Shown here one piece after another: positions 1-51,066 of a DNA stretch of 51,066 nucleotides. The notes under the pieces are model-generated. The model had not been told where the DNA came from, ran no database searches, and saw only the letters and a list, made by a program, of their open reading frames with translations. The DNA is from Opitutales bacterium. Lineage in GTDB: Bacteria > Verrucomicrobiota > Verrucomicrobiia > Opitutales > UBA953. Location: positions 1 to 51,066 of the forward strand of contig JAILGB010000016.1 of assembly GCA_024697185.1 (NCBI GenBank), read 5' to 3'. The translations under genes and the position numbers were made by a program. Each line of letters starts with the position of its first letter. Position 1 is the stretch's first letter.

Positions 1-1220
1 GCGTTCCCGCGATTGAAAAGCCAGTCCCGGGCAGCGGGATCGTAATGCCAGGAACAATGAAAGGAGTGATTTGTTCCCGGGCGTTCTTCCAAAAACTCAA
101 AGTCCGAACAGGAGCCGTCGTTGTCGATATCGCCGAAGGTGAAGGTTTTGACGGGAACGCCGCCGAACGCGTAAAGCCCGCTTTGGGCGTCCTTGGCTCC
201 GACGTCGGCGGGCTTGTACCAGTCGATGCGAAACTTGTGCGCGGAGATTCGGACGACATTCATCAGTCCGTCCGTCAAAGACCAAACTTGCGCCAAATCG
301 CCGTTCCCGTCGGAAACGACATCGATGCCGAGCTGGGAAACGTTGAGTTCGACGCCCTCGCGGGAACGGATTTTGACGGCGTTCCCGTCAGCATCGTAGC
401 TGATCCGCGTGCGGTCGCCCAAAGTCTCCACAACACAGCCGTCGAGGATTTCAACCTGGTTGTCCGTCCAAACCGCCGTTCCCGCCGGACGGCCGTTTTC
501 GTAGGTATGGACGCGGCGGAGGGCATCTTCGATCACAACGTTCGTTCCCGAAAAACTCACGACCTTGCGCGTCATCGGATGAAGATAGCGCAAACACACG
601 CCCGAAAAAAGCGCATTGACGGGAACGCGGTCATAAATCCGCAGCGAACCTTTGGGAAAGCCCGCAGCAAACGGCGTTCCGCCGAAGGCTTGCGAAAAAT
701 CGATACTGCCGTTGCGGGCAGACGATGCCATGCCGCAGGAGCCGTCGCAGGAACATTCCTCGACGGGCGGGAACGTCTCGAACGGATCCATTACGCGGAT
801 TTTGACCTCAAGAAACCACGGACCGCCGATGGAATTGTAAGTAATGTGTAGCGGGAACGAGCCCGAATAGGCGCTCCCGTCCGTCTTGAAAAATGTTCTC
901 GAAGCCGGATGATTGAGCGTTGACGCGACCGAACCGACGCCTTCAATCGTGACTGTCGCATTGTCATCCGACTTGACCGAAATCCCGACGACTTTGCCGT
1001 TCAAATCAAGCGTCGTGTGCAAGTTCGCAGAAAAAACATTCTGAAAATAGGGCGCGTTCCCGCCAAAAGTCCAGGAATATTCGCGAAAATCACAATCCGA
1101 ATCCGCCGCCGCTCCCGTGTCATCAGTAACAGGAGCAAAATCCGCGGGAACATTGCCCGTCGGAACCCATGTTCCCGGGAACGGAGTCAATTGCTCCAGC
1201 GACGGATCTTGATCAGACAT
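1..1220 (-). CDS. RHS-repeat-like large protein, N-terminal 406 residues (runs off the window)
   Basis: An open minus-strand frame starts at an ATG at 1220 and has no stop before the window edge, so only the N-terminal part is visible. An AGGTG sits about 6 nt before the ATG and supports this start. There is no clear signal peptide. A Cys-rich patch (CSCDGSCG) near residue 155 is followed by a segment that resembles the N-terminal conserved region of RHS-type proteins from Verrucomicrobiota, then a YD-repeat-like motif (RTRISYDADGNAV) near residue 270 and a block around WYKPADVGAKD. RHS proteins are large, often secreted or toxin-carrying shells; the C-terminal part that would decide this lies outside the window. 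It carries about a dozen copies of the iterated word. Confidence 0.65.
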   Translation of the reverse strand, partial: MSDQDPSLEQLTPFPGTWVPTGNVPADFAPVTDDTGAAADSDCDFREYSWTFGGNAPYFQNVFSANLHTTLDLNGKVVGISVKSDDNATVTIEGVGSVASTLNHPASRTFFKTDGSAYSGSFPLHITYNSIGGPWFLEVKIRVMDPFETFPPVEECSCDGSCGMASSARNGSIDFSQAFGGTPFAAGFPKGSLRIYDRVPVNALFSGVCLRYLHPMTRKVVSFSGTNVVIEDALRRVHTYENGRPAGTAVWTDNQVEILDGCVVETLGDRTRISYDADGNAVKIRSREGVELNVSQLGIDVVSDGNGDLAQVWSLTDGLMNVVRISAHKFRIDWYKPADVGAKDAQSGLYAFGGVPVKTFTFGDIDNDGSCSDFEFLEERPGTNHSFHCSWHYDPAARDWLFNRGN

Positions 1221-1349
1221 AAAATCACCTGTTTCTATTGTTTTTTTAACAAATCGCTATTCCGGCGGGGTTGCCGGAAACCTCATTCAGTATCCTTAAA
1301 AAACTTCCCCGAGTCAAGAAAGTTTTTATCCCTCCCGCGGGAACGAAAT
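1221..1349. other. Intergenic gap between rsmD and the RHS-like gene
   Basis: The gap holds a short hairpin (TTCCGGC ... GCCGGAA, about 1260-1279) with no directly adjoining T-run on the minus strand, so it is at best a weak terminator for rsmD. A copy of the iterated word lies at about 1338. No confident promoter for the RHS-like gene was recognised. Confidence 0.4.
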
Positions 1350-1937
1350 TTAGATTTTGGCGAGGACGCTTGCTTGGGGTTGGTCTTTTCCTTTTTTGCC
1401 GATAATTTTGACGATCTGCCAATTGTTTGGTACGGGAACGTCAAAACCTGCCGGCGCTTCCAAAATAATTCTTGCCCAGTCTGTCGCGGGATCGATTAGC
1501 GTCGTCAAAAACTCCACCAATTTTGCCGTTTCCGTTTTTTGCCAAAGAGCCCATGGCGGGTCGCAAAAAATCAAATCGCAGACGGGCAGCGCGTGCTGTG
1601 CGGCTTTAAAAAGATCCAAGGTCCTGCATTCGATTTTCGGGAGATTTGTCGTTCCCGCGGTGCCGAGCGCTTTGAGGATTTGCGCGATATTTTTCTTTTG
1701 AGCGGCTGTTGCGGCGGCATTTTTATCGACGAGGCAGGCACTTTTTGCTCCGCGCGAAATCGCCTCAAGGGCATAGGCTCCCGTTCCCGCAAAAACATCC
1801 AGCACGCGCGCATCTTCGGGCAGATTGCCCAATGACGAAAAAACCGCCTCGCGAATATAGTCCGTCGCAGGACGGATTTCGCCCTTGCCAGGCAAAATCA
1901 AATTGATGCCTCGCGCCTTGCCTCCTGTGATTCTCAT
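1350..1937 (-). CDS. rsmD: 16S rRNA (guanine(966)-N2)-methyltransferase RsmD
   Basis: RsmD methylates G966 of 16S rRNA on the assembled small subunit, using SAM. The 195-residue length is normal. The protein begins with the family's typical [10 protein letters not shown] start, has the SAM-binding VLDVFAGTGAYALEA at about 45-59 and the catalytic DPPW motif (usual form DPPY/F/W) at 126-129. Its ATG overlaps the stop of the upstream cca gene in an ATGA, so the two are translationally coupled. It is the last gene of the long minus-strand run that starts at infA. Confidence 0.93.
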   Translation of the reverse strand: MRITGGKARGINLILPGKGEIRPATDYIREAVFSSLGNLPEDARVLDVFAGTGAYALEAISRGAKSACLVDKNAAATAAQKKNIAQILKALGTAGTTNLPKIECRTLDLFKAAQHALPVCDLIFCDPPWALWQKTETAKLVEFLTTLIDPATDWARIILEAPAGFDVPVPNNWQIVKIIGKKGKDQPQASVLAKI

Positions 1938-3346
1938 TTTGTTTCAAGCAATTTTTTCAAAAAAACGATCCCGTCTTCGTGACTGAAAAATTTCCCGTCG
2001 AGTTGCGCCTCAAAACATTGGTCCAAAATTTCCTTCATTTGCGGTCCCGGCTTAATGCCGTTTGCAATCAGATCGCGACCGCGAAGAATGGGCTTCGGCG
2101 CACAGTCTTTAACGCCGAGGCGGGCGACAGCCGCATTCAGCCAAGCTTCCGTCTCCTTAAAATCTTGGCTGTTGTGAAAATTGCTCCCGCAAGCGTCCGC
2201 CTGACAGACGCGCAAAAGCCGATCGACGCGCAAAACTGCCTGCGCCAAGCGTCTCACCGCTCCGTCGCTCGCACCCGCCAAAAAAATCGCACGCGGGCGC
2301 ATATGCGCCTTTACCAGCCGAACGACATCTTCGACCAAACGCGTTTCCTGCGTCATCCGTCCGAGAAAATTTCTTGTCGGCTCTTCGCCGCGAACTTCGT
2401 GACCGTAGGAATGAATCCGTCCGTCCTTGCCGCGAAAAGTCGTCGCCGGCTTGCCAAAATCATGACAAAGGACGGCAAAACCGACCGCTTCGTTTTCCGC
2501 CTGAAAATCAAATTCCGACGGCGTTCCCGCAGCGCGATTTTGGGCAAAGACATCAAGGCATTGCAAGGTATGATTCCAAACGTCGCCCTCCGGATGCCAA
2601 TACGGATCCTGCTCGCAGCCGATCAATGCGGCGAGTTCGGGGAAATAGCGCACCCAGCCGCAGTCGCGGAGAAATGTGAGTCCGGCGGAAATTTTTTTCC
2701 CTTTGACGAGCAATTTGCTCCATTCTTCAAAAATGCGTTCCCGCGAAAGATTTTCGATTGTGATCGTTTTGCAGAGTTCCAGCGTTTCCGGTGCAATTTT
2801 CAAATCAAAACGGGCGATAAACTGCATTGCCCGCAAAACTCTCAGCGGATCTTCGACAAATGCCGGCGACGTGTGGCGCAACGTGCGGGAACGCAAATCT
2901 CCGATTCCCCCGTAAGGGTCGATCACTTCCTCTGTCAGCGGATCATAATAAATCGCGTTGACGGTAAAATCCCGCCGTGCCGCCGCCTCCGCAATCGTCA
3001 TATCGGGATCGCCCTCGACAACAAAGGCCTTGTGCCCGGTGCCGCACTTGGATTCGCGACGCGGGATCGCAATGTCAAAAGGGAAATCGTGAATTTTGAA
3101 AACGCCGAAGGAGCGTCCCGCGACATTGTAGCGGATAGAAAGTTCCCGAAGCAATTTTTCGATTTTGGCGGGGACGATTTTGTAAACTTCGACATCAAAA
3201 TCGATCAGCCGCTCGTCGCCCGACAATGCGTCGCGCACGGCTCCGCCCACGATCAAGGCGCGCCCGCCGAGTTCCCGCACGCGTTCAAAAAAACGCCAGA
3301 TTTGCGGGAACGCTTCCAATTGGGATTTGAGATTTATGCCGGGCAT
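1934..3346 (-). CDS. cca: CCA-adding tRNA nucleotidyltransferase / poly(A) polymerase family with HD domain
   Basis: The N-terminal nucleotidyltransferase domain shows GGAVRD at 34-39 and the metal-binding pair in DFDVE at about 49-53, as in class II tRNA nucleotidyltransferases, which add or repair the 3' CCA of tRNA. A C-terminal HD phosphohydrolase-type domain carries LCHDFGKP near residue 285. The ATG at 3346 was chosen; a GTG directly before it (3349) is the other possible start. It lies 17 nt after cysE and overlaps rsmD by four bases. The HD domain could add phosphatase activity, as in the E. coli enzyme, but that is not certain from sequence. Confidence 0.88.
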
Positions 3347-3362
3347 CACGGGAACGGGATTT

Positions 3363-4169
3363 TTAGGAAAGTTTGTGATTCATCGCCAACGCAGGATCCG
3401 CCTCTGAAGAAACGCCCACAATCTTGGCGGGAACGCCGGCGACGGTCGTGTGCGCGGGAACGTCTTCGAGAACGACGGAGCCGGCACCGATTTTAGCGCA
3501 TTCGCCGATTGTGATATTGCCCAAAATTTTTGCGCCAGCGCCGATCAAAACACCGGAACGGACTTTCGGGTGCCGGTTGCCGACTTCCTTACCGTTGCCG
3601 CCGAGTGTCACCGCGTGAAGGATGGAGACATTGTTGTCGAGCACCGCCGTCTCGCCGGCGACAAAACCCGTGGCGTGGTCGAGAAAAATCCCGCAGCCGA
3701 TTTTTGCCGCCGGATGAATATCAACAGCCAAAATCTCCGACGAACGACTCTGCAAAAACGCCGCGACAAAACGGCGTTCCCGCGTCCAAAAATAATGGGC
3801 GACGCGATAAGTGGCGATTGCCAAAAAACCTTTGAACCACAAAAAAGCGATCAGGGCGTTTTCACAGGCGGGATCGCGTTCGACCGTCGCCGCAATATCG
3901 TTTTGAGACTGGATCAAAATAAAGGGATCGCCCACAAAAGCTTCGCGGCAGAGGGCACCCACATCGACATATTCCTTATCGGTATATGAAATTTTTCGTG
4001 CGATGCGCGCCGCCAGCGCGTCCGCAAAATTTTCGCGCTCGAGCACAAAGTTTCGCAGGGCTTCCGACAGTGCGGGTTCGCGCTCGTAAACGTTTTTCGC
4101 TTCTGCGAGCAGCTGCTGCCACAGATCGATTTTTTCATTGATGGCGCCGACGTCGTTTGGGCAGTTCAT
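3363..4169 (-). CDS. cysE: Serine O-acetyltransferase
   Basis: CysE acetylates L-serine with acetyl-CoA, the first step of cysteine synthesis. The 268-residue protein has the helical N-terminal domain followed by a left-handed beta-helix with hexapeptide repeats from about residue 150, the active-site DHATGF, HAVTLGG and the family's closing GVPAKIVG. It starts 7 nt after acnA and is followed at 13-16 nt by cca, so it sits in the same minus-strand transcript. No cysK is present in the window. Confidence 0.92.
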   Translation of the reverse strand: MNCPNDVGAINEKIDLWQQLLAEAKNVYEREPALSEALRNFVLERENFADALAARIARKISYTDKEYVDVGALCREAFVGDPFILIQSQNDIAATVERDPACENALIAFLWFKGFLAIATYRVAHYFWTRERRFVAAFLQSRSSEILAVDIHPAAKIGCGIFLDHATGFVAGETAVLDNNVSILHAVTLGGNGKEVGNRHPKVRSGVLIGAGAKILGNITIGECAKIGAGSVVLEDVPAHTTVAGVPAKIVGVSSEADPALAMNHKLS

Positions 4170-4176
4170 AAAAAGC

Positions 4177-6834
4177 TCACTTCAAAATTTTTCTCAAAAC
4201 ATAGGGCAAGATGCCTCCGTTGGCGAAATAGAGGCTCTCGGCGACGGTATCGATGCGGCATAGCAATGTTGTTTTTACGACTTCGCCGTTGCTGCGCCGG
4301 ATAACGAGTTCGACTTCCTGTTTCGGGCTTACGGGATTTTGGAGTCCGACGAGATCGAAGGTTTCGTCGCCGGTGAGTCCGAGCGTTTCCGCGTTGGCGC
4401 CGCCGGTAAATTGCAGTGGCAAGACGCCCATTCCGATCAGGTTGGAGCGGTGAATGCGTTCGAAACTCTGCGCCACGACTGCGCGCACGCCGAGGAGCGC
4501 CGCGCCCTTTGCCGCCCAATCGCGCGACGAACCCATGCCGTAATCGACGCCGGCAAAAACGATCAAGGGCGTTCCCGAAGCTTTGTAAGCCTGACTCGCC
4601 TCAAAAATTGTCATCGGCGTTCCCGCGGGCTGCAATTTGGTGAAACCGCCCTCTTTGCCGTCCGCCATTTTGTTTTTAATCCGGACATTGGCAAACGTGC
4701 CGCGCACCATGATGCGGTCGTTCCCGCGGCGGGAGCCGTAAGTGTTAAATTTTTCGCGGGGAATATCGCGTTCGAGCAGATATTTTCCTGCCGGGCTGTC
4801 GGGAGCGAAAGCGCCTGCCGGGGAAATGTGGTCGGTCGTCACCGAATCCCCGAGAATGGCGAGCGGTCGCATCCCTTCAAATTTTTGCGCCGGCGGGAGC
4901 GCCATTTCAAAACCGTCAAAATACGGCGGAAGCTGCACGTAGGTGGAGTCTTCGCGCCAGCCGAACAAAGCGCCCGTCGTCGCGGGAACGGAATCCCATT
5001 CGCTCGTGGCGTCGGCAAAACTTGAATAGCGGCGCGCGAACATTTCCGGGCGGATCGTCACGGACGCCACTTTGTCGATTTCCGCCTGAGTCGGCCAGAT
5101 GTCTTTCAAAAATACGGCGTTCCCGTCGCGGTCTGTTCCCAGGGCTTCGCGCTCCAGGTCGATGTCCACGCGTCCGGCGATCGCGAAGGCGACGACGAGA
5201 GGCGGCGACATGAGGAAATTGGATTTGATCAGCGGGTGAATGCGGGCTTCGAAGTTGCGGTTACCGGAGAGGACGCTCGCGGTAACGAGATTTTTTTCAC
5301 GAATCTGTTTTTCGATCTCCGGAGCGAGCGGTCCCGAATTGCCGATACAGGTCGTGCAGCCGTATCCGACGAGATTGAATCCGAGTTTGTCCAAATAGGG
5401 CGTCAGCCCGGCGGCATTGAGATAATCGGTCACCACGCGCGAACCCGGCGCCAGGGACGTTTTGACGTGCGCGGGAACGACGAGTCCTTTTTCGACAGCT
5501 TTTTTTGCCAAAAGTCCGGCGCCGATCAAAACAGCGGGATTTGACGTATTGGTGCAACTCGTAATCGCCGCCACGACAATCGAGCCGTTTTTGAGCGTTC
5601 CCGCGGGAACGGGAGCGTCGTTTTTGGAGCCGCAAAACGTTTCAAACACATTTTTCAAATCCCGGAGCTCGATGCGGTCTTGCGGGCGTTTGGGACCTGC
5701 GACGGAACGGGTGATGGAGGTGAGGTCGATTTCGATCACCTTGCTGTAATCGACATCGCCTTCCTTGGGCATGCCGAAAAGTCCCTGTGCGCTGAGATAA
5801 TCGCGGATGAGCGCGAGTTTTGACGCGTCGCGTCCCGTGAGACGCAGGTATTCGAGCGTTTTTTCGTCAACGGGGAAAAATCCCATTGTCGCGCCATATT
5901 CCGGAGCCATGTTGGCGACGGTCGCGCGATCGGCAAGCGAAAGGCTCTCGGCGCCTTCGCCAAAAAATTCCACGAATTTGCCGACGACTTTCGCCTCGCG
6001 CAAAATCTGGGTGACGCGCAAGGCCAAATCGGTCGCCAAAATGCCGTCCGGCAAATGCCCTTTGAGGTGAACGCCGATGACTTCGGGCGTCTGAAAACAG
6101 ACGGGCTGTCCCAGCATTCCTGCCTCCGCCTCGATCCCGCCGACGCCCCAGCCGACGACACCGATGCCGTTGACCATCGTCGTATGAGAGTCCGTTCCCA
6201 CGACAGAGTCCGGGTAAAAGATCGTTCCCGCAGACGTTTCTTTTTCAAAAACGACGCGCGCCAGATATTCCAGATTGACCTGATGGCAGATTCCGACGGC
6301 GGGAGGAACGACAGAAAAAGTCTTAAAGGCGCCCTGCCCCCATTTCAGCAATTCATAGCGTTCGGTATTGCGATAAAAATCTTTTTCGATATTTTTTTTG
6401 AACGCGTCGGGCGTTCCCGCAAAATCCACCTGCACGGAATGATCGACGACGAGATCCATCGGCACGAGCGGCTCGATGAGCGCGGGATCGCGCCCCAAGC
6501 CGTGAACAGCCTCGCGCATCGCCGCCAGGTCCACAATCAGCGCCACGCCCGTCAAATCCTGCAGAATGACGCGCGCCACCGTAAAGGGGACTTCCGTATC
6601 GCAGGCGGGAGCGACGGCGTTCCATTGCGCCAGATTCCGGACATCACGTTCCGTGACGGCGATCCCGTCGCAGTTGCGCAGGAGGGATTCCAAAATAACG
6701 CGCAGGCAGACGGGCAGACGGGAAATTTTGCCGAGTCCCTGCTGTTCGAGCGCCGGAAGACTGTAATAAAAACCTTTTTTGCCCGATGACGGGCTGTTCA
6801 ATTCGCGTAATGTTTGAAATGGATTGTTGATCAT
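4177..6834 (-). CDS. acnA: Aconitate hydratase A
   Basis: Interconverts citrate and isocitrate in the TCA cycle through a [4Fe-4S] cluster. The 885-residue length is that of the AcnA/IRP family. Cluster-ligand cysteines are visible in SCTNTSNP and in [10 protein letters not shown] in the middle of the protein, and the C-terminal swivel domain has [13 protein letters not shown]. The preceding gene ends 6 nt upstream, so it is co-transcribed with the PLP-binding protein and cysE. AcnA proteins of this type can also bind RNA when they lose the cluster; nothing in the sequence decides this. Confidence 0.95.
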
Positions 6835-6840
6835 AAAACT

Positions 6841-7566
6841 TTAAAGATAGACACGTTCCCCGAAAAGAGCGGTTCCCACGCGGACCATTGTCGATCCCGC
6901 GGCGATGGCGGGTTCGAGGTCGTGAGACATTCCCATCGAAAGTTCCGTTAACGGCAAGGCAAATTCCGCCGCCAAGCGGTCGCGCCAATCGCGCAGGGTT
7001 TCAAAAGCTTTTGCCGCCACAAGCAACGAATCGTCGTCAATCGGCGCCACGCACATAAAACCCTCGGGCTGCAAATGCCGCGTCGCCAAAACCGCCTCAA
7101 GCAATTTTTTTAAAGTCCCCAAGTCCGCCGTCCCGAATTTTGCCGGATCACAACCGGGATTTGCCTGCAACAAAATCGGCAGTGCCGCGCGCCCCTGCGC
7201 CTCGCAAGCCTTGTCAAGCTTGGCGACCAAGTCAAGCGAATCCACCGATTGGATCCGGTCAAAAAGCGCGACCGCCTTTTTAGCCTTGTTGCTCTGCAAA
7301 TGCCCAATCAGCTCCCAGCGCAAATCCGCCGTTTTCGCGAGCGCCTCAAACGCCGGACGTTTTTCCGCCGTCTCCTGAACACGATTTTCGCCGACAGCGG
7401 CAAAACCGCAACGGGCGGCAAAAAGCGGCGCCTCCGCCGGGTGGTTTTTTGTAACCGGCAACAGTCGGACTTCGTCGTTCCCGCGACCGCTTTTCTCACA
7501 AGCCGCCGCAATTCGCTCGCGCACGCGCGCGACATTTTCCTCGAATGTCGAAAAATTGACCATCAT
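6841..7566 (-). CDS. PLP homeostasis protein of the YggS/PLPBP family
   Basis: A single-domain alanine-racemase-like TIM barrel that binds pyridoxal 5'-phosphate and keeps vitamin B6 balanced; it has no known catalytic activity. The PLP lysine is Lys40 in LLPVTKNHP (numbered from the chosen start), and the end has the conserved LSMGMSHDLEPAIAAGSTMVRVGTALFG pattern in part (LSMGMSHD, STMVRVG). The ATG pair at 7566/7563 was preferred over a TTG 27 nt upstream (7593), which would add an unconserved leader. It lies just after infA and just before acnA. Confidence 0.9.
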   Translation of the reverse strand: MMVNFSTFEENVARVRERIAAACEKSGRGNDEVRLLPVTKNHPAEAPLFAARCGFAAVGENRVQETAEKRPAFEALAKTADLRWELIGHLQSNKAKKAVALFDRIQSVDSLDLVAKLDKACEAQGRAALPILLQANPGCDPAKFGTADLGTLKKLLEAVLATRHLQPEGFMCVAPIDDDSLLVAAKAFETLRDWRDRLAAEFALPLTELSMGMSHDLEPAIAAGSTMVRVGTALFGERVYL

Positions 7567-7608
7567 AAAAAACGGGAAAGGGCGCGCGAGCAAAAAATAG
7601 CGCGAAAA

Positions 7609-7890
7609 CTATTTTCTGCGGGGCGGCATGCTGCGTTTGAGCGGTCCCGCCGGCGCCTGGGCTGCCGCATTTCGGACGCGATAAACGATGCGGGCTTGCG
7701 AAAGATCCTTGGGATCGATTTCCACACGCACGACATCCCCTTCGATGATGCGGATAAAATTTTTGCGCAACTTGCCGGAAAGATACGCGAGCACCACGTA
7801 TTTGTTGGGCAATTCCACCCGAAACATCGTTCCCGGCAAAACAGCGACGATTTTGCCTTCAAGTTCTAAAAGACCGTCCGAATTTGGCAT
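7609..7890 (-). CDS. infA: Translation initiation factor IF-1 with basic C-terminal tail
   Basis: IF-1 occupies the ribosomal A site during initiation. Residues 1-72 are the usual OB fold (LELEGKIVAVLPG, FRVELPNK, GKLRKNFIRIIEGDVVRVEI). The protein is 93 residues, about 20 longer than the usual 72, with an Ala/Pro/Arg/Lys-rich tail ending MPPRRK. The 32-nt leader before the ATG is A/T-rich and has no clear Shine-Dalgarno. A -10-like TATAAT lies at 7923-7928. Confidence 0.93.
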   Translation of the reverse strand: MPNSDGLLELEGKIVAVLPGTMFRVELPNKYVVLAYLSGKLRKNFIRIIEGDVVRVEIDPKDLSQARIVYRVRNAAAQAPAGPLKRSMPPRRK

Positions 7891-7922
7891 ATATATTAGT
7901 TGAAATTTTCTTGTAATTACCT

Positions 7923-7951
7923 ATTATACTATGCTTATTGACGGGAACGGG
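7923..7951 (-). promoter_or_regulatory. Putative infA promoter
   Basis: A perfect TATAAT reads on the minus strand at 7923-7928, about 32 nt before the infA ATG. The -35 at 17-bp spacing (CCGTTC) is poor and falls on a copy of the iterated word (7942-7949). Confidence 0.4.
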
Positions 7952-8000
7952 CAATAAAAAAGAGCGAAAAACGGAGGAAATAAAATTTTTGTTTTTCACA

Positions 8001-8036
8001 AAAAAGCGTTCCCGCGATTTTGACGGGAACGCCTTT
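8001..8036 (-). terminator. Intrinsic terminator of the ketoacyl synthase-acpP operon, built from an inverted motif pair
   Basis: GCGTTCCCG (8006-8014) and CGGGAACGC (8024-8032) form a perfect 9-bp stem with a 9-nt loop. On the minus strand it is followed by a T-run, 26 nt after the acpP stop. Confidence 0.8.
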
Positions 8037-8062
8037 TCAAGTTTTTATTTTTTAGGGAAAGC

Positions 8063-8320
8063 TTAGATTCCTTTTTCTGCAAATTTCGGAGCCAGATATT
8101 CGGCGCAGCTGTCGAGGGACGCGAGACGCGGGTAGTCGCCTTCGGGGACTTCGATGCCGTATTTTTTGCGAAGCTCCATCACAATGTCCAAAAAGTCCAT
8201 CGAGTCGAGCGAGAGTTGGTCGCGCAGGCGCAGGTCGGGCTTGACATTGCTGAGATCTTCGTCCGGAGCGATTTCCGCCACAATGTCGAGAACGATTTTT
8301 TTGATAGATTCTGCTGTCAT
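8063..8320 (-). CDS. Acyl carrier protein (AcpP-like)
   Basis: The 85-residue protein is an acidic four-helix acyl carrier protein. The 4'-phosphopantetheine attachment serine is Ser40 in LSLDSMDFLDI. It follows the ketoacyl synthase by 17 nt and is closed by a terminator. The match to housekeeping AcpP is moderate (DSMDF rather than DSLD(T/V)VEL), so it may serve a dedicated pathway with its partner synthase. No Shine-Dalgarno is seen; the leader is A/T-rich. Confidence 0.88.
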   Translation of the reverse strand: MTAESIKKIVLDIVAEIAPDEDLSNVKPDLRLRDQLSLDSMDFLDIVMELRKKYGIEVPEGDYPRLASLDSCAEYLAPKFAEKGI

Positions 8321-8337
8321 ATTTTTATAGTTTTTGA

Positions 8338-9576
8338 TTAATGATTAAATTTTTTGACGATAAGTGTCGAATTGATCCCGAGCATACCGAAAGAATTGTT
8401 CAGGATATATTCGACCTTGTCCGCCTTTTGCGGCTTGCCGACGACGAGAGTCGGGAAAGAGCAGTCGGGATCGAGTTCGTCGATATTGATGCAGGGGTGG
8501 ACGAGATTGTCCTCGAAGGCGCCGAGATTGCCCGCGAGTTCGAGCGTTCCCGCCGCGCCCATACAGTGGCCGATAAAACCTTTTGTGTTGTTGACATAGG
8601 TCGTCGGGCAATCGGCAAAGACATCGCGCATCGCGATCATTTCCTGCACATCGCCCTTTGACGTTCCCGTGGCGTGCGTGTTGACGATATCGATTTGTTG
8701 CGGCGTCAGTCCGGCGCGTTTGAGAGCCGCACGCATGCACTCCGCCTGGCGGACAGGATCGGGCAAAACCGTATCGCCGGCATCGGAATTGATGTGCCAG
8801 CCGACGATTTCGCAAATAATCTTCGCTCCGCGCGCCAAGGCGTCTTCGAGACGTTCGAGCGTATAAAGACAGCCGCCTTCGGAAATCACGATACCGTTGC
8901 GGGACTTGTCAAAGGGACGCGAAGCCTTATTGGGATCTTCGTGGGCGGCGAGCGCCGTCTGGTTTTTGAAACCTGCAAAAATGCCGAATGTTCCCGGCGA
9001 CTCGGAAACGCCGCCGGCGATCGCCAGATCGACTTCACCCAACTGAAGCATTTGCGCCGCCTGGATCAATCCCGCATTGCCCGCAGCACAAGCCGCTCCG
9101 ATCGTATAATGCGGTCCCGTGATCCCCATATTGATGGTGATCTCGCCCGCCGGGTTGTTGGCGACGGTGCGCGGATTGTGGTGGTGACTCCAAAACTTGG
9201 TGTCGTAGCCGAACTGGGAAATCGTGTAGATTTCGTTTTCCGTCTCAACATTGCCGTGCTCCGTCGTGCCGACATAAACGCCGATGCGAGACTTGTCAAA
9301 ATGTTCAAAGTCAATGCCGGCGTCCTTGATCGCCTCGTGAGCGCAATAAATGCCGATTGAACCTGCCCGCGTCGAGGTTCTCAATTCGCGACGCGACTGG
9401 TAGCGCGTCTTTTCATAATCGCAAATCCCCGCCGGATGCTTGCCCATATAGCGCACATCGATCAAAGAAATATTCGCCTTCCCCGCCAACAGATTAGCGC
9501 GAAATTCTGCAATATTGTTGCCGTTGGGAGCCGTCAAACCCACACCGGTGACCACAATGCGCGAAAGCATTTTCAT
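8338..9576 (-). CDS. Beta-ketoacyl-ACP synthase, KAS I/II (FabF-like)
   Basis: The thiolase-fold enzyme condenses malonyl-ACP with an acyl chain. All catalytic residues are present: Cys163 in GAACAAGNAG, His301 in NTHATGT, Lys332 and His337 in KGFIGHCMGAAG. The 412-residue length is standard. The segment around 130-150 (HHHNPRTVANNPAGEI) departs from the usual FabF NM-containing loop near the acyl pocket, so its chain specificity may not be the housekeeping one. It has its own promoter behind mnmA and forms a two-gene unit with the acyl carrier protein. No fabD, fabG or fabZ is adjacent. Confidence 0.85.
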   Translation of the reverse strand: MKMLSRIVVTGVGLTAPNGNNIAEFRANLLAGKANISLIDVRYMGKHPAGICDYEKTRYQSRRELRTSTRAGSIGIYCAHEAIKDAGIDFEHFDKSRIGVYVGTTEHGNVETENEIYTISQFGYDTKFWSHHHNPRTVANNPAGEITINMGITGPHYTIGAACAAGNAGLIQAAQMLQLGEVDLAIAGGVSESPGTFGIFAGFKNQTALAAHEDPNKASRPFDKSRNGIVISEGGCLYTLERLEDALARGAKIICEIVGWHINSDAGDTVLPDPVRQAECMRAALKRAGLTPQQIDIVNTHATGTSKGDVQEMIAMRDVFADCPTTYVNNTKGFIGHCMGAAGTLELAGNLGAFEDNLVHPCINIDELDPDCSFPTLVVGKPQKADKVEYILNNSFGMLGINSTLIVKKFNH

Positions 9577-9585
9577 AATCTAAGT

Positions 9586-9614
9586 ATTAAAACATAATTC
9601 GACAGGTCTGTCAA
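9586..9614 (-). promoter_or_regulatory. Putative promoter of the ketoacyl synthase-acpP operon (near-leaderless)
   Basis: TTGACA (9609-9614) and TTTAAT (9586-9591) on the minus strand are spaced by 17 bp. Only 9 nt separate the -10 box from the ATG at 9576, so the transcript would start at or within a few bases of the ATG. Confidence 0.65.
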
Positions 9615-9625
9615 AGGGAGACGCC

Positions 9626-10705
9626 TCACAAATAAACGCCGCCGCCCAAAAGCGTTTCGCCGTCGTAGAGTGCCAGGATTTGTCCCGGGGCGATCCCGCG
9701 CTGAGTTTCGCGATAAACGATATGCGCGCCGCCGTTCCCGTCGGGTTCAAAACAGACCGGTGTCGATTTGTCGCGGTAACGCACTCTCGCCAAGAGTTCA
9801 CAACGTTCCTCGACCGCCTTGTTGACCCAGGAGAGATTGTTAACCCAGGATTCGCGAACATAGAGTTCCGGCGCCGTTTCCGGATGGTCAAAAGCGACGA
9901 CGAGTTCGTTCGTGTCAAAACGCTTCGCGGTAACGACATAATATTCGTTGTCCGTATTGGAAGGAATATTGATACCCTTGCGCTGGCCGAGCGTGTAATG
10001 GTAAAGCCCGCGATGCTCACCCAAAATTTTTCCGGAGGCGTTGACGATCGGTCCCGGCTTTTGGGGAATATACTGTTCCAAAAAATCGTTGATGCGGATT
10101 TTTCCGATAAAACAAATGCCCTGACTGTCTTTGCGTTTGGCGTTTGGCAAACCCGCCTCCGCCGCCAAGGTGCGGAGTTCCGGCTTTAATAGATGCCCGA
10201 CGGGAAAAAGTGCGCGCTTTAGCTGCTCCTGCCGCAACAGCGCCAAAAAATATGTCTGATCTTTGTTGGGATCGATCCCGCAAAGAATGTCTGCGCTCCC
10301 GTCGGCATTGTCCCGGCGCCGCGCATAATGTCCCGTCGCGACAAAATCGAATCCGTCCTCAAAAGCCTTTCGGGCGAAAACGCCGAACTTCATTTCCCGG
10401 TTGCACATCACATCCGGATTGGGCGTGATCCCCGAACGATAGCCTTCGACCAAATATTTCACAATATGCTCACGATAATCTTTGATCAGATCGACGACTT
10501 TGAACGGAATCCCCAAAGACTCCGCGACAGCGGACGCGTTGGCGACATCGTCTTCCCAAGGACATTCGCCCAAAAATCCGCCGCCCTCCTCATTCATCCA
10601 CGTGCGCATATACGCCGCATGGACATCGTGACCTTCGCGCTTGAGCAACATCGCCGCCACAGCACTGTCAACACCGCCCGAAAGCGCCACCAAAACTTTT
10701 GCCAT
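9626..10705 (-). CDS. mnmA: tRNA-uridine 2-sulfurtransferase MnmA
   Basis: Thiolates U34 of Lys, Glu and Gln tRNAs. The 359-residue protein has the PP-loop LSGGVDSAV at 8-16, the catalytic Cys in [13 protein letters not shown] and the second, persulfide-forming Cys in GICFIGK; the C-terminal beta-barrel domain follows. The ATG is placed by a strong promoter whose -10 box ends 6 nt before it. Confidence 0.95.
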
Positions 10706-10711
10706 GAAACC

Positions 10712-10740
10712 ATTATAAAATGAAAACGACGACGAGACAA
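10712..10740 (-). promoter_or_regulatory. mnmA promoter, leaderless geometry
   Basis: TTGTCT (10735-10740), 17-bp spacer, TATAAT (10712-10717), then six bases to the mnmA ATG at 10705. The expected start site is at or beside the ATG, with no room for a ribosome binding site. Confidence 0.65.
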
Positions 10741-10801
10741 TTTTTTGAAAACCGCCCGCGGGAACGCCGGGATTGCGGGAACAGACTCTCCATCGCCGCC
10801 C

Positions 10802-10846
10802 AAAAAAAAAGCGTTCCCGCGAGACTTTACGCTCACGGGAACGCGC
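10802..10846 (-). terminator. gpmI intrinsic terminator built from an inverted motif pair
   Basis: GCGTTCCCG (10811-10819) pairs with CGGGAACGC (10836-10844); on the minus strand the stem is followed by nine T. It lies about 20 nt after the gpmI stop. Confidence 0.8.
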
Positions 10847-10863
10847 TTTGTCGCGTCAGCCGC

Positions 10864-12423
10864 TTATTTTTCGATTAAAGTTTTGCCCGTCATCTCCGGC
10901 GGGACCGGCAGTCCCATCATGTCGAGCAATGTCGGAGCGATATCGCAGAGCGCGCAATTGTCCTGACGCAACTTTTTGCCTTTGACGCCGTTGCCGTAGA
11001 GCACGACTTCGACGGGATTGAGCGAGTGTTGCGTGTGCGGGCCGTTGCTTTGCGTATCCCACATCACATCGACGTTCCCGTGGTCGGCAGTAATGAGCAC
11101 ATCGACGCCCATTTCGTCGGCGACGGTGAGAATCCGCCCGATGCAGGCATCGACGGTTTCGACCGCCTTGATGATCGCCGGCTGTTTGCCCGTATGGCCA
11201 ACCATGTCGGGATTAGCGAAATTGCTGACAATCAACGCATATTTTTTGGAGTGCAGCGCATTGATTATCGACTCGCAAACGCCTTCCGCCGACATCTCCG
11301 GCTTCAAGTCGTAAGTCGGCACCTCCTTGGTCGAAGGAATCAGGCCGCGCTCCTCTTGCGGGAACGGATCGTCGCGATAGTCGTTGAAGAAAAAGGTGAC
11401 ATGGGGGAATTTTTCCGTCTCCGCCGTGCGATATTGTGTCAAACCGAGTTTTGAAATCCACTCGCCGAGGATATTCGGCATTTTTTCGGGTTTCGGGAAC
11501 ACGACATTGGGGCAAAGTCCCTTTTGATAGTCCGTCATCGTCGCGTAGTAAATCGAGAGTTTTTTGCTCCGTTTGAAACCGTCAAAATCGTCGTTGATGA
11601 ACGCGCGCGTGAGTTCCCGCGGACGGTCTCCGCGAAAATTGAAGAAGATCACAGAATCCCCGTCTTTGATCGTTCCCGCCGGCTCGATGCATGTCGGCGT
11701 CACAAATTCGTCGCCCTGCATCGAATCGTTTGTCGGGTTTTTGTAATAATTTTCAACCGCTTCCGTCGCCGTCGCCGCTGTCGGAGCGTTCCCGCCGGTC
11801 AGGCATTCATAGGCCTTTTCGACACGATCCCAACGATTGTCGCGGTCCATCGCCCAAAAACGTCCGGCGACAGTCGCGATTTTGCCCAAACCGATCTTGG
11901 CGCAGTTTTCTTCGACTTCCCTGATAAATCCCGTTCCCGAAGTCGGCGGCGAATCTCTGCCGTCCATAAAGGCGTGCACATAAGCCTCTTTGACGCCCGC
12001 GATCTTGGCGCCGCGCAACAGTCCGTAGAGGTGCGGCAATGTCGAATGGACGCCCGCCGCCGACGCCAAGCCCATCAAATGAAGCGCGCCGCCCGTCTTT
12101 TTGACATTGTCGAACGCCGCCTGCAAAACCGGATTTTTCGCCATTCCTTCTTCTGTCAGTCCCAAATCGATGCGCATGATTTCCTGCGGCACGATACGGC
12201 CGGCTCCGATATTCTGGTGCCCGACTTCGGAATTGCCCATAATGCCTTCGGGCAAACCGACTGCGGGACCGTGCGCCGCCAGTTCCGTGCGAGGCCATTC
12301 CGCCGAGAGACGACGGCAAACGGGAATATTCGCCACTTTGAGCGCATTAAATTTGTCTTCCGCATGATTGTGATTTTCTCCCCAACCATCGCGAATAATC
12401 AGTAACACAGGTTTATAATTCAT
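10864..12423 (-). CDS. gpmI: 2,3-bisphosphoglycerate-independent phosphoglycerate mutase
   Basis: Interconverts 3- and 2-phosphoglycerate in glycolysis using two Mn ions. The 519-residue protein starts [16 protein letters not shown]; the phospho-acceptor serine is in [15 protein letters not shown], and the metal-binding TADHGN motif is near the C terminus. The ATG at 12423 was chosen because family homology begins there and a TATAAT lies 9 nt upstream; the open frame extends further up to 12648 without conserved sequence, across the divergent rnr start. Confidence 0.94.
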
Positions 12424-12432
12424 AATGTCCCA

Positions 12433-12462
12433 ATTATACTTTGTTCCGCCGACAAGGGTCAA
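12433..12462 (-). promoter_or_regulatory. gpmI promoter, near-leaderless
   Basis: TTGACC (12457-12462), 18-bp spacer, TATAAT (12433-12438), nine bases to the ATG at 12423. Confidence 0.55.
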
Positions 12463-12480
12463 AATAAAAATCAATTTTCC

Positions 12481-12514
12481 CGTTCCCGCAAAACGATTTT
12501 TTTTCGCGGGAACG
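12481..12514. repeat. Inverted motif pair in the divergent gpmI/rnr promoter region
   Basis: CGTTCCCGC (12481-12489) and GCGGGAACG (12506-12514) form a 9-bp hairpin with a 16-nt loop. It sits between two divergent starts, where no terminator is needed for either gene. Confidence 0.7.
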
Positions 12515-12527
12515 CCCTTTTTAATCG

Positions 12528-12533
12528 TATAAT
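12528..12533 (+). promoter_or_regulatory. rnr -10 box, leaderless geometry
   Basis: TATAAT ends six bases before the rnr ATG at 12540. No good -35 is seen; that position is covered by the right arm of the inverted motif pair. Confidence 0.45.
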
Positions 12534-12539
12534 AAAAAC

Positions 12540-14843
12540 ATGGATTTAGAAGAAAAGATTTTGGAATTGTTGAAACGCGGCGGCAGCGCGATGAAGGCTG
12601 AAGAAATTTATGACCGCATCGGAGGAAAACAGACCGCAACATTTTCAAAACTGAAAAAGACGTTCCCGCGACTCCTGCGGGCGGGAAGAATCACCTGCAT
12701 CAAAGGCAATCGCTATTGTATCCCGCAGACAGCAAACCTCTACATCGGGCACATTTTCTTTTCCCCGAGCGGCACCGCAAAATTTTTCGCGGACAAAACG
12801 GACGGCACGCGCGACGAAACTTGCGAGCCGGTCCGGATTTTGCCCGAAAACACCAAAACGGCCCTGCACGGCGACCGCGTCGAAATCCGTATCGATCCTC
12901 CCAAAAAACGCCCCAAGCGCGACAGCCGCGGCAGGGTGATTCGCTATCGCGACGATTGCGACTACGGCACCGTGATCAAGATTTTGGAACGCGCCATTAC
13001 AAAAACGACCGGCACCTATCGCGTCTCGCGCTACGGATGTTTCGTCACACCTGACGATCCGCACCTGACCCGGGATATTAGCGTTCCCGCGGCGGAGCAA
13101 TGCCGGATTTTTCCCCTCCCCCGCGACGGAGACAAAGTCGCCGTTGAATTGCAGGAATGGGAACATCAGAATGAAGCACCGCGCGGCGAAGTCGTCGAAG
13201 TCCTCGGCGCCGCCCACACGCCGATGGCGGAATACAAAGGCATCCTCTATCGCTACGATCTCAATCCGACGTTCCCGCAGGAAGTTTGCAACCAAGTCGC
13301 ACAATACGGCGACAGCGTTCCCGAAAAAGAGCTCAAGGGCAGACTCGACTGCCGCAAAATTTTCACCGTTACCATCGATCCCGACGACGCCAAGGATTTT
13401 GACGATGCGCTCTCGCTCGAAAACCTTTCCGACGGGACAGTGCGCGTCGGCATCCACATCGCCGATGTCTCCCACTATGTCGCGACGGGAACGCCACTCG
13501 ACATTGAAGCACGTTCCCGCGGCAACTCCACTTATCTCGTCGGCACCGTCGTCCCCATGCTGCCGCACCGGCTTTCGAGCGGACTTTGTTCGTTGATGGA
13601 AAACGAAACGAGGCTCTGCAAAAGCGTTTTTGTCACTTTTGACGCCGATGCACAGATTGTCAAAACGGAATTCGCCAACACAGCCATCCGCTCCGACAAA
13701 CGCCTCAACTACGGACAGGCGCTCGCCATCCTCCAAGGCGCGGACAACAAAACGCTGCGCGCCCTGCCCGCCGTTCCCGCACATATCAGCGGACACCCGG
13801 GACGACGCCTCGACGAAGTCTCCGACGCCGAACTCGACAAGATGCGGGAACACGTCACCCGACTCGGCAAAATCGCAAAAAAATTGCGGGAACGCCGTAT
13901 GCTCGCGGGAGCGCTCGATCTCAACTCGAGCGAAGTCAAAATCTACTGCGACGCCGACGGCTATGCGGACGAAATCGTCAAAATCGAACAAGACGAATCC
14001 CACCAGCTGGTCGAAGAATTTATGCTCGTCGCCAACGAAGCTGTCGCCACCGTCTTCAGCCGGGAACGCATTCCCTATATCGCCCGAGTGCACGACAAGC
14101 CCGAGCCCTCAAAACTCAAGGAACTGCGCGAAGACATGCTCGCCGCCGGCATCAAGACCGGCGACCTCTCCAAACGCGAAGAGATTATAAAACTGCTCGG
14201 AATCCTAAAAAGCCGTTCCGACGGCTATGTCCTCCGCATTCGCTTTTTAAAAAGCATGAAGCAGGCCTGCTACCGCGCCCGCGCAGACGGACATTACGGA
14301 CTCGCCAAAACCTATTACGCGCATTTCACATCCCCGATTCGGCGCTACGCCGATCTCACCGTTCATCGCGCCCTGGACTTTTATCTCCAAAAAAATCATT
14401 TGCCGACTGCCGCGAGCAAACGCGTTCCCGCACCGCAAATCTCCCTTCTCGCGGGAACGGCGGAACAGATCTCCGACAGCGAACGCAAATCCGTCGAAGC
14501 GGAACGCGATTCGCAAAAAATCAAACTTTTGGAATTTTTTGACCGCGAAGCCCGACGAAAAGAGAAACGCGACTTTGAAGCCGTCATCACCGATTTTTCC
14601 AACAAAGGCATTCTCGTCGAACTCGTCGTTTCACAAGCCTTCGGCATGGTGCGTTTCTCGACATTGAACGATTTCTTCAAAATCCTCGATGACCGGCAGC
14701 GCGTCCTCGGCAGCGCGTCCCGACGGCAATTTCGCATCGGACAGCACATCCGCGTCTGCGTCGCCGCCGTCGATCATTTTATGCGAACAATCGATTTCAC
14801 CCTCGCGGGAACGGGCAAAAAAACGTCCAAGATCCGACGTTAA
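12540..14843 (+). CDS. rnr: Ribonuclease R
   Basis: Processive 3'-5' exoribonuclease that degrades structured RNA. The 767-residue protein has an N-terminal winged-helix RNA-binding region, cold-shock-type OB folds, the RNB catalytic domain with the metal-binding aspartates in [14 protein letters not shown] at about 278-291, and a C-terminal S1 domain from about residue 675. The start agrees with the -10 box position. Its 3' end overlaps the convergent rnhB gene by four bases. Confidence 0.95.
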
Positions 14844-15631
14844 AATTCAAACTCTTCCTGCGACGGCTCCGAATCGCCCAAAACCTTTGACAAGCCCGGA
14901 ATCTTCAATTCGGGATTGCTGGCGAGCTTGTGCAAAAATTTCAGGCGGTGCAGCTCGCAAACGCCGTGTTCCCGCAACGCCTTTATGTGTTCCGGCGTTC
15001 CGTAGCCCTTATTTTTTTCAAACGCGTATTGCGGATATTTTTTTGCCAAATCGCACATCATGCTGTCGCGCGTGACCTTGGCGGCGATTGAAGCCATCGC
15101 GACGGACAAGCTCTTGGCGTCGCCGCCGACAATCGCCTCATGCTGCCACGCAAAAGGCTGCAGCGGCAAACCGTCCACAAGGATCGGCACCCACAGCGTC
15201 TTGTCGGCGAACAACGGCGTGTCCGTCGTTCCCGCGGGCGCAAACGGAGGATTTTCCATCGTATAGCCGGCCTTAAACAAAACACCCTCGATCGCGCGGT
15301 TCATCGCCAGATGGGTCGCGCCCAAAATATTGAAGCTCTCAATCTCGATAACGGATGCCGTTCCCGTGGCAAAAAACAGATCGCCGGCCTCCTCCCAATG
15401 GCGGATCAATGCAAAAACCTCCTCGCGCGTCTCCGCACCGAGCTGTTTGGAATCGTTGATAAAAGCCGCCCGCTTGACCGGTGTCGATTTTTCAAAAAAA
15501 CTGCGTTTGAGCCAAACGCACGCAGCGACGACCGGACCCGCAAAACAGCCGCGCCCTGCCTCATCAACGCCCGCAAGTCCGTCACTGCCGGATTTGCCAA
15601 AATATCTTTTATCGAAACCGAACAGATTCAT
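14840..15631 (-). CDS. rnhB: Ribonuclease HII
   Basis: Cleaves RNA in RNA-DNA hybrids, including single misincorporated ribonucleotides. The catalytic Asp-Glu pair is in GVDEAGRGCFAGP at 21-33, with further family blocks SIAAKVTRDSMM and KGYGTPEHIKAL. The 263-residue length is slightly above the usual 200-230 because of insertions around residue 120-150. It follows gmhA by 6 nt and overlaps the end of rnr on the other strand. Confidence 0.93.
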   Translation of the reverse strand: MNLFGFDKRYFGKSGSDGLAGVDEAGRGCFAGPVVAACVWLKRSFFEKSTPVKRAAFINDSKQLGAETREEVFALIRHWEEAGDLFFATGTASVIEIESFNILGATHLAMNRAIEGVLFKAGYTMENPPFAPAGTTDTPLFADKTLWVPILVDGLPLQPFAWQHEAIVGGDAKSLSVAMASIAAKVTRDSMMCDLAKKYPQYAFEKNKGYGTPEHIKALREHGVCELHRLKFLHKLASNPELKIPGLSKVLGDSEPSQEEFEF

Positions 15632-15637
15632 AATTCG

Positions 15638-16249
15638 TCAATCCGCAAAAAAATGCTCCTCGAGCGCTAAGCACAGACTGTGATAAACCGGCAAATGAAG
15701 TTCCTGAATCCGATAAGTCTCCGTATCGGGAACGCAAATGCAAATGTCGGCGAGGCTTTTCAACTTGCCGCCCGTCGCTCCCGTGAGCCCGATCGTTTTC
15801 ATCCCCTTGGCGCGCGCGACCTGCATCGCCGGACAGACGTTTTTGGAATTGCCCGACGTCGAGATCCCCAAAAGCACATCGCCCGCCCTGCCCAAGCCCC
15901 ATGTCAGCTGCGCATAGACATAATACGGATCGCAGTCGTTGAGCCACGCCGTATTGATCGCGCCCATCGAATGCAACGAAATCGCCGGCAACGCGTCTTG
16001 CAGTTTCGCCGCCAAATCCTCACCCAAAGCGACGCGCGCCGACGCCTTTAGCGGGCGTTTGGAGCAAAAACCTTTGAGCAGTTCGCCGGCGATGTGGTCG
16101 GCGTCCGCCGCGCTGCCGCCGTTCCCGCAAATCAACAGCTTGCCGCCGTTCGAATAAGAGGCGATCAGCGCGTCAAGCGCCGACAAAATCGAATCACGGC
16201 AAGATTCGAGCGCCGGATAACGGGCAATCAAAGTATCGATGGCTTTCAT
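15638..16249 (-). CDS. gmhA: Phosphoheptose isomerase (SIS domain), GmhA-like
   Basis: Converts sedoheptulose 7-phosphate to D-glycero-manno-heptose 7-phosphate, the first step of LPS core heptose synthesis. The SIS-fold motif LLICGNGGSAADADHIAGEL is near residue 60, and the family's SAxSxH-like and STSGNSKNV blocks are present. The ATG at 16249 was chosen over an upstream start at 16315 because it has a clear Shine-Dalgarno (GGAG, about 8 nt before) and homology begins there; this gives 203 residues. It follows the dehydrogenase gene in the same operon. DiaA-like SIS proteins are the main alternative. Confidence 0.85.
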   Translation of the reverse strand: MKAIDTLIARYPALESCRDSILSALDALIASYSNGGKLLICGNGGSAADADHIAGELLKGFCSKRPLKASARVALGEDLAAKLQDALPAISLHSMGAINTAWLNDCDPYYVYAQLTWGLGRAGDVLLGISTSGNSKNVCPAMQVARAKGMKTIGLTGATGGKLKSLADICICVPDTETYRIQELHLPVYHSLCLALEEHFFAD

Positions 16250-16263
16250 AAATTTTCTCCGTT

Positions 16264-16989
16264 TTAAATCAAAGTTATCCCTCCGTCGATCACAAACTGC
16301 GTTCCCGTGACCCACGAAGCCGCCGGCGACAGCAAATAACGCACCGCATGCGCGATGTCCGCGGGAACGCCAAAACGCCCCAAGGGATAGCGCGCCGCAT
16401 CAGCCGCCAACTGTTCGTCCGACAAATCCGTATGCAAAAGCGGCGTCTCCACAGCCCCGGGACAGACAAGATTGACGCGAATGCCGGACGGCGACAATTC
16501 GAGAGCCAAGGTCCGCGCCAACGCCGACAGCGCCGCCTTGCTCGAAGCATACATGCCGTTGGCGGGATGAACCGTCACGGGACCGTCAATCGAAGCGATA
16601 AAAACAAGACTCGCGCCGGCGGAAATCTTGCGGGCGGACAAAAGCGACTTGCAAAGCAACGAGGCGGCAAAGAAATTTGTCTCAAAAATCGAGCGCAGTT
16701 TTTTCTCGCTAATCGCCGCAAACGGCCGACGGGCGTTCGTTCCCGCGGCAAAAACAATGCCGTCGAGCGGCTCGTCAATCCCAGCGACAAGCGCTTCGCG
16801 ACCGGCCGCGTCACAGAGATCCGCCACAATCCGCGTTCCCGCAAACGCCGCAAGACGCTCCGCATTGCGTCCCGTCAAAAAAAGCCGGGCGTCAGAAAAA
16901 TCCGCCGCACAAGCCGCCCCGATTCCGGAACTCGCGCCCGTAATCAAAATCTTCCTGCCCGCCAAAGAAAAAGCTTCCGTGCCCGTCAT
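16264..16989 (-). CDS. Short-chain dehydrogenase/reductase (FabG-like)
   Basis: A 241-residue classical SDR. The cofactor-binding TGASSGIG is at 17-24, and the catalytic Ser133, Tyr147 and Lys151 (YASSK) are present, so it should be active. The C terminus (SWVTGTQFVIDGGITLI) is FabG-like. Its ATG overlaps the stop of the acyl carrier protein gene in ATGA. Coupling to a carrier protein and an acetyltransferase suggests that it reduces a carrier-bound or sugar-bound keto group in surface glycan or lipid synthesis; the substrate is not known. Confidence 0.85.
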   Translation of the reverse strand: MTGTEAFSLAGRKILITGASSGIGAACAADFSDARLFLTGRNAERLAAFAGTRIVADLCDAAGREALVAGIDEPLDGIVFAAGTNARRPFAAISEKKLRSIFETNFFAASLLCKSLLSARKISAGASLVFIASIDGPVTVHPANGMYASSKAALSALARTLALELSPSGIRVNLVCPGAVETPLLHTDLSDEQLAADAARYPLGRFGVPADIAHAVRYLLSPAASWVTGTQFVIDGGITLI

Positions 16990-17210
16990 TGTTTTTTTAC
17001 CGCCAGTTCAAAAAGTTCACCTGCCGTATCCGCCGAACGGATGTCGTTCCCGCTGAGCAAAACTCCAAATTCGTCATCGATGACCGCAATCATCGACAAA
17101 CCCGCCAGCGAGCCCCACGACGGCAATTCGCGAAAACGCGTCGAAGGCTCCAAAAAAGCCCCTTCAAAAATCGGCGAAAGCGCCGCTGAAAATTTTTCAA
17201 ATGTCATCAT
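16986..17210 (-). CDS. Small acyl carrier protein (phosphopantetheine-attachment)
   Basis: A 74-residue carrier protein. The predicted phosphopantetheine serine is Ser34 in PSWGSLAGLSM, where the usual Asp before Ser is Gly; the pattern WxSLAxLxxIxxIxxEFGV is otherwise intact. The ATG at 17210 overlaps the stop of the acetyltransferase gene (TGATG), and its own stop overlaps the dehydrogenase start, so all three are translationally coupled. Its position points to a dedicated pathway rather than bulk fatty acid synthesis. Confidence 0.8.
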   Translation of the reverse strand: MMTFEKFSAALSPIFEGAFLEPSTRFRELPSWGSLAGLSMIAVIDDEFGVLLSGNDIRSADTAGELFELAVKKQ

Positions 17211-17851
17211 CAAAGTTTCAAAATCTTGGCGGGAACGCCGATATATGTTTTGCCGTCCGTCATAGCGGCGACCGCAAAAGAACAAGCCGCCAGCGATGTT
17301 TCATTGCCGACGGGAACACCCTGGCAGACGACGGAATTGGAGCCGAAAAGATTGGCGTCGCCGACAGAAACGTTCCCGGACAGACGCGCGCCCGTCAGAC
17401 AAACATTACAGTCGCCCATCACAAGATCGTGGCCAGCCGTCGCGTTGAGATTAAAAAGATTGAAATTGCCGAGCGTCACATTGCAGGAAATATCCACGCC
17501 CGCCTGAATCACGTTCCCGCAACCCATACGCACCGTGTCGCGCTCAAGAAAATGTGCGCGGGGAGAAATCAGATTCGGGAACGACAGCCGTGGATTGTCC
17601 AGGCGTTCCCGAACACGACGCAAAACGCGCGGATTGCCCAAGGCAATCACTACAGCCAACGGCTCTTCAACAGCATTCAAATCTTGCAAAGTGCCCAAAA
17701 TCTTCCCTTGCGGGACCGACTTTAATGCGGGATCGTCATCAAAAAAACCGACAAAATCAAACGGCACTTGCGTTCCCGCCGCATTGATTTCCCGAATCAA
17801 GCAGGCAATCTCGCGACCGAAGCCGCCGGCGCCGAACACCGCAATTTTCAT
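17210..17851 (-). CDS. NeuD/PglD-like sugar O- or N-acetyltransferase
   Basis: The 213-residue protein has an N-terminal Rossmann-like domain (MKIAVFGAGGFGREIACLI) that binds the UDP-sugar in this family, and a C-terminal left-handed beta-helix with hexapeptide repeats ending in YIGVPAKIL. The catalytic His is probably in NATAGHDLVMG. Family members acetylate sialic acid or amino sugars during surface glycan synthesis. It is the first gene of the operon, 6 nt after a -10 box. Confidence 0.82.
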   Translation of the reverse strand: MKIAVFGAGGFGREIACLIREINAAGTQVPFDFVGFFDDDPALKSVPQGKILGTLQDLNAVEEPLAVVIALGNPRVLRRVRERLDNPRLSFPNLISPRAHFLERDTVRMGCGNVIQAGVDISCNVTLGNFNLFNLNATAGHDLVMGDCNVCLTGARLSGNVSVGDANLFGSNSVVCQGVPVGNETSLAACSFAVAAMTDGKTYIGVPAKILKL

Positions 17852-17857
17852 ACGCTT

Positions 17858-17886
17858 ATTATAAATTAGCTTTCACGGATTTTAAA
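17858..17886 (-). promoter_or_regulatory. Promoter of the acetyltransferase-ACP-SDR-gmhA-rnhB operon, leaderless geometry
   Basis: TATAAT (17858-17863) with six bases to the ATG at 17851; TTTAAA at 17-bp spacing (17881-17886) is a weak -35. Confidence 0.45.
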
Positions 17887-17890
17887 CATA

Positions 17891-17924
17891 AAAAAAACCG
17901 TTCCCGCAATGAACGGGAACGGAA
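17891..17924 (-). terminator. rpmE intrinsic terminator built from an inverted motif pair
   Basis: CCGTTCCCG (17898-17906) and CGGGAACGG (17914-17922) form a perfect 9-bp stem with a 7-nt loop, followed on the minus strand by a run of T. It lies 23 nt after the rpmE stop. Confidence 0.82.
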
Positions 17925-17944
17925 TTTTCTCTGCAGCCAAATGC

Positions 17945-18205
17945 TTATTTCTTGGCGGCACGACCGCGGCGCGCGAACTTTGACTGGAACTTGTCAACGC
18001 GGCCGGCAGTGTCAACGAAGCGCTTTTCGCCCGTGTAAGCCGGGTGGGAAGCAGCCGTCACATCGCGTGCGATCACGCAATATTCAATGCCATCGATAAC
18101 GACAGTCTCTTTGGAGGAGAGCGTCGATTTTGTCAAAAACTGGGTGCCGGTCGAAACGTCGCGGAAGCAAACGTTGTTAACGGTAGGATGAATATTCTTT
18201 TTCAT
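17945..18205 (-). CDS. rpmE2: 50S ribosomal protein L31, type B
   Basis: The 86-residue protein starts MKKNIHPTVNNVCFRDVSTG and has the family's SHPAYTGEKR block. It lacks the CxxC zinc ligands of the zinc-binding L31 form, so it is the zinc-independent type. It lies 26 nt after rpmJ in a two-gene operon. The 17.9-19.2 kb stretch around it holds no copy of the iterated word. Confidence 0.92.
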   Translation of the reverse strand: MKKNIHPTVNNVCFRDVSTGTQFLTKSTLSSKETVVIDGIEYCVIARDVTAASHPAYTGEKRFVDTAGRVDKFQSKFARRGRAAKK

Positions 18206-18231
18206 GACGATAAAATTCCTTTTGCGTTTGA

Positions 18232-18357
18232 TTAACCTTGACGCGCCTTGTAACGCGGATGGGTTTTGTTGATGACATAGACACGACCCTTGCGACGCAC
18301 CAACTGGCAGTTCGGGTGACGTGATTTAAGATTTTTGAGTGATGACGAGACTTTCAT
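18232..18357 (-). CDS. rpmJ: 50S ribosomal protein L36, type B
   Basis: A 41-codon gene that begins [20 protein letters not shown] and ends [21 protein letters not shown]. This is the longer L36 paralogue (YkgO type), which lacks most of the zinc-ligand Cys/His of classic L36. It pairs with the zinc-free L31 directly downstream, as in the zinc-starvation ribosomal protein pairs of other bacteria; whether zinc (Zur) regulates it here cannot be seen from the sequence. Confidence 0.93.
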
Positions 18358-18441
18358 GGTCTTTTGCTTTCTAAAAAATTAATTGTATATTCTATGAAAC
18401 TCTTTTTTTACAAAAAAGTCAAGCGATTTTTTGCAGGAACA

Positions 18442-20115
18442 CTATCGGGAGAACTGTCTGTATTTGATTCTGTGAGGTTGGGTTTCTGTCCCGTGGCGTT
18501 TGTGAAAATCCTCCAGGTAGGAGGAATAGTTCCCTTCGTGCCAGTAGATCCGGCTGTCGCCTTCAAATGCCAAGATATGCGTTGCGACGCGGTCGAGGAA
18601 CCAGCGGTCGTGGGTGATGACGACGGCGCAGCCGGCAAAAGAGTTCAGCGCGTCTTCGAGAGCCCGGATCGTATTGACGTCGAGATCGTTTGTCGGCTCG
18701 TCGAGCAGGAGCACATTCGCGCCGCTCTTCAACATGCGTGCGAGGTGGACGCGATTGCGTTCTCCGCCCGAAAGCGTTCCCACCAATTTTTGCTGTTCCG
18801 CTCCCGTGAAACCGAATTTTGCGGCGTATTGCCTTGCGGGGATGCGCAACTTTCCCAGCTCGACCATTTCTTCGCCGTCCGAGATCACTTCCCAAAGCGC
18901 CTTGTTGTTGTCGAGCGCCTCGCGCGACTGATCGACATATGCCAGTTTGACGCTGTCGCCCAAAAGCAGTTCGCCGGCGTCCGGCTTTTCCTGCCCGACA
19001 ATCATACGGAACAATGTCGTCTTACCGGCGCCGTTGGGTCCGATGATCCCGATGATTCCTCCCGGCGGCAGGACAAAATCGACTTTGTCGAGCAGCAGTT
19101 TGTCGCCAAAGGCCTTTGTCAGTTGTCGCGCGGTGATGACGCGTTGTCCGAGTCTCGGGCCGGCGGGAATATAAATCTCCATCTTTTTTTCGAGTTCCCG
19201 TTCGTCTTGGGCGAGCATCGCCTCATAGGCGTTGAGTCGCGCCTTGTTTTTGGCGAGCCGTCCCGAAGGCGATGTCGCCGCCCAAGCGCGTTCCCGCGCC
19301 ATTGTCTTTTGGCGTGCGGACTCGACTTTTTCTTCGGCGGCGAGCCGTTTTTGCTTTTGCTCGAGCCAGGAAGAATAATTGCCCTTCCAAGGGATGCCGT
19401 ATCCGCGGTCGAGTTCCAAAATCCAGCCGGCGACATTGTCGAGAAAGTAGCGGTCGTGAGTGATGGCGATGACGGTGCCTTTGTATTGTTGCAAATGACG
19501 TTCGAGCCAGTCGATCGTCTCCGCGTCCAGGTGGTTGGTCGGCTCGTCGAGCAGCAAAATGTCCGGCTCGCTCAAAAGGAGGCGGCAAAGCGCCACGCGG
19601 CGTTTTTCTCCGCCGGAAAGCGTTCCCGCGAGCGCTTCGCCGGGCGGACAGCGCAAAGCGTCCATCGCCTGTTCGATGCGCGAATCCAAGTTCCAAGCGT
19701 CTGTCGCGTCCAGTTTTTCCTGAATCTCGCCCTGACGGTTGAGGATCGCCTCCTGTTTGGCGGGATCGTCCGTTTCGCCGAGTTGGATAAAAGTGTCGTC
19801 GTATTCGTCGAGCAGACGTCGCTGTTCGGCACAACCTTCCTCAACGCATTCTTTGACGCTTTTGTCGGGATCGAGGCGCGGCTCCTGTTCGAGATAGCCG
19901 ATCGTATAGCCGGGAACGCAGGAAACATCGCCCTCAAACTGTTTGTCAACGCCCGCCATAATTTTCAAAAGCGTCGATTTCCCGCTGCCGTTGAGACCCA
20001 AAACCCCGATTTTCGCGCCGTAAAAATAGGACAGAGAAACGTCCTTGATCAGCAATTTTTTTTCAAATCCCTTCGAGACGTGGGACATGGTGTAAATGAT
20101 TTTTTCGTCTGCCAT
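18442..20115 (-). CDS. ettA: Energy-dependent translational throttle protein EttA (ABC-F ATPase)
   Basis: EttA binds the ribosomal E site and gates elongation according to ATP supply. The 557-residue protein has two ABC domains (Walker A GLNGSGKST near 38-46 and GPNGAGKTT near 357), signature LSGGEKRR and LSGGERNR, Walker B LLLDEPTNHLD and LLLDEPTNDLD, and the arm and P-site tether region between them. The family's exact 550-560 length and these motifs separate it from Uup and YheS. Confidence 0.93.
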   Translation of the reverse strand: MADEKIIYTMSHVSKGFEKKLLIKDVSLSYFYGAKIGVLGLNGSGKSTLLKIMAGVDKQFEGDVSCVPGYTIGYLEQEPRLDPDKSVKECVEEGCAEQRRLLDEYDDTFIQLGETDDPAKQEAILNRQGEIQEKLDATDAWNLDSRIEQAMDALRCPPGEALAGTLSGGEKRRVALCRLLLSEPDILLLDEPTNHLDAETIDWLERHLQQYKGTVIAITHDRYFLDNVAGWILELDRGYGIPWKGNYSSWLEQKQKRLAAEEKVESARQKTMARERAWAATSPSGRLAKNKARLNAYEAMLAQDERELEKKMEIYIPAGPRLGQRVITARQLTKAFGDKLLLDKVDFVLPPGGIIGIIGPNGAGKTTLFRMIVGQEKPDAGELLLGDSVKLAYVDQSREALDNNKALWEVISDGEEMVELGKLRIPARQYAAKFGFTGAEQQKLVGTLSGGERNRVHLARMLKSGANVLLLDEPTNDLDVNTIRALEDALNSFAGCAVVITHDRWFLDRVATHILAFEGDSRIYWHEGNYSSYLEDFHKRHGTETQPHRIKYRQFSR

Positions 20116-20165
20116 TGCGATAGATTAGCCAAAAAATGTTTTTTTAATATTCCGCGTTTGTCTCG

Positions 20166-20196
20166 GCGGGAACGCCGGTTTTATTGCCGTTCCCGC
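20166..20196. repeat. Inverted motif pair between the RlmI-like gene and ettA
   Basis: GCGGGAACG (20166-20174) and CGTTCCCGC (20188-20196) can form a 9-bp stem just after the methyltransferase stop. No T-run follows on the minus strand, so it is a poor intrinsic terminator by itself. Confidence 0.6.
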
Positions 20197-20204
20197 GCCA
20201 AAGC

Positions 20205-21077
20205 TCAATCGCGCCGCCATTTTGCCCAAAGCGACAACGGCAGAGGACGGTTCCCCGCCGTCTCCATAGTGGCGAGTTCGCCGTAAGTGACGTTCCCGCC
20301 AAGCCGGCGCGTCGTTTCTTCGAGCAGATTTTTGCAAAGCAGCGACGACGCGTCGATTGTATAGAGGGTTAAAATCATCAGCGAAGCCTTGGGGCTCAAA
20401 AGCTGCCGGCAGTTTTCAAGCAGCGGCGGCAGATCGCGTTCGACCTTCCAAAGTTCCCCGGCGGGACCTCGCCCGAACGCCGGCGGGTCGAGCAGAATCG
20501 CGTCATAGACGTTCCCGCGGCGGACTTCCCGCTGACAAAACTTGCTCGCATCTTCGAGGATCCATCGTATGGGGGCTTTTTCCAAATGCGAAAGTTCCTG
20601 ATTGCGCCGTCCCCAGGCGACGGCGGGCTTGGAGGCATCGACATGGGTGACCTGCCAGCCGGCTCTTGCCGCCGCTAATGTCGCCGCGCCCGTATAGCCA
20701 AAAAGATTCAGCAATTTTTTCGTTCCCGCGGGAACGGGATGATTCAGGATAAAATCCCAATGCGGCGACTGTTCCGGGAAAACGCCGATTTGCTTGGAAC
20801 GGTCCATAAATCGGAGTTGCAGGGAAAACGCGTCCCTAAAATTCAAAACCCACGGTTCCGGCGCCTTCCCTCCCCGAAAATGCCAGTTGGCGTTTCGGGT
20901 GTCGTCATCATGAACAGCGACAGCCTTTCGCCACTCGCTCTCGGGCAACAAGGGTTTCCACCAGGCTTTAGGCTCGCTGCGCACGATGCGCGTTCCCGCA
21001 AAATTTTCCAACTTTTTGCCGTTCCCGCTGTCCAGCAGGCTGTATTCGGGACAGCTGTTCATCAACAATTCGATCAT
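20205..21077 (-). CDS. SAM-dependent rRNA methyltransferase, RlmI/RlmK-like
   Basis: The 290-residue protein has the SAM-binding LLNLFGYTGAATLAAARAG near residue 125-143, the acidic-loop residue in VTHVDASKPAV, and the catalytic LLDPPAFGRGP. This arrangement is that of 23S rRNA cytosine or guanine methyltransferases of the RlmI/RlmK (YccW) group, but the N-terminal PUA domain is missing and replaced by a short beta-rich region. The exact target is not known. It is the third gene after the fucosidase and lysA, 38 nt downstream of lysA. Confidence 0.75.
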   Translation of the reverse strand: MIELLMNSCPEYSLLDSGNGKKLENFAGTRIVRSEPKAWWKPLLPESEWRKAVAVHDDDTRNANWHFRGGKAPEPWVLNFRDAFSLQLRFMDRSKQIGVFPEQSPHWDFILNHPVPAGTKKLLNLFGYTGAATLAAARAGWQVTHVDASKPAVAWGRRNQELSHLEKAPIRWILEDASKFCQREVRRGNVYDAILLDPPAFGRGPAGELWKVERDLPPLLENCRQLLSPKASLMILTLYTIDASSLLCKNLLEETTRRLGGNVTYGELATMETAGNRPLPLSLWAKWRRD

Positions 21078-21115
21078 CGTCTGTAAAATTTTTCAGTTTC
21101 GCGGGAACGCCAAAT

Positions 21116-22384
21116 TCAGCCGATTTCGTTTTGAACCATTTGTTCCAAGGTTTGCCGCAGCCGGATCTGTTTGAACGAACCGTCGGCACAGATCATGACT
21201 TCCGCGGCTTCCGGAAAACTGTTGTAATTTTTTGCCGCCATCGACGAACAATAGGCTCCGGCACCGCCGATCACGCAGAGATCTCCGATTCCCGCCTCGA
21301 CAAATCGGCGGGTCGCCAAGGTCTCCGGTTTGCCCGGCGCGCACGAAAGCAGATCGCCGGACTCGCAACAATGTCCAACGACGACATAATCGATTTCTCC
21401 GCGCGGCGGAATGTTGGAGCGCGCCGCGGAGGAGATGAGAAAAATCGGATGCTGCGCGCCATAAAGCGACGGACGCAAAATCTCGTTCATTCCCGTGTCC
21501 AGCTTGATAAACTGCCGTCCGCCGGCACCTGTATCGACGATGTCCTGCACGCGGGTCAAAATCGCGCCGGCGTTGGCGAGCAGGAATGTTCCCGGCTCGA
21601 TTTCAAAATCAAGTTCCCGTCCCGTCTCCTTCGCCAATTGACGGATTGCATCGCGAACGGGAGCGCCGCAAAGCTGCAAATCCGTCGCGTGCTCTTCGGG
21701 AACGCGGGCGACCTTGTAGCCGCCGCCAAAATCGAGAGTATGGACGGTCCCGAACTGTTCGACGAGGCGCAAGGACTGCAAGGCGACCTTTTGCCAGACG
21801 GCGGGATCGCTGCCGCTACCGATATGGGTATGGATGCGGACCAGTTTCAAGCCGTATTTTTGCAAGAGCGCATGAACGGCGCCCGCGTGTTCGTGCCAGA
21901 TGCCAAAAGACGAATCGGGACCGCCGACATTGGTTTTGCCGCTGCCGCCGCTGCCCTCGCCGGGATTGAAGCGGACGCCGACCTCCGCTCCCGTAAACGC
22001 CTTGCCGAAGCGTTCCAGCTGATCGAGCGAACAGGCGTTAAACAAAATGCCCTGTCGGATGACTTTTTCAAAATCGACCGGGAGCTCCTGCGTTGACAAC
22101 GAGATTTTTTCCGCCGGGATGCCGGCGCGCATCGCCCGATAAACTTCATAGACGGACGACGCGTCAAAATGAAGTCCCATGGCGTTGAAAAGTTTTAAAA
22201 TCGCCGCCGTCGGGCAAGCCTTCATCGCAAATCGCACCTTGAGCCCGAAGGCGTGCGGGAACGCCAGGCATTGCTCCGCGTTCGCCCTCAAGGTTTTTTC
22301 GTCATAGACATAAAGCGGCGTTCCGAAGCGTTCCGCGAGAGCGCGCGCCGTTTTCGAATCGATAAAGGGATGCTGCTCTTCCAT
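21116..22384 (-). CDS. lysA: Diaminopimelate decarboxylase
   Basis: Makes L-lysine from meso-diaminopimelate with PLP. The 422-residue protein has the PLP lysine in [13 protein letters not shown] near residue 53, the [10 protein letters not shown] and LDFGGGYKV barrel motifs, [11 protein letters not shown], and the CESGDLL block with the active-site Cys. It begins 4 nt after the fucosidase stop, an unexpected pairing of a catabolic secreted enzyme and lysine synthesis on one transcript. Other group IV decarboxylases are less likely given these motifs. Confidence 0.85.
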
Positions 22385-22388
22385 ATTT

Positions 22389-24773
22389 TTATTTTTTGGC
22401 GGGCTGGACTTTTTCCTTTTTGCTCTTGCCGTTGACGATCACCGTCACTTCTTGCGGGATCGGCGAAGAAAGTTTGTAGTTTTTGACTTTTCCGTTTTCC
22501 CACTCCATCGCGACCGTGATGTTGCCGCGCGCCTTGAGGCCGCTGATCTTGCCTTTGGGCCATGCCTTGCACGGTGCGGGCAGGAGCACGATGTCACCGG
22601 TTTGGGATTGCACGAACATCTCCGCCACCGCCGCCGGCAAACTGAAGTTCCCGTCCATCTGGAACGGCTCATGCGTCGTCAGGAGATTGGGCAATGTGTT
22701 GTGGATCAGGAGGCCTTCGATCATTTCGTGCGCCTTGTCGCCTTCCTTGAAACGCGCCCAGAGAGCCGCGCGCCAGGGCCAGGACCAGGAACGGCGCGAG
22801 TCGCCCGCCGTGCCGCGGAGCTCCAGGGATTTTTTTGCTGCCGCCGCCAGTTCGGGCGTTTTTTCAAAACTGATTTCCGAGCCCGGATAAACTGCGAAAA
22901 GGTGACTCGTGTGACGGTGACCGCTGACCATGTCGGGGCGATCGATCATCCATTCTTGCAGATAGCCGCCCTTTGCGATTTTGCTGGGTGCCAGGCGGTC
23001 GCGTTTTTCCGCCAGTTTCTTCGCCCATGCGGCATCGACTTTCAAAACTTTTGCCGCGGCGATGGTGTTATTGAAGAGATCGCGGACGAGCTGCTGGTCG
23101 TGCGCCACGCCGTCTTCGACAGGACCCCATTCGTGAGACCAGCCCTTGGGGGCGACGAGCGTTCCCGCCGGCATTCCTTTGAGTTGCGACATATCCGCAT
23201 TTCCCTTGGACTCAAAACCCTTGCCGTCCTTGCCGAGTTCTTTGAGATGGTCTTCCCAAAAATTGCAGGCTTCCTTCATCATCGGATAGGCTTGGTTTTT
23301 CAAAAAGTTTTTGTCCTGGGTAAACTGGAAATGCTCCCACATGTGCAGAGCATACCAGGCGTTGATCGGGACGTTCCACATCGACCATCCGCCTGCACCC
23401 CACGGGTTTTGGGAAATGCGCTGGGTCCATCCGCGCGTTCCCGCGCCAAATTCGCGCTTGGTCATTTCGCGTGCCGCCGGAGCCGTTTCCGTGATGTAGT
23501 TCAAAAGCGGCAGATGGCACTCCGACAGATTGCAAACTTCCGCCGGCCAATAGGCTTCCTGGATATTGATGTTGTTGTGATAATCGCTCGCCCAAGGCGC
23601 ATAGACTTTGGCGTTCCAAATACCTTGGAGATTTGCCGGCAGGCTGCCGCGCGACGAGCTCAGCAGACAATAGCGTCCAAACTGGAAAAGCGTTTCTTCC
23701 AGATCGGGATCCTTTTGCGTATTCTTATATTTTTTGAGACGTTCCGGAGTCGGGAGTTTTGCCGTATCCGCATCCGTTTTGCCGAGCTCGATTTTCACGC
23801 GGTTGTAAAGTTCCCGATTTTTCTGGGTGCAGACGTTCGCCAGGTTTTTGTCCGCCAGCAAAGCTTCCACAGCCTTTAATGTCGCTTCCGTCGCGGGAAC
23901 GGGGTCGCCGCCCTTAAATCCTTTTTTCTCATCGAGCACATAGTCCGTATGCATCGCGATGACAGCGATGATCTTGTCAGCGTTTTCGACTTTCAGTTTC
24001 GCCAATTTTTTGCCGTCGTAAACCGAATGCATCGCATCGCCGCCGCCTTCATATTTGACATGAATATCGCCGTTCCCGCCGAGGGTCGAAATCTTTCCTC
24101 CCGTGACATAAAGCCGGACTTTTGCGGCAAATTTCATTCCGTTTTCCAGCGTTCCCGTCATCGTGATCGTCCCGTTTTTATTAGCGGCGATTTTGGCGTT
24201 GTGTTCCGGCGTCAGCGCAAACGTTCCCGTCAAGCCGCCTTTTTTGGAACAGGTATAAACGGCGACAATGGCATTTCTTTCCTGCGCGGCAAAAACTTCA
24301 CGCGTATAGGCGGTGCCGTTCGACTTGTATTCCGCCTTGGCGATCCCGCCTTCGAGTTGCAGGGAACGTGTAAAATCCGTCGCCTGCGCGGTCCCGAAAT
24401 CCGCGATCAGATTTGCAAACGGCTGATAATTGCCGAAACCGTTGCGCCCTGTTGTCGGACCGTAACTGTAGCCGGAACAGTTGCCGCCGAGATTTTCGCC
24501 GCCGGTCCAGAGTGAAATTTCATTGAGCTGGAGACGTTGCCGTCCCGGAGCCTCCATCGCCATTGCGCCCACACGGCCGTTCCCGACGGGCAGACCTTCC
24601 CATTCCCAACCCTTGCGGGCGCCACGATTGTCGGGCGTCACAAACCAATTGTCGTCAAAGGTTTGGGCGGGCGTGTCAAACCAAATGTATCCCGAAGACG
24701 GGATCGACGCGAACACGGGAGAAACCAACGCCGACAAAATTAAAGAAATCGAAATGCTGGGATAAACTTTCAT
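22389..24773 (-). CDS. Secreted GH95-family alpha-L-fucosidase-like glycoside hydrolase
   Basis: The 794-residue protein begins with a signal peptide (cleavage probably after PVFA near residue 22), then an N-terminal beta-sandwich ([24 protein letters not shown]), a linker, an (alpha/alpha)6 catalytic barrel and a C-terminal beta domain. Family landmarks are [21 protein letters not shown], with the catalytic-water Asn pair, and [19 protein letters not shown], with the likely general-acid Glu. GH95 enzymes remove alpha-1,2-linked L-fucose, or in some cases L-galactose, from glycans by inversion. Its own promoter precedes it; lysA follows at 4 nt. Confidence 0.88.
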
Positions 24774-24780
24774 ACACTAC

Positions 24781-24809
24781 ATTATGAAGATTCACATCAA
24801 AAATGTCGA
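24781..24809 (-). promoter_or_regulatory. GH95 gene promoter, leaderless geometry
   Basis: TCGACA (24804-24809), 17-bp spacer, CATAAT (24781-24786), seven bases to the ATG at 24773. Each box differs from consensus at one base. Confidence 0.5.
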
Positions 24810-24810
24810 T

Positions 24811-24854
24811 AAAAACAAACGGTCCGACCGCCTTTGAAAAAGCAGATCGGACCG
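24811..24854 (-). terminator. tkt intrinsic terminator
   Basis: CGGTCCGA (24820-24827) pairs with TCGGACCG (24847-24854); T-rich sequence follows on the minus strand. This terminator is not built from the iterated word. Confidence 0.6.
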
Positions 24855-24876
24855 CTAAAAATCGCGTTCCCGCAAA

Positions 24877-26862
24877 CTATCGGCAAGCGGCTGCCAGCGC
24901 CTCCTTGTTCATGCCGAACGCATCGAGGACAACGGCTCCCGGCGCGGAAAAACCGAAACTGTCCGTCCCGAGGACTTTGCCGTCCAAACCGACATATTTC
25001 CACCACATTGCCGTAATGCCCGCCTCTATAGCGACACGATTGCGACAAGCCGAGGGCAAGACGCTTTCCTTGTAGTCCGCCGGCTGGCGGTCAAAAAGCT
25101 GCATCGAGGGCATCGAGACCACGCGCGTTCCCGCGCCCAAATCCGCAGCCGCCGCAACCGCATACTGCAACTCGCTGCCGGACGCGATGATAATGCGTTC
25201 AAGCGGCGCCGTTTCCTTTACCGCAACATACGCGCCCATGAGCGTTCCCGCCCGGCGTGTTTCGACCGGCAACATTTCAAGTGCGGGAAGATTCTGACGC
25301 GAGAGGCAAAGCGCCACAGGACCGTCCTTGCGCGACGCCGCATAGGCGTAAGCCGCCGCCGTCTCTTCCGAGTCGCCCGGACGAAAAACATCGAGATTGG
25401 GGATACAGCGCAATGTCGAAACCAACTCCACGGGCTGGTGCGTCGGGCCGTCTTCGCCCACTGCGACCGAATCGTGTGTCAACACAAAGAAGACCGGCAG
25501 TTTCGCCAACGCCGAGACGCGAACGCTGCCCAAGGCATAGCCGACAAATGTCAAAAACGTCGATGCCATCGGCTTGAAGATGCCAAAATAGGCGATGCCG
25601 TTGCTGATCGCCACCATCGCGTGTTCGCGGATGCCGTAAAAAATATTGCGGCCTTCCGGCGTCGCGACATCATAGTCGCCGCCGTTTTTGATGTAAGTTT
25701 TGACCGAGGAAAACAGGTCGGCGGAACCGGCAAGCAGGAGCGGATCCTTTTCCGCAAGGACATTCAAGGCGATTTCACCGCTGACGCGGGTTGCGTTGTT
25801 GTTGGCGCCGTAAGGCGGGATTGCCGCCATATTGTCCTCCGCGCTGCCGTGATCGCCGGCGATCCCGCGATCGAGCGTTCCCGCGAGTTGCGGATTGGCT
25901 TGACGCCATGCCGCATAAGTCTCGCGCCAAGCCGCATAAGCCGCTTCGCGCTCCGCCGTCACTTTGTCAAAATAAGCGCGCGTCTCCGGGGAGACATAAA
26001 ACTTTTCCTCCGGCAATCCCATCGCCTTGCGGGCGCTGTCCGCAAATTTTCCGCCGCCTTCGCCGTGCGCCTTTGTCGTTCCCTCGACTTCGGGAACGCC
26101 CTTGCCGATCAATGTTTTGCAAACGATCAGTTTCGGCCGTCCGTTTGTCGCCGCCTTGGCGTTTTCGTAAGCCTTGACCAAAGCCTCAATATCGTGCCCG
26201 TCGTCAAGCTGGCAAACATCCCAGCCCGCCGCCTTGAAGCGCAACTGCACATCTTCCGCCTGCGTTTTGGAACACGGCGCGTCGAGCGTGATGTCGTTGC
26301 TGTCATAAAACAGGATCAAGTTGTCCAAAGCGAAACGGCCGGCAAACGCTGCCGCCTCATAGGAAATCCCCTCCTGCAGGCAGCCGTCACCGCAAAGTCC
26401 GACAATGCGCTGGTCAAAAATCTTGTGCGCGCTCGTGTTGAAAACGGCAGCCGCCTTTTTCGCCGCCAACGCCATACCGACAAGATTGCCGATACCCTGA
26501 CCGAGCGGACCCGTCGTCGCTTCGACGCAGGGACAGCCAAACTCCGGATGCCCGGGCGTCACGCTCCCGCGCTTGCGAAACGCCTTGACGTCGTCCAAGG
26601 TCAAACCCGCATTCGCCAGATGAAGCCAGGCATACAAAAACATCGAGCCGTGACCCGCCGAAAGGACAAAACGGTCGCGATTGATCCAATGACTGTCCGA
26701 CGGTGAAAAATTCAAACACGCACCAAAAAGCGCCGCGCCGATTTCCGCTGCACCCAGCGGAAGGCCCATATGCCCGGATTTTGCGCCGGAAATAGCGTCT
26801 ATTGCAAGTCCGCGCGCCTCATTTGCCGCACGTTGTAGGGACAAAAGATCAATCGTTTTCAT
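24877..26862 (-). CDS. tkt: Transketolase
   Basis: Thiamine diphosphate enzyme of the pentose phosphate pathway. The 661-residue protein has the N-terminal SGHMGLPLGAAEIG, the ThDP-binding GDGCLQEGISYEAAAFAG, LDNLILFYDSN, and the pyrimidine-domain THDSVAVGEDGPTHQPVE. Sequence order and length match transketolases of the TktA type. A terminator follows; a weak promoter may lie in the A/T-rich sequence just before the ATG. Confidence 0.95.
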   Translation of the reverse strand: MKTIDLLSLQRAANEARGLAIDAISGAKSGHMGLPLGAAEIGAALFGACLNFSPSDSHWINRDRFVLSAGHGSMFLYAWLHLANAGLTLDDVKAFRKRGSVTPGHPEFGCPCVEATTGPLGQGIGNLVGMALAAKKAAAVFNTSAHKIFDQRIVGLCGDGCLQEGISYEAAAFAGRFALDNLILFYDSNDITLDAPCSKTQAEDVQLRFKAAGWDVCQLDDGHDIEALVKAYENAKAATNGRPKLIVCKTLIGKGVPEVEGTTKAHGEGGGKFADSARKAMGLPEEKFYVSPETRAYFDKVTAEREAAYAAWRETYAAWRQANPQLAGTLDRGIAGDHGSAEDNMAAIPPYGANNNATRVSGEIALNVLAEKDPLLLAGSADLFSSVKTYIKNGGDYDVATPEGRNIFYGIREHAMVAISNGIAYFGIFKPMASTFLTFVGYALGSVRVSALAKLPVFFVLTHDSVAVGEDGPTHQPVELVSTLRCIPNLDVFRPGDSEETAAAYAYAASRKDGPVALCLSRQNLPALEMLPVETRRAGTLMGAYVAVKETAPLERIIIASGSELQYAVAAAADLGAGTRVVSMPSMQLFDRQPADYKESVLPSACRNRVAIEAGITAMWWKYVGLDGKVLGTDSFGFSAPGAVVLDAFGMNKEALAAACR

Positions 26863-26949
26863 ATATTACATATAAGTAAAACCTTTTCCCCCGAAACTCG
26901 CAATATCAAAACGGCGAAAAATTCGCCGGAGACGTTCCCGCGGCAAAAA

Positions 26950-27813
26950 TTATTTCTTGGGGTCAAACGCGTCCCGCAAGGCGTCGCCGAAGCTGTTAAG
27001 CGCGAAAAGCGTTCCCGAAAAAACGACGCCCGGGAAAATCAGCAGCCACGGATAGTCGCCCATAACATCCGCGCCCTCCTTGATCATCAGTCCCCAGGAA
27101 GTTTCCGGCGGGCGCACGCCAAGTCCCAAGAAACTGATGAACGCTTCGAGCAGCATAACGCCGGGAATCGTCAATGTCGCATAGACGATGATTGTCCCCA
27201 AAAGGTTCGGCAAGAGATGCCGCCACATGATTTGAGGCACGCTCTGACCCATGCAAACGGCTGCCTCCACAAAAGGCTGACGGCGCAAATCTCGCGTCAT
27301 GCTGCGGATAATGCGCGCCATCGTCAACCACGAAATCGCCCCGATCGCCACATAAATCAGCCACATGTCCTGACCAAAAATCACCGTCAGCAAAATAACG
27401 AACAGCGTGAACGGCAGCGCATAAAGCACATCGACCGCACGCATCATGAACGAATCGCCCCAAGCCCCGATCCAGCCCGCCGTCATCCCGTAGGCGATCC
27501 CGATCACACAGGAAACCAATGTCGCGATAATCCCGACCTTGAGCGAAACCTGTCCGCCGTAAAGCAGACGCGACAAAACATCACGCCCCAAAACATCCGT
27601 GCCGAACCAGTGCGCCCAAGAAGGTCCCGCGGGACCGGCATCCAAATCCTGCACCTCAAAACCATACGGGGCAATCAGCGGCGCCGACAGGCAGAGCACA
27701 AAAACCAAAACGACAAAAACGCCCGCACAAACGCCACCGCGATCTGCAAAAAAGCGTTCCCGCGAACGTCTCCAGGGAGAAATGGCTGTTGCATCGTCCT
27801 GCATTCCTGTCAT
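26950..27813 (-). CDS. Oligopeptide-type ABC transporter permease (OppC-like)
   Basis: A 287-residue inner-membrane permease with about six transmembrane helices, the OppC-type N-terminal region (PYGFEVQDLD, HWFGTDVLGRDVLSRLLYGG) and the EAA loop (FVEAAVCMGQSVPQIMWRHLLPN) that contacts the ATPase. The ATG at 27813 was chosen: it follows the upstream gene's stop by one base, while the frame further upstream lies inside that gene. No oppA, B, D or F is found in this window, so its partners must lie elsewhere. Confidence 0.86.
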   Translation of the reverse strand: MTGMQDDATAISPWRRSRERFFADRGGVCAGVFVVLVFVLCLSAPLIAPYGFEVQDLDAGPAGPSWAHWFGTDVLGRDVLSRLLYGGQVSLKVGIIATLVSCVIGIAYGMTAGWIGAWGDSFMMRAVDVLYALPFTLFVILLTVIFGQDMWLIYVAIGAISWLTMARIIRSMTRDLRRQPFVEAAVCMGQSVPQIMWRHLLPNLLGTIIVYATLTIPGVMLLEAFISFLGLGVRPPETSWGLMIKEGADVMGDYPWLLIFPGVVFSGTLFALNSFGDALRDAFDPKK

Positions 27814-27814
27814 T

Positions 27815-28420
27815 TTACTTTTTTGCGGGAACGATGTAAACGATAAAGCCGTCGCGGAAAAGCGGCCGTTTGAGAAGATTGTCGGGATCGCGATAATCCA
27901 CCTTGTCCGCATCATGCAGGGACGTCAGACCGGGATCCACAAAAAGCCGGACACCGTTGTCCGCCTCGATGCGGCGACTGTGGCACAAATGATCGATTCC
28001 CGGACCGATGACGAGGGAAATTTTTTCATCGCGGCTCAGACGCAACGCCAGTTCGTCGAGATCACTTTTCCAAAAATTTTTAGCGTTCCCGCCGATTGTC
28101 CCGGCCTCAAAATGCAAAACGACCGTCTTCAACGACGCCCCGGCGGATTTTTTTAAAGCCCGCAACAAATGTTCCAGCGTTCCCGTCCGTTTTTTATAAC
28201 TGAGACTGCCGCGCTGGGAAATCAGATAGCGGTCATAGAGTTCTATTTTTGACGCGCCCTTAAAAACGTTCCCGAAGATTTCCTCATAGCTCAAAAAATC
28301 TCCGCGTTTGAACTCGAGCACTTTCGCGGGAACGGCCTTTTGCGGAGCCGAAGCGGCGGGAACGCTCCAGACGGGAACGCAAAATGCGAGAAAACAAAGG
28401 AAAATCGTCAGTTTTTTCAT
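27815..28420 (-). CDS. Secreted/periplasmic protein with a MITD1-C/PLD-like domain (tentative)
   Basis: A 201-residue protein with a signal peptide (residues 1 to about 24). The mature part has an IELYDRYL block near 59-66 and a C-terminal segment HSRRIEADNGVRLFVDPGL at about 147-165. That resembles the HDR-motif region of the phospholipase-D-like domain at the C terminus of MITD1 and of some bacterial PLD-like proteins, with HSRR in place of HDR. This is a pattern match by eye and no catalytic HKD pair is seen. It is followed after one base by the OppC-like gene, so the two are coupled. The function is not known. Confidence 0.6.
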   Translation of the reverse strand: MKKLTIFLCFLAFCVPVWSVPAASAPQKAVPAKVLEFKRGDFLSYEEIFGNVFKGASKIELYDRYLISQRGSLSYKKRTGTLEHLLRALKKSAGASLKTVVLHFEAGTIGGNAKNFWKSDLDELALRLSRDEKISLVIGPGIDHLCHSRRIEADNGVRLFVDPGLTSLHDADKVDYRDPDNLLKRPLFRDGFIVYIVPAKK

Positions 28421-28427
28421 CTTGTCT

Positions 28428-28469
28428 CAAAAAACAAAGGTCTCAAAGCGTTGCGTCTTCAAGACCTTT
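28428..28469 (-). terminator. Terminator after the autotransporter gene
   Basis: AAAGGTCT (28436-28443) and AGACCTTT (28462-28469) form an 8-bp stem with an 18-nt loop, followed on the minus strand by TTTG and a T-run, between the autotransporter stop and the next gene. Confidence 0.6.
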
Positions 28470-28497
28470 TTCTGTTTTTGTCGCGTCCGCTGGAAAA

Positions 28498-31400
28498 TTA
28501 GAATCGTGCGCGCGCCATCACGTTAAAGCTGTGTTCGGGCTCGCTGTCCTGGCGTGCGAACGTGCAGTCATAGTCCACGGAGACCGTAAAATGATCCGTG
28601 AGCATGAACGTGTTCCCGAAGCCGACGCTCACATAATCCTGTCCCTCGTGGTTGAGATCCGTCGAATAGCGCGCGTCGGAAGCCGCAACAAAGGAGACGT
28701 CGATGTCACCGTTGTCGATAAACTCGTGATTGTAGCTGACGCGGAACTCCGGCACGATCGTGCAGAAACTGTCGAGATCAAAGCGCGCCGTCGTCCGCCA
28801 GGCGAGCGTCAACAAAAGCGAGGAATAATCGAAATCGTCCGTCTTGAGGGCGTCGATCCCGCTGCCTTTTTCACTATAGCCGTCCACCATATTGTAAACA
28901 TAGCGCAAGGCGATGCTCGGTCCCGTCGTCCACTGATAGCTGAGGGCGTGCGAACCCGCATCCCACTCATAGCCCGCTGAGAGATTGGCGACAATCTGGC
29001 TGCCGTCGGGATCGCCCTTCGCCGTCGAGGAATACGAGCCGATGCGCGTGTTGCGCTTCATCTCATAGTCCGCCATGCCGTAGGAGAGCATTGCCGAATA
29101 ATAGGTCGAACCGATATTGTCCGTCGTCGATCCCGCCGCATAAACGCCGATCGTCCGCATTTGCGCCTCCGTCTTGGAACTGGTCGTTTCAAGCTTGGTC
29201 GCACCTTCGAGATAGGCGACAAAAACACCCATCGACAGCGTATCCGTCACTCCGTAATCGATACCGAAGGCGGCATTGAGCATCCGGGTCTCGGTCTTGC
29301 CCGTATGCTTGACCTTTTTGCCGTCGCTGAACGCATAACCGCCGTTCGCCCAGACCATGTAGGGCGTCGTGTAATTGATCAGGTCAAACTGACGGAACGA
29401 TGTCGATGCCAAAAGGTTGGGATTGACAGAGTAGGAAAAACCGTAGGAGGAGAAGAGCGGCTGCGCCCAAACGTCATTTACGGGAGCGCCGGCGCGCAAT
29501 TCGCGGGAACGGCGTTCCACCACGCCCACCGTCGCGTTCGCCTGCTTGTTGTGCAGCGTCGCGATCGTTTTCAGATTGACCGGCAAAAGCTGGTCCAATC
29601 CCGCCGTCACTTCGCTCACCAAAGTCATCGGGCTGATACCCAAAGTCGCGTCGCCGTCAAAAACGGCAATCAGATCCGAAGACATTCCGGCGTTGGGCTC
29701 GCCCGCCAAGCAAGTGCGCAAGCCCTTGAGAATCGCCTTTTGCTCATCGGTATAAGCCGAATACGTCAGGCGCAACGGCGTGATCGACACCGCCGCCGTC
29801 GAAGCCAAATTGCCCGTCGTTGTGTCGATCTCATACTCCAACGCGACCTCCGTGCCGCCGCCGACATAAAGCTGCGGAGCGTTGCCGATAGAAACCGTAA
29901 CGGAGGAGCTGTCAACCACAAGCCCGCCGGAAACCGGCGTTCCCGCGGCATTCAAAACCCGGATAAAAGAAATTTCATCCTGCGGCAAAACTCCGCCCTC
30001 ATACGAGACATCCATCGCGATGTCGAGGTCCGCGAACGATACCGCCGGAGACGCCGCCGGCGTCAACGCCTGCACCGTCAAAAGACTGCCAATCGTATAG
30101 TTGTAGGTTCCCGCAAACGAAACGGCGGTCGCCGCGTTCGTCTTGATCGTTGCCGTGCCGTCGATATTGAAAGTGCCGTTGGAGGAGATTGTCGAATTGC
30201 CCGTCGTCAACATCAGGCCGTTTCTGAAATTGATCGTCGAGGTCGCCGCCGTTGTGACAGCCGCGGACTTAACCGTTCCCGCAAATGTCAGGGTGGCGTG
30301 ATTGTTGGCGAGCAGATTTCCCGTCAGTTCCGCGCCGTCGTTCAGATAGACATCCGCATAATTCGCGCCGACCTGACCTGTGACCTTGCCGGAGACGGAG
30401 AGCCGCGGACGATACTCATAAGACGCTTCCTCCGTCCCGTAAACCGTCCCGTCCGCCGTCACCGTTTCCGTCAAAATATTTTTAGTGATGACAGCGCCCG
30501 TAGCGGTCAGACCGCCGTCCAGGGTCACGCCGGAGCCGACGGTGATCGCTCCCGCCGTCGAAGGGGCGGTCGCCACGTCGTAGGTGACGGAACTCTCGAT
30601 TTCGTTCCCGTCCTCGTCATAGCCCGTAACCAATGTTTTTGAAACTGTTGACCAATTGTCCTGATAGCCCGCCGTCAGGCTGCTCGCCTTTACGGTCCCG
30701 CCCGCCACGGAGAGAGAGCCGCCGTTGACCACCATTGTGCCGCTGACCATCGTGTTTTCGATGGTGGTCGAGCCGCCCTTCATCGTGAGCGCAATGGACA
30801 AGTTGGCAAGGCTCGTTCCCGCCGTCCGCGCGACGTTGAGGGAACCGCCGTTCATCGTCACCGTGCCCAAACTCATCGAATTGCTCGTGCCGCCGACATT
30901 GATCGCACCGCTGTTGAGCGTGATCCCGCCGGAAATCGTGCTGCCGCTGCCGACAGAAAGCGTTCCGCCGTTGATCGTGAGACCGCCGGGCGTCGTAATC
31001 GTGCCGTTGGCGCCCAGCGAAATGGCGCCGCCGTTGAGATAGCCCGCGGCGGATTTGCCGCCGACGCCGCTCATTTCAATGGCGCCGAGCGTGCCGTTGA
31101 CCGCCAAAACGCCCGAATTGACCACAAAGACATCCTGAACATTCATCGTCGCGCCGGAAGCGATCGTAAAAGTCTTGGCGCTGTCCCAGGCAAAGGAGCG
31201 CACTTCGAGCGTTTTGGAATTGCTGACGCCCGTGACGCCGCTTTCCATCGCCACCGTGCCGGTATGGAACGTCAACGAAGTCGCCCCGATGCTCGCAGCC
31301 GTCCAGTCCACCGTCGAACCGAAATCATCGAGATAGGAAATGTTCAGAGACCATGTGCCCTTTGCAGATTCGCCCCAAAACGCGTTGCTGACAAAAGTCC

Positions 31401-32922
31401 ACGCCCAAGCCTCCTGCACGGTGCCGACGCCCGTATAGGAAGGCGACATCAAGACGCTCGTCGTCTCATGGCCGTTTTCGTTGATGTGCGTCAACGTGAT
31501 CGTCGTGCCCTTTGTCGGAATCCCCGCGCTGTTCGCCGCGCCCAAGATATTAACATTCGAGAGATTGACCGTCACCTCGACACTCTCCAAGGCGTCCGCA
31601 GTCGTCACCTTTTTGCTGATCGTCTGCGAAAGCGTTTTGGTCGAGGAGTTGTAGTTGAAATTTTTAGAATTCGCCAAAACGACCGACGACGTCCCCTCAA
31701 TCGTCACATAGGCGATATCGTCAACCGCCTTGACAAAATCCTCGGCGTTGACCATACCGAAGCCGTAGTCGTTGGAAAAACTCAAACCGGCGGCGTTAGT
31801 CACCCAGCCCGTATAGTCCTCAGGCTGCATCGTCGGCAAAACCGTCGCACTGCGAGCGAGCGCATGCTTTGCCCAGCGCACGTCCATGGCGGGATTGCCC
31901 TGCGCACCCAACGCCAAAACGCCCGCGACGACAGCCGTCGCATTTTGAGTCGCCTGATTCAAATCGTATTTTGCCGCAAAACCGTAAGACTCGATCACGC
32001 CCGAGGAGTTCGCCTTCGTAGAACTTGACGAGCCCGAAGAACTCGAAGAGCTCGAGGAACCCTCACTGCGTCCCGCGGAAAAAACATTGTCGCCGGGAGC
32101 AGAGACAAAGACGGCGGATCCCCAATCGCTCTGAGGCGAATAAACACCGTTTTTGTTGGTCGCCGCGACATAAATGGTGTCGGGGTTCACAAGACAGTCG
32201 CCGTTCAACTGGGCGGTGGTGTTCACCGAAAAGTCATCGCTTTGAGAGCGCAAATCGCCCGCATTCGTCACCAAAATCACATTGTTCTTGGACACCAGCG
32301 AATACAGACTGCGCACCGACGCCAATTCCTTGTAGTTGTCCTGCTCGTAGTTTTGGTCATCGCCGAGCCAGGGACAGATAAAAATCCGGGTCTGGGGCGC
32401 CGACACATAGGTCGCACTCTCATAAATCCCGTCCGCCTGCACAAAATTTTTCAAACCCGTAAATGTCGTCAACGCATCAAAAACACCCTCGGCGTTCACC
32501 TGGCTGTTGCCCCCCGACAAAACGTGATAGCCTGCAAGCTGCGCTCCGTAGGCGATACCCTTGATTTCTCCGCCGCCGGCAGCAAGACCGCCGAAGAAAA
32601 CGCCGCCGGGTTCATCCGTGTACATTTTGTCGGGCTCCGTCTCTTCCGTCGTAAAATAATCCTTGCTCAACGCCGCATTGTAAACATCCGCAATCGCCGG
32701 ATGCGACCAGTCGAGAAACTGACCGAAAACACCGATGACAACGCCCGTTCCCGTGCGCCCGGACTTCCAGACAGGCTCAACATTGATCCATTCGTTCTGC
32801 CATTGTTCCTCCAAATGCTTGGGACCATCGGAAGTCACCACAGTCGTCGCAGCAAAAGCCGACAGGGCGGACGCGCCGCAAATGAGCAATGAAAGCGTAA
32901 GACGAGGTAATTTTGTCTTCAT
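28498..32922 (-). CDS. Giant autotransporter with kexin-like S8 domain (catalytic residues lost), P domain, beta-helix passenger and outer-membrane barrel
   Basis: The 1474-residue protein has a signal peptide ending AFA at about 24, a kexin/proprotein-convertase-like domain (about 50-400), a Ser-rich stretch (289-301), a P/Homo B domain (about 415-556, with FVSNAFWGESAKGTWSLNI), a Gly/Ser/Thr/Val-rich repetitive passenger (about 560-1180; repeated GGSL- and GTV-type units) and a C-terminal autotransporter barrel ending in Phe. Aligned to kexins, the catalytic Asp, His and Ser positions hold Gly67, Pro105 and Gln326, while flanking family residues persist. It may therefore be a non-enzymatic surface protein. 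The ATG at 32922 starts the signal peptide; the frame is open to 32988 without conserved sequence. Confidence 0.85.
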   Translation of the reverse strand: MKTKLPRLTLSLLICGASALSAFAATTVVTSDGPKHLEEQWQNEWINVEPVWKSGRTGTGVVIGVFGQFLDWSHPAIADVYNAALSKDYFTTEETEPDKMYTDEPGGVFFGGLAAGGGEIKGIAYGAQLAGYHVLSGGNSQVNAEGVFDALTTFTGLKNFVQADGIYESATYVSAPQTRIFICPWLGDDQNYEQDNYKELASVRSLYSLVSKNNVILVTNAGDLRSQSDDFSVNTTAQLNGDCLVNPDTIYVAATNKNGVYSPQSDWGSAVFVSAPGDNVFSAGRSEGSSSSSSSSGSSSSTKANSSGVIESYGFAAKYDLNQATQNATAVVAGVLALGAQGNPAMDVRWAKHALARSATVLPTMQPEDYTGWVTNAAGLSFSNDYGFGMVNAEDFVKAVDDIAYVTIEGTSSVVLANSKNFNYNSSTKTLSQTISKKVTTADALESVEVTVNLSNVNILGAANSAGIPTKGTTITLTHINENGHETTSVLMSPSYTGVGTVQEAWAWTFVSNAFWGESAKGTWSLNISYLDDFGSTVDWTAASIGATSLTFHTGTVAMESGVTGVSNSKTLEVRSFAWDSAKTFTIASGATMNVQDVFVVNSGVLAVNGTLGAIEMSGVGGKSAAGYLNGGAISLGANGTITTPGGLTINGGTLSVGSGSTISGGITLNSGAINVGGTSNSMSLGTVTMNGGSLNVARTAGTSLANLSIALTMKGGSTTIENTMVSGTMVVNGGSLSVAGGTVKASSLTAGYQDNWSTVSKTLVTGYDEDGNEIESSVTYDVATAPSTAGAITVGSGVTLDGGLTATGAVITKNILTETVTADGTVYGTEEASYEYRPRLSVSGKVTGQVGANYADVYLNDGAELTGNLLANNHATLTFAGTVKSAAVTTAATSTINFRNGLMLTTGNSTISSNGTFNIDGTATIKTNAATAVSFAGTYNYTIGSLLTVQALTPAASPAVSFADLDIAMDVSYEGGVLPQDEISFIRVLNAAGTPVSGGLVVDSSSVTVSIGNAPQLYVGGGTEVALEYEIDTTTGNLASTAAVSITPLRLTYSAYTDEQKAILKGLRTCLAGEPNAGMSSDLIAVFDGDATLGISPMTLVSEVTAGLDQLLPVNLKTIATLHNKQANATVGVVERRSRELRAGAPVNDVWAQPLFSSYGFSYSVNPNLLASTSFRQFDLINYTTPYMVWANGGYAFSDGKKVKHTGKTETRMLNAAFGIDYGVTDTLSMGVFVAYLEGATKLETTSSKTEAQMRTIGVYAAGSTTDNIGSTYYSAMLSYGMADYEMKRNTRIGSYSSTAKGDPDGSQIVANLSAGYEWDAGSHALSYQWTTGPSIALRYVYNMVDGYSEKGSGIDALKTDDFDYSSLLLTLAWRTTARFDLDSFCTIVPEFRVSYNHEFIDNGDIDVSFVAASDARYSTDLNHEGQDYVSVGFGNTFMLTDHFTVSVDYDCTFARQDSEPEHSFNVMARARF

Positions 32923-32959
32923 AAAATATTCGTGTTTAAAAAAGGGGTTTTCTTTGTCT

Positions 32960-32988
32960 AATATAAACGCAAAAAGAGCGTCATGCAA
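32960..32988 (-). promoter_or_regulatory. Putative autotransporter promoter
   Basis: TTGCAT (32983-32988), 17-bp spacer, TATATT (32960-32965), then a 37-nt leader to the ATG at 32922. Confidence 0.5.
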
Positions 32989-34617
32989 CTAAAAATCGCC
33001 GCGGCGCAAGAAGATTTTCAAGCCCGCCGCAACAAGGACGAAAAACAACGCCGCCCAGAGCAGCCAGGCGTTCCCGTGACGCGCAAAAAACGTCTTCCCG
33101 CCCCGGTCGTCCGACCAGCCCGAGACATGGAAAAGCTGCGCCCCGCGAAAATAGATCGAGCCCGCCCCGTCCGTCATCGGAAAAATCTGTCCGAGCGGCG
33201 AGATCCAGCCGCTCCAGCCCGCGTTCCCGCAACGCACGACGGGAACGCCCAAGGAAACCGCCTGCATCACCGAATGCGCCATGTGCTGATACGCGCCCGC
33301 CTCGCGCCCGTACCAGGCGTCGTTGGTCACCACGGCAAGTGCGTCCGCACCCTCCGCGACACAGCGCCGGCCCAGTTCGGGAAAAACATCCTCGTAGCAG
33401 ACCAAGACGCCCAGATGCAAAACCCGGTTGTTTTTCAAACGCACCGGCAACGGCGCAAAATCGTTCCCGCGAAGGCAGTCGCTCGCCACGGGAACGATCT
33501 TCCTCAACGGCAAAATATCCGCCAGCGGCACATATTCCCCAAACGGCACCAGATGGCGCTTGGCGACAAAATAATCCGAGATCCCGAAGCGCGGATCCAC
33601 CGCCGTCACCGCATTGTAATAACCGCCCTCGCCCGCAACGACGACACCCGCGACCAACGCCGTCCCCAGAGCCGACGACTCGCCCTTCAACATGTTTTCA
33701 AAAACCCCGTCCGCATTTAGCGGGAACGGCAAAGCCGCCTCCGGCCACAGGACAAAATCCGCCTTTTCCGACACCGATGCCGTCAGATCGCAAATCGTCC
33801 GCCAATGCTCCCGCAACAAGTCAAAATCCCATTTTTCATTGGGGTCAAAATCCGTTTGAACCGCGGCAAAGGCAAATTTTTCATCGTGATGAAAATCATA
33901 GTCCACCGCCTTAAAAGCGAAAATCCCGATTGCCGCAAAAACCGGCAAGAGTGCCATGTAAATTTCAGGACAGACTCTCAAAAAATGGCGGAACGCCGGG
34001 AAAACCTTATCCGTGATCGACCGGTCCCGCATTTCAAAAAACTGCCGCTGAATATAGCGCGCGATCCCGAGATTGACCAAAACCAGCACGCCGCCCAAGA
34101 GCCCCTGGCCGCCGATCCCGCAGAGCGTCAACAGCGCGGGGAACGCATATTGCGTCGCCGCCAGCGGCATCCACGGGAAGCCCGTAAAAATCCACGTCAA
34201 AACCCATTCGATCAAAATCCAAAGTCCCGCCAATCCCAAGATCAGCAAAACGCGCTGCCACAAAGCCCGCCGCCCGTTGCACAGCGGGAACAACGCCCGC
34301 AACGCCGCAAACCACGCCCAATAAAAAGCCGAATAAATCAACGGCAGCCCGAAGACCGCCACCCAGCCCAACGGCGGATAAAGCCAGCGCAACCAAATCA
34401 AAAGCACAATCCCCGCCGCCCAACAGCTCAGCCACGACACAAAAAGCCACTTGCCCCACGACGGCTTGCGCAACGCCGCCAAAGCCGCGGGAACGATAAA
34501 AAACCACGCGCACGCCGAATAGTCGATGCCCGGCTGCGCAAGCTCAAACAACAAAAGCGAAAGCAAGGCGACAAAAAACGGCGAAGCCTTCGAAAAAAAA
34601 CGGGAAAGAAAATTCAT
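32989..34617 (-). CDS. lnt: Apolipoprotein N-acyltransferase
   Basis: Transfers the third acyl chain to the N terminus of lipoproteins in the inner membrane. The 542-residue protein has about six N-terminal membrane helices (residues 10-230) and a periplasmic nitrilase-like domain with the catalytic Glu in WPEAALPF, Lys in FVAKRHLVPFGEYVPL and Cys in LVCYEDVFPEL, then a final membrane helix. An Lnt supports a double-membrane Gram-negative envelope. Confidence 0.92.
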   Translation of the reverse strand: MNFLSRFFSKASPFFVALLSLLLFELAQPGIDYSACAWFFIVPAALAALRKPSWGKWLFVSWLSCWAAGIVLLIWLRWLYPPLGWVAVFGLPLIYSAFYWAWFAALRALFPLCNGRRALWQRVLLILGLAGLWILIEWVLTWIFTGFPWMPLAATQYAFPALLTLCGIGGQGLLGGVLVLVNLGIARYIQRQFFEMRDRSITDKVFPAFRHFLRVCPEIYMALLPVFAAIGIFAFKAVDYDFHHDEKFAFAAVQTDFDPNEKWDFDLLREHWRTICDLTASVSEKADFVLWPEAALPFPLNADGVFENMLKGESSALGTALVAGVVVAGEGGYYNAVTAVDPRFGISDYFVAKRHLVPFGEYVPLADILPLRKIVPVASDCLRGNDFAPLPVRLKNNRVLHLGVLVCYEDVFPELGRRCVAEGADALAVVTNDAWYGREAGAYQHMAHSVMQAVSLGVPVVRCGNAGWSGWISPLGQIFPMTDGAGSIYFRGAQLFHVSGWSDDRGGKTFFARHGNAWLLWAALFFVLVAAGLKIFLRRGDF

Positions 34618-34723
34618 ATTTCAAAACAAAAAAAACGGGAACGGCGGGAATGCGCGCGCGGGAACGAAATTATCCGAAGACGGGAGGATTTAAAAGATTT
34701 TTGAATCGGCGGGAACGAAAAAA

Positions 34724-36106
34724 TCAATCCCGATAAACAGTTTTGAGGGCGTTGGTCAAAGTCGCGCCGACGGCGATCCCGCCGAGGGCGTTGCCGGCAA
34801 AGCGGAGCCGCGGGAACGCCGCTTCCGTTTTTTTGACCGCCGCGACAAAACGCTCGTAGCCGAGATTGTATTGCGGGATCGCCGCCTCGTGTTCAAAAAT
34901 TTCCATAAACTGCGCTTCCCCGCTCACGCCGAGGAGTTCCGACAGTTCGCGTTGCGCGATGGCGATTTTTTCTTCCCGCGACTTGCGGGCGATCTCCGGC
35001 TGGCGCGCGCCGCCGAGATAGACCGTCAGCGTCACACAGCCCTGCGGCGCACGACCGGGCAAAAACGACGAATTCCACAAAGTCCCCAAAATCTCCCGCC
35101 TTTCTTTTTCGGGCACAAGCATCCCGAATCCGTCCAAGGAATGCCGCAGCTGCTCCCGCCGATAGCCCAGCGTTATCGTCGTCACGGGCGGATAATAAAG
35201 CCGCTCCGCCTCTTCAAAAAGACTTTTGTCCGCCGGCAAATCCGCCAAGATTTCCCGATAAGCCCGCGGCGGGCACGCGATGACCACTTCGTCAAATTCG
35301 CCGTCCGACTCCATAAAATCGCAAACCGCGCCGCGCCGGAGCCAGTGCGCGCGCCAACGGCCGTTCCCGCGGACAAGCGATGTCAGCTGCGCGTCCGTCA
35401 AAATGCCGTTCCCGACAAAATCCGCCAAGAGCCGCGGCAAAGTCTCCATACCCTGCGGGAACGAAAAAGTCCGTTTTTTTTCATAAAGCCCGGAACGTTT
35501 TTTGGCGCGCGCATTCGGGAACGTCCCCAAAATCAGCGAACCGTATTGGCGGTCGAGCTGCCAGACTTTGGGAAAGGCATAGCGCACGTCGAGCTTTTCG
35601 GGAGCGCCGGCAAAAATCCCCGCGACCAGCGGATTGAGCGCATAATCATACATTTCCGCCCCGATGCGCCGCCGGACAAAGTCCGCAACGCTCACGGGAA
35701 CGTCCTTGTGGCGCGGCATCACGATGTCGCCGAGCAGACGGATTTTGCCCCGGAGAGAAAACAGCGGCGTCGTCAGCGCGGACAAAGGCGAGACCGGCAC
35801 CTGACGCGGCACGCCACCCCGCAAAATATAGCGTTTTTTTGCCGACGGCAACGGCTCGACCGCCGCCTCCAAAATCTTCATGTCCCGCAAAAAACGATAG
35901 AGGATTTTTTCCTCCGCCATAAATGTCGCGGGACCGCTCTCCGCCAAAAAACCGTCGCGACGGACCGTTTTGACGTTCCCGCCGACCCGCGCGCTTTTTT
36001 CGAGCAGCAAAACCTCGTTCCCGCGGGCTTTGTGCGCGGCGGCGACCGTCAGACCGGCGATCCCGCCGCCGATGACCAAAACTTTTTGAGGGGCGTCAGC
36101 AGCCAT
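34724..36106 (-). CDS. hemY: Protoporphyrinogen oxidase (HemY-type flavoprotein)
   Basis: Oxidises protoporphyrinogen (or coproporphyrinogen III) in haem synthesis. The 460-residue FAD protein has the dinucleotide motif VLVIGGGIAGLTVAAAHKARG at about 9-29, the following VGGNVKT block, and a C-terminal FAGNALGGIAVGATLTNAL. Its ATG overlaps the stop of the antiporter gene in TGATG. Without neighbouring haem genes, the choice between protoporphyrinogen and coproporphyrinogen as substrate is open. Confidence 0.85.
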   Translation of the reverse strand: MAADAPQKVLVIGGGIAGLTVAAAHKARGNEVLLLEKSARVGGNVKTVRRDGFLAESGPATFMAEEKILYRFLRDMKILEAAVEPLPSAKKRYILRGGVPRQVPVSPLSALTTPLFSLRGKIRLLGDIVMPRHKDVPVSVADFVRRRIGAEMYDYALNPLVAGIFAGAPEKLDVRYAFPKVWQLDRQYGSLILGTFPNARAKKRSGLYEKKRTFSFPQGMETLPRLLADFVGNGILTDAQLTSLVRGNGRWRAHWLRRGAVCDFMESDGEFDEVVIACPPRAYREILADLPADKSLFEEAERLYYPPVTTITLGYRREQLRHSLDGFGMLVPEKERREILGTLWNSSFLPGRAPQGCVTLTVYLGGARQPEIARKSREEKIAIAQRELSELLGVSGEAQFMEIFEHEAAIPQYNLGYERFVAAVKKTEAAFPRLRFAGNALGGIAVGATLTNALKTVYRD

Positions 36107-37512
36107 CAGTCAAGCGCGGGAACGACCTCGACCGTACGCGGCGGCATATCCTTCACATCCGGCACTTTTTGCAAAAACAACAGGGCGCAAAAGATAAAGA
36201 TCGGCAACAGCACAATCAGACTGTAGCGCGCCATATAGCCAAAAAACGACGGCATCTTGACGCCCTCGCTGTCGGCGATCGACTTGACCATAAAGTTGGG
36301 TCCGTTGCCGATATAGGTCAGCGCGCCAAAGAAAACCGAGCCCAAGGAAATCGCCACCAGCATCCCCATCGCCGTCGGATAGGCGGGATCGAGCATATAA
36401 ACGATGTCCCCGCCCGGCTGGAGACTTTTGATGAGGTCAAAGAAATTGGCATAGGTCGGTGTATTGTCCAAGAAACTCGACAGGAGACCCGACGCAAAGA
36501 AATATTGCCACGGCGCCTGCAAAAAGTTGCCGATTGCCTCCGCATGCGCCGTCAGATACGCCAGCGCGGGAACCATCGTCATAAAGATCCCGATAAACAG
36601 GAAACCCACTTCCTTGATCGGCGCGAACGTAAAGGAATTTTCCTTGTGCGTCAGCGGATGCGTCGTCAGATACGAAGCCGCCGCCGCCCCAAACATAATC
36701 AGTTCACGGATAAAATACGTCTCCATGAACGCGCGCGTCTCCGGCGAAACCCGGCTCGGCAAAAACACCGCGCCGATCACAATCATCAGCCACACGATGT
36801 TCTTCATACCGCGCAACGAAAAGACCATCTCGCCGCGATTTTTTTCCTCCTCGCGCTTGACCGCCTCCGCACGCTTGCCCGCCTTGCGAAAATTATAGAG
36901 ATCGACCAAATAAAACACGCCCAAGACCAACGTCGTCACCAAAACCCACGGCATCAAAGCATGCTCCAAAATCCAAAAAAACGGAACCCCGCGCAAAAAT
37001 CCGATATACAGCGGCGGATCCCCAATCGGCGTCAACGCCCCGCCGATATTGGAAACGATAAAAATAAAGAAAACGATATGATACGCCGACAAACGGTAAC
37101 GGTTCATCCTTATCCACGGACGAATCATCACCATCGACGCGCCCGTCGTCCCGATAAAGTTCGCCAAAACCGCACCCACCAGCAAAAAAATCACATTCGT
37201 GCGCGGCGTCGTCTCCCCGCCAAGATTGATCACCAAGCCCCCCGAAATCACAAACAGCGAGCCCACAAGCGCAATAAACGAAACATATTCCTTGAACGAA
37301 TGCCAAACCGCATGCCCGCCGTTATCAATCGCAAAACAATAAAAAACAGCCGTCACCAAACCTAACGCAACCGAAATATGAGGATAGTATTTTTCCCAAA
37401 ACTCCTTCAAACGGTGCGGTGTCAACGGCATCAACGCAATCAACGCCAACAACAAGCCAAAAGGAAGCGACATCCACAACTGGACCTCCATATTCGCAAG
37501 CAGCATACTCAT
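36106..37512 (-). CDS. NhaD-like sodium/proton antiporter (ion transporter superfamily)
   Basis: A 468-residue inner-membrane protein with about 11-12 transmembrane helices. Two hairpin-type conserved blocks are visible: SNIGGALTPIGDPPLYIGFLRG in the first half and SSFLDNTPTYANFFDL with LTYIGNGPNFMVK in the second. They match Na+/H+ antiporters of the NhaD/CitMHS group. The ATG is fixed by a promoter nine bases upstream. It is coupled to the protoporphyrinogen oxidase gene. Confidence 0.85.
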   Translation of the reverse strand: MSMLLANMEVQLWMSLPFGLLLALIALMPLTPHRLKEFWEKYYPHISVALGLVTAVFYCFAIDNGGHAVWHSFKEYVSFIALVGSLFVISGGLVINLGGETTPRTNVIFLLVGAVLANFIGTTGASMVMIRPWIRMNRYRLSAYHIVFFIFIVSNIGGALTPIGDPPLYIGFLRGVPFFWILEHALMPWVLVTTLVLGVFYLVDLYNFRKAGKRAEAVKREEEKNRGEMVFSLRGMKNIVWLMIVIGAVFLPSRVSPETRAFMETYFIRELIMFGAAAASYLTTHPLTHKENSFTFAPIKEVGFLFIGIFMTMVPALAYLTAHAEAIGNFLQAPWQYFFASGLLSSFLDNTPTYANFFDLIKSLQPGGDIVYMLDPAYPTAMGMLVAISLGSVFFGALTYIGNGPNFMVKSIADSEGVKMPSFFGYMARYSLIVLLPIFIFCALLFLQKVPDVKDMPPRTVEVVPALD

Positions 37513-37521
37513 AATAAATGC

Positions 37522-37550
37522 ATTATAACAAAGAAAACAAAACGCCGTAA
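37522..37550 (-). promoter_or_regulatory. Promoter of the nhaD-like/hemY operon, near-leaderless
   Basis: TTACGG (37545-37550), 17-bp spacer, TATAAT (37522-37527), nine bases to the ATG at 37512. Confidence 0.55.
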
Positions 37551-37786
37551 TGATAAAAAAATTTTTAACAACGCGGGAACGACGGGATTTTGTTTTTTAA
37601 CACAAAGATTTTTAGACTTTGCCTCGCTCCCGCCGTTCCCGCAAAACCTAACAAAAACCTTAAATCCTAAAAACTCCGTTCCCGTTCCGCCGTTCCCGCA
37701 ACCCAAAACAAAAACCTTTGTGTCCTTCGTTCCCTTCGTGTCTCAATTCTGCCGTTCCCGCTCCGCCGTTCCCGCCGCCCCAAACA

Positions 37787-37818
37787 AAAACCTTAAATCC
37801 TAAAATCTGTGGATCAAA
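37787..37818 (+). repeat. Intergenic repeat, copy 1 (AATCCTAAAATCTGTGGATCA core)
   Basis: The core is shared with copies near 49087-49114 and, inverted, 40910-40932. The flanking ACAAAAACCTTAAATCCTAA also occurs alone at about 37651-37671. Confidence 0.7.
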
Positions 37819-37852
37819 AAAAAAAAGCGCGCCTGCATTCCCGCAAGCACGC
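37816..37852 (-). terminator. argD intrinsic terminator
   Basis: Arms 37827-37836 and 37843-37852 pair over 10 bp (two G-U pairs in minus-strand RNA) around a 6-nt loop and are followed by eleven T. It lies just after the argD stop, and its distal side abuts repeat copy 1. Confidence 0.8.
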
Positions 37853-37885
37853 TTCCTTTAAGCTTTTTACATTCCCGCTGAATTT

Positions 37886-39076
37886 TTATCGCGCAAAAAC
37901 TTTCCGCAGGATTTCAAGGCACTCTTGAAACTCGTATTTGTTGGCGGTCAGCGGCGGGAGCAGCCGGATGACATTGTTGCCGGCTCCGACGCAGAGCAGT
38001 CCCGCCTCGCGCAGTTTTGCGATCCACGGCGCCGGCGCTTCCGTGAGCATCAGTCCCGACATAAATCCGGTCCCGCGGACTTCCTTCAAGATCCCCGGGC
38101 AGTCGTCCACCAGTTTTTTCAGTCCTTCGCGCCACGCGGGAGCGAGGGCATTGACATTGTCGAGCAGTTTTTCCTCCGCGATAATATCAAAAACCGCCAG
38201 AGCCGCAGCCGTCGCCAAGGGATTGCCGCCAAAAGTCGTTCCGTGCGAACCGGGATGAAAATAATCCGCGCAAGTCTCTTTGCACCACATCGCGCCGATC
38301 GGGAAACCGCCGCCGAGTCCTTTCGCCATCGAAAAAGCGTCGGGAACGATTCCCGCCTGCTCAAACGCGAACAGCGTTCCCGTGCGGCCGATCCCGCATT
38401 GGATTTCGTCGCAGAGCATCAGGACATTTTTTTCGTCGCAGAGAGCGCGGAGCTCCTTCAAAAATTCCGGCTCCGCGACCGTCAGCCCGCTTTCGCCCTG
38501 CACGCATTCGAGGATGACCGCCGCCGTTTCGTCGTCGATCGCCGCCTTAAAACTTTCGATATCGTTTATCCGTGCGCAAACAGCTCCGGGCGCGAGCGGT
38601 CGGAAGCCGTGCTGGATTTTTTCCTGCGGCGTCACCGCCATCGTGCCGAACAGCCGTCCGTGAAACGCGTTTTCGCAGCAGACGACCTTATAGATTTTTT
38701 CCTCTTCGCCGCCCGCTTTGGCGTTCCCGTGCAGGCGTGCGAGTTTGAGCATCGCCTCGTTGGCCTCCGCGCCCGAGTTGCAAAAGAACACGCGCCCGCC
38801 GCCCATGTGCCGGACGATGCGTTCCGCCGCGCGCGGGGCGTTTTCGTTCATAAAAATATTGGAGCAGTGCGTCAAAGTTCCGAGCTGATTTTTGAGCCGG
38901 TCCGTCCAGACGGGATGGCAATGTCCCAGCGACAAGACGGCGATGCCCGAAGAAAAATCAAGATAGCGTTTTCCCTCGTCGTCCCAGGCGTAAGAACCGC
39001 AGCCGCGAGTGATCGTCACACCCGGCAAGGCGTAGTTGCCGAGCATGTTTTTTGCCCAGAGTTCCTTGGTCTTCAT
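37886..39076 (-). CDS. argD: Acetylornithine/succinyldiaminopimelate aminotransferase
   Basis: A 396-residue class III PLP aminotransferase of arginine (and possibly lysine) synthesis. The PLP lysine is in FSMAKGLGGGFPIGAM, with the cofactor-binding Asp in MLCDEIQCGIGRTG and the N-terminal CNSGAEANEAMLKLAR. The protein starts 21 nt after leuA and is closed by a strong terminator, so the two form an operon of amino acid synthesis. Confidence 0.88.
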   Translation of the reverse strand: MKTKELWAKNMLGNYALPGVTITRGCGSYAWDDEGKRYLDFSSGIAVLSLGHCHPVWTDRLKNQLGTLTHCSNIFMNENAPRAAERIVRHMGGGRVFFCNSGAEANEAMLKLARLHGNAKAGGEEEKIYKVVCCENAFHGRLFGTMAVTPQEKIQHGFRPLAPGAVCARINDIESFKAAIDDETAAVILECVQGESGLTVAEPEFLKELRALCDEKNVLMLCDEIQCGIGRTGTLFAFEQAGIVPDAFSMAKGLGGGFPIGAMWCKETCADYFHPGSHGTTFGGNPLATAAALAVFDIIAEEKLLDNVNALAPAWREGLKKLVDDCPGILKEVRGTGFMSGLMLTEAPAPWIAKLREAGLLCVGAGNNVIRLLPPLTANKYEFQECLEILRKVFAR

Positions 39077-39097
39077 CGGTGATTTTCTCCGCTCGGA

Positions 39098-40777
39098 CTA
39101 TATTTTGCGGGAACGGTTAAACGCCGAGACGACCGCCTTGATACCCGCCAAATCGATGGAGGTGTCGAGACCGCAGCCCCAAAAAGTCTTGCCGTCGCTG
39201 TCCCGCGAGATCGAGACGTAGGACGCCGACTCTGACGCCGAGCCCGTGCCGATCGCATGGGAACGGTAATCGCGCAAGGTGAAGTTTTTCCAGCCCTGCG
39301 AGTGAATCGCCTTCACAAAGGCGTTGATCGGGCCGTTGCCCTCGCCCTCGATGACCAGTTGGCGTCCCTGATACATGACCGTCGCGCGGCAACGCAGCAA
39401 AACGCCCTTGCCCGCCGTCGCGGTCTGAAAATCCCGGAGTTCGAGCGGCGACGACAGATTGACAAAGTTGGCGACAAAGAGCTCGTTGATCTCCTTGGAG
39501 GAAAGTTCCTGTCCGCGCCGGTCGGCGATCTCGCCGATCACCTCGCCCACGCTCGGATGCATGAGCTTGGGCAGGTCAAAACCGAAATCGCGGTTCAAAA
39601 TATACGCGATGCCACCCTTGCCGCTCTGCGAATTGATGCGAATGATCGCCTCATAGTTGGCGCCGACATCGGCGGGATCGATCGTGAGATACGGCACGTG
39701 CCAGGGAGCGTTCCCGCCCTCCAAACGGCGCAGATCCATGCCCTTCTTGATCGCATCCTGGTGCGAACCGCTAAACGCCGTGAAAACCAAATCGCCCGCA
39801 TACGGCTGGCGTTCCGGCACCGTCATACGCGTGCAACGCTCGTAAACCTCGCGGATCGAAGGCAGATTGTCCAAACGCAACTGCGGATCGACACCGTGGC
39901 AATACATGTTCAGCGCCACCGTCACAATATCCAGATTGCCCGTGCGCTCGCCGTTGCCAAAAAGCGTTCCCTCGACACGGTCCGCACCCGCCATCAGCCC
40001 CAACTCCGTCGAGGCGACACCCGTCCCGCGGTCGTTGTGCGTATGCAGCGAGATGATCGCAGCCTCACGGTTCGGGATCAGGGAAATAAATTTTTCAATC
40101 ATGTCCGCATAGACATTGGGCGTCGTCCATTGGACCGTCTCAGGCAGATTGAGGATGATCGGACGTTCCCGCGTCGCTCCGCAGACCTCCATCACCGCCT
40201 CGCAAACCTCCGCCGCAAAGTCCACCTCCGTATCCGAAAAACTCTCGGGAGAATACTCGATCCTAATATCCGTTCCCGCCGCCGCCGGCAAAAGATCCAT
40301 CACCAAACGCGCCCCGTCGATCGCGATCTGCTTGATCTGCTCCTTGCTCGCGTTGTTAAACGTCACACGGCGCTGCAGCGGCGAAGTCGAGTTGTAAATA
40401 TGGACAATCGCCTTCTTCGCGCCCTTGAGCGCCTCAAAAGTCCGGCGGATCAAATGCTCACGGCACTGCACCAAAACCTGAATCGTCACATCATCAGGAA
40501 TCAAACCGCGCTCAATCAACGTCCGCGTAAACGCATACTCCGTCTCCGACGCCGAGGGAAAACCGATCTCAATCTCCTTAAAACCGATCTCACAAAGCAT
40601 CTGAAACATCTCCACCTTCTCCTCGATATTCATCGGGATCGCCAAAGACTGATTGCCGTCGCGAAGATCGACACTGCACCAAATCGGAGAGCGGTCAATC
40701 GTCTTGTTCGGCCACACGCGATTCGGCAAATCAATAGTCGGGAACGAGCCATATTTCGTGATTTTTCCGTGTTGCAT
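39098..40777 (-). CDS. leuA: 2-isopropylmalate synthase (LeuA type 2)
   Basis: Condenses acetyl-CoA with 2-oxoisovalerate in leucine synthesis. The 559-residue length and the start (KYGSFPTIDLPNRVWPN) are of the LeuA2 group. The catalytic barrel has SVDLRDGNQSLAIPM, IEIGFPSAS and LHTHNDRGTGVAS; a C-terminal LeuA dimer/allosteric domain (from about residue 440) binds leucine. The leader is 46 nt and lacks an evident leucine-rich leader peptide. Confidence 0.94.
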   Translation of the reverse strand: MQHGKITKYGSFPTIDLPNRVWPNKTIDRSPIWCSVDLRDGNQSLAIPMNIEEKVEMFQMLCEIGFKEIEIGFPSASETEYAFTRTLIERGLIPDDVTIQVLVQCREHLIRRTFEALKGAKKAIVHIYNSTSPLQRRVTFNNASKEQIKQIAIDGARLVMDLLPAAAGTDIRIEYSPESFSDTEVDFAAEVCEAVMEVCGATRERPIILNLPETVQWTTPNVYADMIEKFISLIPNREAAIISLHTHNDRGTGVASTELGLMAGADRVEGTLFGNGERTGNLDIVTVALNMYCHGVDPQLRLDNLPSIREVYERCTRMTVPERQPYAGDLVFTAFSGSHQDAIKKGMDLRRLEGGNAPWHVPYLTIDPADVGANYEAIIRINSQSGKGGIAYILNRDFGFDLPKLMHPSVGEVIGEIADRRGQELSSKEINELFVANFVNLSSPLELRDFQTATAGKGVLLRCRATVMYQGRQLVIEGEGNGPINAFVKAIHSQGWKNFTLRDYRSHAIGTGSASESASYVSISRDSDGKTFWGCGLDTSIDLAGIKAVVSAFNRSRKI

Positions 40778-40823
40778 GATGTTCTTGATACTTTGTTGTT
40801 AAAAAAAATTCTTATTTATAACC

Positions 40824-40852
40824 ATTCTAACCCGTTCCCGCCAAAGGCTCAA
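40824..40852 (-). promoter_or_regulatory. leuA promoter
   Basis: TTGAGC (40847-40852), 17-bp spacer, TAGAAT (40824-40829). A copy of the iterated word lies in the spacer (40833-40840). The leader to the ATG at 40777 is 46 nt. Confidence 0.55.
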
Positions 40853-40909
40853 TAGCAATTATAAAGATATAAAGGAGGCGCGCCGCGGGAACGCGCGGCG
40901 GCGGGAACA

Positions 40910-40932
40910 AAATGATCCACAGATTTTAGGAT
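40910..40932 (-). repeat. Intergenic repeat, copy 3 (inverted)
   Basis: The reverse complement contains AATCCTAAAATCTGTGGATCA, as in copies 1 and 2, followed by motif copies and a GCGCGCC-like end. Confidence 0.65.
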
Positions 40933-41004
40933 TAAGAGGATGCTGCGTTAAAAAACAAAAAGCGCGCTCCCGCGGTGCGACTTCTTTACCTCCTCCCTTA
41001 TCGC

Positions 41005-41033
41005 TTGCGGCGGGAACGCACGGTCTTTATAAT
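41005..41033 (+). promoter_or_regulatory. Promoter of the first glycosyltransferase gene, leaderless geometry
   Basis: TTGCGG (41005-41010), 17-bp spacer that begins with the iterated word, TATAAT (41028-41033), seven bases to the ATG at 41041. Confidence 0.6.
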
Positions 41034-41040
41034 CAGTCCT

Positions 41041-42270
41041 ATGAAAACCCTTTTGCAGATTTCAACAGTTGTCGGCTATGGTTCCACAGGAAAAATCGCT
41101 GAAGAAATCGGCAAAACGGCGCTCGCCGCCGGTTGGCGCAGTGTCATTGCCTACGGGCGGACAATGGGCAAAAAAAACATCCGCAGCGCCAGCGAACTCA
41201 TCCGCATCGGCAGCGATTTCGACAACTATTGCCATTGGGCGCTCGACAAATTTTTAGACCTCGAAGGCTTTGGCAGTTATTTTGCCACCAAACGCCTGAT
41301 CCGTCAGATCCGCGCAATCCGTCCCGACATCATCCAACTCCACAACCTGCACGACCACTACCTCAATCTGCCCGTGCTTTTTGACTACCTGCGAGCCTGT
41401 GACGTTCCCGTTTTTTGGACCCAACACGACTGCTGGATGCTGAGCGGAGGCTGCATGTATTTTGTCGCCGACCGCTGCGAACAGTGGCACAACGGGGAAC
41501 AATGTCGCAACTGCCCGCAGATCCGCCGGCTCCAATGGAACAATCGTCACCGCAACCTGCTCTGGAGGCGGGACTTTATCAATCCCGTTCCCAAGCTCAC
41601 CTTTGTGCCCGTCAGCGACTGGCTGGCGGAGCTTACACGACAATCCATCTACGCCGCTCATCCCGTCCGCCGCATTTACAACGGGATCGACACCGACATT
41701 TTCATCCCGGAGCCGCATCCGCAACCCGCGCAAAACAAGACGCCCTTTAAAATCCTCGGATGTGCCAACGTTTGGGAGGAGAGAAAAGGCTTGAACGACT
41801 TTTTTAAACTGCGGGAACGCTTTTCCAAAAACGATTTGCAAATCACTCTCGTCGGCCTGACCGCCGCACAAATCGCACAACTGCCCGACGGCATCCGCGG
41901 CATCGGACGCACCCAAAACCTGCAAGAACTCATCGAACTCTACCGCGACGCGGATCTCTTCGTCAATCCGACCTACCAAGACAACTTTCCGACCGTCAAC
42001 ATCGAAGCCCTCGCCTGCGGAACTCCTGTCGTGACCTATAGCGGCACCGGAGGCTCCGCCGAAGCCGTTACGCCCGAAACAGGATTTGTCGTTCCCGCCG
42101 GCGATATCGACGGCATTTGTCGGGCGATCGAAACCGTTCGTTCCCGCGGCAAATCAAGCTACAGCGCCGCCTGCCGTTCCCGCGCCGTCAAACATTTTAA
42201 AGCCGCCGACCGCTTTAACGAATACCTCAAACTCTACAACGAAGCGCTCGAAACTCAAACGCGGGAATAA
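41041..42270 (+). CDS. Glycosyltransferase family 4 (WcaC-like)
   Basis: The 409-residue protein has a GT-B fold: an N-terminal acceptor domain (MKTLLQISTVVGYGSTGKIAEEIG), a Cys-rich block HDCWMLSGGC...C..W......C..CP (about 142-178) found in WcaC-type exopolysaccharide transferases, and a C-terminal nucleotide-sugar domain with NPTYQDNFPTVNIEALACGTPVV. The ATG at 41041 was chosen because the -10 box lies 7 nt before it; the frame is open from 40975 without conserved sequence. Donor and acceptor are unknown. Confidence 0.85.
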   Translation: MKTLLQISTVVGYGSTGKIAEEIGKTALAAGWRSVIAYGRTMGKKNIRSASELIRIGSDFDNYCHWALDKFLDLEGFGSYFATKRLIRQIRAIRPDIIQLHNLHDHYLNLPVLFDYLRACDVPVFWTQHDCWMLSGGCMYFVADRCEQWHNGEQCRNCPQIRRLQWNNRHRNLLWRRDFINPVPKLTFVPVSDWLAELTRQSIYAAHPVRRIYNGIDTDIFIPEPHPQPAQNKTPFKILGCANVWEERKGLNDFFKLRERFSKNDLQITLVGLTAAQIAQLPDGIRGIGRTQNLQELIELYRDADLFVNPTYQDNFPTVNIEALACGTPVVTYSGTGGSAEAVTPETGFVVPAGDIDGICRAIETVRSRGKSSYSAACRSRAVKHFKAADRFNEYLKLYNEALETQTRE

Positions 42271-42363
42271 TCACATTTTGGCTTCCCGGCAAAATTTCAA
42301 TAAAAAATTCATAATCTCCCACATGGGAGAAATGTTTGTTTTTTCTCTCGCAATATCAGAAGA

Positions 42364-43476
42364 TTAAACTCCCAACGCCTTTTTCAAGACGGCGATTTGA
42401 TAGTCGGGATTCCAGTTGCTGTCAATTTCCGCATAGCAATCCCGGCGAATCTCCTCACGGGAACGGTCTATCTTGAACCAGTCCGAAATTTTTGCCGACA
42501 AATCCTCGATATTGCCGCGCTCAAAAAACAGCCCCGTCTTCCCGGGAACAATCGCTTCAAATTCAGGACCGTGATAAGGGAAGGCGTCATGTGTCACACA
42601 CGGGCATCCGAACATCTGTGCGTGAATGGCTGTCAGACCGATATCTCCGGGAGTGACGCAGAGGTCGGCGTTATAGATGAGTTCCGCAAGCACGCGCTCG
42701 TCATAACAGGCGCCATAAAACCAAACACGGTCTTTGAGATCGTGAGCGGCGGCTTTTTCTTCAAGTTCCTTTTGGGCTTCGCCCGCGCCGACAAGGAGCA
42801 AATTATAGTTTTGTCCGCGGGAACGCAAAATCGCCATCGCGTCGATGATTTTGTCCAATTGCTTGCGCAATGTCAGCCGACCGACAAAAACCAAGGTCTT
42901 GTCGTCGTTCCCGAAATGTTTTTTTAAAATCTCCGACGGGCAGATTTTGCGACGCAGTTCCAACTGCTCCGCATACGCGAGCGAATTGTGAATCGGCCAA
43001 ATCTTATCGCCGTCAAAGCCCTGCCCGATCATCAGATGTCGCGCATAATCGCCATAGGTAAAAATCCCGCCGTTCGCCAATTTGAAAAATGCTTTTTTGA
43101 CAATCGCGGTAAAACGGCCTTCCTTGCCATACCAGCCGTGCGTCCAAAAGAAAACCCGCTTGCCTGCCAATCGGGCTTTTATGCAAAACAGCCACGCGCT
43201 AAGACAATACGGCTCACCTAAAACTATAAACGTATCAAAATCTTTTACCAAAGACAAAGCGCCTGACTGCCACCACCAATTGCCGTAAATTTTCTTATTT
43301 TTCAAATGAATAAACGGCGCATCAAAACGCGTTTCGTCCATCAGCTTGATTTTATTGCCCGGATTCCCGGCAAGATAAAGCCCCACAGCAAAACGACAGC
43401 CAAAAACCGCTTCCATTCGTTTATAGATCTCAAAACGATAATGGGAAGCGATATTGGAAATCAAACAGACTTTCAT
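42364..43476 (-). CDS. Glycosyltransferase family 4
   Basis: A 370-residue GT-B protein. The C-terminal part shows LVFVGRLTLRKQLDKIIDAM and GDIGLTAIHAQMFGCPCVTHD, the E-x7-E-like region of GT4 modified in this protein (GLTAIHAQ). It lies 37 nt after the short dehydrogenase-like gene on the same strand. Nothing shows which sugar it transfers. Confidence 0.8.
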   Translation of the reverse strand: MKVCLISNIASHYRFEIYKRMEAVFGCRFAVGLYLAGNPGNKIKLMDETRFDAPFIHLKNKKIYGNWWWQSGALSLVKDFDTFIVLGEPYCLSAWLFCIKARLAGKRVFFWTHGWYGKEGRFTAIVKKAFFKLANGGIFTYGDYARHLMIGQGFDGDKIWPIHNSLAYAEQLELRRKICPSEILKKHFGNDDKTLVFVGRLTLRKQLDKIIDAMAILRSRGQNYNLLLVGAGEAQKELEEKAAAHDLKDRVWFYGACYDERVLAELIYNADLCVTPGDIGLTAIHAQMFGCPCVTHDAFPYHGPEFEAIVPGKTGLFFERGNIEDLSAKISDWFKIDRSREEIRRDCYAEIDSNWNPDYQIAVLKKALGV

Positions 43477-43513
43477 CTAACTGTTAAAACCTATACGACA
43501 ACGCGCAAAATCA

Positions 43514-44269
43514 CTAAATGCGTTCCTCAAATCCTCTAAAATGAACATTGAGCCGATGAAGCGGAGCAAGCAATTCTCCCATAGGACATCCCTGTGTCAT
43601 TTTAGTAAAAGCATTGACATCCTTAGGGAAGCATTTCCCGCCATATCCGCATTTGCCGTCGGGACCGGGAACATAAGTATGCATATCATTGATATAACCA
43701 GAGAGCAAAACTCCCGTGTGAACCTTATGCCAGTCGCCGCCCATTTTTTCAACATATTCTTTTGCCGCATTAAAATAAGTCACTTTGTAGGCGCCAAAAA
43801 CATTGTGGATATATTTTGTGAGTTCCGCCTCCAAGGGACTCATCACCGTAAACTTCTTGCCGGGGAACACCTTGATCAACAAATCGACAGCCCCCGTGAA
43901 AACCATTGTCTGCTTTTTAAAATCCTCAATATGTGTCCGCTCGGTCAAAAACTCCGGCATATAGCAAACCTGATGTCCTGTTTCTTGAGAAAGCTGTTCG
44001 CTCGTGCCGGGCAAAATCGTCGTTCTTACAAAGACGGGAACATCCGGCAGTTTTTTGATCAAATCAACCATAAGACGCAAATCCTGCGTCCCGTCATCTT
44101 CTGTCGGCACATGGATTTGCACAAATGCGATGTCAATATCCGACAAATCGTCATTCATCCCTTTGGGCGGATCCGAAACACGAACCTCCGCGTCTTTATT
44201 GTTTTCTTCGAGCCAAGCCTTAAGAGCTCCGCCCACAAAACCGCAACCGACAATGCCGACTTTAATCAT
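43514..44269 (-). CDS. Short UDP-glucose/GDP-mannose dehydrogenase-like protein
   Basis: The 251-residue protein has the NAD-binding GIVGCGFVGGALKAWL at 5-20, the family's PEFLTERTHIEDF, the catalytic Lys152 in EAELTKYIHNVFGA and the catalytic Cys213 in GYGGKCFPKDVNAF. It lacks the C-terminal UDP-binding domain (about 100-200 residues) of full-length enzymes such as Ugd (about 390-450). It does not look broken: the start and stop are clean and both domains present are intact. It may act on another sugar or need a partner. The surrounding 2 kb holds only two copies of the iterated word. Confidence 0.8.
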   Translation of the reverse strand: MIKVGIVGCGFVGGALKAWLEENNKDAEVRVSDPPKGMNDDLSDIDIAFVQIHVPTEDDGTQDLRLMVDLIKKLPDVPVFVRTTILPGTSEQLSQETGHQVCYMPEFLTERTHIEDFKKQTMVFTGAVDLLIKVFPGKKFTVMSPLEAELTKYIHNVFGAYKVTYFNAAKEYVEKMGGDWHKVHTGVLLSGYINDMHTYVPGPDGKCGYGGKCFPKDVNAFTKMTQGCPMGELLAPLHRLNVHFRGFEERI

Positions 44270-44426
44270 TTTTCACTCCTATCCTCATTTTGACAACGAA
44301 TTCTTATCCCCGCAAGAATATAAAATCTTCCCGAGGATTTACAAACTCTGCCAAGCAAAAAACATTGAGAACCTTAGTCAAGAAATTTAAACTATGTCTA
44401 AGACAAAAAATTAAATTCAATCAACA

Positions 44427-45347
44427 ATGATATTTATCGAACTTTCAGACCAACTGGGAAACCAAATGTTTTCCTATGCGTCAGCAAAAGCTATTGCGAC
44501 TAAAAAAGGCTATGTCTTTAAATGCAGCCGTCGTTTTTTGGCGGCAAAATATATCAACGACTCCGACAAAACGCACGGATCCGATTTGCCAAAAATTTTT
44601 AATATTCCGCAAGAGGAAATTTTGAAAGAGGACGAATTTGAACTCGTCAAAAAATTTCCCTGCATTGCCGAAAAACCTCTTGCCGAACGGACGACAACTT
44701 TTGAACAAGCCCTTGCCGACTGCCCGGACAATGTCAGACTTGGCGGGCATTTGATCTCTACAAAATATTTTGACGACATTCTCCCTACGGTGCGCACATG
44801 GTTCCAATTTCCCCAAGACACCCGGAGTTCAGCCCAAAACGAAATTGCCCGGATCAAAAATGAGCATCCCGGGAAAACGCTTTGCGCCGTCCATTTTCGT
44901 GTCGGTCGCGACTACACCAGACTCGGATACAAAATTGACGGAGACTACCAACAAAAAGCGGCAACGCGCGCCCAGTGCGAGAGGCAAAATATTGTCTTTG
45001 TCGTGTTTTACGACCGTATGACAAAAGAAGTGACACGCTTCTTAAAACAATTTCCTTGTGTTCTCTCTCACAACTCGATGATTGTCGATATGTGCGCGAT
45101 CTCGCTGTGCGATTGCGCGATCATCGCCAATTCGTCGTTTTCAATCTGGAGCGCATTGTTGTCGGCAAAAGAGGATTTTAAAGTTTGGCGTCCTTCCTGT
45201 TATCCCGTTTCGTTTAACTACGCCCCGACAGATTGTTTTCTTGAAAAATGGGAAATCGTTCCCGCCAAGCGCTCGCTCGACAGCACGATTTGGATGCTGT
45301 TTCGCGTCGGCTTGGCGCGTTTGAAAAACTTGCTGTTAAAACGCTAA
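44427..45347 (+). CDS. Glycosyltransferase family 11 (alpha-1,2-fucosyltransferase-like)
   Basis: The 306-residue protein starts MIFIELSDQLGNQMFSYASAKA, the GT11 signature (GxGNQMFxYA, here QLGNQMF). It carries VHFRVGRDY near residue 154, corresponding to the HxRRGDY GDP-fucose-binding motif, and IANSSFSIWSALLS, corresponding to the NSSFSWWGAWL block. GT11 enzymes add L-fucose in alpha-1,2 linkage. The motif residues differ slightly from consensus, so activity is likely but not certain. It stands alone on the plus strand. Confidence 0.82.
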   Translation: MIFIELSDQLGNQMFSYASAKAIATKKGYVFKCSRRFLAAKYINDSDKTHGSDLPKIFNIPQEEILKEDEFELVKKFPCIAEKPLAERTTTFEQALADCPDNVRLGGHLISTKYFDDILPTVRTWFQFPQDTRSSAQNEIARIKNEHPGKTLCAVHFRVGRDYTRLGYKIDGDYQQKAATRAQCERQNIVFVVFYDRMTKEVTRFLKQFPCVLSHNSMIVDMCAISLCDCAIIANSSFSIWSALLSAKEDFKVWRPSCYPVSFNYAPTDCFLEKWEIVPAKRSLDSTIWMLFRVGLARLKNLLLKR

Positions 45348-45369
45348 ACCAACCGCGTTCCCGCCTAAA

Positions 45370-46400
45370 CTACCGTCCTCCGCTGAGGACGGAGCATAGC
45401 CGTGGGCAAAATCGCCTTAACAGCGCATAAACCGCAAGCGATGAGGAATAGATAAAAATGAATTCCAAAATGGTAAGCGCTATGACACAGGCGGAATTAT
45501 GCGGCAGCCAAAGCGCATAAAGCGATTTAAAAATCTGGTCAAAAAACATCTTTGGCAAAATATCGTGGAAGCAATAAATAAACATTGACGCTCCCGCGAG
45601 ATAATTCACCCACGCGGGAACGCCCCAACGCTTCGCAAAATAAATCGCCCAGGAGAAGCAAACAACAACCCCAATCGCGATTATAGTTATCTTCCAATAC
45701 GGAAAATCAAACAAACCGCAAAAACAAAGCCACGAAAATACTATCCAAACCAATAACAAAATCCATTTATTGAGATTTTTAATCACTTCGACGATGTCAA
45801 TCTGCCGAATAGATATAAACGCGCCTACGGAAAACCAAAAAATTCCCACACCTCCACTAAATGATAGTCTCCCAAATTCGTTAACAAGAAGATAAAATCC
45901 TGAAAGGATTAAAAAAACAATCCCTGTTTTTTTTATAAGCCAATAAATAAGCGGGGAAAGAATTGCCAAGATAATAAGATTGTTTACAAACCACAATGCC
46001 GCAAAAGATTTTGTAATTCCCAAATAATCAAACAAGGTGAATTTATCAAAAGAAATCGCCACTGTCTCAGTCCTCATTCCCAAGCCCAAAATCAAAACCG
46101 CCCAAATGCCCATTGAAAAATAATTGAAAATAAGATAGGGCAATAACAAGGAGCGGGAACGGGATTTAAGTTTTTTCAAATAAATTTGCCAAGATATCCC
46201 CCCCCCCCCCGGAAGAAGAGATAGCCGCTAATTAAGAAAAATGCGGGAACGCAAACATTGGTGAACAAGCGATAAAAGCTTTGAAAATTTTGCGCCTCAA
46301 TTTGCGTCGCGTCAAAAAAATGAACATGAATCGCGACAACGCCCGCGCACAAAAAAGCGCGCAACCAGGCAATCGCGTCAAAAACTTCGTTTTTCTCCAT
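45370..46400 (-). pseudogene. Membrane acyltransferase (acyltransferase 3 family), split by a poly-G frameshift (phase-OFF)
   Basis: The first part (46400 down to 46176) starts MEKNEVFDAIAWLRAFLCAGVVAIHVHF and ends in FFLISGYLFFRGGGG, then hits an early stop. The second frame (46179 down to 45370) continues LKSRSRSLLLPYLIFNYF and has about nine membrane helices, as expected for the rest of an OafA/acyltransferase-3 protein. The break falls on a run of 13 G (coding strand). With 14 or 11 G the two frames would join into one protein of about 340 residues. Such enzymes O-acylate surface polysaccharide. The break may be a reversible switch, a fixed mutation or a sequencing error. Confidence 0.82.
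46198..46210 (-). repeat. Poly-G tract (13 G on the coding strand), candidate phase switch
   Basis: An uninterrupted run of 13 C on the plus strand lies exactly where the acyltransferase frame changes. It is the longest single-base run in the window. Confidence 0.85.
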
Positions 46401-46403
46401 AGT

Positions 46404-47585
46404 TTAAAATTCTTCAATCGCAATTTTTTGAAATTCCTCGAGGGAATTGTCGCGCAGATAGTCGTTCCCGCGGATCAAAGTTTTCGCCCGTTTGACCGTT
46501 CCCGCGTCCAAGGCGGCAAGCGCCGAGGCGATCGCCAAAGCCCTCGCAGCCGTTCCCGCGGGCGCCGTCAAAACTTTTTGCGCCTGCAAATCCTCGATAA
46601 AAAGCCCCAAGCGATAACGCTTGACCAATTTTCCCAAGAGCCCGCCGCGCGGTGCGATTACGGGAACGCCCGTCGCCGCCGCATACGCGATCAACCCGCT
46701 GCTCTGCTCCGTGTTGTGATACGGGATCAAAATCGCCGTCGAGCTCGCCGCCAAATTTTTCAAAAACTCATACGCGACAAATTCATCTTTGACGATGATA
46801 TGCGCGCCCTTTGCCCGAGCCGTCTCAAGCAGCGCATAAAAGCGTTCCCGAAGTCCCTTGCCCACACGCCCCGCAAAGACAAAATAATCATCCCGGAAAA
46901 CTTGAGGGAACGCGCAAACCGCCTCCAAAATATCCAGCGTTCCTTTGCGGGTATCCAATCCGCCAAAATGCGAGAACAGACGCGCTCCCGCGGGAACGCC
47001 CAGCTCCGTCCGAACTTCCCCGGCGGGAGACTGTGCATCAATCGCCACGGGATCGGGGAGAAATGCGAATTTTTGCGTCCGATACAACTTGTTCAAATAA
47101 CGCGGCACCACCTTGTCGTTGAGCAAAAAAACCCGCCCGATGCACGGCGAAAATCTGAAAAGCAGGTATTTGAGCACATCCAATATTTTTGTCTTAAGCC
47201 CGCTTTTTTTCCAGCGGTAAAGATAAATCATATAGACGATCCCGCTCACCTTGACTCCCCGCGGCAACATAAACGGCAGCCACGGCAAAAAACTCATCAG
47301 CGCGCTCAGCAAAACATCCGTCGCGCCCTGTTCCCGCACCAAACGGCTCAGATTTTGACTGTCCCAGCGGGCGCCCGTCTTGGCGGGAACGGCAAAATAG
47401 ACAAACGAAATATTTTCATTTTTTTGCCAAAGCAGTTTTTGGGAACGCTCAACAAACGATTCGGGAACGGCAAAAACAAATTGGCGTTCCCGCGAAGCGA
47501 GCTCCAACGCCCGCTCATAAAAATGATGCAAATATTCCAGATGATGTCCGGAAACGCTCGAATCGTAAATTAAGGTCTTTGACAT
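46404..47585 (-). CDS. Glycosyltransferase family 4
   Basis: The 393-residue protein starts MSKTLIYDSSVSGHHLEYLHHFYERA. In the C-terminal domain it has LFSHFGGLDTRKGTLDILEAV, IPYHNTEQSSGLIAYAAATGVPVIAPRGG, corresponding to the GT4 donor-site region. Its ATG overlaps the end of the upstream O-antigen ligase gene by 16 nt, so translation is likely coupled. The acyltransferase start lies directly downstream at 46400. Confidence 0.82.
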   Translation of the reverse strand: MSKTLIYDSSVSGHHLEYLHHFYERALELASRERQFVFAVPESFVERSQKLLWQKNENISFVYFAVPAKTGARWDSQNLSRLVREQGATDVLLSALMSFLPWLPFMLPRGVKVSGIVYMIYLYRWKKSGLKTKILDVLKYLLFRFSPCIGRVFLLNDKVVPRYLNKLYRTQKFAFLPDPVAIDAQSPAGEVRTELGVPAGARLFSHFGGLDTRKGTLDILEAVCAFPQVFRDDYFVFAGRVGKGLRERFYALLETARAKGAHIIVKDEFVAYEFLKNLAASSTAILIPYHNTEQSSGLIAYAAATGVPVIAPRGGLLGKLVKRYRLGLFIEDLQAQKVLTAPAGTAARALAIASALAALDAGTVKRAKTLIRGNDYLRDNSLEEFQKIAIEEF

Positions 47586-48988
47586 GGGGGCACACTTTGA
47601 AGAACATTATTGCCGTCAATAAAACCACTATCTTTTGGCATTCCTTTTTTAAGGAGATACAAAATGACAATTAATGTCAATAGTCCAACACCATCACTTT
47701 GTGTAACCACTTGAGAAAGGCGATATATAACGAATATTGCCACCCACCAATTTTCATTTCCCGACTTTAACAATTTATAACAAAGCACAGGTGCCACCAA
47801 AATCGGAATAAGCCCAAGCCAGCCCAATATAAAGCCATACTGAAAAAACTGGTCGATAATTTCATTATGCGAATAACCGAATGTCGTGCTATGCACCCCC
47901 ATCACCGGATGCTCCAACGCCAAGTTCCAATATTCCTCCCAAAGTTCCGTTCGATAAGAAGTGTCTCCTTCCTCCAAGGTCAACAACAAGCGCTTCTCGA
48001 TAATCGGATTAAAAATACCGATAAGACTAACAATCTTAAAACGAATCGCATAACCGACGGCTCCCAAAATCCCAACAAGGGGCAACGCAACAATCGCATA
48101 TTTTGTAAATTTTACCAATGTATAAAAACCCAAAAATACGATTAGTCCTAAAAACGGTCCGCGCGACCCTGCTTTGATTGACAAATAGAGCCCTATAAAA
48201 ATCCCTAAAATCGCAAAAACCTTTTTCCAATTAAAGCCTTTTACAATCTCCATCAAATAATAGAAGGAAATGATTGCCGTCGTCATCCCAAAACCGCCCA
48301 ACGCTTGAGTATGCAACGAAACGCCCGCTGTAGCCCGAGAACCACTATATTCTCGATTTCCCAAATCGCTCGCAATCGATATACTACGATTCATTGTCCA
48401 AAGAGAACAGATGCTACCAACAAGACTCGCCCAAAACAACCATTTAATCGCTTTTTTAAAATCAATTAAATGTATCGTTCTCAAAACAGAAAACATCGAT
48501 AGCGCCCCAAGTACAAAATAGCCCCAATATTTTACGGGAGTACGGATTGTATCAATATTCCACGCTGTCGGGAAACTCATTGTCCTCGCAAAAAATTTTA
48601 CATCAATGAAGACGCGCAAAAGCCCCATTACCCATAAAACGATCAGCAGGGTATGCAAACCCGTCCACTGCATCTTCCCTCTCTGATCCTTGCCCACGAC
48701 AAATAAACAATACGCCGCTACCACCATTTGAAACCCGCGAACAGGATAGTTAATCAGCCAAGAATCCACTATCGACAAGCCCAACAAACCCGACAACGGC
48801 GACAGCAGCGCACCACAAAGCGTGTAACCGCAGAGATAAAAAATAAAATTCAAAGTCGCCCAATTGTTCTTGGGCGCTTCAGGCAGCGCTTCGGGGGGAG
48901 GCGGCGGGAACGGAGGCTGCACAAATGCCCCACCTTGGGGAGGCATCGGGTGATTTTGAAACCGGGATGGCGGCATTGGTGACTGCAT
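47570..48988 (-). CDS. O-antigen ligase/polymerase-like membrane protein (Wzy/WaaL family)
   Basis: A 472-residue protein with about 11-12 membrane helices and a large loop with the family's GSRGPFLGLIVFLG and HPVMGVHSTTFGYSHNEIIDQFFQYG, which resembles the Wzy_C/O-antigen ligase pattern. It has an unusual cytoplasmic Pro/Gln-rich N-terminal tail of about 40 residues (PPFPPPPPEALPEAPK). It polymerises or ligates surface polysaccharide at the inner membrane. An origin outside the GC-rich core is possible: the iterated word is almost absent from it. Confidence 0.82.
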   Translation of the reverse strand: MQSPMPPSRFQNHPMPPQGGAFVQPPFPPPPPEALPEAPKNNWATLNFIFYLCGYTLCGALLSPLSGLLGLSIVDSWLINYPVRGFQMVVAAYCLFVVGKDQRGKMQWTGLHTLLIVLWVMGLLRVFIDVKFFARTMSFPTAWNIDTIRTPVKYWGYFVLGALSMFSVLRTIHLIDFKKAIKWLFWASLVGSICSLWTMNRSISIASDLGNREYSGSRATAGVSLHTQALGGFGMTTAIISFYYLMEIVKGFNWKKVFAILGIFIGLYLSIKAGSRGPFLGLIVFLGFYTLVKFTKYAIVALPLVGILGAVGYAIRFKIVSLIGIFNPIIEKRLLLTLEEGDTSYRTELWEEYWNLALEHPVMGVHSTTFGYSHNEIIDQFFQYGFILGWLGLIPILVAPVLCYKLLKSGNENWWVAIFVIYRLSQVVTQSDGVGLLTLIVILYLLKKGMPKDSGFIDGNNVLQSVPPCQRP

Positions 48989-49086
48989 TGTTCCCCTATT
49001 TTAAACGTTTTTGACAACTACGACAACGCGTCTTTTTACAAGTCGCGGGAACGACGGGAACGCGTTCCCGCAAACCCAAACAAAAA

Positions 49087-49114
49087 CCTAAAATCCTAAA
49101 ATCTGTGGATCAAA
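49087..49114 (+). repeat. Intergenic repeat, copy 2
   Basis: CCTAAAATCCTAAAATCTGT and GGATCA, followed by AAAAAAGCGCGCCTGCA, match copy 1 through the start of its terminator stem. The distal stem arm of copy 1 is absent here. Confidence 0.7.
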
Positions 49115-49151
49115 AAAGCGCGCCTGCAATCCCCATCCGCCGTTCCCGCTA

Positions 49152-49733
49152 TCAATCCAAGGTTTTGACGATCTTCGCGGGATTGCCCACGAGCACGCTC
49201 CCCGCGGGATAATCGCCCGCGGGAACAACCGAGCCCGCGCCGACAACGCAATGGTCTCCCAACTTCGCCCCGCGCAAAATAATCGAATCGCCGCCGATAA
49301 AACATTTTTCGCCGATAACGATCGGAGCCGTTTTTTCCGTTCCCTTGTCAGGATTACGTTCCCGCCAGTCGAGCGGATGGAAATCGTGGTCGAGGATTTT
49401 GGCGTTCCCGCCGATCAAGGTTCCCGCGCCGATTTTAATCGATGTTTTGGCGTGGAGAGTCGCGGCGCTCATCCCGACGCGGTCACCGATCTCAATCGTC
49501 GCTCCCGGACAGACGACAATAATGGAACGCTGGCGCAAACCGTAGAGATTGGAAGACGGATCGGAATTGACGACAATCCCCCCCCCCCACTTGATCGTGC
49601 CGCGCAAGGTAAGAAGCGGATAGCCGTTAAAAACAACGCGCCCGCGCAGCCGCCACATCTCGCGCCAAGCCTTAAGCACCTGCCAAAGCGCGTAGGCGTT
49701 CCCGTGAAAAAAATTATAAAAAAATCGAATCAT
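49152..49733 (-). CDS. Hexapeptide-repeat O-acetyltransferase, with an in-frame poly-G tract (phase-ON)
   Basis: A 193-residue left-handed beta-helix acetyltransferase. Hexapeptide repeats run from about residue 65, with the catalytic His in DHDFHPLD and the closing GNPAKIVKTL. It resembles WcaF/colanic-acid-type acetyltransferases. A run of 11 G on the coding strand encodes KWGGGIV near residue 48; slippage by one base there would truncate the protein early. At the sequenced length the frame is intact. Its own promoter precedes it. Confidence 0.85.
   Translation of the reverse strand: MIRFFYNFFHGNAYALWQVLKAWREMWRLRGRVVFNGYPLLTLRGTIKWGGGIVVNSDPSSNLYGLRQRSIIVVCPGATIEIGDRVGMSAATLHAKTSIKIGAGTLIGGNAKILDHDFHPLDWRERNPDKGTEKTAPIVIGEKCFIGGDSIILRGAKLGDHCVVGAGSVVPAGDYPAGSVLVGNPAKIVKTLD
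49578..49588 (-). repeat. Poly-G tract (11 G on the coding strand) in the acetyltransferase gene
   Basis: Eleven consecutive C on the plus strand lie within the coding region of the acetyltransferase, currently in frame. Confidence 0.85.
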
Positions 49734-49946
49734 TAAAAACCGCTAAAACAATTATAATCAGCAGTCTTTAATTTTTCAACAGCGCAAAACCGCAACGACG
49801 CGCAGAAACGCGGACATGATTTTATCTTTCACAACAAACAATCCCCATCTCTATTTAAATTCTCTATCCAAATAAAATGTCATCAATTAAATATAAAAAT
49901 AAGACAGACATTTCAAATGCCCGCCTTATCGCTTTATTAACAAAAA
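49734..49946. other. A/T-rich spacer upstream of the acetyltransferase
   Basis: No gene is seen. It holds the acetyltransferase promoter and A/T-rich sequence continuing into the end of the GT2 gene. Confidence 0.5.
49751..49779 (-). promoter_or_regulatory. Acetyltransferase promoter
   Basis: TTGAAA (49774-49779), 17-bp spacer, TATAAT (49751-49756), 17 bases to the ATG at 49733. Confidence 0.55.
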
Positions 49947-50993
49947 TTAAATATATTTCAACTTATTATTTATTTTTCTCAACTTATTTTTCAAAAACGA
50001 CATAAAATTTAAAACCGAACGACATGGTTTATGCAAAAAAGACGGAAGCCTTAAAATATGCAAAACCAACCTCATCCAACTTGGAAGAATTTCTTTTTTA
50101 TTTTCTTCTCTTAATTTTTCGCAAAACTTCAAAAAACGAGAATCTTTTGGATTAAAATCACTACAATTAAAAAACATATTTGAAAGAGCTGTCCGCGCGT
50201 AATTTCGCCATATTACACGATCTATATAAAAATCCGAAACTTTAAGTAAACCATTCAAAAAATCAAGGACATCTAAAAAATAATTCGTTTTATAGATAAA
50301 TTTCCCCGTTGCGCTTGCCGAATTTTTAAAATAAAGATAAATATACTGATCTACATAAACAGCTTTACAAATCTTTTTAGCCAATTGCAAATTTGCGAGT
50401 TGATCTTCTCCATAAACAATCCATTTAGGAAGAATAAGAGCCCGACTCTCTTTAAATAAACATTTTCTAATTATTTTACAGATTGGGCCAATACACCATA
50501 TTGTGCCACACATTTTTGCGAAAACCAAACCAGTCCCAACTATTATATTTGGATTCTCGTTTTGTTTAAATTCAAAATCTCTATCATAAGAGATATATCT
50601 GGCACCCTCCACCAGATCAACATCTGCTTCTACGTGCGAGAACAATGTTTCGAGTGCATATGGCGCGATCATATCGTCGCTGTCCACAAACATAATCCAC
50701 TCGCCGCGGGCTGCATCGACTCCGTCGTTTCGGGCGGCAGAAACCCCGCCGTTGGCTTTGTGGATGACGCGGACACGGGCGTCGCGGGAACGGTATTCGT
50801 CGCAAATCTCACCGCTCTTGTCCGGAGAGCCGTCATCGACCAAAATCACCTCAAAATCCTCAAAGGTCTGAGCCAAAATCGAATCCACACAAGCCCGCAG
50901 GTATTTTTCAACCTTGTAAACCGGCACAATCACCGAGATCGTCGGCGAAGACGCGGGATTTGTCGCGGGAACGGAAGAAGGGGGAAGAGTCAT
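49947..50993 (-). CDS. Glycosyltransferase family 2, mosaic base composition
   Basis: A 348-residue GT-A protein with the nucleotide-binding SVIVPVYKVEKYLRACVDSIL at about 25-45 and the metal-binding DSDD at about 104-107. The N-terminal third is GC-rich and has copies of the iterated word. From about residue 115 onward (about 50,640 down to 49,947) the sequence turns strongly A/T-rich with no copy of the word and many Lys/Asn/Ile/Phe codons. This suggests that the C-terminal, acceptor-specific part was acquired by recombination. The sugar specificity is unknown. Confidence 0.85.
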   Translation of the reverse strand: MTLPPSSVPATNPASSPTISVIVPVYKVEKYLRACVDSILAQTFEDFEVILVDDGSPDKSGEICDEYRSRDARVRVIHKANGGVSAARNDGVDAARGEWIMFVDSDDMIAPYALETLFSHVEADVDLVEGARYISYDRDFEFKQNENPNIIVGTGLVFAKMCGTIWCIGPICKIIRKCLFKESRALILPKWIVYGEDQLANLQLAKKICKAVYVDQYIYLYFKNSASATGKFIYKTNYFLDVLDFLNGLLKVSDFYIDRVIWRNYARTALSNMFFNCSDFNPKDSRFLKFCEKLREENKKEILPSWMRLVLHILRLPSFLHKPCRSVLNFMSFLKNKLRKINNKLKYI

Positions 50994-51030
50994 CGTTTTT
51001 TCTTAAAATTGCAATTTTGTGATAAAACTA

Positions 51031-51059
51031 ATTATAATTGCCGCGGGGACACAGAGCAA
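51031..51059 (-). promoter_or_regulatory. GT2 gene promoter
   Basis: TTGCTC (51054-51059), 17-bp spacer, TATAAT (51031-51036), then a 37-nt leader to the ATG at 50993. Confidence 0.55.
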
Positions 51060-51066
51060 TTAAAAG

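Follow-up and report, generated by a model that had tools for sequence, protein, structure and literature searches.

The gene at positions 28,498-32,922 of the analysed stretch of DNA (the window, 51,066 nucleotides long, from a Verrucomicrobiota gut bacterium) raises the question of whether a protein built like a surface-bound subtilisin-type protease can be maintained once its catalytic centre is gone, and what such a protein would then do. The first-pass annotation had read it as a kexin-like autotransporter whose three catalytic positions are all replaced, that is, as a pseudoprotease shown on the cell surface.

Architecture and predicted fold

The open reading frame lies on the minus strand, starts with an ATG at 32922, ends with a stop codon at 28498, and runs through 1474 codons free of stops and frameshifts. 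The following features were assigned:

28436..28469 (-), terminator-like hairpin directly past the stop codon (13-pair stem, T-rich tail; such matches are no commoner in this region than in shuffles)
28498..32922 (-), whole gene, S8-P autotransporter with a dead protease domain, 1474 aa (ORF and Pfam)
28567..29355 (-), autotransporter beta-barrel, aa 1190-1452, with C-terminal Phe (PF03797, 136-142 bits; C-terminus EHSFNVMARARF)
29623..31287 (-), passenger with repeats rich in Gly, Thr and Ser, about aa 546-1100, probably a beta-helix (from the sequence pattern and an alignment with relatives)
31336..31461 (-), core of the P domain, P_proprotein match at aa 488-529 (PF01483, 23.8-24.3 bits, cut-off 21)
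31756..32751 (-), Peptidase_S8 domain, aa 58-389 (PF00082, 55.6-55.8 bits, profile 1-288)
32851..32922 (-), signal peptide, about aa 1-24, MKTKLPRLTLSLLICGASALSAFA (by inspection; same position and type in relatives)

The product carries the hallmarks of a classical (type Va) autotransporter: a signal peptide (by inspection), a passenger, a PF03797 barrel (aa 1190-1452, 136.5 bits in the Pfam scan) and a C-terminal Phe. Membership in the S8 fold family is indicated by a PF00082 match that covers all 288 profile positions (55.8 bits, cut-off 21.8), together with the predicted subtilisin fold. The PF00082 match was only seen when the N-terminal part was scanned alone; the scan of the whole protein missed the domain, apparently through a search-filter effect. 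The P domain directly follows the S8 domain and the PDB match to kexin spans it, as in kexin/furin-like (S8B) proteins. Pfam and PDB matches thus agree with the earlier reading of the protein as an autotransporter whose S8 domain belongs to the kexin branch and is accompanied by a P domain. To call the P domain clear was somewhat strong: it is present, with a weak Pfam score that barely exceeds the cut-off. The linker remarked on by the earlier reader (GNPAMDVRWAKHAL) is conserved in the protein's own family. The segment that joins the signal peptide to the S8 domain shows no visible prodomain. Just downstream, at window positions 27815-28420 (-), lies a gene for a 201-aa secreted-looking protein. 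Its phospholipase D-like match stays below the threshold (MIT_C, 19.7 bits, cut-off 25), and none of the other seven genus members encodes a relative.

The structure prediction proposed in the first-pass annotation indicates that the fold is retained. An AlphaFold2 model of the S8 part, built from a 34-sequence alignment, reached a pLDDT of 77.9 and a pTM of 0.83; a six-sequence version (pLDDT 41) was discarded as too poor. Among solved structures, the model comes closest to those of furin (1p8j, Z 38.5, rmsd 2.3 A over 307 residues) and of kexin (1r64, Z 38.4). As the model leans on an alignment of intact relatives, it speaks for a sequence that is compatible with the fold rather than proving that the domain folds in the cell. 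Over the S8 and P domains together, the best PDB match by phmmer is the Aeromonas sobria serine protease ASP (3hjr, E 7e-11).

Loss of the catalytic residues

Four codons of the S8 domain stand at the columns on which subtilase catalysis depends:

31945..31947 (-), codon 326, Gln at the catalytic Ser column (ATQNATA in place of GTSxxxP)
32254..32256 (-), codon 223, Asp at the oxyanion-hole Asn column (N223D; alignments)
32605..32607 (-), codon 106, Gly at the catalytic His column (alignments; E104-P105-G106-G107-V108-F109 versus E-T-H-G-T-F)
32722..32724 (-), codon 67, Gly at the catalytic Asp column (alignments)

In the 34-sequence S8 alignment, the 33 other sequences all have D, H, N and S where the window protein has G67, G106, D223 and Q326. 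A profile alignment across genus, family and order gave the same picture, with D/H/N/S in all 32 relatives that span the four columns (four further fragments lacking one or more of these columns are left out of this count) and G/G/D/Q in the window protein alone. The earlier claim that all three catalytic positions are replaced is therefore upheld and extended by the loss of the oxyanion Asn. Its assignments of Gly67 to the Asp column and of Gln326 to the Ser column were right; the His column, placed at Pro105, is in fact Gly106. The surroundings have changed as well, both in the GTSxxxP motif (G324A, F327N, P330A) and at a residue of the substrate strand (S184P).

The register agrees with phmmer residue alignments against two solved structures, 3hjr (the Aeromonas serine protease) and 1ot5 (kexin). 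An alternative register with real Asp, His and Ser residues at the active site, which would have overturned the annotation, was looked for and rejected: neither the three alignments nor the PDB residue alignments offer a triad. The Asp/His/Ser triad and oxyanion Asn of an active S8 peptidase are absent (G67, G106, Q326, D223), and with its catalytic residues gone the protein would not count among the SphB1/NalP-type maturation proteases, which have a catalytically competent S8 passenger.

Relatives and an intact paralogue

We compared the genome of the window (G000) with the other seven members of its genus (G001-G007), all of them gut MAGs; the records are named Opitutales bacterium, Verrucomicrobia bacterium and Candidatus Spyradosoma merdigallinarum. 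Each of the eight genomes encodes one or more S8 proteins. In all seven others, among them the two nearest relatives, G001 and G006, the window protein has a full-length, catalytically intact relative, whereas the dead form is confined to one genome, apparently a MAG, of 32 contigs. The genome of the window also encodes the intact paralogue that the first-pass annotation suggested looking for: an S8-P-barrel protein of 1878 aa on contig C2. The gene that follows it encodes a type IV pilin-like protein, which carries an N-terminal methylation motif (L003 7389-8006, +).

The Opitutales S8-P autotransporters (G001-G007, genus g4) share the whole-length architecture of the window protein, and those in which all four columns are covered differ from it in having D/H/N/S intact. 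In Pfam scans of three relatives from the genus, the S8 domain and barrel were found in all three and the P-domain threshold was passed by two. Judged by sequence, this family is widespread in Opitutales gut bacteria. As S8-P-barrel proteins are found across the relatives and in the paralogue, the architecture is ordinary for this group, and the earlier view that a kexin/P-domain pair on an autotransporter is unusual does not hold; only the loss of catalysis is exceptional. Synteny was uninformative on orthology, since within the fetched flanks the gene neighbourhoods of the relatives are unlike that of the window and the lnt neighbours differ in the four relatives examined. The viral contigs were found to encode no relative.

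Several further observations concern this family and its genomes. In G001, the intact S8-P autotransporter (L061 7310-11596, -) lies directly downstream of a 2426-aa PATR-repeat autotransporter (12223-19503, -), a possible substrate. The 1.59 Mb genome G000 contains eight autotransporter barrels (contigs C2, C3, C5, C13, C16, C20 and C29), two of which belong to open frames of more than 3,500 codons. Elsewhere, an S8-P match lies within an open frame of 8317 codons (G054:C202:1925-3352). A second S8-P gene of G002 (L038 8001-9865, Candidatus Spyradosoma merdigallinarum, DVOG01000111; L049) is missing the whole Asp/His stretch, keeps Ser and the oxyanion Asn, and has a PEP-CTERM-like tail (VVPEPSAFGLFAGTFALALAASRRRRKA) at its end. 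It is a truncated gene or an assembly fault, and possibly a second inactivated member.

Maintenance or decay

We think it fairly probable that the window gene encodes an S8/P-type autotransporter which fully lost catalysis on the lineage of one species while its frame, signal peptide and barrel were kept, so that a non-enzymatic head is displayed. A chance open reading frame, a sequencing error or a chimaera were rejected as explanations, as base errors would not give 34 changed invariant sites along with an open frame and collinearity with the family over the whole length.

The protein has changed unevenly. In a tree of the S8 and P domains, the window branch measures 2.84, and those of its sisters G001 and G006 measure 0.68 and 0.74; the barrel tree gives 0.63, 0.22 and 0.41 in the same order. 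With P values that assume independent sites, the columns invariant in the other seven genus members but changed in the window protein amount to 32 of 101 in S8 versus 12 of 77 in the barrel (P = 0.015), a contrast that is seen against G006 (P = 0.006) and is not significant against G001 alone (P = 0.41); the 34 sites changed out of 113 include all four catalytic residues (P = 0.007), which were picked after the data had been seen.

This pattern bears on a rather unlikely alternative, namely that the gene is a redundant copy in early decay, its function lost once the intact paralogue had taken over and its frame still open because the loss is recent. An intact paralogue is indeed present in the same genome, and rapid change is mainly confined to the S8 part. 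Moreover, new residues at hydrophobic core positions of S8 are hydrophobic in 17 of 29 cases (59%), where random mutation would give 51%; this is near the neutral pattern and gives no sign of selection on the S8 fold itself. The open frame argues against decay. When the excess S8 changes were simulated as neutral, a mean of 8.3 stops arose in codons 1-545 and none of 300 runs remained without a stop, whereas the 1474 codons observed contain neither a stop nor a frameshift. We conclude that selection held the frame open during at least some of this period. The barrel, too, is conserved, with 53% and 49% identity to G001 and G006 compared to 55% between those two; against G001, identity is 42% in the S8 domain.

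What the frame was kept open for is a separate matter, and it could be the stalk and barrel rather than the S8 head. In its full form, with the head a mere folded cap drifting under weak constraint and the long stalk working as an adhesin or spacer, we regard this explanation as quite unlikely. Relaxed change in the head, near-neutral core substitutions, and conservation of the barrel and pre-barrel region are all in its favour, but the stalk itself is the most variable part between relatives (29-30% identity), and 69 of the 101 invariant S8 columns have been retained in the head. Highly improbable is an active protease with a rearranged or unconventional centre, for which nothing positive can be cited beyond D71 and H74 near the Asp site, as H74 is invariant in the aligned intact members and hence structural there, position 71 is acidic in several of these, no His, Cys or Ser is found at the His and Ser columns or within the GTS-equivalent loop, and the oxyanion Asn is lost.

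Proposed role and known precedents

On the evidence of alignments and open frame, then, a pseudoprotease at the cell surface, as first annotated, remains the supported reading: the protein appears as a case of complete, lineage-specific loss of catalysis in a surface protein that is still maintained. It would be exported through its own barrel, and its passenger would fold into a subtilisin-like head unable to cleave itself or to process other surface proteins. Without self-cleavage, the protein would remain on display at the surface, its long stalk carrying a head with no enzymatic activity. The retained head would then have a binding or structural role at the surface, so that the whole is probably a surface-displayed binding or structural protein, and any proteolytic maturation in this species would be left to the intact paralogue on contig C2.

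Among known systems, the S8 autotransporters (SphB1, NalP, AasP, Ssp, EprS; group 15 of PMC9289746) have in common with the window protein a signal peptide, an N-terminal S8 domain, a beta-helical stalk and a PF03797 barrel, and its barrel shows weak NCBIfam similarity to EprS. Active S8 autotransporters process surface proteins (PMC9289746), and those of the SphB1/NalP type are active maturation proteases or toxins (PMC9289746, PMC9977779), whereas the S8 domain described here is dead and belongs to the kexin/P-domain branch. Furin and kexin (S8B) resemble the predicted head in fold (Z ~38) and in the P domain that follows; in contrast to them, the window protein lacks the catalytic residues and a visible prodomain. 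The Aeromonas sobria enzyme ASP (3hjr, 3wqb) is likewise kexin-like with a P domain, but this enzyme is active, soluble and secreted, matures with the chaperone ORF2 and has no barrel. In its available text, an older survey gives S8-autotransporter and S8-P-domain proteins as separate architectures and counts 42 inactive homologues among 966 serine proteases, where these are thus not rare (PMC2605481).

By analogy, the nearest functional precedent is CspC/CspA of Clostridioides difficile. There, as in the window protein, S8 catalysis was lost in one lineage while homologues are still active, and the loss gave rise to a signalling protein, CspC being a proposed germinant receptor (PMC6636752). 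However, CspC keeps the catalytic Asp (D105) and loses two residues, whereas the window protein keeps none of the three; CspC is also a soluble spore protein with a prodomain and a jelly-roll domain and not an autotransporter. An outer-membrane counterpart of the CspC/CspB pair, in which the dead head would have been recruited as a surface receptor, decoy or regulator working with the intact paralogue, is conceivable on this analogy, although we assign it a low probability. Inactive subtilases as such were already known from CspC/CspA; the window protein differs by complete loss of catalysis on an autotransporter, and a limited literature search found no published inactive S8 (subtilase) autotransporter.

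In pseudoproteases, an enzyme scaffold has been turned to binding or regulation. Here, the dead form is found close to an active paralogue and, in sister species, to active proteins of the ancestral type, which makes the step from active protease to displayed protein directly testable. Should the role of the window protein be binding, S8 pseudoproteases would be extended to bacterial autotransporters; should it be another, the protein would provide a clear case of a surface protein in which the constraint on a single domain has been relaxed.

Follow-up and report, generated by a model that had tools for sequence, protein, structure and literature searches.

A G13 tract dividing an AT3 acyltransferase gene: a candidate phase-variable locus in an uncultured gut Opitutales bacterium and related tracts across its genus

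The window, i.e. the whole analysed stretch of 51,066 nucleotides, belongs to the draft genome of an Opitutales bacterium (G000; 1.59 Mb, 32 contigs). A gene for an AT3-type membrane acyltransferase is divided in it by a run of 13 G. This G13 tract is very probably a slipped-strand contingency locus, caught in the OFF state as assembled, which is the best-supported reading of the sequence. The repeat is longer than is expected by chance in a gene, and its length sets the frame of an otherwise intact gene, as is looked for in a contingency locus. Phase variation was proposed in the first-pass annotation; the candidate is supported by an excess of long runs at glycan genes, by recurrence in the genus and by orthologous tracts of variable length.

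The two halves of one acyltransferase-3 protein had been described as lying in different frames. This is borne out by the open reading frames, by adjoining profile matches and by intact homologues. The 5' part matches Pfam Acyl_transf_3 (PF01757) at profile positions 3–60 (35.8 bits) and the 3' part at positions 70–324 of 326 (48.2 bits), both above the gathering score, i.e. as adjoining parts of one profile. The halves align as one protein with full-length relatives encoded in the same genome (contig C7) and in three genomes of the family (G010, G016, G022); two homologue rows (L013, L017), read in a wrong frame, were disregarded. The shift falls exactly on the 13-G run, as claimed earlier (Table 1). 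Codons upstream use frame 2 of the tract and codons downstream use frame 1; the two frames overlap across it. A through-reading frame needs a tract length of 2 modulo 3, which 13 does not fit, and the frame arithmetic of the earlier claim that G14 or G11 restores one protein is correct. The length of 13 is the assembled value, and an assembly can misstate a homopolymer by one or two bases. The G13 junction is the sole visible lesion of the gene: more than 1 kb is free of any other stop or shift, and the 825 bases downstream of the tract stay open.

The tract site is a short loop that follows the second hydrophobic stretch and comes ahead of the basic stretch preceding 'LLxPY'. The alignment with intact relatives is gap-free when this loop consists of three glycines. 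The R/K-X10-H motif of the first membrane segment, described for AT3 proteins (PMC9558356), is present in the 5' part. The strict RXXR motif of the first cytoplasmic loop is not found in the split protein, where basic KSRSR stands in its place, and is also missing from most intact relatives in the alignment; RXXR was treated as a shared functional motif of AT3 proteins, not as the definition of the family. Solved structures searched by sequence gave no match to the split protein. No relative was found by a scan of the genome contigs with the 3' half. A close orthologue was not found in the genus, so that the comparison of G13 itself between species is without a partner and the gene is regarded as accessory. 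Neither tandem nor inverted repeats stand out around the gene; an invertible switch is therefore not indicated.

The split gene is the last of a minus-strand glycan gene run, in which it is preceded by genes for a family 2 glycosyltransferase, a hexapeptide acetyltransferase (with a G11 tract), a Wzy_C protein and a glycosyltransferase-like protein; the stop of the latter gene lies 3 bases ahead of the AT3 ATG. The hexapeptide acetyltransferase has its best likeness to WbbJ-type LPS O-acetyltransferases (NF007240, 73 bits, far under the cut-off of 243). Its relative in G007 (L191) carries a G11 of its own, at another site and out of frame; the separate sites suggest independent gain.

Slippage at replication would add or remove G's and thereby bring the acyltransferase in or out of frame. 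With 13 G (OFF), a 74-aa stub followed by a stop would be produced. At a length of 2 modulo 3 (ON), the predicted product is a protein of approximately 342 aa with a glycine run in the short loop that leads up to the conserved basic stretch and 'LLxPY'. Because the gene is the last of a glycan gene run, the enzyme most likely O-acylates a surface polysaccharide, the substrate being guessed from the neighbour genes. The G13 and G11 tracts of the one gene run could give up to four coat states. The benefit of switching may be evasion of phage or of the immune system. Within-strain slippage, enzyme activity, substrate and benefit are the parts of this reading that we infer.

Table 1. Coordinates of the split gene, its gene run and the seven long G/C runs of the genome (positions in the window unless a contig is named).
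Feature	Position	Strand	State or remark	Basis
G13 tract (C13 on + strand), proposed slippage switch; long run 1	46198..46210	-	out of frame, in split AT3 acyltransferase	sequence, frames, shuffles
AT3 acyltransferase, 5' part	46176..46400	-	ATG at 46400; 74 aa as assembled	PF01757, R14-X10-H25
AT3 acyltransferase, 3' part	45370..46179	-	other frame; 269 aa; open until 45370	PF01757, homologue alignment
Gene directly upstream of AT3	46404..47585	-	393 aa; glycosyltransferase-like by eye	no Pfam match
O-antigen ligase/polymerase family (Wzy_C)	47570..48988	-		PF04932, 34.2 bits
Hexapeptide (left-handed beta-helix) acetyltransferase	49152..49733	-	same gene run as AT3	PF00132, 43.5 bits
G11 tract in this acetyltransferase; long run 2	49578..49588	-	in frame	run search, frames
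Glycosyltransferase family 2	49947..50993	-		PF00535
Glycosyltransferase family 11	44427..45347	+	convergent, bounds gene run	PF01531
Long run 3, G11, hexapeptide acetyltransferase	contig C17		out of frame; alone, beside ATP-synthase genes	
Long run 4, run of 10 C, hexapeptide acetyltransferase	contig C12, tract at 67198		in frame	
Long run 5, run of 11 C, hexapeptide acetyltransferase of sugar-nucleotide locus	contig C12, tract at 59572		near 3' end	
Long run 6, G10, Asp/Glu racemase in glycan-type locus	contig C8		out of frame	
Long run 7, run of 10 C, glycosyltransferase/epimerase fusion (1,902 aa)	contig C28		approximately 50 bp upstream of called start	

Long runs were counted by pattern searches. 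G10 has six overlapping matches in the window; shuffled sequences average 0.22, and none of 100 has as many as six. Genome-wide, 52 G runs of at least 6, 9 of at least 8 and 7 of at least 10 are present; the lengths of the long ones are 8 (one), 9 (one), 10 (three), 11 (three) and 13 (one). From the decay of runs of 6–9, approximately 0.09 runs of at least 10 are expected against the 7 observed, so that the long runs form a class separate from the background. All seven are in or beside glycan-type genes, and five of them are in acetyl- or acyltransferases. The genome has approximately 10 hexapeptide genes and four AT3 genes; five of the seven long runs fall within these 14 (hypergeometric P ~1e-9, 1400 genes assumed). 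The frame is open through the tract on contig C28, which may lie in the 5' coding end of the fusion. The fusion itself (L204:8442-14208) unites, in a single frame, an NAD epimerase with several GT2 domains and a radical SAM domain. On contig C12, a formyltransferase-type sugar enzyme with C-terminal ankyrin repeats (L202:9674-10861) lies immediately downstream of a tract-bearing hexapeptide acetyltransferase.

Runs of at least 10 recur in the genus. Seven same-genus genomes contain 3–32 each; among other genera of the family, 0–2 are present in most genomes of g2, and from few to many in those of g4. Fifty-seven distinct runs of at least 10 were inspected in seven genomes of the genus (G000–G005, G007). 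By our own sorting, approximately 27 belong to glycan genes, 7 to restriction-modification genes and some 18 to unassigned or intergenic sequence. Families at the runs include Acyl_transf_3 (G002, G003, G005), hexapeptide and PglD-type acetyltransferases and GNAT. Also among them are PylC-like ATP-grasp, Wzy, glycosyltransferases, polysaccharide pyruvyltransferase and NAD epimerase, as well as EcoRI- and MmeI-type methylases, HsdS, Fic and PEP-CTERM proteins. A G/C run of at least 9 is in or beside the gene in 6 of the 21 AT3 matches of G001–G007. In the AT3 genes of G003 and G005 the run is at the N-terminus; two tandem AT3 genes of G006 (contig C30; L243, L250) each have a G9 at the N-terminal side, which repeats the arrangement of a poly-C N-terminus seen in G003 and G005. 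Methylases of the EcoRI and MmeI types and HsdS genes bear runs of 10–15 at six loci (L175, L178, L196, L208, L218, L222), and one HsdS gene of G005 carries two; such genes are candidate phase-variable restriction-modification systems. In G003 (contig C14), sequence next to a poly-C tract is partly duplicated and contains bases masked as N, with further tracts of 14, 8 and 15 nearby (L171:1938-2095); this locus may be misassembled or rearranged.

Tract lengths were compared in orthologous sets with the tracts masked and the flanks aligned; the differences are between species, in assembled genomes. Length differs between relatives in six such sets of the genus, the split AT3 itself being without a close orthologue, and flank identity at the length-variable sites is 81–98%. 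The ATP-grasp gene is out of frame in G003, where its tract is 12, and in frame in G004, where it is 14; G005 has 10, and the flanks are 98.5% identical between G003 and G004. In a gene common to G003 and G007, the tract of 8 is in frame and that of 12 out of frame, within flanks of 96.5% identity. Orthologous tracts are 10, 11 and 10 in a PglD-type acetyltransferase, 9 and 10 in a pyruvyltransferase, 8 and 11 in a hexapeptide acetyltransferase and 14, 14 and 8 at a GNAT/PALP junction. Some of these changes shift genes in or out of frame. A site that is kept while its length changes is what a slippage switch predicts.

An error of assembly or sequencing in the homopolymer, with the real tract constant and in frame and the gene always intact, is an improbable explanation, though the foremost of the alternatives. 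The genome is a draft in 32 contigs and homopolymers are error-prone. Poly-G artefacts also exist in some relatives: clusters at most approximately 100 bases from contig ends in G006, G016 and G056 inflate the run counts of these genomes, were handled with caution and are probably of sequencing origin. The G13 tract, however, is distant from any contig end. Independent assemblies have runs of 8 to 15 at conserved sites, and a one-base error leaves a separate long-run class confined to glycan-type genes unexplained. Even at a wrong assembled length, a tract of approximately 13 G would be expected to slip.

A plain pseudogene, in which the tract is merely the site of the first frameshift of a dead gene, is somewhat less probable still. 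It would agree with the broken frame of the assembled gene and with its accessory nature, but not with the openness of the sequence on either side of the tract. The shuffled windows make a long G run in the gene improbable without selection, and in-frame tracts exist elsewhere in the genome. Recoding at the RNA level, with transcriptional or ribosomal slippage giving some full-length protein from the 13-G gene, is very improbable: slippage at homopolymers is possible during transcription and the frames do overlap across the tract, but orthologous tracts differ in length in the DNA itself, and tracts close to the 3' end of a gene or ahead of its start leave no role for recoding.

Lost mismatch repair was considered as the cause of the tracts and rejected, since MutS1 and MutL matches are present in every genome of the genus (8 of 8; the MutS1 match of G002 is partial). 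Campylobacter is not known to possess canonical MutS and MutL. The nearest named aconitases, 82–83% identical, are those of the MAGs of Opitutales RGIG2967 (goat rectum), Opitutales RGIG7497 (water-buffalo colon) and Verrucomicrobia SIG76. They point to a gut Opitutales lineage of Verrucomicrobiota, with a herbivore as the presumptive host.

Taken alone, the split acyltransferase gene represents a mechanism and an enzyme family that are already known. The more interesting part is the set of tracts in the genus, where many long repeats occur in surface and restriction-modification genes, as in a multi-locus phasome. It is likely that this genus of uncultured herbivore-gut Opitutales possesses a multi-locus poly-G/C phasome comprising O-acetylation, other glycan steps, type I/II restriction-modification and PEP-CTERM proteins, with MutS1 and MutL kept and nothing seen that marks a pathogen, and that in the window species the switching of two acyltransferases of one gene run is independent. 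Such a phasome would belong to apparent commensals in which MutS and MutL are retained; their gut genomes are small, come from an uncultured Verrucomicrobiota lineage and hold numerous long G/C tracts in genes for the coat and for restriction-modification. In the literature searched, no paper combines phase variation, Opitutales and MAGs.

The Campylobacter comparison of the first-pass annotation fits the mechanism; the nearer precedent is Akkermansia, of the same phylum. According to the PhasomeIt article (PMC6321876) and a review (PMC8355987), the Campylobacter phasome comprises intragenic and intergenic G/C tracts in many, mostly surface-modifying genes, and to that extent resembles the set described here. 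Campylobacter differs in belonging to another phylum and in being studied in isolates, whereas the Opitutales genus is uncultured and keeps MutS1 and MutL. The oafA gene of Haemophilus influenzae encodes a phase-variable AT3 lipooligosaccharide O-acetyltransferase (PMC9558356). It is similar in being an AT3 gene of a surface-glycan pathway that is switched by repeat length and was originally recognised in a genome sequence in frameshifted form. It is distinguished by a tetranucleotide repeat, by a known substrate and by belonging to a pathogen. In Akkermansia muciniphila, a run of 10 C in an acyltransferase gene (Amuc_2098) and a G run in a capsule gene were pointed out in 2011 (PMC3048395), and a G9 to G10 change in Amuc_1413 truncates the gene and accompanies lost mucin binding, with mixed reads (PMC13055324). 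Akkermansia is of the same phylum as the Opitutales genus, also lives in the gut and likewise has G/C runs in genes for surface polysaccharides, an acyltransferase gene among them. It belongs to another order, and one gene is demonstrated in it, not a repertoire. The tracts of the Opitutales genus are longer (10–15), more numerous and genus-wide, but known from assemblies only. A genus-wide set would widen what Akkermansia shows for one gene to a full repertoire of switches and deserves follow-up more than the AT3 gene alone.
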